A stretch of 64,000 nucleotides of DNA from Polytrichum commune. Lineage: Eukaryota; Streptophyta; Polytrichopsida; Polytrichales; Polytrichaceae. A model generated the notes under the pieces. That model saw only the letters and a program-made list of their open reading frames with translations. It did no database searches and was not told the origin of the DNA. The stretch lies in the NCBI GenBank assembly GCA_950295325.1, contig OX485809.1:26412001-26476000 (forward strand), in the 5' to 3' direction. Shown one piece after another: positions 1 to 64,000 of this stretch; within the stretch, counting starts at the first letter, position 1, and each line of letters opens with the position of its first letter. Made by a program: the position numbers and the translations under genes.

Positions 1-1805
1 GTTAAGAACCAATCTACACAAATTTGAATAGTGTGGATATTGTGCGCCACAATAGAAACAAGTTAACTGAGACCTATTGAACGATGACAAGCTTTTCCCT
101 CCATAAGCCGTAGATTGGAACCATGGACCACAAGTATTTACTTACTTCTGATAGGCAACTTTGTCCATAACATCTCAGAAAGTCAGGGATCCAAGAAAAG
201 AGGTCGAAAATTTCTTGCCAATCTGAATGTTGTAATCTCAAGCACTTCTAGAAAGATTCCATAACTAAGCTGGCACTGGCCAAGCTTACATTGACAATTT
301 TTAGGATACCATGTGCTTGTGAGTGCTCAACTATACTGATACCATGACAACAGGTCTTTCCACCAGACACCAAACTTGTAATCTACTGATTCAGAGATGC
401 ATTGCTACCTTATTCACCATCTTCTTCATGCTCCATTCTCACGTATGATTCAAATGCTCTGCTCTACAAGAATAAATTAATGCAATACGCACGCTATGAT
501 GCTAACTATCATGAGCTCTTGAAGAGACCTCCTTTCCGGGCACTGCTCCAAGAGCCTCCCAAATGCAAGACACTCTACTCAGAGATCCATAGGCGTAAAG
601 GCAAAGGACTGCCAGCACTAAGTCCCACATTCGAAACATGGGCCAAACAGATATTTTGCACTCCAAAGTCAAGCCTCTCATGTTTAAGTAAGTCTTCAGA
701 TCCCACGATGGGCTAAAAGAACATATCAACATATTACTCCTTCAAGCAGCAAAATCTTCAAAAATACCTCATAGCTGGACACAGCACTAGGCTTTGTGTA
801 CTTTTGAACAATTCCAAACTACAATATGACATACATTAGATTGTAAAACTACACAAATGACATGGTGGTTGGCAAACATGCAATACAACCATTTAAAGTT
901 GTGGTTGTTATGTTGTTGCTTTAGTTCTTTTCACTAACTACTTTTGTCTTCACAAGTGTACATCCCTAATTACACATAATCATGAGTAGGCAATTGACGA
1001 TATGCAAAAACTTCAATGCACTTTAGGTGTTCAAAATTTCAACTTTCCCATGTTGAACATGAGATTTGGGATGACATCCGAACGTTCTAAACATGCACCG
1101 TTTTGGCAAGCGGCGTTGACGCACAAGTCTCTATAGTCTAATACCGCTACACATTGCATATGAGGCATGCACTAATTCATGTGCACCATCTTAGGGCCAA
1201 GATCCATCTAAACCTCCCTCCTAGAATAGATCAAGTTCTAGGGTTTCGGTCATGTGAATTTGTGACACAAAAGTTTATGGAAATGGATTGCAAAACATAA
1301 AATACACATATGCATTGTTGTATGTCGTAGAAGGTCGGCCACATGATGTGGACACGTGTACTTTCAACACATGTCGTAGAGGGTGCAATCCTCAACCACT
1401 CGAGTGAAACTGTGAATGAGAAACCTTCAACACCCCCTCAAGCCCAACTTTGGAGCCGGTGACACCTGAGAACACAAAATCCACACCACAAAGGAATCAA
1501 AAGGCAGTTGCCACGAAAGCCATCCCAAACCTACGTTGTGTTGTGCAACCTACGTCGGCATACCAAAACCACCACCACATTGATTTGAGCTATGAAAATC
1601 GTTGCACGACACATAAACACCATCGCGCATGCATCAAGCCACGTTTTATTTTCGTTTTTGTATCATACTCGTTTACAAACTATATGTGAGCTTTGAGGTT
1701 GTGAGAGGGCATGAAAGCAAAACAACAACTGCAATGAGACATTGGAGTGGTGTACATGGAGAGTTGTACGTAAATGTTACCTGTGGATTTCGTTGTGGAA
1801 GAAGT
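1..1805. other. Intergenic region, no gene recognised
   Basis: No recognisable domain was seen on either strand. The longest open frames (402-716 on +, 502-732 on -) overlap each other, lack convincing splice partners and match nothing I know. The stretch is AT-rich and shows no terminal inverted repeats. Confidence 0.4.
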
Positions 1806-2180
1806 TTATAAACACACCGCTAGGTCGAGGGCGACGGTTGCAAGGATCGTGTCCAACAACGATGGCAAAGTGGACCCAGTCACTTTCACCACGAGGTCCA
1901 CTCCCACTCCAAGGACTGACACTGCCGTCACTTGTGATGGGCAACCACAGGTGCCTACCACCACCTCCCCAAGTATGTTCGTCAATGTACATGTGAGTGT
2001 TTCGAGGAGATCGTCGACGAGGACGTCCAGCGTGAGACCCACCCCTGTCACAACGCCGTTCACCGTGATAGGCTTGCAATAATTGTTCGTGCAAGACACG
2101 GTATGACTGCCCGCCTGGGCGGCCATGGCCATGGCTGCCATGAGCGCAAACATGAGAGCAATCTTGGCACCGGAAGCCAT
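1806..2180 (-). CDS. Small secreted cysteine-containing protein, unknown function
   Basis: A single-exon frame of 124 aa. Residues 1-23 form a typical signal peptide: a short basic N-terminus (Lys6), a hydrophobic Ala/Met/Leu core and an AQA-G cleavage site. The mature part of about 100 aa is rich in Val, Leu and Thr and almost free of aromatic residues. It has six Cys (residues 30, 35, 64, 78, 80 and 123), which fits three disulfides. The frame stays open upstream to an ATG at 2276, but a TATA box at 2282-2289 predicts a transcription start near 2255, downstream of that ATG. The start at 2180 is therefore preferred, leaving a 5' UTR of about 75 nt. The protein is probably apoplastic or wall-associated. 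I do not recognise the family and assign no activity. Confidence 0.7.
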   Translation of the reverse strand: MASGAKIALMFALMAAMAMAAQAGSHTVSCTNNYCKPITVNGVVTGVGLTLDVLVDDLLETLTCTLTNILGEVVVGTCGCPSQVTAVSVLGVGVDLVVKVTGSTLPSLLDTILATVALDLAVCL

Positions 2181-2281
2181 TGGAAGAAGCGAGTGTTGGA
2201 AGCAGGAGGCAGCTATGGTGACGAGTTTGAGAGTTGTGGACAACTGATTGCAATGGATGATGAACTCCGAGACCACAGCAT

Positions 2282-2289
2282 CTTATATA
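2282..2289 (-). promoter_or_regulatory. TATA box of the small secreted protein gene
   Basis: On the minus strand this reads TATATAAG, about 100 bp upstream of the chosen ATG at 2180. Its position excludes the farther in-frame ATG at 2276 from the expected transcript. Confidence 0.55.
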
Positions 2290-2743
2290 CGCTCATTCTA
2301 GGTGGATCCCTCCACGTACTTTCATCCACCTCAACAAATCAAATCATGTGAACATGCTTGCACATCCGCTTCACGCGGCCTTCGGCTTTACCATCATGGT
2401 GTGCGGACGTAGACGATAACTGAAGGATGTGCCACAATGGTTCTTGACTTAGTTGCGATATACCAACCCCACCAGATCTTTTGCATGGCAAGAACAGAAC
2501 ACTACCCTGCCGTTCAGCACGTTCTCACTGGGCATGTGGGCTTGTTGTGGCGAAATTCCAGCTCCATCAAAAGCCTTTGGTAGTTGGATTGTGCAACATG
2601 ATTATTCATCCGGAGTGCTCAGAAACCACGGGAATGGTCATTTACTGATTGTTTTTTGATGTTCTTAGGAATTGGGAATGGCACAGGTAGTGAATACAAA
2701 TTATAGAGTCTTACAAGTCAATCAATAATTCACGTACATTGCC

Positions 2744-2952
2744 GCCTCACTTGCATGAAACATTGGATGTGAATAGCCTTAACGATGTCTGGAGGCTGCT
2801 CATAATCGCAAAAGGTTGTTGACTTGCTCTTTGACATCGTTTTGAGTAAAACACTTTTCCACGGGAATTCACTACAAGCTCAAAGAGCGATTATGAGCAG
2901 CCTCCAGACATCGTTAAGGCTATTCACATCCAATGTTTCATGCAAGTGAGGC
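2744..2952. repeat. Perfect 66-bp inverted repeat with 77-nt loop
   Basis: The left arm (2744-2809) and right arm (2887-2952) are exact reverse complements over 66 of 66 bases, separated by 77 nt. Transcribed from either strand it would fold into a long, perfectly paired hairpin. A short secondary pairing (CTCTTTGA in the loop with TCAAAGAG at the right-arm border) could compete. No mismatch has accumulated, so the structure is either very young or maintained. It could be a young small-RNA hairpin locus or the scar of a template-switch duplication. No protein frame spans it. Confidence 0.9.
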
Positions 2953-3280
2953 AGACCTAATGACGATGGCAGAGTCAATAATATTTGTTCTCTTAGTCAT
3001 GTGAGTGGGAGTATCAAACCGTGCATGAAGGAAGCAAAATTTGCATAAAGTTGCCCAATAAGAGTTTAGTCCAATTCAGCCACGTAGTGAAGAGATTTTG
3101 TATTGTTTATGAGTGTATTTTTGGTGGGCTTCGCCGAGGCCAATTTTTTCTAAAGCAAAACATGGACTTGAAAAGCAAGGTTCAAAAACCAATAGGGCAA
3201 CATGGTTTGGCGGGTGACTAGTAAGCCCGCACCAATTTGGCCTAACCCAATAGTCAACCCATGTCATTGTCAACTCTAGT

Positions 3281-3810
3281 GGGTGGACTTCTCATACCAC
3301 GTACGAACTAACTTGAGTGTAAGAAGAGGTATTGTTTGATACATTTGCATTTGGGTTCTAGGTTTTCACAAATTGGAGGCTCTTGGACATAATAGGCTTC
3401 CTCTGGATCATGGCTAAGATATTGTGATCTAATCTTGGTTTGTTTGGTGGAATTGTTGAGTTACATGCTACGGATGAAAATTTGTTAAATGACTTTCTCA
3501 TTGGAAAGTAAAAGTGGATTTTATATGTAATAAGGGCCTATTTAACTCGTCACTTATGTTTTGTATGTGTAGTGGAGGCATTTATCATGTTCGATTGAAA
3601 AGCTCAGTATAAATACATGAATCCATTTTGAAGGATACCATTAGTACATATTCATTTGTTTTTCTCCATGGAATTCTCACATATAGGGGATTTTAATTTC
3701 ATAGTGACCCACGCACGTCATTTAGGTATACAATGAAGAGTCCACTAGCCGGGTCGCCAACACATCGGCTATGATTGATCCCCCCTTGTGACCTAACTCT
3801 ATGTTTAAGG
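3281..3810. repeat. Dispersed repeat copy (related copies at 5330-5730 and 30720-30910)
   Basis: The block beginning CATACCACGTACGAACTAA at about 3296 recurs at about 5342. The downstream half, with CAAATACATGARTCCATTT and the ACRCATGTCATTTAGGT segment, recurs near 30735-30850. No coding capacity or clear terminal repeats were seen. It is probably an old, decayed element. Confidence 0.5.
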
Positions 3811-6673
3811 GGGAAAAATGTATGCCATTGCCAACTTCAAAATTGGATAAACAAACACACAAATATGGAATTGTAGTCTTTGCTATGCATTGTACAACCA
3901 ACATGCAAATTCTCTCGAAACAAGACCAAAAGCGCACACACACACACACAAATCTATTATTGTAGATTTGACAATACAAATGACATCTTTGTAAAGTGTT
4001 TGCACAAGACATCAAGCATCCGTAATTCCAAAATGAAAAGAGCATAATGTACATGTGTATGCCTATATGATCAAGCAGAGGTGCTTGCCGGGATAAAATT
4101 TGGACATAATTGTCCTTCTCGCCCTATAACGAGGGTTCATCTTGCCCTCTCCAAAGTTGATTGATTACATCATATTATGCATCTAGTCTACATTGAACAT
4201 TACCTATGTCAATTGCTTCGGCATGATGACATTGGACCAGTGAATGTAGGATCCAAACTGACATTTGTTGAATCACACGCCCAAATGTCACATGTTAAGA
4301 GATGATTTCACTACAAATAATTCAATCCCAATGCACATCACCAAATTTTTCCACTTGCTACTTAAAACATCCATAATTTACATGTTCAGTTCATTATGAA
4401 CAATATAACCCCCCCAACAAAACTACATGAACAATTTTGGTAGATCTTTAGAGTGTTGAAACTTTGTAGACCAACCCATGAATTTACATGCCACAATGTC
4501 AAAATGTGTTTTCTACCCCTGGAGAGAGATAATTATTGCATACGAATGTACCTTTCATCCATTATAAAAATTGAAAATAAAAACATTCAAAAATTGAAAA
4601 ATTGACCCCATATAAGTTAGGCATGTTGCCGATTCATCTCAAATGACTTGGACTAGACTAATTCTTGATCTTCCAAAATAATTCTAGTGTCAACTCAACC
4701 AAACACCTCAGGGCTTTATGTTGATGAATGTGAGTCTCTCTCTCTCCTCTTGAGCCCCTAACACTTTGGGTTTGAGGGTTAACTCTTGAACACTTTCAAG
4801 AGCTCACAACAGGTCTCTCTGCATATCATACATAACTTAATCAAAGCTTTTGATTTCTTCCATCTGGACTGGTAACTTTAACATCTGCTTCCATTTTACT
4901 TACGAAGGCAATGTTACAAGGCAATATTAAGGCTTACAGACGGCCTTATAGATGGTCTACGTAAACTCATTTATTGGGGAAGTGAAAACGTAGTGAACTA
5001 TTATAAAGTTTGTAAATGCTTGCTTCTAGATGATTCGACTAGACTAGAAATTGTATCGTCATTCCAAAATTAGTTTGTGTGATCTAATTGGAATGAACCG
5101 GTCTTCAACATGCAAGGGACGTTTTTAATAAAGCCCTTCATCCACAATGGTGGAGTTTACATAGACGCCGAGCCCCAACCTTGAATATAGATACATGAAT
5201 ACATGCGTATACACATGTATTCTATCCATGAATTCTACATATCAATATATCTTTGAGCCATGGGGGACCGGGGCTTCCTTGATGTCTGTGTGGACTTAAA
5301 TCCATCTAGAATCGGGTTCAATTCCTATGGGTGCACTCTTCATACCACGTACGAACTAATGCGAGTGTGAAAGGGGGTAGTTAGTTGAGGCATTATCGTA
5401 CACAATATACATAAGAGGGGGGTCTTATTTTTCTCTAGTGTGTACAAAAGGCTTACGAGGATTCTAAAGTGGAGGTAGTTGTACAAAGGGGTTTCAACAT
5501 TGTAAAGATTTGTTTTGACAATAGATGTGCTAGTTATTAATCCATCTTATTAATAGCCCCTAGCTTCAAGAACATTAAATTAGTATGAGTTACACCCCAT
5601 GGTTGAAAAGTCTTCAATGAATTTCTTATGGGAAAGTGAAAGTGGATAGTAAGTTGATAAGGATCTATACTCTCATGATATAGATTTTATGTATGTAGGT
5701 ATTTATGGCATTGAATTGAAAACCTATTCCTCCTCCTAGCCCAGTTTGGGGCATGGGTACTTCACTATCTCATCGTTTATGTGGATACATGTGTTGAATT
5801 TTGTTTTTATTTTATTTTTCCTTTGGCGGGGGTTGGGGCTATTTCTCTAATGTCATTTGTTTTGATACCTTATTATTTCTACTTATACTTGGCCCCATTG
5901 CTCTGTGCCCTTTGGTAGTTTAAGCTTAAATTTTCTCCATTTGAAATTAACCCAATGTTAAATAAATATATGCCATTTATGTGTTGTTTAAAATCACCTA
6001 AGCCACTTGCAACTAGTGTGGATTATATGGGAGAGTTTGAACTGGATGACATGAGCAACCATGTACAAATCTTCATCCATTTGTATACATCCCGAGGTAG
6101 ACCCTCCAGAAGGTTTGCACAATCTTAAACACAATACCCTATATGTAGTTCTTACAACATAAGTAATCCATGGCATTACATGCTACCATATAGTATTTAT
6201 GATGCAATATGTGAACAAAAATGATGCTATATTCCATTCATTATTTTTCAAACAAATTGCCTGCACAAATAAAGAGTATCCTATGTTAGGTCTCACCCTA
6301 TTTCTAGTATTTTTCTAGTGAAGTACCCAGGGGTTTGGGGTAACGGGTGCCATTATGGTGTACTTTTACTTAATAATGTAATCAATGTCCACAACATTCT
6401 ACAACTTAGTCTACCTGTTATGTGACCCCACGTTAGTATAGATTATTGACACTCGTTGAGTTCAGCCTAAATATCACATAGATGTTTGAAGGGCTAAGAC
6501 AAGGGGGCAGATCTATGTGACGAGGAATTTTTCACGAACCTCATTGGCATTGGCTAGGCAAACATAAGTGTATAGTGATGTGACCAATATAGTACATAGG
6601 ATTAGGGAAAAAAACAAGGGGGCGTGGATGTGTCACAAGAGGCTCTCTCCTAAACTGACATTCTAAATGACTG
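3811..6673. other. Intergenic, AT-rich, decayed repeat only
   Basis: Apart from the second dispersed-repeat copy (about 5330-5730), I see no gene, RNA or structured element. All open frames are short and on unrelated strands. Confidence 0.4.
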
Positions 6674-7037
6674 TACTAAATATGATATTTAGTGTCATAT
6701 GGTAAATTATGTCTCTATGGTAACTTTTTGGATGACACTTCTTTTGAATAAGTGAACAAATACCATCATGGATGATGGATGAGTGCATTTGTTGACCAAA
6801 ATCCTACCTTCTTTTGTCAGCAACTTCTGATGAAATATTGTCATGAGTGATTGAAATTTGGATGAAAAATCACTTGGTAAGTGGAACATTGTAAATCTAT
6901 AATCCCCCGAAACATTTACAAGGAGTGACAAATAATGTTGGTTTAACATTTAGTGTTGGTGATACTATACCACGGTTTACGATTGGTATCGAGGAAGACA
7001 ATTAGAATTGGTGACACTAAATATCGTATTTAGTGTA
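6674..7037. mobile_element. MITE family M, copy 1 (about 364 bp)
   Basis: Both ends carry the self-complementary terminal motif ACTAAATATGATATTTAGTG (right end with C in place of the first T/G variants). The interior matches the copies split at 37320-37680/46732-46745 and, inverted, at 55638-55993. It has no coding capacity. The CACTA-like tip suggests a CACTA-derived MITE, but I could not settle a target-site duplication. Confidence 0.75.
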
Positions 7038-7918
7038 GCTCTTTGCCTATTAAATTGGGATATTCACTGAGTTCCATTGAACTTCACCAAACCTTATCCA
7101 TTAAGTTCTTAGATGCACTACCCGGACGTTATTACCACTCAAAGGCGGTCTCCACAATACCTTATAGAGCCAACAAATCTTCGTGCTTAGTAATGTTATG
7201 TCCATTTGAATCCTTAACTAAGGTAGGAGCACCTTAAACCAAGACAACACCCAAAACCAACACCTTCAAAATATTGCATAATAAGTACATGTTGATTTGA
7301 AAATGTTCCCCATGTGGACATCAAGGCCGCTAACGGTTTAGGGTGCCAACACAATTTTCACTTAAAATTTTCGTATTTAAAAAATATTATGTATCACAAT
7401 ATTGAGGGGATGCGGGTGGGGGATTGCAATTCACATGGTCTCTCTTTTTTCTACCTTGGAATATGCTATTTTTTTTGGCTCATGCGGCTGCCACATATGC
7501 GCCAAAAACCTTAACCAACCCATCAACTCTTCCACATTGAGGGACGATCAAGTCATTTCAATTAGAGAACACTTTGATTTTGTTCCAAGTTTTGGGATGC
7601 AAATATGAATGTACATTTGCCGAAAGTCTCAACAAGTGCAACCGAGACACCTCGGAAACGCCAAGGCCACTTGGAAAACGTTTTCTTAACGGGGATTTGT
7701 TAGGAGCTCGAAACAGCACCTGAACTTCGAGGGGCCTTGGGTTGAGCAATGTGGCCGGAAGTTGTTTGGAGTTCGTTGCCGCTTCTGTTACAGGACAGAT
7801 TGCGAAGCTGAACGAAAATGGATTGTGGATTTTGCTGCTCCAGTGCTCGTAGCTCAAACAATATGTGGGTTTAGTGGATGAGGTCTCGACTCGTCTTGGT
7901 CTGAGGGGTGTTGTCATC
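7038..7918. other. Region upstream of the isomerase gene, nothing recognised
   Basis: No domain-bearing frame. A 119-codon minus-strand frame at 7558-7917 has no recognisable motif and is read as chance. The last 250 bp probably hold the promoter and 5' UTR of the isomerase gene. Confidence 0.35.
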
Positions 7919-8165
7919 CAATCTTTCGGATTCCGGAGGTAGGTTTAGGACATCTCAGGTTGTTGTCACTTCAATCTTTTGGAATCCTGAAGTGGGTTTT
8001 AGGACATTTCAGGTTTTTGTCAATATCATCTTTCGGGATTCTGAGGTGGGTGAAGGGCATCTGAGCTTTTTGTCAAGTCGGTCTTTCTCGGATATCTGAG
8101 GGGTTTAGGACATCCGAGGTTGCTGTCCAAATTCTTGTTTTTGGAATTTCGGTGGCGGGTTTACG
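7919..8165. repeat. Imperfect tandem repeat, about 54-bp unit, just upstream of the isomerase start
   Basis: Four to five decayed units share the pattern TCTTTYGGRATYCYGARGTGGGTTTAGGACATYTCAGG-TTGTC, starting near 7919, 7973, 8028, 8082 and 8132. The array runs into the first in-frame ATGs of the isomerase gene, so it sits in its promoter, 5' UTR or extreme N-terminal coding region. The translated array has no recognisable peptide repeat, which favours the non-coding reading. Confidence 0.7.
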
Positions 8166-10864
8166 CCATCATGGTGATGGTATGTGGTCATCCTCATCCC
8201 CTGCCAACCCACATTCTGCCAGACACCAATCCTCGAACCTCTCCCTCAACCATCCTGCAATTTTTCCCTTCAATGAATTTGAAGCCCTGTAGCCTTCGCC
8301 GAATTGCCCCTACACATACCTCCAGAAGGAAAGGAAGAGCTCAATGTACAGACCCAATTGCGTCTCTGCAATCGCAGGAACATAGGAAGAGGGAAGACGG
8401 GGTTGAATCGGTCGCGCCTATTGTGAAAATGTGCGGGATTACGAGCGCAGAGGATGCCGCCATGGCTGCGAGAGCGGGAGCCACGTATGTGGGCATGATT
8501 GTTTGGCCCAAGTCCAAGAGATCCGTGTCGGTGAGTCTCGCAAGAGACATAGCCGCAGCGGCCAGGGAGAGTGGCGCAGAGCCGGTGGGCGTCTTCGTCG
8601 ATGAAAACGCGGCGGAGATCGAACGAGTGTGTGACGCTGCCGGCCTCAGCATTGCTCAGGTAGCTTACATTCGCTCCTTGCTACTTAAACTTAAAGTGCG
8701 AAGCACAATTCGATTCTTCTTTAGGTCAAGGCTCGGAGCATCCATGTGGATTCTTCCTCTTTTCCATAGTGGACTGTCTCGGCCTCGAAATTTCAGAAGC
8801 AGCTATAGCTTCCAGTGATGCGCCTGGGAATATATGACTGGCCCAAATTGGAATGCAAATTTCTGACGTTTTCAGGGGACAATGAACTGTAGAAATAACA
8901 TGACCATTGCCGGTGACCTGTATCAAAGTTTAAGGTCTTCATGAGAGGTCATAGCTCACATGTGCTTACATTCGCTCCTTGCCGACAAATACTCTTCGCT
9001 TCGAAGTTACAGAAACAGCGATAGCCCAACGGATTGGAATGCAAACTTATTACGTTGTCAGGGAAAAGTGATCTGTGGAAATATCATGACCATTGCTGGT
9101 GGCCAGTTTAGGGTTCAAGGGTTCAAAGGGTGATGCTGCTCGCCTCAGCACTGCCCAGGTAGCTCAATCGTGCTTACATTTGCTCTTGCTGCAAAATGTG
9201 CGAACCACAATGCCTTCTTCTTTAGGTCAAGGCTCTGAGCACACATGTGGATAATTCATTCTCTTTTCCAGAGTGGGTACTCTTGGCTTCGAAATCACAA
9301 AAAAAGCTATATCCCAACAAATTGGAATGCAAATTCAGGGAATAATCAACTGTAGGAACATCATAACCATTGCTGGTGACTTGTTTAGGGTTTAAGGGTT
9401 TCAGGAGAGGTCATACTCTACTGGAGAATGCGTTGCTGAAGGTCCTGGATAATTGAAGCTGTGGTTTTTTTCCATCCTTCCAGTGATGTGCCTGGGGATG
9501 TATCACTGGCCCAAATTGGATATGCAAATTTGTCACGTTTTCAAGGGAAAATGTTACGTTCATAAACATCATAACCATTGCTGGTGACCAGTTTAGGGTT
9601 TAAGGGTTTATGACTTTCACGAGAATAGCATGTTGCTAAAGGTCCTGGTCAATTTAATGGAAGTGGTCACTTGACATGTTTCTGTCCATGCTTCCAGTGA
9701 TGTGCCTGGGGATATATAAATGGTCCAAATTGAAATGCAAGTTTTGTATTGTTTCAGGGGGAAATGAACTGTAGAAAGTCACCAAAACATCATAACCATT
9801 GCCGGTCTTCCCTTTAGGGGGCTAAGAGTTTCATGGGTGGCCATATCCTACCTGATAACGTTGAAGGGTTTCATACCCTACTGGAGAATACGATGATAAA
9901 TGATTTGGTCAAATGAAGCAGTCATTCCACATATCTTTGTCCATGCTCCCAGTGATGTCCCTGGGTTTATCTGGCTGGGGCGATAGCTATAATAAAGCCA
10001 GATTGCACATTTTTTGCATTTCAGGTAAATTGAACCATACAAAGTCATCAAAACCTCAGGGACCATTGCTGGTCAGCACTCAAGGGGTTCAAGGGTTCCA
10101 TGGGAGGTATTACTCTAATAAACCGGAATGCAGATTTCTTATGTTTCAGGTAAATTGAACTACATGAAACCTCAACGATTATTGCTGGTCAGCACTTGAG
10201 GGGTTTAAGGGTCCCATGGGAGGTAGTACTCTTGAGTTTTAGGGGGTTCAAATGTGTGATGGAATATTTTAAACAAGTACCATAGAAACTGGGTTACGTG
10301 CCTGGTGTGTAATGTCGGGTCATGTGTATGCATGCAGCTGCACGGTGATGGTGCGAGAGATGCCTTCCGTCAAGGGCTACCCAGCTTGTTGAAGGTCATA
10401 TATGTGTTGCACGCCAACAAGAATGGACTTATTCAAACACCTTTCCCTAAGGAGGAAAGCCCTCTTGTGGACTGGGTGTTGGTCGACGGCTTACAAGGAG
10501 GAAGGTGGGAACTTAAGAAGTTGAGTTGTTGGATTGATTCTTTTGCAAATTGTTTACATCTGAAGTCATAGCGGTTAAGCAACTGTTTGAGATTGAGAAA
10601 CATGCTTATGTTGGTTGCACAATGTGCAGTGGTGAGAAGTTCGAGTGGGACAATTTCCAGGCACCAACTATGAGGAGCAAGAGAGGTTGGCTTCTAGCAG
10701 GAGGCCTCACCCCAGACAATGTAGGAACGGCCGTTTCCCTGGTGAGACCCATGGCGGTTGATGTCTCCAGTGGCATTGCAGGTCCAGACGGGATTCGCAA
10801 AGATTTTGACCGCATCCAAGCATTCATCAAGGCAGTACATAGTGAGAGCCTTAGTGGAGTATGA
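8120..10864 (+). CDS. PAI1: Phosphoribosylanthranilate isomerase, plastid-targeted (TrpF/PAI)
   Basis: Catalyses the Amadori rearrangement of phosphoribosylanthranilate to CdRP, the third step of tryptophan synthesis, in the plastid. Three exons join in phase: 8120-8659, 10338-10504 and 10630-10864 (TGA), giving 313 aa from the first ATG. The ATG at 8273 (262 aa) is more likely the true start: it lies beyond an upstream tandem repeat and leaves about 50 Ser/Arg-rich residues resembling a transit peptide. Family landmarks are VKMCGIT with the catalytic Cys, GATYVGMI, PVGVFVDE, the exon 2 start LHGDG, DWVLVDGLQGG with the catalytic Asp, GWLLAGGLTPDNV and VDVSSGIAGPDGIRKD near the C-terminus. 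These cover the whole TIM barrel. The donor sites are GTAGCT and GTGGGA. Intron 1 (1678 bp) is filled with degenerate duplications, one of which copies the exon 1/intron 1 junction. The gene converges on the aldolase-family gene. Confidence 0.93.
8816..10240. repeat. Degenerate tandem duplications filling intron 1 of the isomerase gene
   Basis: About seven decayed units repeat the sequence CAAATTGGAATGCAAATTT, a TGAACTGTAGAAAYATCATRACCATTGC block and a GGGTTTAAGGGTTTCATGRGAGG block, near 8840, 9030, 9320, 9510, 9730, 9960 and 10120. Unit length varies from about 110 to 230 bp through indels. One unit (9131-9290) also copies the last 28 nt of exon 1 and its splice donor. Confidence 0.8.
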
Positions 10865-11616
10865 CAGTGTATGCAATTGTTGCAGACTCCACTGCATTTG
10901 AAATTGATAGGTTGTCCATCGAGCAGTTTTGCAGACTTATCTCAACAGAAGGGTAGCCATGTCGAGGTCCTTGTATGCTGCGATCTGTACCGCATGTTGT
11001 GTAGGACCGTGACATAATGTTTTCTTGTGGATGCAATAACCTTTTGTACCAATTGTAAATGGTTCTGTAAATCTTACAGTGTGAACAATTACCAATTGAT
11101 CACAGGTGTGTTGTGGGATAAGAATTCCTTGAAACCATCTTGGACCAGTATGGCTAAACTCGTTTCTCATTTCTAAATGTAAACTGAAAAATTTCTTCCA
11201 GAATTCACTCACTTTTTTGTGGAATCAAGTCGCTTGATCTGGATCAAAAGTGTATAACTTGTTTTGCTTTGAGCATGCCCATTTCTAGGAGCCTTGACCC
11301 ACTTTTCTGAACTGCTGGGCATAGGAAGATGATTACCAAGACCTAATCTGACAGAACGCAGCATGACTACAGTATTTTATTCTGTGTCGTGTTGTGCACA
11401 GATCACTGCCAAAACTTCTTCCAAACAACCAGTGGCACTTGTATGGGCTTACTTATGTGAAGCCAGATACCCTCAGTGGAAAGTGGGCAACTTTTATTTC
11501 AAATAAAAGTCAACAAAATTATGAATATGCACCACACTCACAAGCTGATCCAATTCCATATGTTTGAAGTCCACAGTGGACACATATCCAAATGGTATCC
11601 TTTGGAGGCAGATAAG
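10865..11616. other. Intergenic space between two convergent genes
   Basis: This is the shared 3' flank of the isomerase (+) and aldolase-family (-) genes. It presumably holds both 3' UTRs. No further feature was recognised. Confidence 0.5.
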
Positions 11617-14600
11617 TCAATTGTCTCCTCTAGCCTTCCGAATGTCAGACAGGACAGCATCTCTAAAGAGAACAACATCTGTAGCACCTGAAACCATATG
11701 ATATCCTAGCTCCAGCAATCTTGAGGGTGAATCATTACTTGTGGCAAAACCACCCAAGAAAACTTGTGTTCCCTTCAGCACCCTTTCAGCATTTCTGGAA
11801 AGATGACAAAATGTTTCATTCCCTTCTCAGCCTTGGGTTGAAAGACAATCATTGTCAAACAAACCTTTGTAATCATTGAGAACAGTAATCCTGTAAATTC
11901 AATGTTTCTTCAAAAGCAGCATGCGCTGACTTAGTCACATGTGCAGTCATAGAGGAAGGTAATGACTCTGAAGAGGGAATGTTTGAAGGAGCATACCTGA
12001 GCATTTCTGTGGGTCTCTCATCATTAGGCATTCGCAACAATCCCATATCAGAGCGCAGATCGAGAGGTCCCATTTGAATACAATCGACACCTTCTACAGC
12101 AGCTATTTCAGCTATGTTTTTGGCAGCTTCTTGCGACTCCATCTAAATATAGTTCAACATGTCCAGATCAGTGCCGTGATGGTTAGCAAGTTTTCCTCAT
12201 CAACAAGGCTACTACCAGATCCACAGTACAGTATAGTATTACGATCTAGGTAATGGATGGGAGTAGCCTTGGCATATGTTGAAGTAGACGCCCAACCTAC
12301 CGAACCATGGCAGCATCGAGGTTTGTAATGGGTGCCCACTAAATTAACAATTGTAGTGGTGAGGCCATGGCAAGACATGTGATGACGTGCCTCCTCATAT
12401 CCATTTGGTAATAAGACACATCAGCAAGATCGCTTGGCCTCACCTCTACGGACATGGATCTCAAGGAGTGGATTGTGCTTGATTGAAAGAGGTGGATCCA
12501 CATGTTGTGGATTGTGCTTGGCTGCAAGAAGTGGATCCACATGTTGTGGGTGTCGAAATGGGAAGCATCGGTTAGTTGCTTCCAATTACTTAGATCATGA
12601 ATGGGGTCCAAATAGCAATCAGCTACTGCACACCTATTACTGTGGTTTAGCATTTGGAGTTGAACTCTGCTCTAGCTTTTTACTAAGAGTATCATTTTTG
12701 TCAAGTTATGTTATGTTCCTTAATGTGTATACTATCTATTTATGTTATCTAAGTACATAATTGATATCATCGGTAAAAAGCTATAGCAACATGTAACTCG
12801 AAATGGTAGATCTTAATAATAGGTGCAAAAAGTGCAGTGCTGGAAGGGACCCAACCGCTTTAGAGCACTTGCCCAGTTGCACGAATCAATGAGTCTATAT
12901 CACACATGTCATTCAGCTACTGCTGGGGATAGTTGCGTGTCTAGAGGATTCAAGATACTTATGCAATGAGTTCCTAATGTGGGCCTCATCATTTTAAAAA
13001 TTTTGCAAAGAGAAAATGAACCTCAATTCGAATTGTTGTTAACTGACAAAAGGATGGGTACAGAGAAATGGGTGCAGCTAATTTCCACCTGGCACATGAT
13101 GAGGAGATCATCTTCACAGCGGCTCAAGTATGTTGAATCGAGGCCATACCGAGCAGCTCGAACAATAGGCATTGCGGCTCCCCGTATACCTGCGGGTGGG
13201 TACCTGCATGCCTTCACTGCCGCTCTGGCCTCATCAGCAGTGTTTACCATGGGAATCATGATTCCTGCAGGCCCCATGTCCAAAGCTTTCTTGGCCCAGA
13301 CAGGGTCATTTGCTGGAATACGAATAATTGCAGGAGTGTTGGTGGAAGCCAGCACTTGCAGAATAGAAAGAGTGGCCATGGTGTCTCCAGGACCATGCTC
13401 CATATCCACCACCACAAAGTCGTAGCCCCCCCAACCAAGAATCTCTGCAACAACAGGTGAAAAGCTCACAGAAAATGCTCCATATAGTTGCTCACCATTC
13501 CTCATCCTCTCCTTTAGCGTGCCCTTCCCCTGCAAATCCACATAGAGGTAACAGCCAGACTAAAGGAGACCATTCATCAAAATGAAACAATGTGGTCTGC
13601 CACTACAACCCCCTCTAATAGAAAGGGATCCCAATGTGATATGGGTTTCTTATTAATGGGGGCACTAGAAGCGAAGGAAAAACTAGTATTCTATCGCTCA
13701 TCGGTTTGTTGAATTATGTGAACCAAGGGGAGGAATTGGCACTTGCCGGTGACATGTAGAAAGTTGCCTGTAGCAAGTGCACACATATAAAAGAGAAACC
13801 TTCTTCTAAAGAGGATATCTCCTCTGCACTAGTGCAATCGTCCCAAGTTTACACTTGAGCCCTGTGGCCAGGGAATACCTGACTTGTGGCAACCCCTGGA
13901 TCCCTTGTTATTCCTTTTGGTAATCTTTGTGGCATGGAGAGATGTACCAGTGCATATGAATTGGTGTGGGACCCAACAAACCAGACATACAAACAAACAC
14001 ACAGTTACTAACATTGACCGCCTCATCAACCATAACCACTGAAGCCTGTAGGAAAATGACTCCCAAGTAGATTAGTTACCGCAACACTTAGATCGATTGC
14101 TTGAGAAATGGAATGCGGTTGTGTGTACACATTACAAGGGAGCAACCTTCTTCTAAAGAGGACAATCTTCTCCTTTGCACTAGTGCAATCATCACAAGCT
14201 TGCGCTAGAGCCATGTGGCCGGGGATTATTTCACTTCACCTTTGCCATCTCGTGGATCCCTTGTTTCTTTTCCATTTTGCTCAAATCTTTCCGACATGGG
14301 AGAGGGTACTAGTGCTAATGAATCGATCGAAAGGGGACCCAAGAAACCAGACAGACAGACAGACAGACAGTACGTAACAAATAGAGCACCGCAGAAACCA
14401 TATCCTCTTCTATGCACACCTTCTACTACTCAACTAGTTGGTAAATTCCTTACCCGAGAAACCTAGCACACCAAAATATACACAAAAGTGAAGAAGCAAC
14501 TCCTCCAGTAGCACCCTCCACAATCACTCAGAAAGTGCACGACCAATCATCCAGCCTTTCTACTTTGAGCCACAAAATGGTATCATCTCTCAGCAATGGC

Positions 14601-15396
14601 TGGGGAGTACTTCACTTTTGTCATCATGTGAATCCCTTGTTTTTTGTTCCTTCTGCTATATCTCTTTGGCATGGGAGGGGGGAACTAGTGCTAATAAATC
14701 GATCGATAAGGGACCCAACAAACCAGGCAGACAGACAGACAGATAGGAACAAATGGAGCACCGCAGCAACCATATCCACTTCTATGCACACCTTCTACCA
14801 CTCAACCAGTTGGTAAATTCTTTACCCGAGAAACCTAGCACACTAAAATACCCACAAAATTGAACAAGCAAATCCCTCAGTAGTACCCTCCACAATCACT
14901 CGGAAAGTGCACGATGAATTAATGCAGCCTTTCTACTTTGAGCCACAAAATGGCATCATCTCTCAGCAATGGTAGCCACTCAACCCAATTTCCTGACCCA
15001 CGAAACTTAATCCCGAAGAAATGTGAACAAGCAATTCATCGAGTAGCACCCTCACGATCCGTCTAGACATAGAGGATGTAAGTATCCGCGATCAATCGGA
15101 AATAATTGCGAAAACAAGAAGTAAGCATTCCCCTGGGTGAAATCTGTGCTTACCGACGCTGTTGTGGTCGTCATATTCGATGATGCATTCGCCTGTACGA
15201 CCTGCGTGGCCGTTCTGCGAAACTTTCTGATCTGCGGAGTCCAAATGGGTGATGGAGAGTGGGAAGGAGAAGAAGCACGGGGGCAAGGGCGGAGCAGCAT
15301 AGAAGGTCGAAGGCCGAGCGCATTGTTAGGGATCCGGGCGGACACTCCGACAGCCATGGACGAAAAGCATCGTGAGTGCAACATCATCATCGACAT
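11617..15396 (-). CDS. HpcH/HpaI aldolase/citrate lyase family protein, organelle-targeted
   Basis: Belongs to the class II pyruvate aldolase fold (HpaI-type 2-keto-3-deoxy acid aldolases); the plant substrate is not established. Four exons on the minus strand join in phase: 15396-15154, 13529-13089, 12142-11997 and 11794-11617 (TGA), giving 335 aa. Residues 1-80 look like a transit peptide (Ser/Arg/Pro-rich, few acids). The catalytic domain shows KERMRNGEQLYGAF, the FVVVDMEHGPGD motif with the catalytic His, MIPMVNTADEAR, the CQ-MES motif supplying the metal-binding Glu (the exon 2/3 junction falls between Gln and Met), and QMGPLDLR with the metal-binding Asp. The C-terminus has GGFATSND and GYHMVSGATDVVLFRDA, as in other plant homologues. 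Introns are about 1.6 kb, 0.95 kb and 0.2 kb; the first contains a tandem repeat array. Confidence 0.92.
13800..14975. repeat. Tandem array of about 372-bp units in intron 1 of the aldolase-family gene
   Basis: Three decayed units plus a partial fourth. Anchors recur: CTTCTTCTAAAGAGGA at about 13801 and 14149; ACCCAASAAACCAGRCAGACAGAC at about 13972, 14338 and 14712; and the near-identical 34-bp TGAGCCACAAAATGG block at 14567 and 14939, a spacing of 372 bp. Each unit includes a short (CAGA)n tract. The array lies wholly inside the intron. Confidence 0.85.
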
Positions 15397-17177
15397 CGCA
15401 GAAAATTCCTTTGTTGGTTTTCCGTCTCGACTCTTCTGCCAACAACTGCCTTATTGTCGGCACAGTAGTTCCGAACTATAAGTTAAACCTCTTCCAATAA
15501 TCCTTTGCGGTGGTACTTAAACCCAGCTCGAGGAGCCCACCGTATATCATCCGGCCGAAGATTCTCAAAATCATGAAGGCAAACAAACAAAATGCGTGCA
15601 AGTCTAATGTTAGTAAAATCAACTAATCCGAATCAAATGGCGACAAATTTTGTATGATTTCTGCGCCCCCCAACTCCATAGAAGATTGCATTTGTAGTTT
15701 GAAGCTAGAAATCTTGGCGAATGAAGACAAAGACAGACTTGTTATTAGCTTCAAAATTCAGTGATCTGTCATAGGAAATGCACCTCAATATGAATCTCAG
15801 AACCATATGGAAGAAGCGCTATAGGATCAGTTTCCAGGGGAATGGAGAAAACACATGCGAGTCATGAACCAATCCCCACTCTGCAGAAGTCAAGACCTAC
15901 ACCACACTAATAAGGCGCATTATTCTACTGAAGTGTGAAGAAATTAAGCTCATAGCCACTGATGAGGGGTTTTGATTCGAGTCCCACAAAAGCTAGGCTA
16001 ATCTGTGATGACATTCATGGCTCCCAAGAGCCGTTTACTTATTTTGCATATATGTGAACTTCATATATTCTGACATCCCAAGATTGATAAGGAAGGGCGC
16101 ATGTAACACTGACACACTGAACCCTGATGAGTTTTGTGCTGGAAGCCCATGGGCAACTAAAACATGCCAAAAAGTCGATTTCTACTGCATACAGCACAGC
16201 AGGTGGCCACATTTGAATGGTCGGGTCCAACAGGTGACCTTACTCATCTCAAATTACATTTGCCATCCCACAAACAGAATTAAGTATGTATGAAAGTGTG
16301 ATGTGGTTCTCATTGAACTGCATTGCAACTTTTGAGATACAATAGGCCACAGCTATCCTATCAGATGCCCAAGAAATCATATACACTTGGATATCCTATC
16401 AAGACGATTCAATGTCTTGTCCAGAACAATACGCTCCTATGAGGTGGAAGGTGAAAAGTGAACTTAGATCATCTCATGCAAGGAGCACTGGACTTGCACT
16501 CTATTAACCCTATATTTATCCTTAAAGGGGAACGCCTAACAGAAGGCACCGCAAATAAATCCATTGCCACACCTGACATACACAAAATTCACTAAAAGTC
16601 ACTGCTACAACCAAGCTTGCACCTGGATACCTGATTTATGCACCAATCTGCTGCTACCTACCAACCTTTTAAATGTAACTTACAGTTAGAAAAGCACCAA
16701 AGGCTCTCAGTGAAACCTTCAGGTTCAAAGATCTGCGTAACTTCAAACTTCATATTCCTCCCTGACACTAAAGTAGGGGTAAGTTTTCACCGAGCTTCAG
16801 CAGAAACTGGCAATTCTAAGCTTCAATTGATTATTTACTTACTTGGATCAAACCCATTCCATCCAGGTTAAAACCAGAATGGAGCCTAGGGCTGGTTGCT
16901 ATTGCTTCACCGCTAGCAATCATATAGCTTAAATTCCAGGTTTTAAAAACATCGGGTTGTGGGTTATGTAATGCTGCTGTCATCCAACCTTTCCTGAAGC
17001 TGGCTTGCAACCTTCACATCCTTTGCTTCATCCTTCTCTGGTTGGGGAACCAGTTGTCACTAACAACTGACAAACAGACACCATTTGATTGCATTTGAAG
17101 AGAGCAGACTTGAAAAATCATAACATGAAACCAATGACAGTGGCCACCGGTGATTTTGAGGAGTTTTGCCAGTTCCT
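15397..17177. other. Between the aldolase-family promoter and the VAMP71 3' end
   Basis: Holds the promoter and 5' UTR of the aldolase-family gene (first 200-300 bp) and, at its right end, the VAMP71 3' UTR. Open frames at 16054-16293 and 16638-16871 show no recognisable domain. Confidence 0.4.
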
Positions 17178-18699
17178 TCATGAACGGCAGCCTTTCAAGA
17201 AAATTCCTCCACAAAAGAAAGAGATGATAATGTAGAGCAGAACCACAATGAGACAAGTCAAAGTTGCCCTGCAAAACAAAAACATGAAGTAGATCTTTCA
17301 GTTGCACGAAAAGTTACTGCTTTCAACATAAACAGCAGCACATTTTTTTCCAACTCCCCACTACCGTACTTGACATATCAAATTGCCCACCAACCCCCTT
17401 ATAGAGGCACCATATACCTCAACTTCCATGAATGTAAATCCACAAACTGCAATCTCCTAGTAAAACTTTGTATCAAACAAAAATACAAAGCCCAAGGCAG
17501 CTCCCAACATTCACTTAGAATGAAAAAATAGTCACCAACAGAAAAAAGCTCTCAATTGAGACAAGAACTTACAAAAGCTTGGCATTTTTAATCCACATAG
17601 CTTGCCGTAGTCTTCGAGACTGCTTCTTGAAACGGAATGTGTTGTCTTGAATAGTGGAAGTCTTATCAACCAACAACTCAATGCGATCTCCCCTCTCCAG
17701 CACCTTATCAATGTTCTCAACCATTACAGCTCGAACCTGTTCCAAAAAGCTTCTAAGGTCAGAAAACTTTGCAGAAATTAAGATCAGACAGTCAACAGAG
17801 CCCAACCAAATATAAGATCATGTTGTTCCATGCAGTATCTGGCATGACAAACAGTTACTAAATTAGCAAGAAGGGGGAGCACATCATCGTATAACATAAT
17901 GGAAGGACTCTGGGAAATTCTGCCGATATTGTAATCTAGCATACCTCAGCAATCTCTCCTTTTACTCGGTTGATAGCATCAGCATTAGGATTGCTGGAGA
18001 AGTACTCCATCTGCTGGTGCAGAACTCTTGAAAATTCATCATTCATTGCATAGGCAAGGGCAGTATTTGCAACACGCCCATAGGTTTTCATGAACCTCAT
18101 ATGGATATCCTCCAGATAAGCAAAGGGAATTCGTCCTGCATGAAAAACCGTCAAGAGACTTTAAACTGTGAACTTCACACATGAATCATACAATCGTGTC
18201 CAATGAGCCTATTTGTAAATGAAGATAACTACACACTGCTCAAAAAGATTAATCATCGAGACAACGGACATCTAGCAACAAACAGCTTTGACAAACAGAT
18301 GAAACCCTAATTGTTCGGATTTTAAACAATTTGCATAAAGTTAAAACCTACTTAAAAGATGCGATATGAGGAACCAATTAAATCGAGATGCTTCGATTGT
18401 TCCACGATCTGACAATCCCTGACAATTTCTGATCACAAATGCCCTGTATGCAGAAGTAGGATAATCAGGTCTGATATCTTACTGCCGAAGGTGTCACTGG
18501 CCATGCAAAGAAACGTCAAACCCTCAGCCTTCATAATATGGAAAATATGGCGGTCTTGAGAATACGAGACACGGCTGTCTCCTCCTGCAGGCAACTTCTC
18601 CAGAATGCGCCGTGCAATGGTGCTCGCATTTCCTGACGCAGCACTAAATTCCGCGAGGACCACCGTACCTCTGGCCACCAGCGCATAGAGGATCGTCAT
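17178..18699 (-). CDS. VAMP714: VAMP71-group longin R-SNARE (VAMP711-714 type)
   Basis: A tail-anchored R-SNARE for fusion at late endosomes and vacuole, where it pairs with Qa, Qb and Qc SNAREs. Four coding exons join in phase: 18699-18483, 18135-17945, 17736-17573 and 17268-17178 (TGA), giving 220 aa, the usual family length. The longin domain (residues 1-110) opens with ILYALVARGTVVLAEFS and contains FGRRIPFAYLEDI. The SNARE motif follows, with KVLERGDRIELL carrying the zero-layer Arg, then a Trp and a single C-terminal membrane anchor of about 20 hydrophobic residues before KGCRS. The NTFRFKKQSRRLR stretch points to the VAMP71 group rather than VAMP72. An acceptor at 18726/18727 shows a 5' UTR intron upstream of the ATG. 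The symbol gives the nearest Arabidopsis-type member; assignment within 711-714 is tentative. Confidence 0.93.
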
Positions 18700-19250
18700 T
18701 TTCTCAAACGCGTTGCCTGCCTTCCCCTGTAACAGAAAGAACAACATTCAAATTCACACCATAGGAGTCATCGAAAACACAGCAAATACACCACCTAGGC
18801 CAGGTTAACCCTTCCGAATCCCACAGTCCTAAAACTGAAGGACAATGATGCAATTTCTTCACCGGGATAATTCACTTCTGTTCTAAAAACTCCATGCTAC
18901 CTATCCAAGCAATTCCACACACACATGCATCACATCTGCATATTTTCTTACTATGCCACCGACACACGGAGCATAGAGGGACTGACCGAGCAATTCGTCA
19001 GGAAACAAATTCGCAAGCACGTGATGCACACACCACCAAGACACGAGGACTTAATCTACTGCAGAGCACCGGATCGAGATTCGCAGGTGGTGGAGAGGGA
19101 GGTGCAGCGAGGGCGAGAGATGGCGTGGCGGAGGAGGGCACGCAATCCCAGAGCCCGTACAAGAATGAAGAGCGAAAACGGGGGAGCTAGGGTTTGGAAC
19201 GCAAGAAGGAGCTTCAAAGCGAAAGGAAGGGATAGGTGCATAGCTTGCTA
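18700..19250 (-). promoter_or_regulatory. 5' UTR, 5' UTR intron and promoter of VAMP71
   Basis: The minus strand has a good acceptor (TGTTACAG) ending at 18727, 27 nt before the ATG, so a non-coding first exon must lie upstream, probably around 19050-19200 where the sequence is pyrimidine-rich. A telo-box-like AAACCCTAG lies at 19187-19195 on the minus strand, common near plant housekeeping gene starts. The exact upstream donor is unresolved. Confidence 0.5.
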
Positions 19251-22071
19251 GGTGGAATAGGTGCTAGTTCGGAGATTCCACGTAGGCTTGCTTACTTGGC
19301 AGCACTACGTGTCATGCGCCAGCTCATCAAATTTGAAAGTCAGCTCACCCATTGGTTCCCACCCACTTTTGAATAAGGTTGAGGCATCTGTAACCGATAG
19401 AATAAAGAGAGTTTGCATCTGTTCAGCCTGAGGAGTAATAGCAGGGGATTATTTTTCTTGCAAAAAGAAAAAGATTCTAAGGAGAACGCAATTTCATTTT
19501 TCCCATGAATATGGAACTTGCTACAAATTTTGAAGTGGTCAAGGTTACTGAACACATAATCAATCTCTAGGTTCATCCATAACCACTAAATTAAATGCTA
19601 ATTTATAGTTATAATAATTGTCAAAACTCTTATGAGAGTAACCAATCACAAGCCACCATCACATAAACCATAACTTCGTTCACCTAAAAAAACATAGACC
19701 GATAATAAATACCATCCATGTTGGCATTACAAGTGCCCTAGTGAGGATATATATGGACTTGGTCCACTATGGATGCCTCGACCTTGGGTGAAGGGCAAAG
19801 AGGGAATCTATGACCGAGGAGCTCCAACTGCTAGTTACATATGAGCCAGTTAAGTTTGAGAAATCACTAGTTCAAGTTTGGCAAGGTTTTTGGCAAATTC
19901 TCGATTGTTTTAGATGGACATTTATCTTACATCAACAACAACACACAATAAATAAATAAATAAATACGAAGGAAATCAACATATAACTAAGTTGGACTTT
20001 GAAATACTTGGATATTGATCATTTTTGCCCAAATTCTCTTTTTTCACTGGAGGGGATTCTTGCATTTGAGTGTATCTTAAATCTCATTTTTTCTAGCAAA
20101 AATGTCACCAAATAGAGGTTACTTCTTGAAACATTCAACAACGTAATTCGATTCTAGAATTACATAACATTATTCAGCTGCATGGTTGTGTTTTGTTTTA
20201 TATTTAGCATATGACATGGACCTTCACTATCTTACCTTCATGGGAAGAGACTTAGAAATAGGAAGAAATTGACGCTACTACGAGTAATGAATAATTTTTA
20301 TTTATTTTGATACAAATTAAAAAAAATCAATTGCAAGAGAGGTCAAGTAAGAATGATGAATAACGCTAGTATAATTAGTAAGAATATTTTGAATAGTGTT
20401 GGCATTTTTAGTAGCCTCACCTCCAAAAAGTATTGCCATGTAGGCATCCATGTCGTACTTGGGACTTAGGAGTTGGAAACCCATGTGAAGTGGGTCTCAA
20501 CGTCCATGCTCTCAACAACTGAGATTGCACAGATTGACCTCAAGTGACTTGAGACTTGGGACCATGTTTGAAAGGCCCCTTAGGATAACGTACATTAAGT
20601 AGAACACATTATACCTCATACCTTATACAAACTTACAAAATATGAAATATTTTATAAATGTAAACAATTGAAGGTGTTTGTACCTTGAATATTGTTGGGT
20701 CTAGCTTTTTAAACATACTTAATAATGTTGTTAGGTCAATGAAAGTCTAAGTATTATTACAATTCGACATTTAAGCAAATGAATGACATCCAATATTGAT
20801 GACACTGGGTCCCTTTGCAAACTTTAATGTTTCACCCCTATCTTCCCAACTCTCAACAAAATTTAAATATGACATGGGCAAGAATGCAGAGGGCTTGCAC
20901 TCATTTACTTCAACCACTGTCAAAGTATTATTAGCTAATACATCCAAAACCTCAACCCTAAACCCTATTCTCATGTGGCTCATTGTGTAGTAATTCCAAT
21001 GGTCATCAACATGGAACACGATTCCACGTTGGCATGTATTCACAATATATGCATGAGTATGAAATGTTAAAGAATTGCAAATCATAAATAATAACTCACA
21101 AAATTAACAATAATAATTATGTTATTATTATGTTATTATAATAATATTATAATAAACAATTCAACGCACTTACCTTCAACCTTTCTTCATTGTATGCCTC
21201 ATCATATTTCATAAACTGCTTGTCTTTCAATTTGCATTGATTATTCTTTGTTGCATACTCAAACAAGCCAACAATACAGTAGAATTACAGTAAGACGGGG
21301 CTACGGTGACCATTTACTTTCATCCCATGTTCAAAAGGAACAAATGCGTCATTGAGGAGGGAAATAGCAACTCTTATTCCAGTTTTGTTGAAAGTATTTC
21401 CCCAACAATATTGGGAATGTCTTTGGTGAGTTTCTTAGCCAATAATGCCAATTGTATTCTTGCCAATGGAATCCAGACTGTACCATATTTGATCTCTTTC
21501 CAAGTTGACTTCAAACTTTGGCATCATGAATAAAGGATGCATGATGTTGTCATTTCCATCTAGATCAACAAACACAAGTATGCAATGTACCAAAACCTTA
21601 AACGTAATCACTACATCCATCACGAAGCAGTGAGTTTCCATGTGGGCAGCTCACGCACCATATTATAGTGGGAATAAGGACAAACCCGCCCAAATGTAGA
21701 TGGAATTTGGTGGGGATGTTCTCAGTTGAAATCTCCCTTCGTGTTGTCACATTTTCCTCCCATCTATCATAGGATTTGACATCAAAATAGTCCACCAAAG
21801 AATTTAAGCCACATGCTCGCACACATCACATTGTTAGTATTGCAATGTTGACTTTGTGTAATTCCATAATGTCACATGCTACACTAATTCTCTATTGTCA
21901 TGCATCCATGTTAACATCACAAACCTCCTTGAAATCATGTGCACTTTGGTTGCCACAAGTGCAATATAAGGGAGAGTGGAGTGGATTGCCTAAAGTCTAG
22001 TGGGCGAGCGGTCTACATGGAAACCAACCCTAGTTCCCCATGGTGCACTCTCCTCATGCCTTAAGTATTAC
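19251..22071. other. Intergenic, AT-rich, with old dispersed repeats
   Basis: No gene recognised. The block at about 20220-20420 (around GGGAAGAGACTTAGAAATAGG and AGAAATTGACGC) has a relative at about 33390-33500. A short (AAAT)n tract lies at about 19948-19968. Minus-strand frames at 20771-21085 and 21435-21822 have no recognisable domain. Confidence 0.4.
21725..21975. repeat. Dispersed repeat, second copy at 29063-29325
   Basis: About 250 bp run in parallel with the region just upstream of the SPC22 promoter. Shared landmarks are CTCCCTYSTTGTTGTCACATTTYCCTCCC, CACCAAAGAATT, TGTGCACTTTGGTTGC and a closing ATATWAGGGAG. Similarity is roughly 80 percent by eye. Neither copy has coding capacity. 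Confidence 0.7.
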
Positions 22072-22074
22072 TTA

Positions 22075-23172
22075 GGGCCACTTCCCACACGAGCCAAGAG
22101 CCATGACTATGAAATTGAGAGTCCAAAAGAAAGTGTCCAAAGGCTGTCCCAATACATCTCCAAAATCATGCAGTGTGGTCACGGATCCTCAAGTGTAGTG
22201 TGAAGTCATATGTGACCGGGTCCTCAACCAAATGCTATTTCAATGAATTTCTATTAATGTGGGTCCTCACACATGATAAAATCAAATAAATCAACAGTTG
22301 TGAGAATTCAGAGTGTCATGGTCTCCCAATTTTGTGTTAGGGCCACTTCACACACAAGGCTGAAGGCCCTTGACCATGGCAATGTAAGAGCTCTCATTGG
22401 TCGAAAAGGCGGAGACCGTCCAAGTTCACTTCACACTAGGAGGTGAAGGCCTAAAGGCCCAAAGAAAAGTTCGTGGATGAAAAGTCTACATGGAGTCCTA
22501 CATGGCTAGTTGTGGATAAGGGTGCATGGTCTACCGGAATTTGCGTCAGACCCACCTCCAAGAGGTGGGCTTGACGCAAATTTCGGGAGACCATGACTTT
22601 TTTTAAAAAAAAATTCCAGCAGGACAGATTTCAGGACAGACTGCATGGCAGATTCCAGGACAGATTCTAGGACAAACAAACACCACCAAGTAGTTATCTT
22701 AAATTGATAAACTTGGAGACATATTATATTAAACCAAATCCTCCCCTCTTTTTCCGCCAACAAAATATGCGATGGTCCCGCAACATGGTTCATTCTCACT
22801 TCACACTATGCTTGAGGGCCAAAGACTACATAAAATGGCTTTCCCAACACCCATGGTACGGCCTTTGGATGAGAGTCAAGGGTCCTCATCATTACAAGGT
22901 CACGGCTCTTGGCTCATGTGTGAAGTGGCCCTTAGGCCTACCTCCAAGAGGTGGTTTTTGAAAATAATCCAAGTGACCATGATCCATTCAATGCCATGTA
23001 GGAATCCATGTAGACTTTACATGTAGACTTTACATCCATCTTGCATTCACATACTCCGTTGGTCCCTCAAGCGTAGTGTGAAGTGAACTTGGACCGGCTT
23101 CGCCTTTTCCACCAATGACAGTGCTTGAAGTGTAAAGGTCACGGGCTCTCAGTCTCGTGTGTGAAGTGGCCC
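22075..23172. mobile_element. PIF/Harbinger-like MITE H4, interrupted by a second copy
   Basis: Starts with GGGCCACTTC and ends with GAAGTGGCCC, flanked by TTA on both sides (22072-22074 and 23173-23175). Removing the nested element (22340-22931) and one TTA leaves 503 bp, essentially the length of the uninterrupted copy at 31717-32220. TIR and TTA duplication fit Tourist-like, PIF/Harbinger-type MITEs. It lies inverted relative to the 31.7-kb copy and ends about 550 bp upstream of the next gene's ATG. Confidence 0.88.
22340..22931. mobile_element. PIF/Harbinger-like MITE H5, nested inside H4
   Basis: A 592-bp copy of the same family with TIRs GGGCCACTTCACACA, flanked by TTA on both sides (22337-22339 and 22932-22934). 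Host sequence continues exactly across the site. Its centre holds an extra segment: a hairpin at about 22538-22583 (CCACCTCCAAGAGGTGG core) and several GGACAGATTCCA-like short repeats at 22618-22680, absent from the other copies. Confidence 0.88.
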
Positions 23173-23723
23173 TTATTGATACTCGGGCCCAAGCCAGGTA
23201 ACCGCAAGGTAGAGGGCGTGTGGTGGAATGCTCCAAAGTGCCTGCGCCTAGGTGGCGGAACATAGGGACCCCAAAGCCGTGCATCTCTCGTTGTGTTGTG
23301 CATCTCTCCTTCCTTCCGAGACCTTCTTATCCGCTTCCGCTTCTTCTTCCTCTTCCTCCTCCTCGCACAATTACTTGGGTTCCGTGAACGCATTTGTAAG
23401 TCGCCTCTGGCAGGATTGCACGTCCGCATCCCCTGACATTGTGATTGTGTGATTTTGTTGCGCTGTTTTCTCGTTGCGGTGGTGGAGGAGGTTGAGTTTG
23501 GCATGGCTTAAACCCCTGGGGTGCAGGGGCATCGGGGTTTATGGGCGGTGAGCTAGGGTTTTGGAAGGTTTAGGGGGATGAAAATTGGGAGTATTGGCGC
23601 GTAGGAGCAGGAATTGGTTGTAGAGTGAATTTTGAGAGGTGGATTTGGAGGAGGGAAGTTGCAGTAGGTTGGTTGGGGCGTATATTTTGGAGCCGAATTC
23701 GGAGAGGGTGCACATCGTAAAAC

Positions 23724-25103
23724 ATGGCTGCGAAAAGGAAGTCCGGGAAAGCCTCGAAGTTTGCTGACGATGCCCCGTGGAGAGCACCGCAGGGAGAGAA
23801 ACCTGTTCCGAGAATTTCCAAGGATGTGGCATTTCCCGTTCGCCAAGGTCCCAATTTCCAGTATGCCATGAGCATCATGAAGGTTTTCAAATTCGATAAC
23901 ATTTATTATTGTGTTATGTTGCAGGTTGTATTGTATAATCGATGATCTATCCAGTTGTTAGAGAGTTGAGATTGCAAGTAGAAGAGAAGAGATGTGTCGC
24001 CATATCCCAATTGTTGCATGGCGATGTGCAATTAGGTACTTATCAAGTATAGAGGATTTCACCTGTCCACACCTGGAACATATTCTTATGAGCCAGGTGA
24101 ATTCTTCCAGTTTACATCCACGGTCTTGCTTTGTGTCCAATTCCTCACAGAGTTTATTACACATATATCCTCTGAACACAATTGCAGTCATTGAAAGTAA
24201 TTTGGCATTGCCAAGCATACCAGAGTGAATCTGGACTATTGCAATGGGCTTCCCAGTTACCGTGGTGAGGGTGTTAGACAGTTACTGAATTGCCGTATGT
24301 GGTGGCAGCATCCAGATCCCATTGGGTATGGTCTTGCTAAGGAGGCGTATGTGGAGTCAGCCGGACCCGAATGCATTATTCCAGGGCAACGAAGGCCTAT
24401 TAGGGTTTTAGGGCTTCAGGTAAGACATCGTCCGTCAGCAAAGCATCCTATATCCGTAACTAGGATCTGCTCTTTGGTTTATTGTGCAAAATTTATACTG
24501 GATCTTGTGTCTGTTTCACCACTTTATTTTGCAGCCTTTATGCCTTGGGCGGGCCTTTCAAATAAAAATATTCTAACATCTGCACATGGAATCTGTGCAT
24601 TGGAAATGGTGTGGTTGGTTATGCAGCTATGGCCGTTCCCACATAAGAATGCCATCAGTTTTAAAGCTTTAGAGCCAATTGGTCGTGAGTTGAAGACTGT
24701 AGGCAAGGTGCATTTACTCCCTCTCCTTCACTCATCCACCTGCAATGCATTTGGCCATCGACTATGATAGTTTGTAGATATGTAGGGAGTGTCTCCTTCT
24801 CTATAGTGGGTGTTTCCACATGCTGAACGTGTGAATTTCTTTAAATTCCACATCCCCAAATGTTGGTAGAATCTGGCAGATCTCCTAGTGCTCATCATGT
24901 TGTAATACCGTTTATTGCACTCTAACAAGTACAACAAGTTGTCTAATTTGGTCTTCAGCCACATGTTAGCTGCAGAATGTTTATATGCACTTGATGGAAG
25001 AGCTTCTGAACTGATTGTATACGTGGTGGTTATATTTGGGGTGTGGAATCAGCTTCTGGACAAAGCATTTGACCTCATGCAGGCGCCTTTCAGTGAAAGG
25101 TAA
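23724..25103 (+). CDS. Small conserved plant protein of unknown function
   Basis: Four exons join in phase 0: 23724-23882, 24309-24419, 24627-24707 and 25053-25103 (TAA), giving 133 aa. The N-terminus is basic (AAKRKSGKASK). It is followed by PWRAPQGEKPVPRISK, the exon 2 segment HPDPIGYGLAKEA with ESAGPECIIPGQ, and EPIGRELKTVGK leading into a short helical C-terminus (LLDKAFDLMQ). The pattern agrees with a small plant protein I remember as uncharacterised; I can give neither name nor function. There is no signal peptide or membrane segment. The first donor (AAG/GTTTTC) is weak; the others are standard. An upstream pyrimidine-rich tract at 23290-23370 and a telo-box-like CTAGGGTTTT at 23553 suggest the transcript starts near 23250. 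Confidence 0.8.
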
Positions 25104-26983
25104 CTCTGTATGGAGGTTTTGTTTGTATCTACACAAATCCACTTGGACTATGATGATGAAGAACTTCAAAGTTTTAGTTTCAAGAGGATTGTAAAAAGTA
25201 AACTGCTGATATCATGAGCTTTAGTGTAGGATAAAATTAGTGTGCCCAAAAGGGTTTGTTTGAGCAATTTCAATTGAATTGGTGTTGCATTCACATCATT
25301 TGAATCTGAAGTCATGGTTATACATGATCTTGCACAAAATATGAAAAGTCAACTGTGGAAGCGATCATTGTGCCAAAAAGTTTCAGAACTTAGTTAGCAT
25401 TTGAAGACTTCTATTTGAAGACAACACATACCTTCTATTTGCTGCAGCACATGCCTTCTAGTTGCAACTTGTAAACCTTCAGCTGCCTTGCAACTCAATA
25501 ACTTACCACCATGCTAATTGCGGAATCGTGCTAATTGCATAAACTACGTGGTTCGCAAAAGTAAGCATGCGTATGCCTCCAAGGTGAGGGAATTCCTGCA
25601 TCTTAGCCCCCCTTCCTCCCTTGATTTGATTGATATTGAAGGGTACAAAAAACAAGATCTGACCTATGAGATCCTAGGAAAACAGTAGGTTTAGAGGTTA
25701 TTCCAGACTCTTGGATTTTTTTACAATTAGGTTGTGTCCAGTATGTATGATATGTTTTAATACCCAGCAAACAATTGGATAGGTACTCTTAAAAAGAAAA
25801 GAAAATCGCAGATTGATATGCATCTCAGCTGCATACCAACTAATTTACCTCCATTACATTGTACGTCTTTTGCTCCAGAGGCACCATCGTCCAGGAAACT
25901 AATCAGAGGTCACCAGAGCCTGTGTTGGAAAACTTGCAACTATACACCCACAAGAGCAGAGCTAGACACAAATTACGATACTACATGTGGGCCACTCTAG
26001 TTTGAATTGGTGATTACTGGGTATCACACAAATAGTTTGCAGAACCTTAAACCATTGTTTGTATGAAGATAAGAGGGAATTATTGCATACAAGCATAGCC
26101 CACATTGAGGACCAAATGCTGTTTGTAAATGATTTGGCAACAAGATTAGCTTCAAAGACTCTGAACTAGTCTAGTGTGACACAACTATGATGAATTAAGC
26201 CCAAACCTACAGAGGAAACGTGTATTTTTCAAGCATGGCTCATGAATGACATGTATTTTATTAAATCCATGATATGATGTCCAATACCTTTTTGCCCAGT
26301 CTTATATTGTATCAGCAGGGATTCAACAAAGAGGTATTGACCAACTTCATACAGAAAATTTCCATTCTGGAAGCCTGTATTTTCTTCACAACCATGTTTC
26401 CCATATTGAACTGTGCCAAAGACTGCTTCTAATTCCACTGGGAAGCTCAGGACATCCATACCTAATCCAACTTCAGAGATCACATTTGCTTATTCAAAGG
26501 CTCACTAAATTGACGTGTGTGTTTGTACATGCATTGCTGGGGTTTAAAGAACACTGGGAAAGACATGTGATCGTGATTGTGTAGAGCTAATGTCCCAGAT
26601 AGAATTTGTATGATTTCCACTTCCAAGTGTGTTGATGTATGAGAGTTGGGATATGTTTAGGCTGTAATTAGATGTCTAACAAATTGTTCCTATATCCACA
26701 GAATTGTTTCATACGAACAACACCAAGCTAATATATCCTGTAGAGTGATGCTAACTTGGATATCGATGAACCCCTCCCTGTATACCCACATTCTCAACAC
26801 GCTATTATATATAACCAGAGGAAAACGTAATTTTTTTCCTTATGTCCTGTGGCATCAAGTCAGCAGCACTTCCTGATTTTCCAATTGTCAAAATCTGAGT
26901 GTTATGATGAAACATGCAAGAAAATCTTGTTGATAGACTTGTCAACCTTGTATACCTGAAGTCTGGATGGACCTAAATGTAAG
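25104..26983. other. Intergenic space between the 133-aa gene and SPC22
   Basis: Contains the 3' ends of two convergent genes. The minus-strand frame at 26229-26483 and the plus-strand frame at 25818-26000 have no recognisable domain and no splice partner. Confidence 0.4.
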
Positions 26984-28746
26984 CTAAGAATAATGTTGAG
27001 GTAGCTGAAACCCTGGCACAACAACTTTGTTTGTGAGGAAAACCCCACTGATGGGCATAACATTCCAGTACATAGTTAAATTGAACTCACGCCCTTGCAA
27101 GTCTTTACCCTGCAGACATTTAGAACCAACATATCAGTTCTACTATACTAGTGAATTCTCCCAAACAATGGTATTCATCAAGTATACCAAATATAGACTG
27201 AACGCAATTCAAGACGTTTGAAGACATAATATGCGTGCACAATGTAAGCTTACTTGGAAGGGGTAAGTGAAAGGTCCATCACGTTTCATCCTTCTGATGA
27301 GTTTTGCAATAACTTCTTCTTGAATTTTGGTGTCCTCTTTCCGCTCAATGATAGTGTCCCACAAAGACACCTGCCAATAAAGACCACATTGGAGATCAGA
27401 ACCCAATGCTTTCGCTTGCATTCTCAGGCTTACAAGCAAAATCTATGATGCGCCAAGCTTGCCTAGAAGAAAAAGCCAGCACAGTAATTCTGGCAAACCT
27501 GATTAAAGGCCGTCTCTGGGGTTGAGTATTCAGCTGCTACAAACACAAAAAGCTGCCAAGGAAGTGGATATCCAGTCAAGGGACGATGTGAAACTCAAAC
27601 CCAACACCTGAAGAGCACATGCTTGTATTGACAAATACACATACAATGCAATGACTGTCAGACAATATGTGCTTCAACAAGCTAACACAATACTTTTATT
27701 ATATCCTTGATAATAGTAGCACATAACTAAAGGCCCAACCCTTCATTACATCCACCAGCAAAGACCTGTTCATATTTATAAGGACTCCAACTTCGTTGAG
27801 TTTCATAATCATATTTGGATCCACAAATCATTCATAGCTGCAAAAATCAGCATTAGGTAAATCTTTCATTCCTCCAAAAGATGTTGCACACAATATCCCA
27901 AGTGATGACTTGCTGTAAACACCTAGTACTGCAAGGGATAGCAAAGTACCTGTTTAGTGTTCCAAGTAAACACAGAATCTAAGTCCGCCGTGATGTTCAG
28001 TCTCAGCGTCACCTGAATCAAATATTCGGAAATTCAACCCGGAACAAGAAAAAAGGTGTCCAAATACTGCGACACGTAAAACCACATATATAGACAAATG
28101 CTTTAAAGTGTGAATGCTGAATGGGAAAGGGCTTAAATCTCTAAGCTAGGTATCTTTGATAGCATCAAAACTCTAGAAGCTTTACAAACCAACATAAATG
28201 AGACTCAGGATTACTATTTATGACTCAGAGAGAAATCTACCTTGTCCTCTCCATTCCTTAGTCTCTCTAGTGGACCCATTTTCAACACCTGCAACAACGA
28301 TTGCCAACGTGAAAAGTGTCAATCACCATGTATGTTTCATCAAAAATCATAAACTCGAAGCTCATTGAGTGCAAATTAGGTCAACTGATAGGACACTCCT
28401 TCCATCTCTGCAATTTACACGAATAGAAAGATAGCAGCAGGTCTTGCCTCCAGCCTCAACCATTGGATCTAAAACCCTAAAGAATTGCTCCAAACCTTGC
28501 TACAAGCACAGGAAACAGAATAGAAGGCAAAAAAACAAAAAGGAAGATGAAACCTATCCCTACACAATCTCTCATAAGGAATCAACAACACGAGGTTACG
28601 GGGGGAAAAGGAGAGCATGCCTGCAAATCCACATAGGGTGTTGAGCGATGCAGAGTATCGGTAAACGAGGCCACCGCACACAGGGCAGCCAACACTGTGA
28701 CGCCCAATGTGAGGACTGTGTTCAGTCTTAACGACCACGAATACAT
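26984..28746 (-). CDS. SPC22: Signal peptidase complex subunit 3 (SPC22/23 kDa subunit)
   Basis: A non-catalytic ER-membrane subunit of signal peptidase, needed for cleaving secretory signal sequences. Six exons join in phase 0: 28746-28621, 28288-28241, 28012-27950, 27552-27499, 27370-27254 and 27109-26984 (TAG), giving 177 aa. A single N-terminal membrane segment lies at residues 8-27. It is followed by a lumenal domain with RLNITADLDSVFTWNTKQ, LFVFVAAEYSTP, NQVSLWDTII and the C-terminal REFNLTMYWNVMPISG. Two oddities: intron 1 starts with GC (CAG/GCATGC) rather than GT, and the exon 5 segment after WDTII (about residues 108-136) does not resemble the usual KYRFIDQ region and is about ten residues longer. 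The reading frame is intact throughout, so it is probably functional. Confidence 0.9.
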
Positions 28747-29062
28747 ATTTGCAGGCCACCGATGATTGCCCTCACCTCTCTTTAAGTTAAAACCTCTTTC
28801 CTTGAGCGAGTGGTGAAAGAGCAGGAACGGAAATGATCCCCAAAGAGAGAGCCTCGCCCGGCGAAGAAGAAGAAAAAGAGAAGATGCGCAAATTAGGTCA
28901 AGAGTCAGAGTTTGGTTGCTTTCGTCATTTCTCTCTCAACTGGCCGGGACTGCACACTGAAACATTAACTTACTAAATGCCACAGCAAGCTTCAGAGGAA
29001 CGAGCGAGAGCCAGAGCCGAATCTACTAAGCTACGAAAGAGGAGTAGGCATTATGTAAGGGA
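28747..29062. promoter_or_regulatory. SPC22 promoter and 5' UTR region
   Basis: Lies directly upstream of the SPC22 ATG on the minus strand. It is rich in CTTTT/CTCTTT pyrimidine tracts on that strand, as in many plant 5' UTRs. No clear TATA box was identified. Confidence 0.35.
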
Positions 29063-29325
29063 ATTGTTAAATCTCCCTCCTTGTTGTCACATTTCCCTCC
29101 CATATATCACGGATTTTGACATTATATACCCCACCAAAGAATTCAAACCATGTGCTCACACACATTACATTATCATTGTTGCCATTATTGTCAATGTTCT
29201 TTGTGTTATTCCATAATGTTACATGCTATGCTAATTCTTTATTATCACACATCCGTGTTAACCTTATAGACCTCCTTGATATCATGTGCACTTTGGTTGC
29301 TACAATTGTGATATTAGGGAGGTCA
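29063..29325. repeat. Dispersed repeat, partner of 21725-21975
   Basis: Parallel to the earlier copy over about 260 bp with scattered substitutions and indels. It lies immediately upstream of the SPC22 promoter. Confidence 0.7.
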
Positions 29326-29671
29326 GGTTGTAGTTTGTTAAAGTGATCACACAGTTGCGTCGTGTGGTCACATGATCTCTCAAGTTTTGATTTCTCATGC
29401 CACAACAAAGAGATATAAGTTTAAATCAATGAACTGGCCAACTTGGATGACAAGTCAAAGCCTAGTTGGCACCTTACATATTGATAGTGCTTATTTTCAC
29501 TAGTGTGTGGTTGATACAATAATCCACTCTCTTGAATGGTTATGTTTTCCAATTTGGGTCCACTTGGACGTAACTTAGCATATTAAACACACTATTAGAG
29601 GAGATGGTATGAGATTAAGGCCGTAGCCACTTACTCGTTATGGTTTTTCTAAATAAATAAATAAATAAATT

Positions 29672-30412
29672 TGGAAGCAAATGAGTTTTGTCATTGCCTC
29701 AAAGAATACAGTTACAACCATGAAACCGGAATCCGTGGTGACGAGTCGTGCTCATGTGGAGGCGCCAATTTCTAAATGGAATTTGGTAAGCCAAGGTAAA
29801 AGAATTTTGGCCTTCACACGTGCCTAACTTCGAGGAGCTTGGTTTCAAGGTCAGTCCCTCTTTTATTGGGTATGTATGTCCATTTTCAACTCCGAACCAA
29901 GATGACAGTTTTGCAATGCTAAAAAAACCTTTGTTTCTTATTGGAGTTGGAAACAAACGGTTTTAAACCCCCAAGAAAGGGACCGACTTTGAAACCAAAC
30001 TCCTCTAAGTCAAGCACGTGTGAAGGCCGGAATTATTTTACCTTGGGTTATCAAATTTTGTTTTGAAACTGAAGTTTTCAAACTTATATGGCCTCCTCTT
30101 CACACTAAAAGATTATCAATGTAGTTGCAAGAACATACATGGGAAAAGAGAGAGAATATATTGAGCTAATAAAGAGGGCTTGTAATTGATTGGATACGTT
30201 TCCCCAAATAATAACTCACTTCTCTTAACTTAAGATATTGAACATGCAATTAAATTAACACAAGATGGTTAACAAATCCAAATCAAGATCATAGCCGTTT
30301 CCTTGTTTTCTAGAATCTATAATTTGTTGCAAGAAAACGAGTTCATCGTTGCATTAAAGAACACAATCACAACTAGGACATTAGACCCATGTCGATGAGC
30401 CATGTTCTCAAA
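29672..30412. repeat. Foldback structure bounded by an 85-bp direct repeat
   Basis: Imperfect inverted arms at 29781-29871 and 29968-30057 share AGCACGTGTGAAGGCC-type and TTGAAACCAARCTCCTC-type segments. The outer flanks 29672-29757 and 30328-30412 are a direct repeat (around GTTGCATTAAAGAACACAATCACAAC). This resembles a small foldback or terminal-repeat element, decayed; no target duplication could be fixed. Confidence 0.6.
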
Positions 30413-31713
30413 AGGGGACTAGGCCAAAGACTCGACCAAGGGATAAAAGTAACAAAAAGAGCCAAAGTATCAAGTAGCCAAGTCAATGCACACCCACCAA
30501 GTAGCCCACATACGGGCTCCAAGGGGTTGCGTACCAATCGAACCACCTAGTGCCCAACACCTCGGTCATGTCAACTATTACTAGCGGTTGATTGGAGATC
30601 CCATCAGGGGTCAGCGTTTCTTCTCTCCTCGGTTGATTGGAGTAGCCAACTCCCATTTGCAAACCCCAATTGACTCCCCGAAAGTATTAAAGTTTTTTAC
30701 AATAGTAATTTCTAATACACGTGAAAAATTTAGTACAAATACATGAGTCCATTTTTGGCATATCTAGAGTACATATATATATTTATTTATTTTCTTATCG
30801 TTTGTAAGAGGTTTGATTTCATAGTCATTCACACATGTCATTTAGGTTTCCAATGATCAGTCTACACCTTGGGCATCAAGTGAATCTAGTCTCTTTCAAT
30901 CGTAAGTCCATTTGTTGCCAACACCATTATAATACCATCAAGATACTCGGGAAGGATCCCCTATCCTTGGGATACTCGGTCCTCGTCTGCACCCAACATC
31001 AAATTCCCACTAACATTCATCCACAATATCCGTTAGTTTTTCCATTATAACCCCTCACATCCAATATTTATCATCCATTTGTCATCCACACCCCAAAATT
31101 TGAAATAATTGTCCTCAAAATAAACCATAAGTTATTACTTTTCAAGGAGATCCTTTTGAGGCCTCAACCCATATACCTATATTTTTTTTCTTTTACGTAA
31201 TTTTGTATGGTCTAAGCATATTTGGTGCATCACTATCCCAATAAATAACCCCCTCTTATGCACTCACATATGGTTCCACAAGCTTTAAAGGGTGCACACT
31301 CTAGGATATGATACTACTACATATCCATTCTACACTAACTTTGAAACGTGCCAAATATTGGCTTGGAAATATAAACTTATTTTGTGCCTAGAGTAACAAA
31401 AGGAAAGTAAAATAGTGAGGCCTTGGTTACAAAGGGGACAATAAAACATGATCCGATCCAACATGAAGTTGTTATGCATGCACAAATGGATTAACGAAAC
31501 TATGTAATCATATAATTTTACCATAATGTTTATTATCTGACATAAATATATAATAAATATAATAAGAATATAAATCATAGTAGATATTTTATGTTCTAAG
31601 TTTGATTTTTCTTTTGTGATAGATAATACTCAATTCTTAAAAAGAATCTGATTTTATAAGGATTTATAGTTGAGGTTACCATTTTTGAAAGTAGATGACT
31701 CACCTAGGATGTG
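30413..31713. other. Intergenic, AT-rich
   Basis: No gene recognised. It contains a relative of the 3600-3810 repeat at about 30720-30910. The rest shows no structure I can support. Confidence 0.4.
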
Positions 31714-31716
31714 TTA

Positions 31717-32220
31717 GGGCCACTTCACACATGAGACTAGGAGCCCGTGACCATTACACTTCAAGCACTCTCATTGGTGGAAAAGGCGGAGCCGGTCCAA
31801 GTTCGCTTCACACTAAGCTTGAGGGATGAATGGAGTATATATGTGAATGCAAGATGGATGTAAAAGTTTACATGGATTCCGACATGGCATCGAATGGATC
31901 ATGCTTCATGGTAACTTGGACTATTTCCAAAAATCACCTCGTGGAGGTAGGCCTAACACAAAAGTAGGAGACAATGGCACTCTGAACGCTCACAACCATT
32001 GATTTATTCTATTTTATCATGTGTAGGACCCGCGTGAATAAAAATCCATTGAAATAACGTTTGGTTGAGGGCCCGGTCTCATATGACTTCACACTGCACT
32101 TGAGGGTCCGTGACCACACTACATGATGTTGGAGGGTGTCTTGAGAGGGCCTTTGGACACTTTTTTTAAGGCTCTCACAATTTCATGGTCACGGCTCTTG
32201 GCTCGTGTGTGAAGTGGCCC
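31717..32220. mobile_element. PIF/Harbinger-like MITE H1, complete reference copy (504 bp)
   Basis: TIRs begin GGGCCACTTCACACA and extend, with interruptions, to about 50 bp (GGCTCTTGGCTCG/GTGACC blocks). The target duplication is TTA on both sides (31714-31716, 32221-32223). It has no coding capacity. This copy defines the family length against which H2 to H5 can be compared. Confidence 0.9.
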
Positions 32221-32223
32221 TTA

Positions 32224-35200
32224 GTTATCAGGCTCTAAGTTCTTCACTATATTATTCCATATTTCTTACACGTGAACTTAAGTATTGGTCACACTTCTTA
32301 ATCACTTACAAAACCTCTAAGCATGGATGCAAATAATTGTATCATATCTGGAATTGTAGACCATGCAATTCAATCTTAACACTTGTCTCAACCCTGCTGC
32401 GGATCCAATCCCTACAATGTCACGTAGACATTTATTTTGTTGGCCATGCTCTCACTTGCGTTTCCATTACACATTGGGTCAAAATGATTTGAAGTTGTTT
32501 GATGTTTGTGCCTATGACAAGTGATATTTGTAATTCTCAAAGACTTTCATATTGAAATGTCCATCATATTATATCACTTTTAATTTTGTGAATACATATG
32601 CTACACTACCATCATGCACTACCTTACAAAATGTCTAGGGTTTGGCTGCTCTTTTTTGTGTGCCATTGCACGTCCCACACATAGTAAGTGCTCTTTGAAG
32701 ACACCTAAAAATCCTTGCCCTTTGGCTTTCTAGGAGTTGGGCAACATACAATTTTGCCTTGCCTTGCCTTGCCCACAGTCCACCGATTGAAGAGTAGGCA
32801 CTAAGCTACCCCTACCCTATGCCCACACGGGTATGGACAAGAGACAATGAACAAACATCGCATATCAATGTGATTAAAAGACGATGGCATTTTTTTCCTG
32901 GGTGACACAAAATTAACTATTTGACCAATACATTTGTAACTTGTTAAATAAAAAAGAAAAAGTGAAGTTCTTATTTTAAAAATAATTTAGTATCGGCTAT
33001 TGTACTATGTGAAGGACTCATGTTTAGAATTCAAATTGTTCAATCAACTAGCTCACGCTCAAATAAGTTATTGTATGAAGTTCATTGTTCAGTACATTGC
33101 TTATCCTATTTAGTGAGTGTGGTGCTAATTCCATAATACACACTACTTTCCAAGTCTTAAAATTAGTGAGGGTTGAACTTTTTACCGAGTGATACTAAAT
33201 TCATAAATACATGCTCATTTACCCCCCTCCCCCCCCCCTTACGATATAATTCAAGAAAATTAGTGCATCCTCTAAGGTGTTTGTAGAATGATTAAAAAAA
33301 AATATATATATATGCAAACACATGTTTGTTAACATAACATTAGTTCAACCCTATTGTTAAATTATGTTTTTGTATTTAACATCTATAGGGACCTCCATTG
33401 TCTTGCTCCTATGGGAAGAAACTTAGATATTAGGAAGAAACTGACGCCGGTATGAATAACATGAATATTGTGAACAATGCTGATACTTTCAATGAAATTT
33501 ACTGCCGGAATGCTCAATGTCGGTACATCCAATGTATAGTGTTAGGATGAACAATGTTTCATACATCTTCTGAAACCCTAGATCTTTTGGTAACATTAGT
33601 TTCGTAACGCAAAGAAATTTAATATCACCTTCACCAATTTCCAACATGCATTACTATTCCACCCTCGCTAAATGAGATAATTAGCGTAGTAATAAGTGAC
33701 TGGTAATTAAGTTGGCTCTAACTTTACCGTGCACATTTTCCATGAGGGCCAGGGCCTTTTCACAGTACAACGGGAGTACGGTTACAGAGTTATTGGATCA
33801 CGTCCAATTTGTCACAAAAGCTCCAAATAATGAAGACCGCACTAAAAAAAGAATAAATATACATATAGCTCCTTAACATCAGGATTACTGAACCAAAATA
33901 TCGTGAGAAGATCCCCTTAACCATGAGTGCACGGGGGCACTCTTATGTGAGAGTTGGAACCAAGTTTGTTGGGGGACTCTTATTAAAACCCCATATATAC
34001 AAAGCACAATCTTGTGGCCAAAAACAAGACTTAGACAAATATAAATCATGGGCCTCATAATAGTCGCATGTACTATACGGAAATTTTCAACTCTTAGAGT
34101 ACATTGTCTATGCTATGTACTATACAAGATTCAAACGATCGGGAATAAAAACATGTAATTTTCTTCTTCTTCTATACATGCATTTAATTCACAAGTTTTA
34201 TTCATATAGTAGTTATTGAAGTATGACATGGAACTAGGATGATGACTATAATCTACTCCATGGAGGATCGATCACATATGAATTGTTAGGGGGCTTATTG
34301 AGGTACATTGGAATGGACTAAACTCCTAGTAGGCTTGTGAGAGACCTTGGGGGGTATAAGGGCACACATACCTCTCCTTACAAAATTGTACTTCCCTTAT
34401 ATGTGATTTCTCAAAACTAGATGGAACACCAACTATTCCATAATAATGTATATTTATATAACCAACTTGTACCCTCGGTGCCCTGCCCCCCCCCCCTTGC
34501 ACGTTGGTGGTCTAACCCTCCAAACAACGATAATACTTTGCTTATTACCATTGACATACATTACTCAGTTGATGGATTGTGTCAGCTACATTGACTTCAT
34601 ATTCAATTTTAAGCATTGGGATTCCGACATTCACAGATTTTATTCTCGAATCTAATGCGGGGCCCATGAATATGCAAGAATGTTATGAAGACCCAAAACA
34701 ATTATTAGCATTAAAAAAGTACAAGTTCCATTTTTTAAAATAATTTTGTTTAAATCGCCATTAAATTACTACAAACAATCATAGAAACCGGATGGAATTG
34801 CCAAATTGTGGATGCATGTGATACATCATGATTCTGGATCAACGAATATATAAATGTATTGCCACCTATAATTTGGTTTCATCACTTCAATGATTGTGAG
34901 TCACGAGTTCTTTAATCTTGTGATTCTAAAATGAAGTAAAAGAGTTTAAAAATCGACGCGGCCCTTGAAATTCAACCATGACCGCCCCTAATTCCTGCCT
35001 GCCTGCCTGCCTGCCTGAACAAGACAACAAACCCTGGATTCATGGCTTGGGCCTCAAATTGATCCAATGACTGCGAACCAAGTCCAAAGACCAAGAGCTC
35101 AATCATGGCTGCTCCTCCTCCCAGTAGTAACATAACATAAAGGTCTTATTAGTGTAAGTTAAGCCTGCAATCTGTGATGTTTTCCACATGTCGAGTGGAT

Positions 35201-35262
35201 TCAAGCAGGCTCGCAATCATTCTCCACGTTTACCATGACTCTCTGCCGACCTCTGGAACTGT
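32224..35262. other. Intergenic, AT-rich, simple repeats only
   Basis: No gene recognised. Holds poly-C tracts (about 33222-33238 and 34487-34497), a (CCTG)n microsatellite at about 34997-35020, and a relative of the 20.2-kb dispersed repeat at 33390-33500. Confidence 0.45.
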
Positions 35263-35267
35263 AAGTA

Positions 35268-35693
35268 CTAAGGTAGAAATACCATAACCTGTGAAAATAA
35301 GATGATTCACATTGAAGATCTGGTCTAACAATCATGAGATAATTTTCCAAGATAGACGAGAAGGATTCATGAAGAATGCAAGTTGTTTCTTATTTTCCTG
35401 CCCTATACAAAAAATGCTACAATTTTTCAAAGCGGAAAGTTGTCCAACCCCCTGCTCGTTCACTAAATTCTCCCTACACCAAACACGGTAATCCGCATTT
35501 CCATACAGAACATCGCCTAAATCAATTACCTCATGAGTACATTAACACTCGACCCCCATTGGCTACACTAGGTGTACACGCATTGAAGTTGTCGTTGAGC
35601 CATGATCCGTTTTAGAAATGGCACTTCACCATTATGACGGCGGTCTAGTGCACGGCTAGAGGGTGGTTAACGGGTTATGATATTTCTACCTTA
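35268..35693. mobile_element. Candidate small TIR element (about 426 bp)
   Basis: The segment TAAGGTAGAAATACCATAACC at 35268 recurs as its near-exact reverse complement ending at 35693. The interior holds no domain-bearing frame. The target duplication is not clear, so the call rests on the inverted ends alone. Confidence 0.5.
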
Positions 35694-35751
35694 ACTTAAG
35701 TAGTAACGTAGATCATTGGCAGCATTTCGGAGAGCACACAAAGTTGAATCA

Positions 35752-36231
35752 GGGTCACTTCGCACACAAGACTGAGAGCCCGTGACCATTACACTTCAAG
35801 CACTCTCATTGGTGGAGGAGCCGGAGCCGGTCCAAGCTCGCTACTTCACGCTACGCTTGAGGGACCAATGGGGTTTATATATGTGAATGCAAGGTGGATG
35901 TGAAATCTACATGGATTCGTGGTCACTCGGCTTGTTTTCAAAAGCCACCTCTTGGAGGTCGGCCTAACACAAAACCGGGAGACCAAGGCACTCTGAACGC
36001 TCACAACCGTTGATTTATTCTATTTTATCATGTGTGAGGACCCGCGTGAATAGAAATCCATTGAAATAGCGTTTGGTTGAGGGCCCAAGTCACACATGCT
36101 GCACACTACAGTTGAGGGTTTGTGACCACACTACATGATTTTGGAGGTGTGTTGGAACGGCCTCTGGACACTTTCTTTTGGGCTCTCACAATTTGTTGGT
36201 CACGGCTCTTGGCTCGTGTGTGAAGTGGCCC
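35752..36231. mobile_element. PIF/Harbinger-like MITE H2 (480 bp)
   Basis: Starts GGGTCACTTCGCACACAAG and ends GTGTGAAGTGGCCC in the same orientation as H1, with parallel sequence throughout and a small deletion. The left flank is TCA and the right flank TAA. The right end abuts directly on the inverted partner H3, forming a head-to-head pair. Confidence 0.85.
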
Positions 36232-37197
36232 TAAGGCTGTCCCAAGACACCTCCAAAATCATGTAGTGTGTGGTCACGGACCCTCAAATGTATGCGAAGT
36301 CATATGTGACCGGGCCCTCAACCAAATGCTATTTCAATGGATTTTTCTTATGTGGGTCCTTGCACATGAAAATATGTAATAAATCAATCAACGGTTGTGA
36401 GTGCCACAATCTCTCATGTTTGTGTTAGGTCTACCTCCAAGAGGTGGGTTTTTGAAAACAATCCAAGTGACCATGAAACATGATCCATTTCATGTCATCG
36501 TAAGAACCCATGTAGACTTTACATCCATCTTGCATTCACATATATACTCTGTTGGTCCCTCAAGCGTAGTGTGAAGTGGGCTTGGCTGGCTATTGGGGCA
36601 TTCCCACCTGACATTAGTTAGAAGTAGTTTTAGTCTAAAAGCAGTTTTAGTTATCTAGGGTTCACACATACGGCTCTTTTTAGTGCCGAGCCTAGTTGGC
36701 AAATGATGTGGCATGGCTTAAAAGTGGAGGTTTTAAGCCTCAACCACCGACCCTCCCATCGGTACCTAAACATGAGGCAAGAATATAGGAACTTTAAAAG
36801 TGTCGCCTCCCATCCTTGTGATTGGTTGCTTTTTAGTCTTAGCTATGAGGACACGAGGAGCCCCATTAACAAAAACCGATGGTAAGATAGATGAGTAGTA
36901 AGGCATTTGGGGATGGGACAAAAACTACCCAACATTCATTGCTTGGTAGATAGAACAATGAACATGTGTGAAAGCTACTTAACTAAAACCTACTTGAAAA
37001 TCTCCGGAGCAAGTTCTTGTAGGTGCATTGGGATAGTCGGATGCCTCCGCTATAACCGAGGGAGCTTTACCCGGTTTTTAGGAAATACTTTGGGTCTTAA
37101 CTAAAGTCAGGTGGGAAGGGGGCATATGCCTTTTCCACCATGAGAGTGCTTGAAGTGTGGCGGTCACTAGCCCTCAGTCTTGTGTGTGAAGTGGCCC
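36232..37197. mobile_element. PIF/Harbinger-like MITE H3, inverted, 5'-truncated, with an insertion
   Basis: Reads as the reverse complement of H1 starting at the GGCTGTCCCAAGACACCTCC segment, so the first 70 bp or so including one TIR are missing. It ends GTGTGAAGTGGCCC followed by TAA. It is split by a 531-bp element at 36594-37124. Together with H2 it forms a large palindromic arrangement, so one strand can fold H2 onto H3. Confidence 0.82.
36594..37124. mobile_element. 531-bp TIR element inserted in H3
   Basis: Ends are TGGGGCATTCCCACCTGAC and, inverted, TGCCCCCTTCCCACCTGAC; the TSD is TAT (36591-36593 and 37125-37127). The flanking H3 sequence continues across the site when the insert and one TAT are removed. 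It has no coding capacity. The superfamily is not assigned; a 3-bp duplication fits PIF/Harbinger or CACTA. Confidence 0.75.
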
Positions 37198-37229
37198 TAA
37201 GTTCTTAGTGACATGACTACGCTATTTTC

Positions 37230-37283
37230 TCTAATTAGTGTGGGTTACCATTCAGAGTTATGTGTTGCTATCATTTTTTTCTA
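37230..37283. repeat. Left terminal inverted repeat of short element N
   Basis: CTAATTAGTGTGGGTTACCATTC and the following 30 bp are the inverse of 46811-46863. Together they bracket MITE M copy 2, which itself holds the CACTA element. A copy without such insertion appears to lie at about 12640-12815 in intron 2 of the aldolase-family gene. Confidence 0.6.
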
Positions 37284-37319
37284 TTGAGAGTATCATCTTT
37301 TATCCAAATAACATAAGTA

Positions 37320-37680
37320 CACTAAATATGATATCTAGTGTCATATGGTATTTTATGTCACTATGGTTACTTTTGGATGACACTTCTCATGAATAAGTGA
37401 ACAAATATTGTCATGGATGAGTTCGTCCATTGCTCAAAACCCTACCTTCCTCTTGTCGGCAACTTATGATAAAATATTGTCATGGATGATTAGAATTTGG
37501 ATGAAAAATCACTTGGTAAGTGACAGTAATTGCAACACTATAAATCTATAACCCCCCCCCCCCCAAAAAAAAATCTACAAGGAATGACAAATAATCTTGG
37601 ATCAACATTTAGTGTTGGTGGCACTTCACCGTGGTTTAGGATTAGTATTGAGCAAGGCAATTAGAATTGGCGATACTAAA
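37320..37680. mobile_element. MITE family M, copy 2, left part (split by the CACTA element)
   Basis: Matches copy 1 (6674-7037) from its CACTAAATATGATATCTAGTG tip up to GGCGATACTAAA. The remaining 14-bp tail (TTTCATACTTAGTG) appears only at 46732-46745, beyond the CACTA element. Confidence 0.85.
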
Positions 37681-38037
37681 CACTACAACAAAACACGTCT
37701 TTTATTCCAACACCCATTTCACTACATGTCTTTTATTATTATTAACAATGAACTGGTGAAATGGTTGAATTCTATCTTTACACATTTTATGTCCGAATCA
37801 ACTTTGGGGTGACATGGTAGTGAAATGGGACAAAAATTCACTTGGGAACGCACTTGAGAACGTGTTTGGGAACGTCTAAGAGAACGTGCATGACTGTGGA
37901 AAATGAAGTGGTTGATTTGGGTTTGTCAATTCAAAATGTCACATGTTTTTGGGTTTTGCACTGAATACTCACAAAAATGACCCATCTCTTTTTGGATCAA
38001 TAATGAATTGTACATATTTATACACAATATGGCATTT

Positions 38038-38876
38038 TTATACATTCAACATATTGTAATTTAATCTATTGATCAGAGCATTTCCATCTTCTTCAATTCC
38101 AAATTCATCCTTATCTTCGTAAGATGGTTCATCTTCATTTGCGTTCAAAGCTACAACCATTAGATCACTGCTTAAAATCACAACCTCGTCTAATATTGGA
38201 TTTGTTGGTGTAGCATCATTGTCTAACGATGTTGGTACCAATCCACAATGCTCTTCAACATTGCCTAAAGACATGCTTCCTATGTCCGGCATATAAACTT
38301 TTCTAGAAACAACTCTTGCTCCCCTTGGTTTTTTCTGTAGAACCACCTTCCATCCATGATTGTTCAAATCATCCGCAAAGAAAACTTGTTCAACACGGAG
38401 TGGAAATGCAAAAGATTCGGTTGATAATGACACTAGTCATTATTAAGGGGCACGAGAACTGCTTGCAACGGGTTGGTAGGGTTGTCCTTGAATAGTAGAG
38501 TTATAGCTTCTTTCAATAATTCCTCCATGTTCTCAACATTGTCATCATTATCTTCATCATCCACGTATGGTTCTACATTGGCCAATTCGTCCAAGCCTTC
38601 ATGAATTTCATTAAGTTTTTCTTTCGTTTCTTCTTTGTTTGGAGTGGTATTTGTACATCCGGGCAAACCATCATACCTCCCGAAACATTCATTGACCATC
38701 TTAATTACCTGAGCCGCTTTTTCATTATTATCATGTATAGTTTTTTCATTTTTTTCTAGTGCCATGTCTTCATCTACTTCTGTTTCTATATCATTATTTC
38801 CTTGTACCGTCATATAGCTCCTTTCTTGTGTCGCCATACATATGTGTTTTTGTGCAATATAAATGTCATTGTTCAC
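38038..38876 (-). pseudogene. CACTA TnpD-like remnant: acidic linker plus DUF4216-like segment
   Basis: Two adjoining minus-strand frames (38876-38433 and 38433-38038). The first is strongly acidic (DDEDNDDN) and ends with a segment resembling the pre-core part of CACTA transposases (ELLKEAITLLFKDN). The second contains VEQVFFADDLNNHGWKVVLQKKPR, the signature of the DUF4216 region C-terminal to the Tnp2 core. The core domain expected between them is absent, so an internal deletion close to 38433-38450 is inferred. Confidence 0.7.
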
Positions 38877-39624
38877 CTCCTATATGTACACCAGGTATAA
38901 GAAAATAATACAAGTGCTCATAGTAAAAAAAAAATTCATACACCCAATTTCCATACATACCATACAAGATAAACCATATCCCTCTACTATGTATGTTAGG
39001 GATCAAAACTTAAACCCTAGAACCAATAACCTAATGTTTAAATGAAGGTTTAATATTCTATAATGGCCAACCCAAAGGTCCAATACAATAGGACAAATTT
39101 AGATTTTAGATTTTAAATTTTAAATTTTTTATTGCATGACTACTAGAAGTTGTATCTATTTTGTACAAAGTGATCTTTTAACCCGGATTTCACTCAATAT
39201 TGGAGATGAGAATCACACATATAATGATATTAAGTGAACCCTACATTTTAAATCTTACGCATGAGGAGCATATGTTAAATGAAACCAATAGATACTTATA
39301 CAACTTTAGTTGTACGATGATATAATGACATGTAACATCATCTTAGTACAAGTTATGACACACTATGGCACCCTAGGTATGCATATGACTTCATGGTGCC
39401 CTTTCTTTGCTACATGATAACCTGTGGTAATCTAAATATCATAATAACTCTATGACACGCCATGATAGCAGTTTGCTACTCCAAGTATTAGTATATGTCC
39501 ACTAATTCTTAAAATTTGCTTACAAGTGACTATATTAAGAGGACCCTAATATCCTAGTACAATAGATAGTTTTAAAATTAGTAATAAATTAAATGTGCAA
39601 AATAGATTAAAAAACAACACAAGT

Positions 39625-40518
39625 TCAATGCACGGAGTAATGCACATACAACTCTTCTCCTGGTTCTATATCCCTTGATGCAATTGTCATAACAAAACCC
39701 CATTCGGTCATCTTTCAAGGTTTTGGAAGCATGCTATACTCCCACACTACATTGCCAATTTATTCTCGTCCTATGGAGCTATTAATAAAACCTGCAACAT
39801 TGCCCCTCTCCACACTCTTGTCTATGTAAATATCATCCTCGGCTTTAAGGACATAACTTTTGAAGCAGGGAACAAGATTCATCATTTTGCGGTATCATTT
39901 ATCTAACTTGATGTACTGGGGGACCCATAAATGGCAAAAGAATATCGCCTGATTTTGTGGAATCTATAGCAAATAAACCCCATCCCATGAATGAAAATTT
40001 TGAAATTTTCACTTCCCAATTTCTTTGGTGAAAGTTGAAAGTGGTGAACTTTGGTATGGGACCATTGCACCACTGCCCATCAAAGGCTTCAAACCTCCAA
40101 TTCATCAATGTCAACTCCTCATTAGTGTAGTTTCTCTTTTTGGGGACAAGTTTTGGGATTCTCATCTCTTTAAAAAAACGATTGTATGGCCACCTTAGCT
40201 GCTTCCTCAACAAAAGGCCGTCTTTGTGCCTACACAAATGCAGTAAATATTACATCAAAATTCAATCGACTCATTTATAAAATAATATAATATGATGAAC
40301 GCAAATATATCACATACCAATATGGATTTTGTAAACGCTGAATCTCGTTTATATCGATGGAGATGCTTTCGTATGGTTGCTCTTGGCAAAACCTTTCCCC
40401 CTGCACACATACTGCAAGGGCATCGATACTTTACCAATCCTCTTTTGTCTGCTTTTTTTTTCTTCCTCCGAGTCCATAGCTCCAAGTTTAATAGTGCGCA
40501 CCTTGATGTTTCATCCAT
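39625..40518 (-). pseudogene. Transposase-associated N-terminus followed by a SET-domain segment inside the CACTA element
   Basis: Exon-like segment 40518-40322 has YRCPCSMCAGGKV and TIRKHLHRYKRD, resembling the N-terminal zinc-binding part of CACTA transposases. After a plausible intron, 40229-39899 ends in GWGLFAIDSTKSGDILLPFMG, matching the start of a SET domain. Past a frameshift near 39900 the same strand reads IYIDKSVERGNVAGFIN and, after two stops, WGFVMTIASRDIEPGEELYVHY, matching the SET C-terminal half (the NHS and ELxxDY regions). The His of the usual NHS motif is Ser here. Stops and the frameshift make this a pseudogene. SET is not a normal CACTA component, so it was probably captured. 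Confidence 0.7.
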
Positions 40519-42193
40519 TTTGAATCTACATTAAAGTAAATGAAATTTGGTTACTCCAAATGTGAACTTAAATTATTTGATAAAAGATGTAGGCACAATT
40601 GCAAAATAAAATCCCCAACAACATCATTTGCCCCACATATGTTGTAATTAGTCTAGAGAACTTAAAATGTGGGTTGCTTTAACTTAAAGTCCACATCTTT
40701 ACTTAATGTAGTGAATGACATTACTTGACATAGTGAATAACAACTGAAGGCAGTGAACTATTTTTCCCGCCTAAATACCCATGACGCCAACATTATGATT
40801 ATTCAAATACTGAAAGGTATAAGAGCTACAAGTGGGGCCCCTAGCGCTTTCTCTTCCTGCATACTTCAACCTCTTCAAACCTTACTTGCACGCTTCATAA
40901 CTTAGAAATCATAGTTCCACACTTCACAACTTTTGAAACCTTAGTTTACACTTGAAACCCTTCAATCCATTCAACTTTCTACACAAAAAATGAAATTCTT
41001 ATGGTTCTAACTTAGAATTACTTGAAGGGCAAAATACCGAAAGTGAGGCAACCCACCAATGGGGGCCCTAACCCGTTTTCTACTTGCAAGCTTCACAACT
41101 TCTCAAACCCTACTTTGCATGCTTCACTTTGTATAAACCCTACTTTGCACATCCCACTTTCTAGAAACCCTACTTTGCAGGCTTCATTTTAGGAAACCCT
41201 ACTTACACATAGTTTCTCAAACCCTACTTGGTGCACTTCACAACTTAGAAACCCTACTTGCACACTTCAACCTCTTCAATATTTGCAACTCTCTACACAC
41301 AATGGAGATCTTATGGCGTTCACAATGATTTGCAAGGTCAAACGTGTGATTGAAGAGGTGCTCGAATACGAACAACTTAGGCGGCAAAAAATTGAAGTCA
41401 ACACCAGAAGTTGGAATCCTTGGGGCTTCCAACATTAGCGGCGGCGGTCCTAACTTGAAGAGGTAAACATGCATCCCTAATCAAAGTCGATGTTGTCTTT
41501 GTGGTTTTAGTCTACATTAGGAATTGTTGTGGTTTGAAACTTATCACCGCAATTTGTCTCCCTTACCGCAATTCTTTTGTCGCAGCTACCCAAGTGCCCG
41601 AATACGACTCTGCTTGCAACTACACAAGCACATCCTTCCCCCTCATGATTGCGGATCTTGAGCTCTTAGGGTTTGGTCTTGATTGCCTCATATGAGCTCC
41701 ATATTTTGCATACATTTAGCCATGTTAGTTTCTCCATTGTCTCTCATTGTGTCATTGTATTTATTTATATCTGAACTATTAAGACATCAACAAACTAATA
41801 TATGTTTGAAAATTTTTGAACTTACATGAGATTAGCTTATGTCAACTTAGTTTACCCTATGTCACACAACTAATGTTTGTGTATCTCACTTTGATAGTTG
41901 ATCTCGACTCCCAAAACTTAAACAACGAATGTCAGTTTGAAATCCCTAAACCAACATATAATCAAAGCTTATGTCAACTTAGCTCACCCTATGTCAAACA
42001 TGCTATGTTAGTTTAGTCCACACAAAAATTTAATTTGGACTCCTAAACCCTAAACAAATAATGTGAGTTTGAAGGAAACTAATGATCCAAGCCTGTATTG
42101 CGGCCTAAACCCTGGAAACTAATTGAGTTCTTCTCCTTTTAGAACAACAATTTATTGTAATTCATCCTTTTGTCTAGAGCCCCCAACTCACAT

Positions 42194-43047
42194 CAAATTA
42201 TTATGGAGCTACCCACCTTACTTAGTGTAATAGCTACATTGTGCAAAGAAGACGTAAAGACATTGTTTGTAGAGGTTTCCCAATTCCATGCAATCAATGC
42301 TTATATGCTAGGAAAAATGCAAGAATTACTGGCTAACACATTTGAGGATTCCAAGACAATATCCGATTCCCTCAAGCCACCTAGGAAGAGATCAAAGTTA
42401 TCAACCTTACCATCAATATCAACGCAAATAAAGGCATGACAGAGTAGCAAGGAAGATGGTATGTCCAATGAACGAATAGAAAAAAAATAATGACGTAGAC
42501 TACGCCTTAGAATCACAAACAGAAGAGGAAGAAGAGGAGCCCAAAATACCCCTCACAGTTCAGCAGAAACCGGTAAGTTAAACAAATATTTGGCTACATA
42601 TGTCATTTCAGGCTTTGCATTCTTTAAGTTGTTCAATTTCATGCATTAAACTCAAACACAAAGGAATAAGTATTGTAAGTGTCTTTGTATGTACTATATG
42701 TACTCCTAATAGTCAATCATAGTTTTGCATTGTGATCTACATCAAATTTGTTAGGACAATAATTATAGTAATGTACAGTTGAATATTACTATGTACAGTT
42801 GAACATCACTCTCTATACAGAAAGTAGGTTATGAATTTACATGACTAAAACTATTTTAACAAAAAATTTGCAGCAATCCAAAAATCCAAGAATCTGGTCA
42901 CAAAGGAAGAAAAAGATGGCTTCAGCCCCTAGGGACAAGAGCAAACCACCCGTTGACGATCTTGAAGATTGGAAGAAAGATGGTGACAATGAAGAGGATA
43001 GTGAAGAGGAAGGTGAAACTTTTGATTGGAGCAAGGCAATCCATTAG
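42194..43047 (+). pseudogene. Second CACTA gene remnant (plus strand), coiled-coil and acidic
   Basis: A 78-codon frame from 42194 (predicted helical, KEDVKTLFVEVSQF, then the basic PPRKRSK) runs into an acidic Glu-rich segment ending at a good donor near 42571 (GTAAGT). A possible following exon begins near 42873 after TTTGCAG and encodes DKSKPPVDDLEDWKKD then an acid-rich tail to 43045. Similar degraded coding texture continues to about 45700 (for example 45361-45610). Its orientation opposes the left-hand gene. Confidence 0.45.
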
Positions 43048-46000
43048 AAGAGGAGAGATATTATATACGAGTGTAGGGGAAGCAACTAGAAAGCGATGAT
43101 GTTGTTGCTCCCAATGATGGTGTTGCAGCCAAGCTGGCCTTGGTAATTGAAAAGAAAGAGTTAGAATTCATGAAAAGATAATTGGCATTGACATCATGCC
43201 TTCACTAGGTGACGTCATATAATAGTGACGAAGAAGAAGACAGATTTGGCGAAGAATGAGTTGCAATACAAAGGAAATCAACACATAACTTGCAAATGAA
43301 GGCTAAGAAGAGGGTTGCCAACAAAGCATGTCGGAAGCAATTTGAAGAGAGAGCGAGGGAGGAAAATTGTTTTTTGTTGTGGATCTTGATGATAATGATA
43401 TACAATAATTAATTGATGGACTTGTAATTTGCTTTTTTTTGCTTGCTAAACATGTGATAATATGGAATAGTATGTAAATATTTATATTGTTTCAAGCTAA
43501 TGTGGTTGTTATTTAACATGGGATGTGGTTGATGTGGATTATTTTATAGGATTTCCTAGTGGGGTGTATAGGCCGCAACGGCTCAATATTTTGCATGGCT
43601 ATTCCAACGTTTTGAATTGGAGTATGAACAACATTAATGACTAGGATGAGATGACACTTAACAACATCTACACGCGTATGAAAGATAATTGAGAATATCG
43701 TGGATTCAAAGGGAAACCTAGAGTGTTAAGGTACGAGGTCTTTAAAAGTAACTTAGACCAATAGTTGAAGAGCAAAAGATGTCAAATGAAGATACGTATA
43801 TTGAAAGGATTAGAAAAAATACAGTCTATTTGTATGGATCACTGTTGAATATGGTGGAGCACACTTGCGATCCCATGTAAATTGAGCAATATTTTTAGAA
43901 TATATTGGTGTAGTACACAATAATGACCATTTGCCGGAGATTTTTGCTCACGATATATATTGGTGTAGGCGTCACAATTGAATAGAGAGCCCCGCCAAGA
44001 TGAAATAGAGGTGGAGCTTATTAGAGATAAAAATACAATATTGTCAAAATATGGTTGTCCAACGTCTTCCACTGTATCAAGGGGGGGTTAAGTGATGTTC
44101 AATGTGGTTTCGGGTTAACTCCTCATGTAAGTCGCATGAATAGTGTAGAACTTGAGAATGTAAGGGCAAAGACAAAATAATTAGATGAAATATTGAATAC
44201 AATTTAAAGCTCGCTAGATGCGGTGATAGCTAAGTTTGGTATCCCAGTGAAATAGTGGCTACTACACCCTCACGTGGCGAACACCGTTTTAATGTTGAGA
44301 AAGAAAAATCAAACTCTCATAGAAATGTGTCTCCCCTTGCACGCTCAAGCTTAAAAGAACCTATAAGCAAGGTTTTGGAGGTGTAGTTGAAAAACCAATT
44401 GTAGTGGGTGCACAAAACCCTTCCGGATCCCAAAAAAACCCCGTTAGAAAATAAGAAAAACATGTATGATTAATGTAAAAATATGAAATTTTGTGGTTTA
44501 TATCTTCATTAATGTTTTCATTTATTTGTATTGTAAGAGGATGATCGTTTGGAGTTTGATGTATCAAAGTTAATTTATGTATTCAAATATCTGTTAATAT
44601 ATGTGGTGGTGTTTAATGCACTCAGTGGAAGTTGTTATGAATAAGTACAAGAGATTTCCAGCGGTGTTATTTACACGTCTGGAAGACCATCGTCAAATCA
44701 AGGTGTCTAAAATCATGATGGGGATATAAAAATAAAGAAATGACTTAAACCTAAGCGGATATGATTGAATGAAGACGATAAATTGACTTTAGAGGCGTTG
44801 CCAATATTGCAGAAATGTGACGTCTAGACAAAAGGGGTTGCACTATGAATAATATTTATGCTAGGTTATATTGCCCATATTTTGAGGTCAAATTGTTGTG
44901 GACTTATATTGATGAAAGTTGACCAGGATTAGTCTATCTAACATACTAGGATTGTAGACAATGGATTATTCAATATCATGCTAAAATGGTTGAGTAGACA
45001 TGGTAAATACCCATCAGTGGTATCAATTATTGTATTATCTAGAACCTACTAACAAATGTGAATATCTGATGTAATGAAGGTAAACAAGTAAAAGAAAAAT
45101 AAAACATTGTGGAGAAATTGAGGTATAACCCATCAATGAAGGACAAAAAAAAAATGGAAAAAGAAGGAGACAAACACATGGTGGATAAACGTCGGGCTGA
45201 TAAACCTCCCCTTGCTACTAAGGCTTCAAAAAATATTCAAGCCCTTTAAGATTTGGTGAGGTTTTTTTAATGTAACATGGAATATGATATAATTGCAAAC
45301 CATCAAACCCTAAAAATACATATTCTTGTGACTAACATATAGTTGTTACAATGTGCAGAATGTGGGGGATGTGGTATAAATATGTGGTTATAAGGAGGAA
45401 GACTCCAAGACGGTATTCATTGGAAATGATGTTATTAAGAATGTAGTAGGTGGGATGTTGCACTTAAGGGTGATAAGTAAGGGCTACGTTTTTCTTACAA
45501 TCACGGAGTCGTGTAAAGACAACTATCCCTTACTTGATCCCCTTAATGAAGACAACCCTCCAATCACTATAATTGGCAATGCAAAAAACATTTTATTGTT
45601 TGGCCAACTGATTGTCTAAGGTTATATGAGGTTGCGTGAGTGTGTAGTGGACTTGTAGACCAATATTGATTTTGAGACATAAACCTCTATGGAGTTTTGT
45701 AATTATCACTGGTAGTAGTGAATTTTGAAACATGAATGACATATTATTTTTATAAATATGACTTGGTTTTTAATCTTGCAACCATATTTATATGACTGCA
45801 CTTGATAGATGATTGTATTATGAACTTCACTGTATCTCGGAAAATTTATAGAGTCACCCTACTTTTGAAAGTGAAGTGAAGAGAAATTAGATGACTCCAC
45901 ATAGAAATGCTAGTATGACCAATGAGAATATATTGTGCATGCCATTAACATATGACTATGTTGAGTCAATCTCATGTTACTTGCTATAATAAACCAAATC

Positions 46001-46731
46001 ATTTGCATCTAAAAAATAGCACTTAACAAAGTCATATAAACTTCACTACTAGTAATACATAATAAATACATATGACAACCACATGACTTCACAAAGTAGG
46101 CCAAATACTAATGGTTAATGTAAACTTTATTCCACATAGTAAAGTATATATTACACCATAAAATGAAAAATATATGCTATTGTCATATTTGTTACTATAT
46201 TCAATCACACACACTTACTACGTAGAGTTATTGACCTCCTTCATTGTTGTCCGAGTTTAATAGAGGCAATAATGTGGATAAATTAATTCAACCTGTGTTA
46301 GTTAGCTTGAAACATCTTTGTATCAACCATATTGTTAACGCTAACTAGTAATTTGGAATGTATATATATGCATTATACATGATATGACTTTGTGTAGTGA
46401 AGTGCAAATGTTAGTAGACACCATACACGATTGGTGCCAGTGCCATAATATCATTAGGCTTAGTTATATGGATGTATGTCTTATCTTTCTTATATTGACA
46501 AGATGTAGTGAAATAGGACATAATTTTATGAAGTAAAGTACGTGTAGCACCCTAAACTTCACTGCCATTGGGAACGTGTCCATTGGGAACATCCTGTCTG
46601 ACATGACTACGACCATACTACACTGCTTGTTTGAAGCGACTGGTCGTTTTCAACGGTAGTGAAGTCCGTGTTTTCTCACTTGTAGCAGTAAAAAAACCCA
46701 ATCGTAAAAGACGTGTTAAGTTGTAGTGAAA

Positions 46732-46745
46732 TTTCATACTTAGTG
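46732..46745. mobile_element. MITE family M, copy 2, right tail
   Basis: Completes the MITE interrupted at 37680: with the CACTA element and one AAA removed, the joined sequence aligns without a gap to the end of copy 1 (7010-7035). Confidence 0.8.
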
Positions 46746-46810
46746 TAGTTAGTATGCACACCGAAGAATATGATATAACAATGATAGTTGGCAAGAAATG
46801 ATAATGTGTG

Positions 46811-46863
46811 TAGAAAGTTATAGCAACACGTAACACCGAATGGTAATCGACACTAATTAGACA
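46811..46863. repeat. Right terminal inverted repeat of short element N
   Basis: Inverse of 37230-37283 (around TAGCAACACGTAACACC and CGACACTAATTAG), with about 80 percent identity by eye. Confidence 0.6.
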
Positions 46864-46984
46864 AAACAATGTAGAGTCAAGACCTCTTTCTCTTGTCAGC
46901 TAGGAACTTTTAAAGAAATTGTTGACTTTTTATTGATTGCGGATGTCCCCTGCACTAATTACTTATAATAACATGAGTCTTCGA

Positions 46985-48123
46985 AGGGGAGGACGTTAAA
47001 CACCCCCCACGTACTTTCAGGGGGTGTCAGATTTGGGCTAGGGCAACCCCGCTGAGTTTTCTTCAAAATTTCTGAACCCAACCGAAAACTCCTGCCTGCC
47101 CTGCCGAACTTCGACAAAACCATTGTTCTTGCATTCTTGAAGGCCACTTATCCACAAATCCCATATTGAGTGCATTTTACCTTCAAGGTCCAAAATCCAA
47201 TATATATGATCACTTGCCATTGAGTAAATAAGCACTTGACTGAGATTTCATCTTAAAAGTGAAATCATAATAAAGCATGAAATTAATTTGAAGGTAAAAA
47301 GTATTACGAAACCCTCATTAAAATAAAGGTTATTTTGTGACTTGTAATTTGAAATTGTCTTTGTCATTCTAAAATGAAACTTATATTAGTGTGTTGATTT
47401 AGTATGTGCATTTTGTAATATTTTAGATTATGCCTTCTACCTTCAGAAGTATTCAACTACGCATTCAAATAATTACGCTTAATTATATGTAATCAAATAA
47501 ATCATGATTAATTCCAGTAAATATATTTTTAATTAATTAGTATTGATTAATTTGGTAAACATACATTTTGATTGGATTGGGCTTAATTATGATTAATCAG
47601 GATTGATTATACTTAATTGCATTCAATCACACTTAATTTGAATGCGTGTGAATACTTTTGAAGGTAGAAGGCATTATCTAAAGTATTATAAAATATACAT
47701 TCTAAATCAGCACACTGATTTAAGTTTCATTTTGGAATGACAAAGACAATCTCAACTTACAAGTCACAAAAAATAACCTTTATTTTAATGAGGGTTTTGT
47801 AATGTTTTTGACCTTCAGATTAATTACATGTTTTATTGATGATTTCACTTTTAAAATGAAATCTCAGTCAATTGCTTGTTTACTCAATGGAAGTGATCAT
47901 ATATATTGGATTTTGGACATCGAAGGTGAAATGCACTCAATATGAAATTTGTGGATAAGTGGCCTTCAAGAATACAAGAGCAATGGTTTTTTCGAAGTCG
48001 GGCGGGGCGGGCAGCAGTTTTCGGTCGGGTTCAGAAATTTCGAGAAAAAGTTTGCGGGGCTGCCCCAGCCCGGATCTGACACCCCTGAAAGTTCGTGGGC
48101 GTGTTTAACGTCCTCCCTTGGGA
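46985..48123. mobile_element. Foldback element with about 490-bp inverted arms
   Basis: The left arm 46985-47475 and right arm 47633-48123 are inverse copies with roughly 85 percent identity; both begin GGGAGGACGTTAAACAC at the outer end. The 157-bp centre is AT-rich and itself repetitive (TTAATTATGATTAATCA-like words). Long TIRs with no gene suggest a foldback or MULE-derived element. No 9-bp target duplication could be confirmed. Confidence 0.82.
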
Positions 48124-49743
48124 GGCGGAGCAGGAATAAGAATCTCTATATAAGTTAGACTCAGCGAGGCATGACTATTTACTAGTGTGCCATGGCACAT
48201 GATGAATGATGTGACGTTGTGAATCGGGAAGCTAACACACATTGAATTTGGAAATATTTTTCAATAATCAAAGCAGAGGTCCTTTTAAATGCATTATTAC
48301 ACTGGGATGCGGGATTTGAAGCCAGCCACATAACCCTTTGTTGTTGTCGTCGTTTTGTGAGTTCAGGTTCGACTTGGTGGAGATCATGAGGTGTGCGGTC
48401 AACTCTCCGTCAAATTGTAGATTGATGGAACTTGTGGGGATCTCCATCATATCGGAGCTTCTGCATCCTGACTCCCATTTGGTATGCGTGAAAGCAAGTT
48501 GCAGATCTATTCATGCACTCTGTCGATCATCAGCAAGTGATCGTTTAGTTTGTTTCCGGTGTCCGTGGAAATACGCTTGCTCTATCAACACGTGGGGAAA
48601 CCGGAGAAACTCATGCTACACCAAGCTTGATGTTCTTGCAGCGTGTCGATGACTGCCATTCCTGTGAAAAGAAAATCATGGAATCTGTAACGAGGTCCTG
48701 AGGCTCTAGTCAACTGATTATAGCAGGGTATTGATCACGCTCAGGAGTTTTAATGTTGGAGAGGATGAAAATCCAAGGGGTGTATTTTGTCGAGGGCGAC
48801 GACTTGCACAGAAGTTTCCTGCAAGAAAACGGAGGTGATTGCTCTTTTCTTGCTATCCAATTCATGTTCAAGTCGACGAGGATGACGTTGGTTTTGTGTT
48901 GATTGCGTGTGCTTATGGAGGAAAAATTGACCTTGTCAAGGATTCGTCTCAAGAATTTACAACTCCTTTTCAGATCTAAGTTGATACTTTGTTTTCTCTC
49001 GTCCTTGGCGAAGAATTAGCGAGCGGATGTTTCTTCCTGATGAAACTTGAATTGAAAGAGAGATTTCAGATGCATCAGAGAAACGAGAGTTAAGAATCGC
49101 TTGCGAAGTCAATATAGACCTCCACCCGCTCTCGGAGTTTTTTGCGCCCTCTTTATACTTTGTGAAGATCTCAACGATTTCATTGATGTAAAGAATAACA
49201 TTTAGGTATCCCCTTGCTTTTGGGTTTAAGGTTGTTGATTGCCAATGTACACCACGGAAAGTTGCAACAGGGTACTCGCAGAAGTAGACCCCAAATTATG
49301 ACCCTTCTCTTGAGAAATGAAAACCAAAAATCTTGAGCCCCGGTACATTGCAATGCATTCGAATAAAATTTTATCTAGACATCCACAGCACATTTGCAGA
49401 GGTGCTCGGCAAAAATTTCCATTGAACATTGATTTTTCTCCTCAACTTTCCTAGAGTTCACGCCTTTGGTTTATGTATTCTAGACACTTTTATATTTGCA
49501 TAAACTGCGGCATGTGAACTGGTGCACCCAGTTTAGTTTTCATTTTATGGCATTACCCCTTGCAGTACAGATCGGGTATTACTAATTCCAGTAATTCCAA
49601 GTAGAGAACACCTTCAGTACTGGTTATCACATCACACATGATGCAATATTGCTTCAACGAAGCACTTAAATTTTCAGTGCATCTACAGGAACGAAATGGT
49701 GATCTGCTGTTAGGCTCTGGATCAGAATTAGTTTGACGCCCCA
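48124..49743. other. Intergenic region upstream of GT47, unassigned
   Basis: Frames at 48338-48652 (+) and 48710-48952 (-) have fairly gene-like composition but no domain I recognise. The right end should hold the GT47 promoter. Confidence 0.35.
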
Positions 49744-51961
49744 ATGGAAAGAGGGTGCAGTTACCCGGAGCGTGGCGGTTGGGCATGGTTTCTCATGGTA
49801 GCCTTAGTGCCAGGCCTGCTCCTCTGTCTTGCTGTGGCCTTGTATGTCCCCTGGTATGGCTTTCTTCGCTTCGACAGCTTGCTGCACTCGGGAGATCAAC
49901 AATGGATGGAATTAGCAGACTTGGCGAGGCTGCAAAATCAAGGAGATTCTTGTGCCGGGCGTTACATATACATCTACGACCTGCCCCCACAATTCAATAG
50001 TGACCTTGTCAAGAACTGTTCAGGTGAAGAATCTTCGACACTGCTCATTTATTGGGTTTCATCTTGAATTGTAAACTAAACTGTTTTATTTTTGTCTTAC
50101 CCTTTCTGCGAGCTTTACAACTACGTGTAGTGATCCAAGCTGTTGGAAATAAATGCCAATAAATACCTCAAGAATACAACTCCAAAAATCAACGAAAGGT
50201 ACCGCCCCTCGTTAGCAAGAATCTGGAGAAGTACCAAGCGGTCAGTACATATGGGGCTCAATACGGTCTGTCGTCAAGGGAATTGAACAAAATCACTTTT
50301 CACACAATATTTGCTTGTAAAATCTGGACTGATTGGTACTGAGCTGTTGTTTCAAGTCAGCAAATAAGTTTAGCACTAAATAATTCAGAGGTGAGTGTTG
50401 GCTGATGCTTGTAGGTTCACTTGGTGATTCTCCAGTCATTTATTTCAACAAGTTAGTCTTTGTCATGATCATCCGCATAGAATAAGAATTGGGCAAATTA
50501 AAGTGAAATAATGTCGAACGGGGGTTTTGGACTCATGGGGCTCTATGCAGTCTGTCGTCAAGAGAAGTGAACAAAATCACTCCGAGCATAGATTTTGCTT
50601 GTAAAAGTTGGACTTAATGGTAGCTAGAGAGCAATATAGGTGAAAGATCTGTAGCTGTTGTTGCTAAGTGAGGAAACAAGACTTTCAGCACTGAAAGAAT
50701 TAGAGGTGACTAGCGTTGACTGATGGTTGTAGCTAGGTTCACTTGGTGATTCTCAACTCATTTTATATTAACAAATTAGTCCTTGTCATGATCATCCGCA
50801 GAGGATAAAAATTGGGCAAATCTATGTGAAATGGTATCAAACGGTGGGCTTGGACCTCAAGTATTACTCCCGGAAGAAAATGACGCCCTCTCGTCCATCT
50901 TCCAGCCTGAAGATGCTTGGTTTGTGACCGACCAGTTCAGCCTAGACCTAATTTTCCACGAGAGGCTTAAGAAGTACGCATGTCTCACGAAGGATCCCAA
51001 AACAGCCACACTGTCATACATACCATTCTACAGCTTCCTAGATTTCTCCAGGACGGTGTACACTTCTGAACCTGCAATCAACGAAAGATCAAGCCGTGAG
51101 TTGCTGGCTTGGTTGCAAAAACAGGAGCATTGGAGGTCAACAAGTGGCCATAGCCATGTGCTTGTGTTGAGTAGAGTCATGTGGGATTACGCAAGGCCCA
51201 ACGGATCAGACTGGGGAAACAGGTTCCTGTTTTTCCCCGAGGTTGCAAATGTCACCAAAATCTCCATCGAACAAATTCCTTGGTGCGACTCCCCATGGTG
51301 CAAGCACCGGATGGGAATCCCTTACCCGACATCCTTTCACCCATCCTCAAACTCCCACATCCAAGCATGGCAGAAGACAATTCGAACTGCAAAGCGCGAG
51401 ACATTGGTCTTGTTCATTGGTGCACCTAGGGTTAACACACTCGCTGCATCACTTCGGGGCACTCTCCTAACCCAATGTGCAAATTCAAGTTCAAGTGCTT
51501 GCAAGCATGTGTCCTGCAATGAGATCAAATGCGCAGGTCGACCTGATGTTGTTATAGGCCAATTTCTGAAGTCGGTGTTCTGTCTGCAACCTTCCGGAGA
51601 CAGTGCGACACGGAAGGCTGTGTTCGATTGCCTTCTTGCCGGAGGCATTCCCGTGTTCTTCGACAGGGTTACCGCTCCCTTGCAGTACTTGTGGCACTTG
51701 CCTTCCAATGCTAGCAGCTACTCTGTGTTCTTTGATATCGAGAGTGTCGTCAATGGTAAAATCGATGTCATTCGAGAGCTCACCAACATTCCGCCAGACA
51801 CCATAGCTAGGATGCAGAAGACTGTGCATGATTTGGTGCCGGGTATTATTTACCGCAAACCAGGATCTGATGTCACCATCAAGGATGCGATAGACCTGAC
51901 CATTGATAATCTCTTAGAGATGTTTAGGCCTGTGAATCAGTCATTGATTTACAATAGATAA
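49744..51961 (+). CDS. GT47 exostosin-family glycosyltransferase, MUR3/KATAMARI1-like
   Basis: A type II Golgi glycosyltransferase of the subgroup that galactosylates xyloglucan side chains; the exact acceptor cannot be read from sequence. Two exons join in phase 1: 49744-50023 and 50802-51961 (TAA), giving 479 aa. A membrane anchor lies at residues 13-34 after a short cytosolic tail. The exostosin domain starts with GRYIYIYDLPPQF (72-84), then NGGLGPQ, WFVTDQFSLDLIFHERLKKY, GSDWGNRFLFFPE, GIPYPTSFHP, FIGAPR (298-303), SVFCLQPSGDS (351-361) and GGIPVFF (374-380), the nucleotide-sugar-binding part of the family. The splice join adds EDKNWANLCE ahead of the first ATG of the long downstream frame, restoring the conserved Cys before the NGG motif. 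Intron 1 holds a tandem duplication that includes the start of exon 2. Confidence 0.93.
50251..50862. repeat. Tandem duplication in intron 1 of GT47 spanning the 3' splice site
   Basis: Unit 1 (50251-50535) and unit 2 (50535-50862) are parallel: GGGGCTCWATRCRGTCTGTCGTCAAG, GAACAAAATCACT, TTCACTTGGTGATTCTC, TTGTCATGATCATCCGCA and TTGGGCAAAT. Unit 2 ends in the real acceptor and the first 60 nt of exon 2; unit 1 has a decayed copy of the same junction at about 50471-50538, with stops in the former reading frame. Offset drifts from 284 to 323 bp through indels. Confidence 0.88.
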
Positions 51962-54900
51962 CTTGATAGTACACTTTCAAGGTCCGGGTATAGTAATGGA
52001 CATTAGCTTAGCCGGCAACCTGCTTGAACGTCGTCATTGAGTTAGGTTCCATACTCATGATTCATGATTTGTAGTTGACCCCATTAGAATAGGTTTCTTA
52101 TTCAAAGATGCCCGAGTCTGTATACGTAAGGGCTTCGTTCTTGTAGAAGTAGGTTGACTGACTCAATTCATATAAGAAGGAAATTGTGATTAAGCCTATA
52201 GTTTTGTAGATGCGGTCATGATTGATTACTGAGGTGTGATTCCCACGCCTCACAATCCAATGAGGGATGTTATGTTCACAGACATGGTGAATTTGTTCTC
52301 AGAATTTGGTTAGATTTTACAAGCGTTACGTGTCAGACAACAATGTACATGAAACTGATAGCAGCATGATCTCCAGGAGGAGTTCGTATAATATTGTACC
52401 CATTTAGTGTAATATTATCACTGATTCAAGTAGAGACCATTGTTGTGTCCAGTGTCCACAATTTCAGAAAAAAATTAGGTTGCACAAGAGAGGTCACGAA
52501 TGCTAGTAGCCTCCTCACCATCTATAAGTAAGGTAGCTGGGTCTTAAGTGGGTCGTTTTCTTAATCAGACCCCTATATTTGATTGGTATGTGGATCGGTG
52601 ACGATCTAAGAGCAAACATCACGAGGACACATTTTAAAAAGAGATTGAACCACATCTTCATGTATTAATAACTATTAAACACTTAATAATGAACATAATT
52701 GGGAGGACCTATGTTTCGAGTTGAGAAATCAACAAACATACACTTTCGATAATCATAATTAAATAAGGGAAAATCTAATTTTCAATCTAGATTTTACAGA
52801 TGTTTCATTGTAGTTTTGTTGATGCAACACGAGTTTTGTTATGTAAATCTAATTAGTAGAAGTTGGAGAACATGAAAAATGAACCAAATAACACCCACAT
52901 ACCTTAAGGGTTTTCCTTCTTGTAGAAGTGGGGTGGCTCAATTAGGAGAAGGACATTGTAGTTTAGCCCATGATTTTTGTAGATGCGGCCATGATTGACT
53001 AGCGAGGTGTCCTATGGGCCTCACAGTTCAAGTCTAAGACACACTTGCAGAATAATAAGCATAGCTCCGTATTGAGATGTGCTGATACAATGGACATTCT
53101 AATCCCGGTGAGTTTGCAAGACTTATAAGTGATATTTTCAGTTATGATATTTAGTTATATTGACTGTGTTACATGAAGTCATGGGCTCAAGCATGTTGAT
53201 TCATCCTTAATGGCTTTATTATGGAGGATTGCCCATGGTGGCCACATCCTTGAATGCCTTTTCAAGTTGGGGAGCATTTCCTTTCGAACTTGAGTGAAAG
53301 TGCTTGTAAGTTGTCACAGCCATGCCAAAGCACTATCTTCCAAGTTAAATGAATGTTCAACTAGTCTATGTTAAGTAAGGTGATATATAAAGATGGTTGT
53401 GCAAGAAGGCATCTCTGCCCAATGATCTTATGTAATTTAGTAGCTACTAGCAAGTATCATAGAACTTTGACTTAACAACTTGCAAGGACTGTATGCTTGA
53501 GTAACCTTGAAACTCACTATGAATATTTAACCCTTTGCACACCCACTCAATCACAAATGGAGAATGAGATGGTTTGGGCCTGAGCTCAATAGAAATGCAA
53601 CCATGCGAAGGATGAGGTGAAACTACAACAATACACATTTACATGTGAAGAATCAATCTTGAGAACATTCTCAAGGTAGCAGTGCCTTAAAGTAACACCT
53701 TCCTTCTGGCGACACTTATCTTTCATCCTTAAGCCGTCAAGAAGTGAGTGCAACGGTGTCATCGAGTAAGTCATTGCTAAAAGCAATTACTCATATGCGG
53801 GCTATGGCATTAAGTACTAAATAGCACCACTTTGCCCATCATAGTAGTGATTTAAGAAGGATGCAAGAACACTTTAAAGAGAGAACCAACTTTGGCCAAT
53901 CACAATGGCTAGTAGGGGATCTATCCACTCAACGAGGCAGTGTAAGATGTGATCCACACAAGCGGGACAACACCTCCATTTAATAGGAGGCTCTCACCCT
54001 CAATAAGGCCGATTTTGTGGTGATTCTCATCTTGCATTCCAACATCCATGGACCCCCCTAGTGGAGAGTAAAAGACTTTGCAAATTCTTGTAGGTCGCAT
54101 ATGAATTTGTTCATGCGCTCCACCATGACTGCTCTACATTGACTTGCCAGAAGAATTACTTGAGGATAGCTCTTCAACACTAGAATTTAAAATGGAGTGA
54201 AATTTTACATCATTTTTTAAAGTCCATCTTTTATACATCATTTGTTGATTAATTCTATTGGTTATTTTAGAGGTGTGTGCCGACCTTTCTTCTTCTTCTT
54301 CTTCTTCTTCTTCTTTTTTTCTTTTTTCTAGCTACTAGTAGCCACTTTGCTACAGTGAAGTGAATTGATTTACAAACACATGTTAAAAAAGTTGAATTTT
54401 TGCCTTGTAAGGTGCCATCTCCACTCTTTGTGGGTAAGAGGTTGGTGCCAACTAGCTTCACATGGGTGGAGCGGAGTCACCTTAAAATCGAGACCCGCAT
54501 GTAAGCTCCATCATTGGGAGTAGCTAGTGAGCTCCACTATGAGCTATGAATGGAACCCATCTTCCCATTCAAGGGCTCACTTCGCCTAGGGGTTAGTTGG
54601 TTGGGGTGAGTGGTGTTGCCCCGGGGAGTGCACTTAGTGTTAAAAGTCAGGTATAATATGCGTGCATCACCTCCAAATTAATACCCCTATAAATGGTTTG
54701 TCTTTCATTAAAAAAATGATATACATACATATATATATAACAAAAAAGAAGCTTCACGTATGTATGCATGTTTAGAATAAATTTTAAAAACAAAAGCCCA
54801 CCATATGTATACAATGAAAAACATGGTCTAAAAAATAGGCTAAAATTTTTTCACTTCAAAAGTACTTCTTTATCATTGATAAAATCATTAAACACTTTTC

Positions 54901-55637
54901 CATCCATAGGATGAACCTCGTACAAGTGTTTTTCTACTACAAAAGTTATTGTAGCTAGTGCAATAATAGTTTCTAAGTCTACCCATGATGTGATCTGTTA
55001 AGTCATAAGTCCATAGTGATCCATGATCTTTTTGGTACCAACACAATCTAATCTCCATATAAGATGGTGGAATTAACAAATTAATTGGTTCTCTATATTC
55101 AACCCACTTATTAGCAAATTTTCTATGCATTCTATAAACCCTTCCTAAATACCAAGCTTTTGATTTGCTTGGCCTTCCTTTTATAAAAAAAATTCAATTG
55201 TTGCCGTAACCTAGCAAATTTGACATTGGAGGCTATAGAGAGACCAAGCTCATAACGGTGCGTCCAAGGGAAGGAGCGAGCTAGCACTGTAGATTGAAAG
55301 CCAAAGCAAACAACTTGCCGTGAAGGAACGACTCTCCAATAATTACGCACATCTCACATGGGTGGGTGGGAAGCATGTGGTAACATGGCAACGACCAAGG
55401 CAGGTGGGCCGGGAATAGTAGGAAGTTATGTGTTGTCTTCAAATTGGATCTGCGGGTTGGTAACTAAGCTTTTGAATATATATATATATATATATTCAAT
55501 GAAGAGGCCTAAGAGTTACTTCTTACCTACATTTTGTCCAATGCATGAACAAAATGTTTACAAAAAAATTTGGCAGTGGAATCCGTTGACTTCTATGGAG
55601 CTTTTAATCTTTCTTAGGCAGAGTGATTCCATCACGA
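51962..55637. other. Intergenic, repeat remnants and simple repeats
   Basis: The blocks at 52130-52300 and 52903-53045 are related copies (TTGTAGATGCGGYCATGATTGAYTA, CTTGTAGAAGTRGG). A (CTT)n tract lies at 54284-54312 and an (AT)n tract at about 55478-55496. Minus-strand frames at 53447-53786 and 54888-55350 show no domain that I recognise. Confidence 0.45.
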
Positions 55638-55993
55638 CACTAAATATGATATTTAGTCACACCAATTCTAATTGTCTTGCTCAATACTAATTGTAAACCG
55701 GGGTAAGTGTCACCAACACCAAATGTTAACCCAACATTATTTGTCATTCCTTTTAAATAATTTTTGGGATTATAGATTTACAGTGTTGCAATTATTGTCA
55801 CTTCCTACATGATTTTTCATCCAAATTTCAATCATCTGTGACAAGATTTCATCACAAATTGCTGATAAGAGAACATAGGGTTTTGGCTAATGGATGAACT
55901 CGTCCATCATCCATGACAATATTTGTAAAGTTATCCATATGAAGTGTCATCCGAAATGCTACCATTGTGACACTAAATATCATATTTAGTGTA
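55638..55993. mobile_element. MITE family M, copy 3 (inverted)
   Basis: Reverse orientation to copy 1; both tips carry CACTAAATATSATATTTAGTG. Full-length with moderate divergence. Confidence 0.8.
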
Positions 55994-56889
55994 GTTAGCT
56001 ATCTAGCTAGTAAATAATTATTTGCCCCTTTGTTGCGTCAAATGTGGAGATGTGCGTGTCTCTCTACATAGGGGAAAAATAGCTAAGTATGTTTAGTAGC
56101 TTGCCACTTGTTGTGACAAAGGTATAATGTCGTGGCTTAGAGTAGTTGTTAAAGATAGTTGTGAGCCTAAGTCCTATATGGGAGTTCTAGTAAATAAAAA
56201 TAAATTTGCAAAGACAAATATGGAAGTGTATAGGTGTATGTATAAGTGTGGAATTATGTTGTCAACAAATACATGATTGGTGTATGAGTTCATATTATGT
56301 CCAAAAGTAAAGGTCCACATAAACATACCAAGTTATTATACATGAGCATATCTTAATTGTTTGTTTATATCAAATTAGATTATCAAATCAACCTCATGAT
56401 GGCATTGGGAAGTAATTTAAAGTCGGGTAGAACAAGGAGGGATCCTCACCAACTCTCCATAACATTTTTTTATTTTTTTTGAAAAAAATATTTTTTTTAG
56501 ATAGAAGGCCAACCCAGCCAACGCCAATCCTTTTTTGGTTCTCAAAGTGCACAAAGACATGAACCTTCTCAAGAGGTGCATAATTTAATTTTTTTTTCTC
56601 TAGGTTATGTAAATTTTGAAGTTATTGATTATGTAAATTTTTATATATAGATAATTGAATTGTGGATAATATGCAAATAACAATTGTACTTTGTATCATC
56701 TTACTTAGAAAAATAATACCCTATAACTTTCTATAGTGTTCTTTCAATTAGTGTTATTTTCATAGAAGTGTTTTAGTTTTCGTTTTTCTACACTCTAATT
56801 AATTAGGATGGATTTGTACAACTTGCATCACAAACTCAAGTAAATAATCACTTTCAAGTAGTGAACATCCACCTTTTGAGGATGATTTA
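55994..56889. other. Intergenic, AT-rich, nothing recognised
   Basis: No gene or structured element seen; poly-A and poly-T tracts near 56465-56500 and 56587. Confidence 0.4.
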
Positions 56890-57684
56890 TTGGACTCCCA
56901 AAAAGTTCAACAACTAGCACCCACAAGAGCTTTAACACTGCCATATGGAAGGAATTCTAGACCATCTTGGAAAATTGGCAAGAAATGGCTCATGCATATG
57001 AGACTGCATGATGGGCCTATACATGGTTATATAAAATGCCCTACACGTGAGGAATTTTTTGTTCACTCACCATGGGGTTTGGAAGCAAGTTGCAAAAGTA
57101 TGGAGAAATAGTTCATACATGACCACGATGAAAGCAATGATCATAAATCCGCAGTGGCTAGAAAGGAGGGTCGTCATTTTCCTCCAAGTTGTTTGGTTTC
57201 TATTACTTGTCATGTATGTGCAAGTAATTGTGGATAGCTTGAACAAATGGTTTCTTGATTAACTTCTTTTTGATAAATGAAATCTTCTAGTCCAAAACAT
57301 TATCCAAGTGATGAAGAAGTTCGTATAACTATCTCAAGGAAATGGTTGGAGAGATTGATCATAATTTTTTGGATTGATGGCAGTTGAAAGCGATGCAAGC
57401 AGAGCCGAGTTGCTTGAGATTGTAGAAACTGAGGCATGAATGTGAAAACAAATTATTGTATGAGACATGGCAATTTTGTGGGGGGCTTCAATGAAATGGC
57501 CACATCTCATGAAAGTTTGGCAGAAATACTTGCCATTCCCTCAAGTATTGTAATTTGTGAAAGGGGATTTTCAAAACAAAATGCTATCAAAAGCCACTTG
57601 CAAGCCTCATTCAAGTTGGAGACTTTGGATGCTTTGATGCAAGATATGATTGGAGGATGGTGTCTAAGTTATAGAGCAACATGA
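56890..57684 (+). pseudogene. hAT-family transposase remnant (C-terminal dimerisation region)
   Basis: The frame at 57436-57684 reads LAEILAIPSSIVICERGFSKQN followed by IKSHLQASFKLETLDALMQ, the typical C-terminal dimerisation motif of hAT-type transposases (SxxCERGFS, then LxxxxLDALM). Upstream frames at 56890-57111 and 57047-57262 overlap in different phases and may be the decayed N-terminal part. No full catalytic domain and no TIRs were found. Confidence 0.65.
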
Positions 57685-60600
57685 AGAATTGGAGATTTCT
57701 TAGGATGGACTAAATATTGTGAGACGTTCAAACTTATATACATTTACATGTGAAAGAATATGATTTGGTCGTCAAATTTGTGTGAAAGATTAAGATTTTC
57801 TCAAGCTGTCATTTGAAAGGTAGTTTTTCATGTTGACTGCCACATTAAAAGGCCCCAAAAAAAGGCAACCTATCACATGAAACGAAAGTGGACCCATAAA
57901 AAAAGAACAGTGATCACCACCCTCTTGCGCTCTCAACTTATATCTTGTAGCCTCTTTATTCATGTAGTGGCAATTAGTGGTGCCACTTTTCGATGGTAGT
58001 GGGGTTTAAAAAAATTTAATACCAAATTTCAAGTCTCAAAGTGGTATGCACTAGTGGTGCTTGAAGATGCCGACCTCCCTCCTACCTCTCGGTACTTATA
58101 TGTGTGATTGTAAAAATAATATTTTAAAGCAATAATATTCGTTTTGGGTGTATTCTCTTAATTAAGTGGATTGGTCAAGAATGTGGTAGTATGAGGCAGA
58201 GAGGTAGTACATCCCAACTTGTTCCACTAAATAGTAAAAGGCAGCTTTCCCACACCCTATAAAGCAGGAAATTATCTCAGGGTCACAAGTTTATCGGAAT
58301 ACTGATCAATGTTCAAGATTGAAGCCCTCATATGAGTTTCATTTTGAAGGGCTCTCAAATTTCAGCCCTTCAGTTGAAGGACTGGTTCAAATCCAAGATG
58401 TTAATCCAAAAATATAGAAATGAAATACAACATTCATGTTAAACTTGTGCATAAATTATATGGTACATGTTTTCAGTATAATGTGAAGAATTAAGAATCA
58501 ACCATCTAACTTCATTTCTTGTAGTGACAATGCTCTACGCTTGTTGGTTCTTGTGGCGGACATATTATATCGGGGACTTCAAATGACGTCTTCATTTTCA
58601 ATTTGGGATTGCGTTTCGAAGGGTTGTTTTGAGAGGTATATTTTGAAGGGCCAAATCGTGTTTGAAGGGCATTGAAGACTTCAATCTTGAACATTGATAC
58701 TGATGCAAAGCTACTGGCAGCATTTACTGATCCATCCACATCAGGAGCCTGCGTTGCAGCAATGACGATGACCGGTCATGCTACTGACACAACTCACATC
58801 AGAAAGTACCCCCCTTCCTAGTAGTGTAACTTATAAGTTGTGATCGGTTTGTCATCATAATGACTTGGAGTGTTACGTTGCTTCTCAACAACCTATTCTT
58901 CAACATTGCAGATAATCTCCCATGGAAGGAGTAGGCATACGTAATCACCCACTGCATCCGAAACAATCCGAAAGAAACCCTCGCGTACTTTAACCACTTG
59001 TGCACCATTTTTAGGAGCGAAGTGCAGCCAAGTTCTGTTACAATTGAAGAGATGATGTGGGAATTGGGTTGAGATGGTTGCAAGCCCGTACTGGTTTGAT
59101 GTCTTCTCAAAAGCCTTGCTCAGACAGCATGCGTGTGCTGTGTCGCGAATCTCGATCAAACTGTCATGAATCTGTGCACTTTCAAGACTTGAAAGTGTTT
59201 CTTGAGATGGGATTTAAAGAATTTGGGGCTAGATTTACGATACTGCTCATGGATTTTAATTTGGATGATTGCCTTCTGCCCGAGCCGCACAAAGATCTTG
59301 TGGTGGAAGAGGTGATTATCAAGGCATGCTTATTAGCTTGCTTGTGAACAATATCTTCTCATATGTGAAGGAGATGACCGAGACAGACAATGAGTGCAGT
59401 CTTTTTAGGATTTTCATGAAGACTGAGGGTTTGTTGCTCCCCGAATCTATGTGGAAGGTTGTGATTGGGTGAACTCGCACATCGGCTCACTTTTGAAGGC
59501 AACCACACAATAGTCCGTGGCATGGGTGCCGGAATCGTGTGCCTTGACTGTGTATTAAAATGTGGAAGATGTGAAGCAGTTGATAATAGGCAATTTTATC
59601 TTCCACTCGATAGATAAACGAGATTGACATCCAAAATCTGTCTTCTTAGAGCAAAGATTGGGCTTCATGCGCCTGGTGACTGATCCAGGAATAGAAGATA
59701 ATTAGTAGATAAATTATAATTTGTAATTTATCGATTAGTGTGGAGAGTCTGGTTTAGCTCAAGATAGTAATGGTATGTCATAAACAGTACTAAGTAACTG
59801 TACGTTTTATCAAGGATTTGAAGTTGGACAATGCTCACAATCCATCATAAGGTGCAACACTGGCATTTCTTTTATTATGGGATAGGGTTCTTCTGAAACC
59901 TGCAGTCATGGATTAGGTGTGAGGCAGTTGTCGGTTGGCAGTGTTATGTTCTACTTGATAGCTAAATTGTATCAACATCCAGCATCCGTCTTTCTAGAGC
60001 AAAGATCGGGTTCTGTCCCTTGTGACTGATCAAGGATGAGAAGAGAATCAGTAGATAAATTATTGTTATTATTAATGTGGACTAGAGTCTAGCTGAAGAT
60101 AATAGTATGTCATTACCATTATTAACTAAACATATCCAGCATGAAGGATATGAAGTTGCACAATGTTTACAAGACTCAATGAGTCACAAGGTGCAACACT
60201 GTTTTTTTTTTTTTTTTTTAATGAGGATAGGGCTCGTCTGGAACTTCGAGCAGTCATGGATTGGAGTCTCATTATTTTCAGCATCCCTCCTCTAAGCCTG
60301 CAATGTTGCCGCAATGAAGTGAGCATATTCTCATATTTATTCCAAACCTTTCGTAGTGTGCACTTGCCATCAAGGGCAGTAATTTCTTCAAAACCTTCTA
60401 GATATGTGTTGATATTGCCAAGGTTTCGTCTAAAGTGGTAGTTGTAACTTCTGAATCTTCAGGTTGGTTGGTAGACTTGAATCTTCAAATTGGTTGCGAG
60501 TCATCCATGGTACTCATCATGTGTTCATCTCAACCCCAAGCCTTTGGATACTAGAATAGATACGTACATCACCATAAAATCGAATCCCTTTTGTGACCCT

Positions 60601-61150
60601 TATTGGCAAGTGAGCTGAGAAAAGTGGCGAACTGCCTAGTACAGTACATGACTTGGTAGGGTTGCTGGATCATCGTCTACTTTGTCACATGTGTAGCTGA
60701 GATGATTATGCTTCAGAATTTTGACCCTGCAACTGCAATCGCCAAGTTTTAAAAGCAAAGTACATAAGTTACTCCTAAGAAATACAAAGTGATCTATTAT
60801 CTTAATTTTAAGCCCCACTTTGATCAAGAGTGGGCCCTGTGACTTTTCATTGGTTGATTTGCATACAAATTCAGTAATTTCTCTCTCCTTGCTGTGCCCA
60901 AATACCATTTCTCCATTTGTTGGAATTTGAACAATAAACTTCAGACCATGCACAAAAAAGTGGCAAGAGTTGGAGATAGCCTGAAGCAAACGGATGTGAT
61001 TAAAGTCTTATTTTTTAATTACTATCTATCTAAAGTCTGGTGCTCGGCCTCACTTCTACCTGTATGGGACTGGTTCCCAGCCAAGATAAGCCAAAACACA
61101 CGAGGATGGAAGGGCTCAATTCTTCTGATAAGATCTTTGGTGCCTTGCTT
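57685..61150. other. Intergenic to 3' flank of the DEMETER-like gene
   Basis: No gene recognised. It includes a candidate short TIR pair (about 58300-58325 and 58677-58701 around AATGTTCAAGATTGAAG) and a tandem duplication at 59574-60255. The right-hand few hundred bases should be the 3' UTR of the DEMETER-like gene. Confidence 0.4.
59574..60255. repeat. Tandem duplication, about 350-bp unit
   Basis: Units start near 59574 (GAAGCAGTTGATAATAGG) and 59921 (GAGGCAGTTGTCGGTTGG). Shared markers are AGAGCAAAGATYGGG, GTGACTGATC, AGTAGATAAATTAT, AAGGTGCAACACTG and GGATAGGG followed by CAGTCATGGATT. The second unit has gained a poly-T run at 60203-60220. Confidence 0.8.
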
Positions 61151-63687
61151 TTAATCTGGTGTCAGTTGAAGTTCAGGCATATTAGGCAACTCATTCAGAG
61201 GTTTTGTCTTCAAGTTGCTGAGTGCTTCCTTATTATCAGTTGCTTCAAACAGCCTGCACTTGTTCGACCGCCTGGGCTTCCGGGGAACTGGTGCCTTTAC
61301 AATTTTTGCTCCCGATTGGTGAAGCCGGGTTGCAAGGAGCTTTGGTTGCCTTGTCTTCTGATCAAATGCTCTTACACACACGTACCCTACATAGATGAAC
61401 AGACTAGAATCAATTCTTCGTCTGGGTATGTAAATGCATGCAAACGATTGCGTCTACAACCGTTAAGTCCTGCACATGCTGATTTCCTAGACTGAAATTT
61501 TGTTTACCTTTCTTGAAACAGCACTGTATCTCCTGCTGTGACATATCTGTTTCACCCAAACACATGAAGTTGTTAGAAACTATATGTCCAGAGGAAGGTA
61601 CCTCATTTTCTTCAAATTCTAGACATGTGGAACCAACTTTAAATCCGGTATTAGCTCGAATTTAAAGGAGAAACAAGATCAAATAGCTGTATTCAATATA
61701 TGAACCCTCAAGGGGATCGCAGGGTTGAATGTATGAGTTTTGTCTGACCTTTGAAGAGACTTGTTACAGCAGTGCTAAAATATACAAAACGGCGTCGCAG
61801 TGCCCAGAGCAGCGTCCTTGGCACTTCAAGTGGTTGTACACTACTTGCATGGTCAGCGAATACCTGCCATCAGATAATTGAATTTTCAAAGGATGTTGCA
61901 TTCCTGAGTTGGAATTTAGTGATCTGTCTGTCTCTGATGAGAAAAATTCACAGAACCTGGTTTTGAAAGCTATTATACCTCGTTAACCTGAAAGTAAGTT
62001 CCATTCAGTGGAAACCATCCCTTCATTGCTGTTCTGCATGGTACCTGTTTGCACCAACAAATGACTTCCAATGTTCTTAGAGCTGGGTAGCAGGTTGAAA
62101 AAGAAAAGTACCTACTCTTGGCAAAAATGATGTTTGAGCTACAATGGGCTTAAATTTCTGGGTGTAGTCCTTACCAGGAGTGTTCCTCGTACTGTTTGTT
62201 CCTTCTCGTTGTACTGGCATGATGCAAATGGGTTGCAAGCATCTTCATCGTCAATGTTGGGAATTTTCTCAGGGACCTCTTCTGTGGTCATCCATTAACA
62301 ATTTCCAGGCAGGAGGTTTATCAATAACCAATATTTCCAGAGGCAAATGAATCAAAAATTTGAGTGGACATGTATAACTTGCTACAATAACAGTGTAATA
62401 TTGTTCCAGAAGTAATTCATTCACATCCAGTATACGAATATGGGGAACCAATCTCAGGGATATACCAGGACTCCAAATCGCTAGAAGGTAGAAACACGGG
62501 TCATCTGCTTCTCTTTTGTCCATCTGTAACACACCCAGTACTCAACAACATGAATGCATTAACATTTTAGCGGAGCAAGAATCACAATACAGGTCCTCAG
62601 ATTTGGTCCCAGGCATCAGATTGACATGTCTACATCTTAAAATGCAAGTACTTAATTTACCTGTGCGATCAGAGGATGGTTGTCTGGCAATTCGTATCTG
62701 CAAAAATTGAGCAACAAAACAAACCTCATTAACTTGAAGACCTGAAGATTTTGGTCTGCACCACAGGCTGTCATTTAGTTCACATGTTTCTTAAGCACCC
62801 ACAGGCTCAATATATAGTATGGTACAAGGAGGGTAAAGTTTCGAAAACACCTTGATTGATTCGTCTGGATTTATTCTAGAAGTCTTGCTATTCTTGTCAG
62901 AAAAACACCTTGAATAAATAAGTCCTTACTCAATAACTTTACCATATGTTTGGACTCACATCGATCTGATAGCATCGTAGAAGAGCAACAGTATCCAACC
63001 TGAAATTCACAAGTAGTCCACCAACAGGAATAAAGAAGGGAGCTTGGTACTTACACATAGTGTACCGTACGCAGGCGTTGAATAGTCTTCAACTGAGGTG
63101 CAGGTGAAATGTGACCTTGTGGCGGTAGCAAGATAAGCTCTTGTGAAGGAATTAGAGCTGGAACTAACCCATCAACCCGAATTTGTGAGACAGGCTCATT
63201 GGGAAGATCTTCAATGATGACATCTGTACTTTTCATAGCCTCTAATTGCCATCCAATAGAAGGCTGATCTACATTCAATTCCGGATCAATCTTCTCCTCC
63301 ATGACACTCCAAGTAGGGGCTGATAAATTGTTACTATCAGGGGTTGGTAGTTCTGGTTCTACATTCAGTTCAAGCAGCCCAATGCACTCTGGCATTCTTA
63401 TCATCACATCATGTGTCTGTACAGGTTCTTTAAAATCATCAAGTTGTATGTGGAAAGGATAATCTTCAATGTCATGGACTACATCAATAATGATTGTATC
63501 CGGCGAACTGGGCTCTTCAATTATCGGTACACATGGCTGGATAGTGACAACACTGATGTTCATTCGATCTGTCAATGAAGTAGCTCTAGTTTCTTGATCC
63601 ATTTTTGAGCCTGGATCTGTAGCTGGCAACTCAAGCATCAGTGGCGTATCCTCCCGTTTTTCAGGTCCCTTCAGATGGAGTTTTGCA
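61151..63687 (-). CDS. DME: DEMETER/ROS1-type 5-methylcytosine DNA glycosylase, C-terminal part (gene continues past the right edge)
   Basis: A nuclear DNA glycosylase/lyase that removes 5-methylcytosine for active demethylation. Eight in-phase exons are visible: 63687-63055, 62697-62661, 62523-62466, 62281-62175, 62044-61979, 61863-61749, 61546-61508 and 61386-61151 (stop). The first continues the frame that follows the Fe-S cluster in relatives (AKLHLKGPEKRE) and contains the acidic linker (PIIEEPSSP). Then come QRLRTVHYV-YELPDNHPL, MDKREADDP with FYLLAIWSPG, QTVRGTLL-VPCRTAMKGWFPLNGTYFQVNE, VFADHASS, VPRTLLWALRRRFVYF and YVCVRAFDQKTRQP: the RRM-like C-terminal domain unique to plant DME-family enzymes. 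The glycosylase and Fe-S exons are outside the window. The exon 4 linker has only two Cys (DACNPFASC). A CAGAAG acceptor at exon 4 could give one or two Glu. The DME symbol denotes family, not orthology. Confidence 0.92.
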
Positions 63688-64000
63688 CTGCCACAAGTCC
63701 AAAGATCCTGTTAGTTGGAGGTATGATAGCCATCTGCAGTTTCGTTTTGGGTTCAGGATAATAATTGTTGGATTTCTAGCTCAATGAAATAAATGAGATT
63801 GATTTTAAAGAGCCAGGGAAGCCAAAAGGCTTCTGGGACTCGAAGCACATCGAGATAGTGTTAAAAAAGCTAATTCCCTAGAGTAACAGAATGCAGTGGC
63901 TTCCACAAGGTAGCGGCTAATATCAACTTGATTGTCTAGTTGGAAGACTGCCTAGCACTACCTCCTGAATTAGGGAAGGAAAAGTATGGAGTTGTAGAGG
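63688..64000 (-). other. Intron of the DEMETER-like gene
   Basis: Upstream (minus strand) of the acceptor at 63688-63689 no Fe-S cluster motif or glycosylase segment can be read in any frame, so this is taken as intron reaching the window edge. Confidence 0.6.

Follow-up and report, generated by a model that had tools for sequence, protein, structure and literature searches.

The window, that is, the whole 64,000-nucleotide stretch of Polytrichum commune DNA analyzed here, is best explained as holding a decayed member of a lineage of plant CACTA (tnp2-type) transposons that encode SET. We put at roughly 60% the probability of this reading as a whole, in which the lineage would make a TAD-SET and a TAD-transposase protein by two-way splicing and the TAD-SET protein would counter silencing. 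Comparison across copies revealed that the SET exon has been inherited with the transposase over several diverged subfamilies and is absent, or a relic, in some relatives.

In the proposed mechanism, one transcript would be spliced in two ways. Joining of the TAD exon to the SET exon would give a protein of ∼265 residues terminated by the stop of the SET exon itself, and joining of the TAD exon to the transposase exon, with SET skipped, would give the transposase. The shared TAD would guide the SET protein to whichever DNA or complex the transposase uses, where it would methylate a histone (or the transposase) and so help the element stay expressed despite host silencing.

Structure of the element in the window

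The original prediction of a CACTA element at this place was borne out. The two ends, which begin with CACTA, are 92% complementary over 24 nt, and the element is flanked by a 3-bp target site duplication, as were six of six chosen relatives (Table 1). Relatives carry a tnp2-type transposase (PF02992, 229.7 bits), which is deleted from the window copy. We fused both flanks with a single AAA and searched the genome for the resulting empty site; among 40 scored candidates, a match spanning the junction was found at 39 other places, the 40th being the window's own right flank. This fixes the borders of the element exactly and shows that it sits in one copy of a dispersed repeat. Just beyond the CACTA ends lie inverted repeats of 61 nt with 82% identity (37217-37277 and 46814-46874), which are the arms of a dispersed foldback-like repeat that the element invaded and of which at least 39 copies are uninterrupted. 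Another foldback element of ∼0.9 kb, with arms 89 to 94% complementary in several blocks, occupies 47108-47998.

Table 1. Features of the window copy and its target site, in window coordinates
Feature	Position	Strand	Remarks
Target site duplication AAA, left copy	37678..37680		Flank reading and empty-site search
CACTA element	37681..46728	-	9,048 bp; minus-strand transposase gene with its core deleted; non-autonomous
Terminal inverted repeat, gene 3' side	37681..37704	+	Pairs with 46705..46728
C-terminal tail of transposase frame	38038..38437	-	Reading frames and alignment to complete sister element
Deletion junction	38438..38442	-	∼3.8 kb lost: Transposase_21, DUF4218, DUF4216 region (domains known from relatives)
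5' part of main transposase exon, cut by deletion	38438..38879	-	Alignment to complete sister element
SET exon with frameshift and stops	39625..40229	-	AG acceptor to stop after domain
TAD-like first exon (CPCxxC...TIRKHL)	40318..40518	-	GT donor at its end, phase 0; PF13963 below cut-off
Remains of second, divergently read gene	42161..45619	+	TnpA-like by position only; no Pfam match
Terminal inverted repeat, gene 5' side	46705..46728	-	Pairs with 37681..37704
Target site duplication AAA, right copy	46729..46731		Flank reading and empty-site search

On the minus strand the window copy reads TAD-like exon, intron, SET exon and then the start of the transposase exon at 38879. When aligned to a complete sister element, it lacks ∼3.8 kb between 38442 and 38438; the end of the transposase frame and then the terminal repeat come next. 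The transposase core had been described as missing after SET; it is indeed absent here, through a deletion in this copy.

The SET domain predicted from the letters was recovered in a six-frame search of the whole genome with PF00856, which matched C7:26451637-26451963 (window 39637-39963, minus strand) with 28.3 bits against a cut-off of 22.4 (E 5.9e-4); the open piece 39899-40249 scanned alone gave no SET match. An intact SET exon at another place in the genome shares 72% and 67% identity with the two pieces of the window SET. Three stops interrupt the PF00856 match, in agreement with the predicted breakage by a frameshift and stops, and the copy is dead. For the transposase N-terminus thought to precede SET, position and homology to related first exons were in favor and the domain score was not: the frame at 40255-40530 reached 18.3 bits with PF13963 (cut-off 27.7), and the TAD of an intact relative also fell short, with 20.7 bits. 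The name TAD is therefore based on where the exon lies and on its homology with the first exons of related transposases.

Inside the element, upstream of the TAD exon, lie short direct repeats (40871-41259 and 41834-42073; 46 and 108 nt) that are possibly binding sites or promoter repeats. The second, divergently read gene is common to relatives and has an acidic, coiled-looking product; its divergent frames are conserved with a relative.

The SET-bearing family in the genome

The PF00856 search gave 119 matches across the 407.8-Mb genome, many of them dispersed single frames of 198 to 202 codons. With one such dispersed SET exon as the query, at least 150 matches were obtained (150 of 207 candidates scored), with identities from 100% down to 28%, and these merge into at least 137 loci, both counts being lower bounds. 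Counted by eye, 45 of the 150 matches extend stop-free over 194 or more of the 198 query positions, at 43 to 100% identity. We grouped the copies by identity into subfamilies I (Ia to Id), II, III (IIIa and IIIb), IV, and V. The window copy falls in family I: over 919 to 949 aligned positions its DNA is 81 to 83% identical to that of copies of Ia, Ib, and Id.

We inspected 61 SET loci (56 fetched and 5 from longer pieces) and used 53 after omitting eight with early stops (L025, L049, L060, L063, and L065 to L068), which leaves a sample biased to open copies. Further CACTA copies with SET were abundant, and a TAD exon lies upstream of SET in 51 of the 53 (4 of these 51 TAD exons contain a stop). 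In intact relatives SET scored 32.5 to 45.6 bits with PF00856. At locus L001 the SET exon is followed by Transposase_21 (229.7 bits) and then by DUF4218 (124.7 bits), and L003 additionally has DUF4216 (32.6 bits).

In a survey from the transposase side, with one core as the query, 76 of 772 candidates were scored and 77 matches were obtained. In 56 of the 77, SET lies on the same strand no more than 8 kb upstream, and in none does it lie downstream; the remaining 21 have no SET within 8 kb, so SET is dispensable. A genome-wide search for the family I terminal repeat gave 151 + 121 occurrences, against 0 + 3 for the control. Among the matches listed, exact 3-bp duplications flank six of six terminal repeat pairs picked for enclosing SET loci. 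One complete element, C2:4749156-4758763, is 9,608 bp long.

In two subfamily Ic elements, L002 and a sister near C1:46.95 Mb, the TAD exon is preceded on its 5' side by part of a plant aspartic protease gene (L002:6895-7305, plus strand; TAXi_N 38.9 bits, Asp 26.1 bits), likely a true captured gene fragment. Ends of a different CACTA-like family (CACTACAACAACCCGAACC) were observed near or inside SET-bearing elements, at L002:776 and in the stretch C1:46937500-46960499, and are probably nested insertions. On contig C8 of genome G000 (L123), an intact RuBisCO large subunit gene of plastid type, in keeping with a land plant, stands ahead of an accD-like frame, and C8 is probably the plastid genome.

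Catalytic potential of the SET domain

Canonical SET lysine methyltransferases carry the motif NHSCxPN. In 22 aligned SET exons, taken from the 53 open ones and used to build the family profile, the motif retains Asn147 and has lost the histidine and the cysteine; GWG, Asn147, and Tyr123 are invariant, and Tyr195 is nearly so. A cysteine-rich post-SET region is absent from these exons. The best matches of the profile among solved structures were the H3 lysine-4-specific methyltransferase 6bx3 (E 1.6e-5) and ASH1L (E 2e-5). Two AlphaFold models were of low confidence (mean pLDDT 40 and 43), and a fold search with the second gave no match at E ≤ 0.001, the best 50 rows all being SET proteins.

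The SET domain could instead be a non-catalytic module retained for structure, binding histones or other proteins or assembling a DNA complex. The incomplete canonical motif and the absence of post-SET would fit such a role. The invariant GWG, motif asparagine, and Tyr123 and the nearly invariant Tyr195 over 22 exons argue against it, as do PR-domain enzymes such as PRDM9, in which the canonical histidine is missing yet activity is retained. We consider a purely structural SET domain unlikely, at odds of about one in three or slightly less, and favor the reading in which it would be an enzyme.

Exon structure and predicted products

The SET exon is placed between the TAD and transposase exons and is in phase with TAD. 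Its AG acceptor is present in 45 of 48 testable copies, and in complete copies the SET frame meets a stop right behind the domain. An in-phase transposase acceptor was found in seven of the eight SET-bearing loci examined (families I and II) and in four of six SET-less loci, all six of which have a matching donor at the end of the TAD exon; in the family III loci read, no definite transposase acceptor was identified. Since TAD is in phase with both SET and the transposase, TAD-SET and TAD-transposase could both be read from one transcript, and we infer that both products are made.

Alternatively, the SET exon could be spliced on into the transposase frame, giving a single TAD-SET-transposase protein. 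The three exons do stand in order on one strand in phase 0, and among 12 copies a GT was found near the SET end in families I and III. Families II and IV have no GT there, and the SET exon runs into a terminal stop in each of the five subfamilies whose end is complete (I, II, III, and, in two of three copies, IV). With a stop at the end of the exon and no end donor conserved between families, a fusion protein is less likely than two products; SET-less relatives, moreover, appear to splice TAD to the transposase in phase. We therefore regard the fusion as improbable. The original prediction had allowed for a CACTA lineage encoding a transposase-SET protein: the lineage stands, with many copies, co-divergence, and purifying selection, and it is the single fused product that is doubtful.

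The two-product reading has a precedent in maize En/Spm, a CACTA element whose transcript is alternatively spliced to yield both TnpA and TnpD. Two products per transcript would be a likeness to the elements described here; En/Spm has no SET exon, and the splicing in our elements is deduced from phase and splice sites. More tentatively, and at odds well short of even, one gene would encode two proteins with a common targeting N-terminus, a transposase and a SET enzyme writing a histone mark on copies of the element, the latter amounting to a long-kept, self-guided anti-silencing writer.

Selection and history of the SET exon

Between better-separated subfamilies, SET dN/dS was 0.18 (Ia-Id), 0.23 (Ib-Id), and 0.19 (Ic-Id) at dS of 0.62 to 0.68, and 0.30 for IIIa-IIIb at dS of 0.40. 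It was higher between closer subfamilies (Ia-Ib 0.65, Ib-Ic 0.44, Ia-Ic 0.36) and ranged widely within subfamilies: Id 0.22, IV 0.33, Ia 0.35, II 0.46, IIIa 0.91, Ib 0.99, and IIIb 1.46 (one pair), with Ic undefined. Between families I to V, dS was near or at saturation in most comparisons. High ratios within young groups and low ratios between better-separated subfamilies indicate that young copies drift while lineages are constrained. For the transposase core the values were 0.20 (Ia-Id), 0.23 (Ib-Id), 0.22 (Ic-Id), and 0.52 (II), and for SET in the same copies they were 0.18, 0.23, 0.18, and 0.43. By this measure SET is constrained as much as the transposase between lineages.

SET and transposase distances among 18 elements are strongly correlated (Pearson 0.98, Spearman 0.89, reached in 0 of 5,000 permutations). 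In a transposase tree of 35 rows, whose rooting branch (87/86) is not strong and in which several distant rows are long-branched, no fewer than three changes are needed to account for the SET-less rows, whose main clade falls within the SET-bearing rows with strong support. Six of eight loci without a SET match have a TAD exon followed by the transposase; the upstream stretches read at L094 and L095 contain neither TAD nor SET. Relics of SET are present in L107, first used as an outgroup, and in L096, first called SET-less. The simplest history suggested by these data is one old gain of SET and several losses. For subfamily Ia, a loss of the transposase with SET kept was considered and rejected: the stop shared by the Ia copies read, at query residue 560, is probably beyond the exon. 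Two Ia copies carry further stops inside the transposase exon.

That the window element itself transduplicated a piece of a host lysine methyltransferase, as a Pack-CACTA, had been one of the two original proposals and is now very improbable. CACTA elements do capture gene pieces, the aspartic protease fragment of the two Ic elements being an example here. SET is found at many loci in several old subfamilies, which it predates, is under purifying selection, and diverges together with the transposase; among the eight host SET loci compared, no close or recognizable donor gene was found, the 22-exon profile matching them weakly (at best 15.8 bits). An old capture of SET in the ancestor is possible and is part of the best explanation. 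As outside sources of SET, 28 pattern matches in viral contigs and 63 in bacterial and archaeal genomes were followed up, and none was confirmed. The idea that SET is an independent nested insertion with no relation to the CACTA element, which without counterparts elsewhere had been named beforehand as a refuting outcome, can be set aside, since nothing was found in its favor and SET has counterparts in other copies, at the same position and in the same splice frame in diverged subfamilies.

Relation to known systems and significance

SETMAR/Metnase is a host gene that acquired a mariner transposase. SET and transposase sequences are joined there (PMC4036204; PMC8761672), as they are here; the SET domain of our elements is held by a mobile element and that of SETMAR by a host gene. 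In PMC12730594, SET genes are described as acquired by HarbingerS and oomycete MuDR elements, with Kojima and Jurka 2014 cited for the SET methyltransferase encoded by HarbingerS and Phytophthora MuDR families. Those are, like the present elements, DNA transposons with a SET gene, but they belong to other transposase superfamilies; the transposase here is Transposase_21/tnp2 and not of the Harbinger type, and the SET exon of this tnp2-type CACTA lies between TAD and the transposase. PMC12730594 also describes fungal DNA transposons, EnSpm included, that carry a TET/JBP dioxygenase proposed to counter silencing. In both cases an EnSpm/CACTA element would carry a chromatin- or DNA-modifying enzyme, a DNA demethylation enzyme in fungi and a SET exon in a plant.

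For plants, an anti-silencing protein, VANC, is described in VANDAL elements (PMC10398659; PMC13317346). VANDAL elements are plant transposons with a self-targeted anti-silencing protein, as we propose here from sequence, but they are Mu-like and not CACTA. To our knowledge, VANC is not a methyltransferase. The predicted TAD-SET product is probably a self-targeted anti-silencing enzyme. The terms "SET domain" and "methyltransferase" are absent from the main text of a 2026 review of plant gene capture (PMC13317346), and no SET-encoding plant CACTA was found in the titles and abstract openings searched, which included few subscription papers and no Repbase reports. Within this literature, SET is known from Harbinger and MuDR elements, and the SET-bearing plant CACTA, so far from one genome, appears to be new.

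With a SET exon kept open under selection, these elements may edit their own chromatin. Transposon-borne chromatin enzymes are one route by which selfish DNA can resist silencing. Automatic annotation may miscount transposon SET exons as host methyltransferase genes. The presence of SET-bearing and SET-less sisters in one genome would allow a direct comparison of the effect of SET on copy number, expression, and chromatin.
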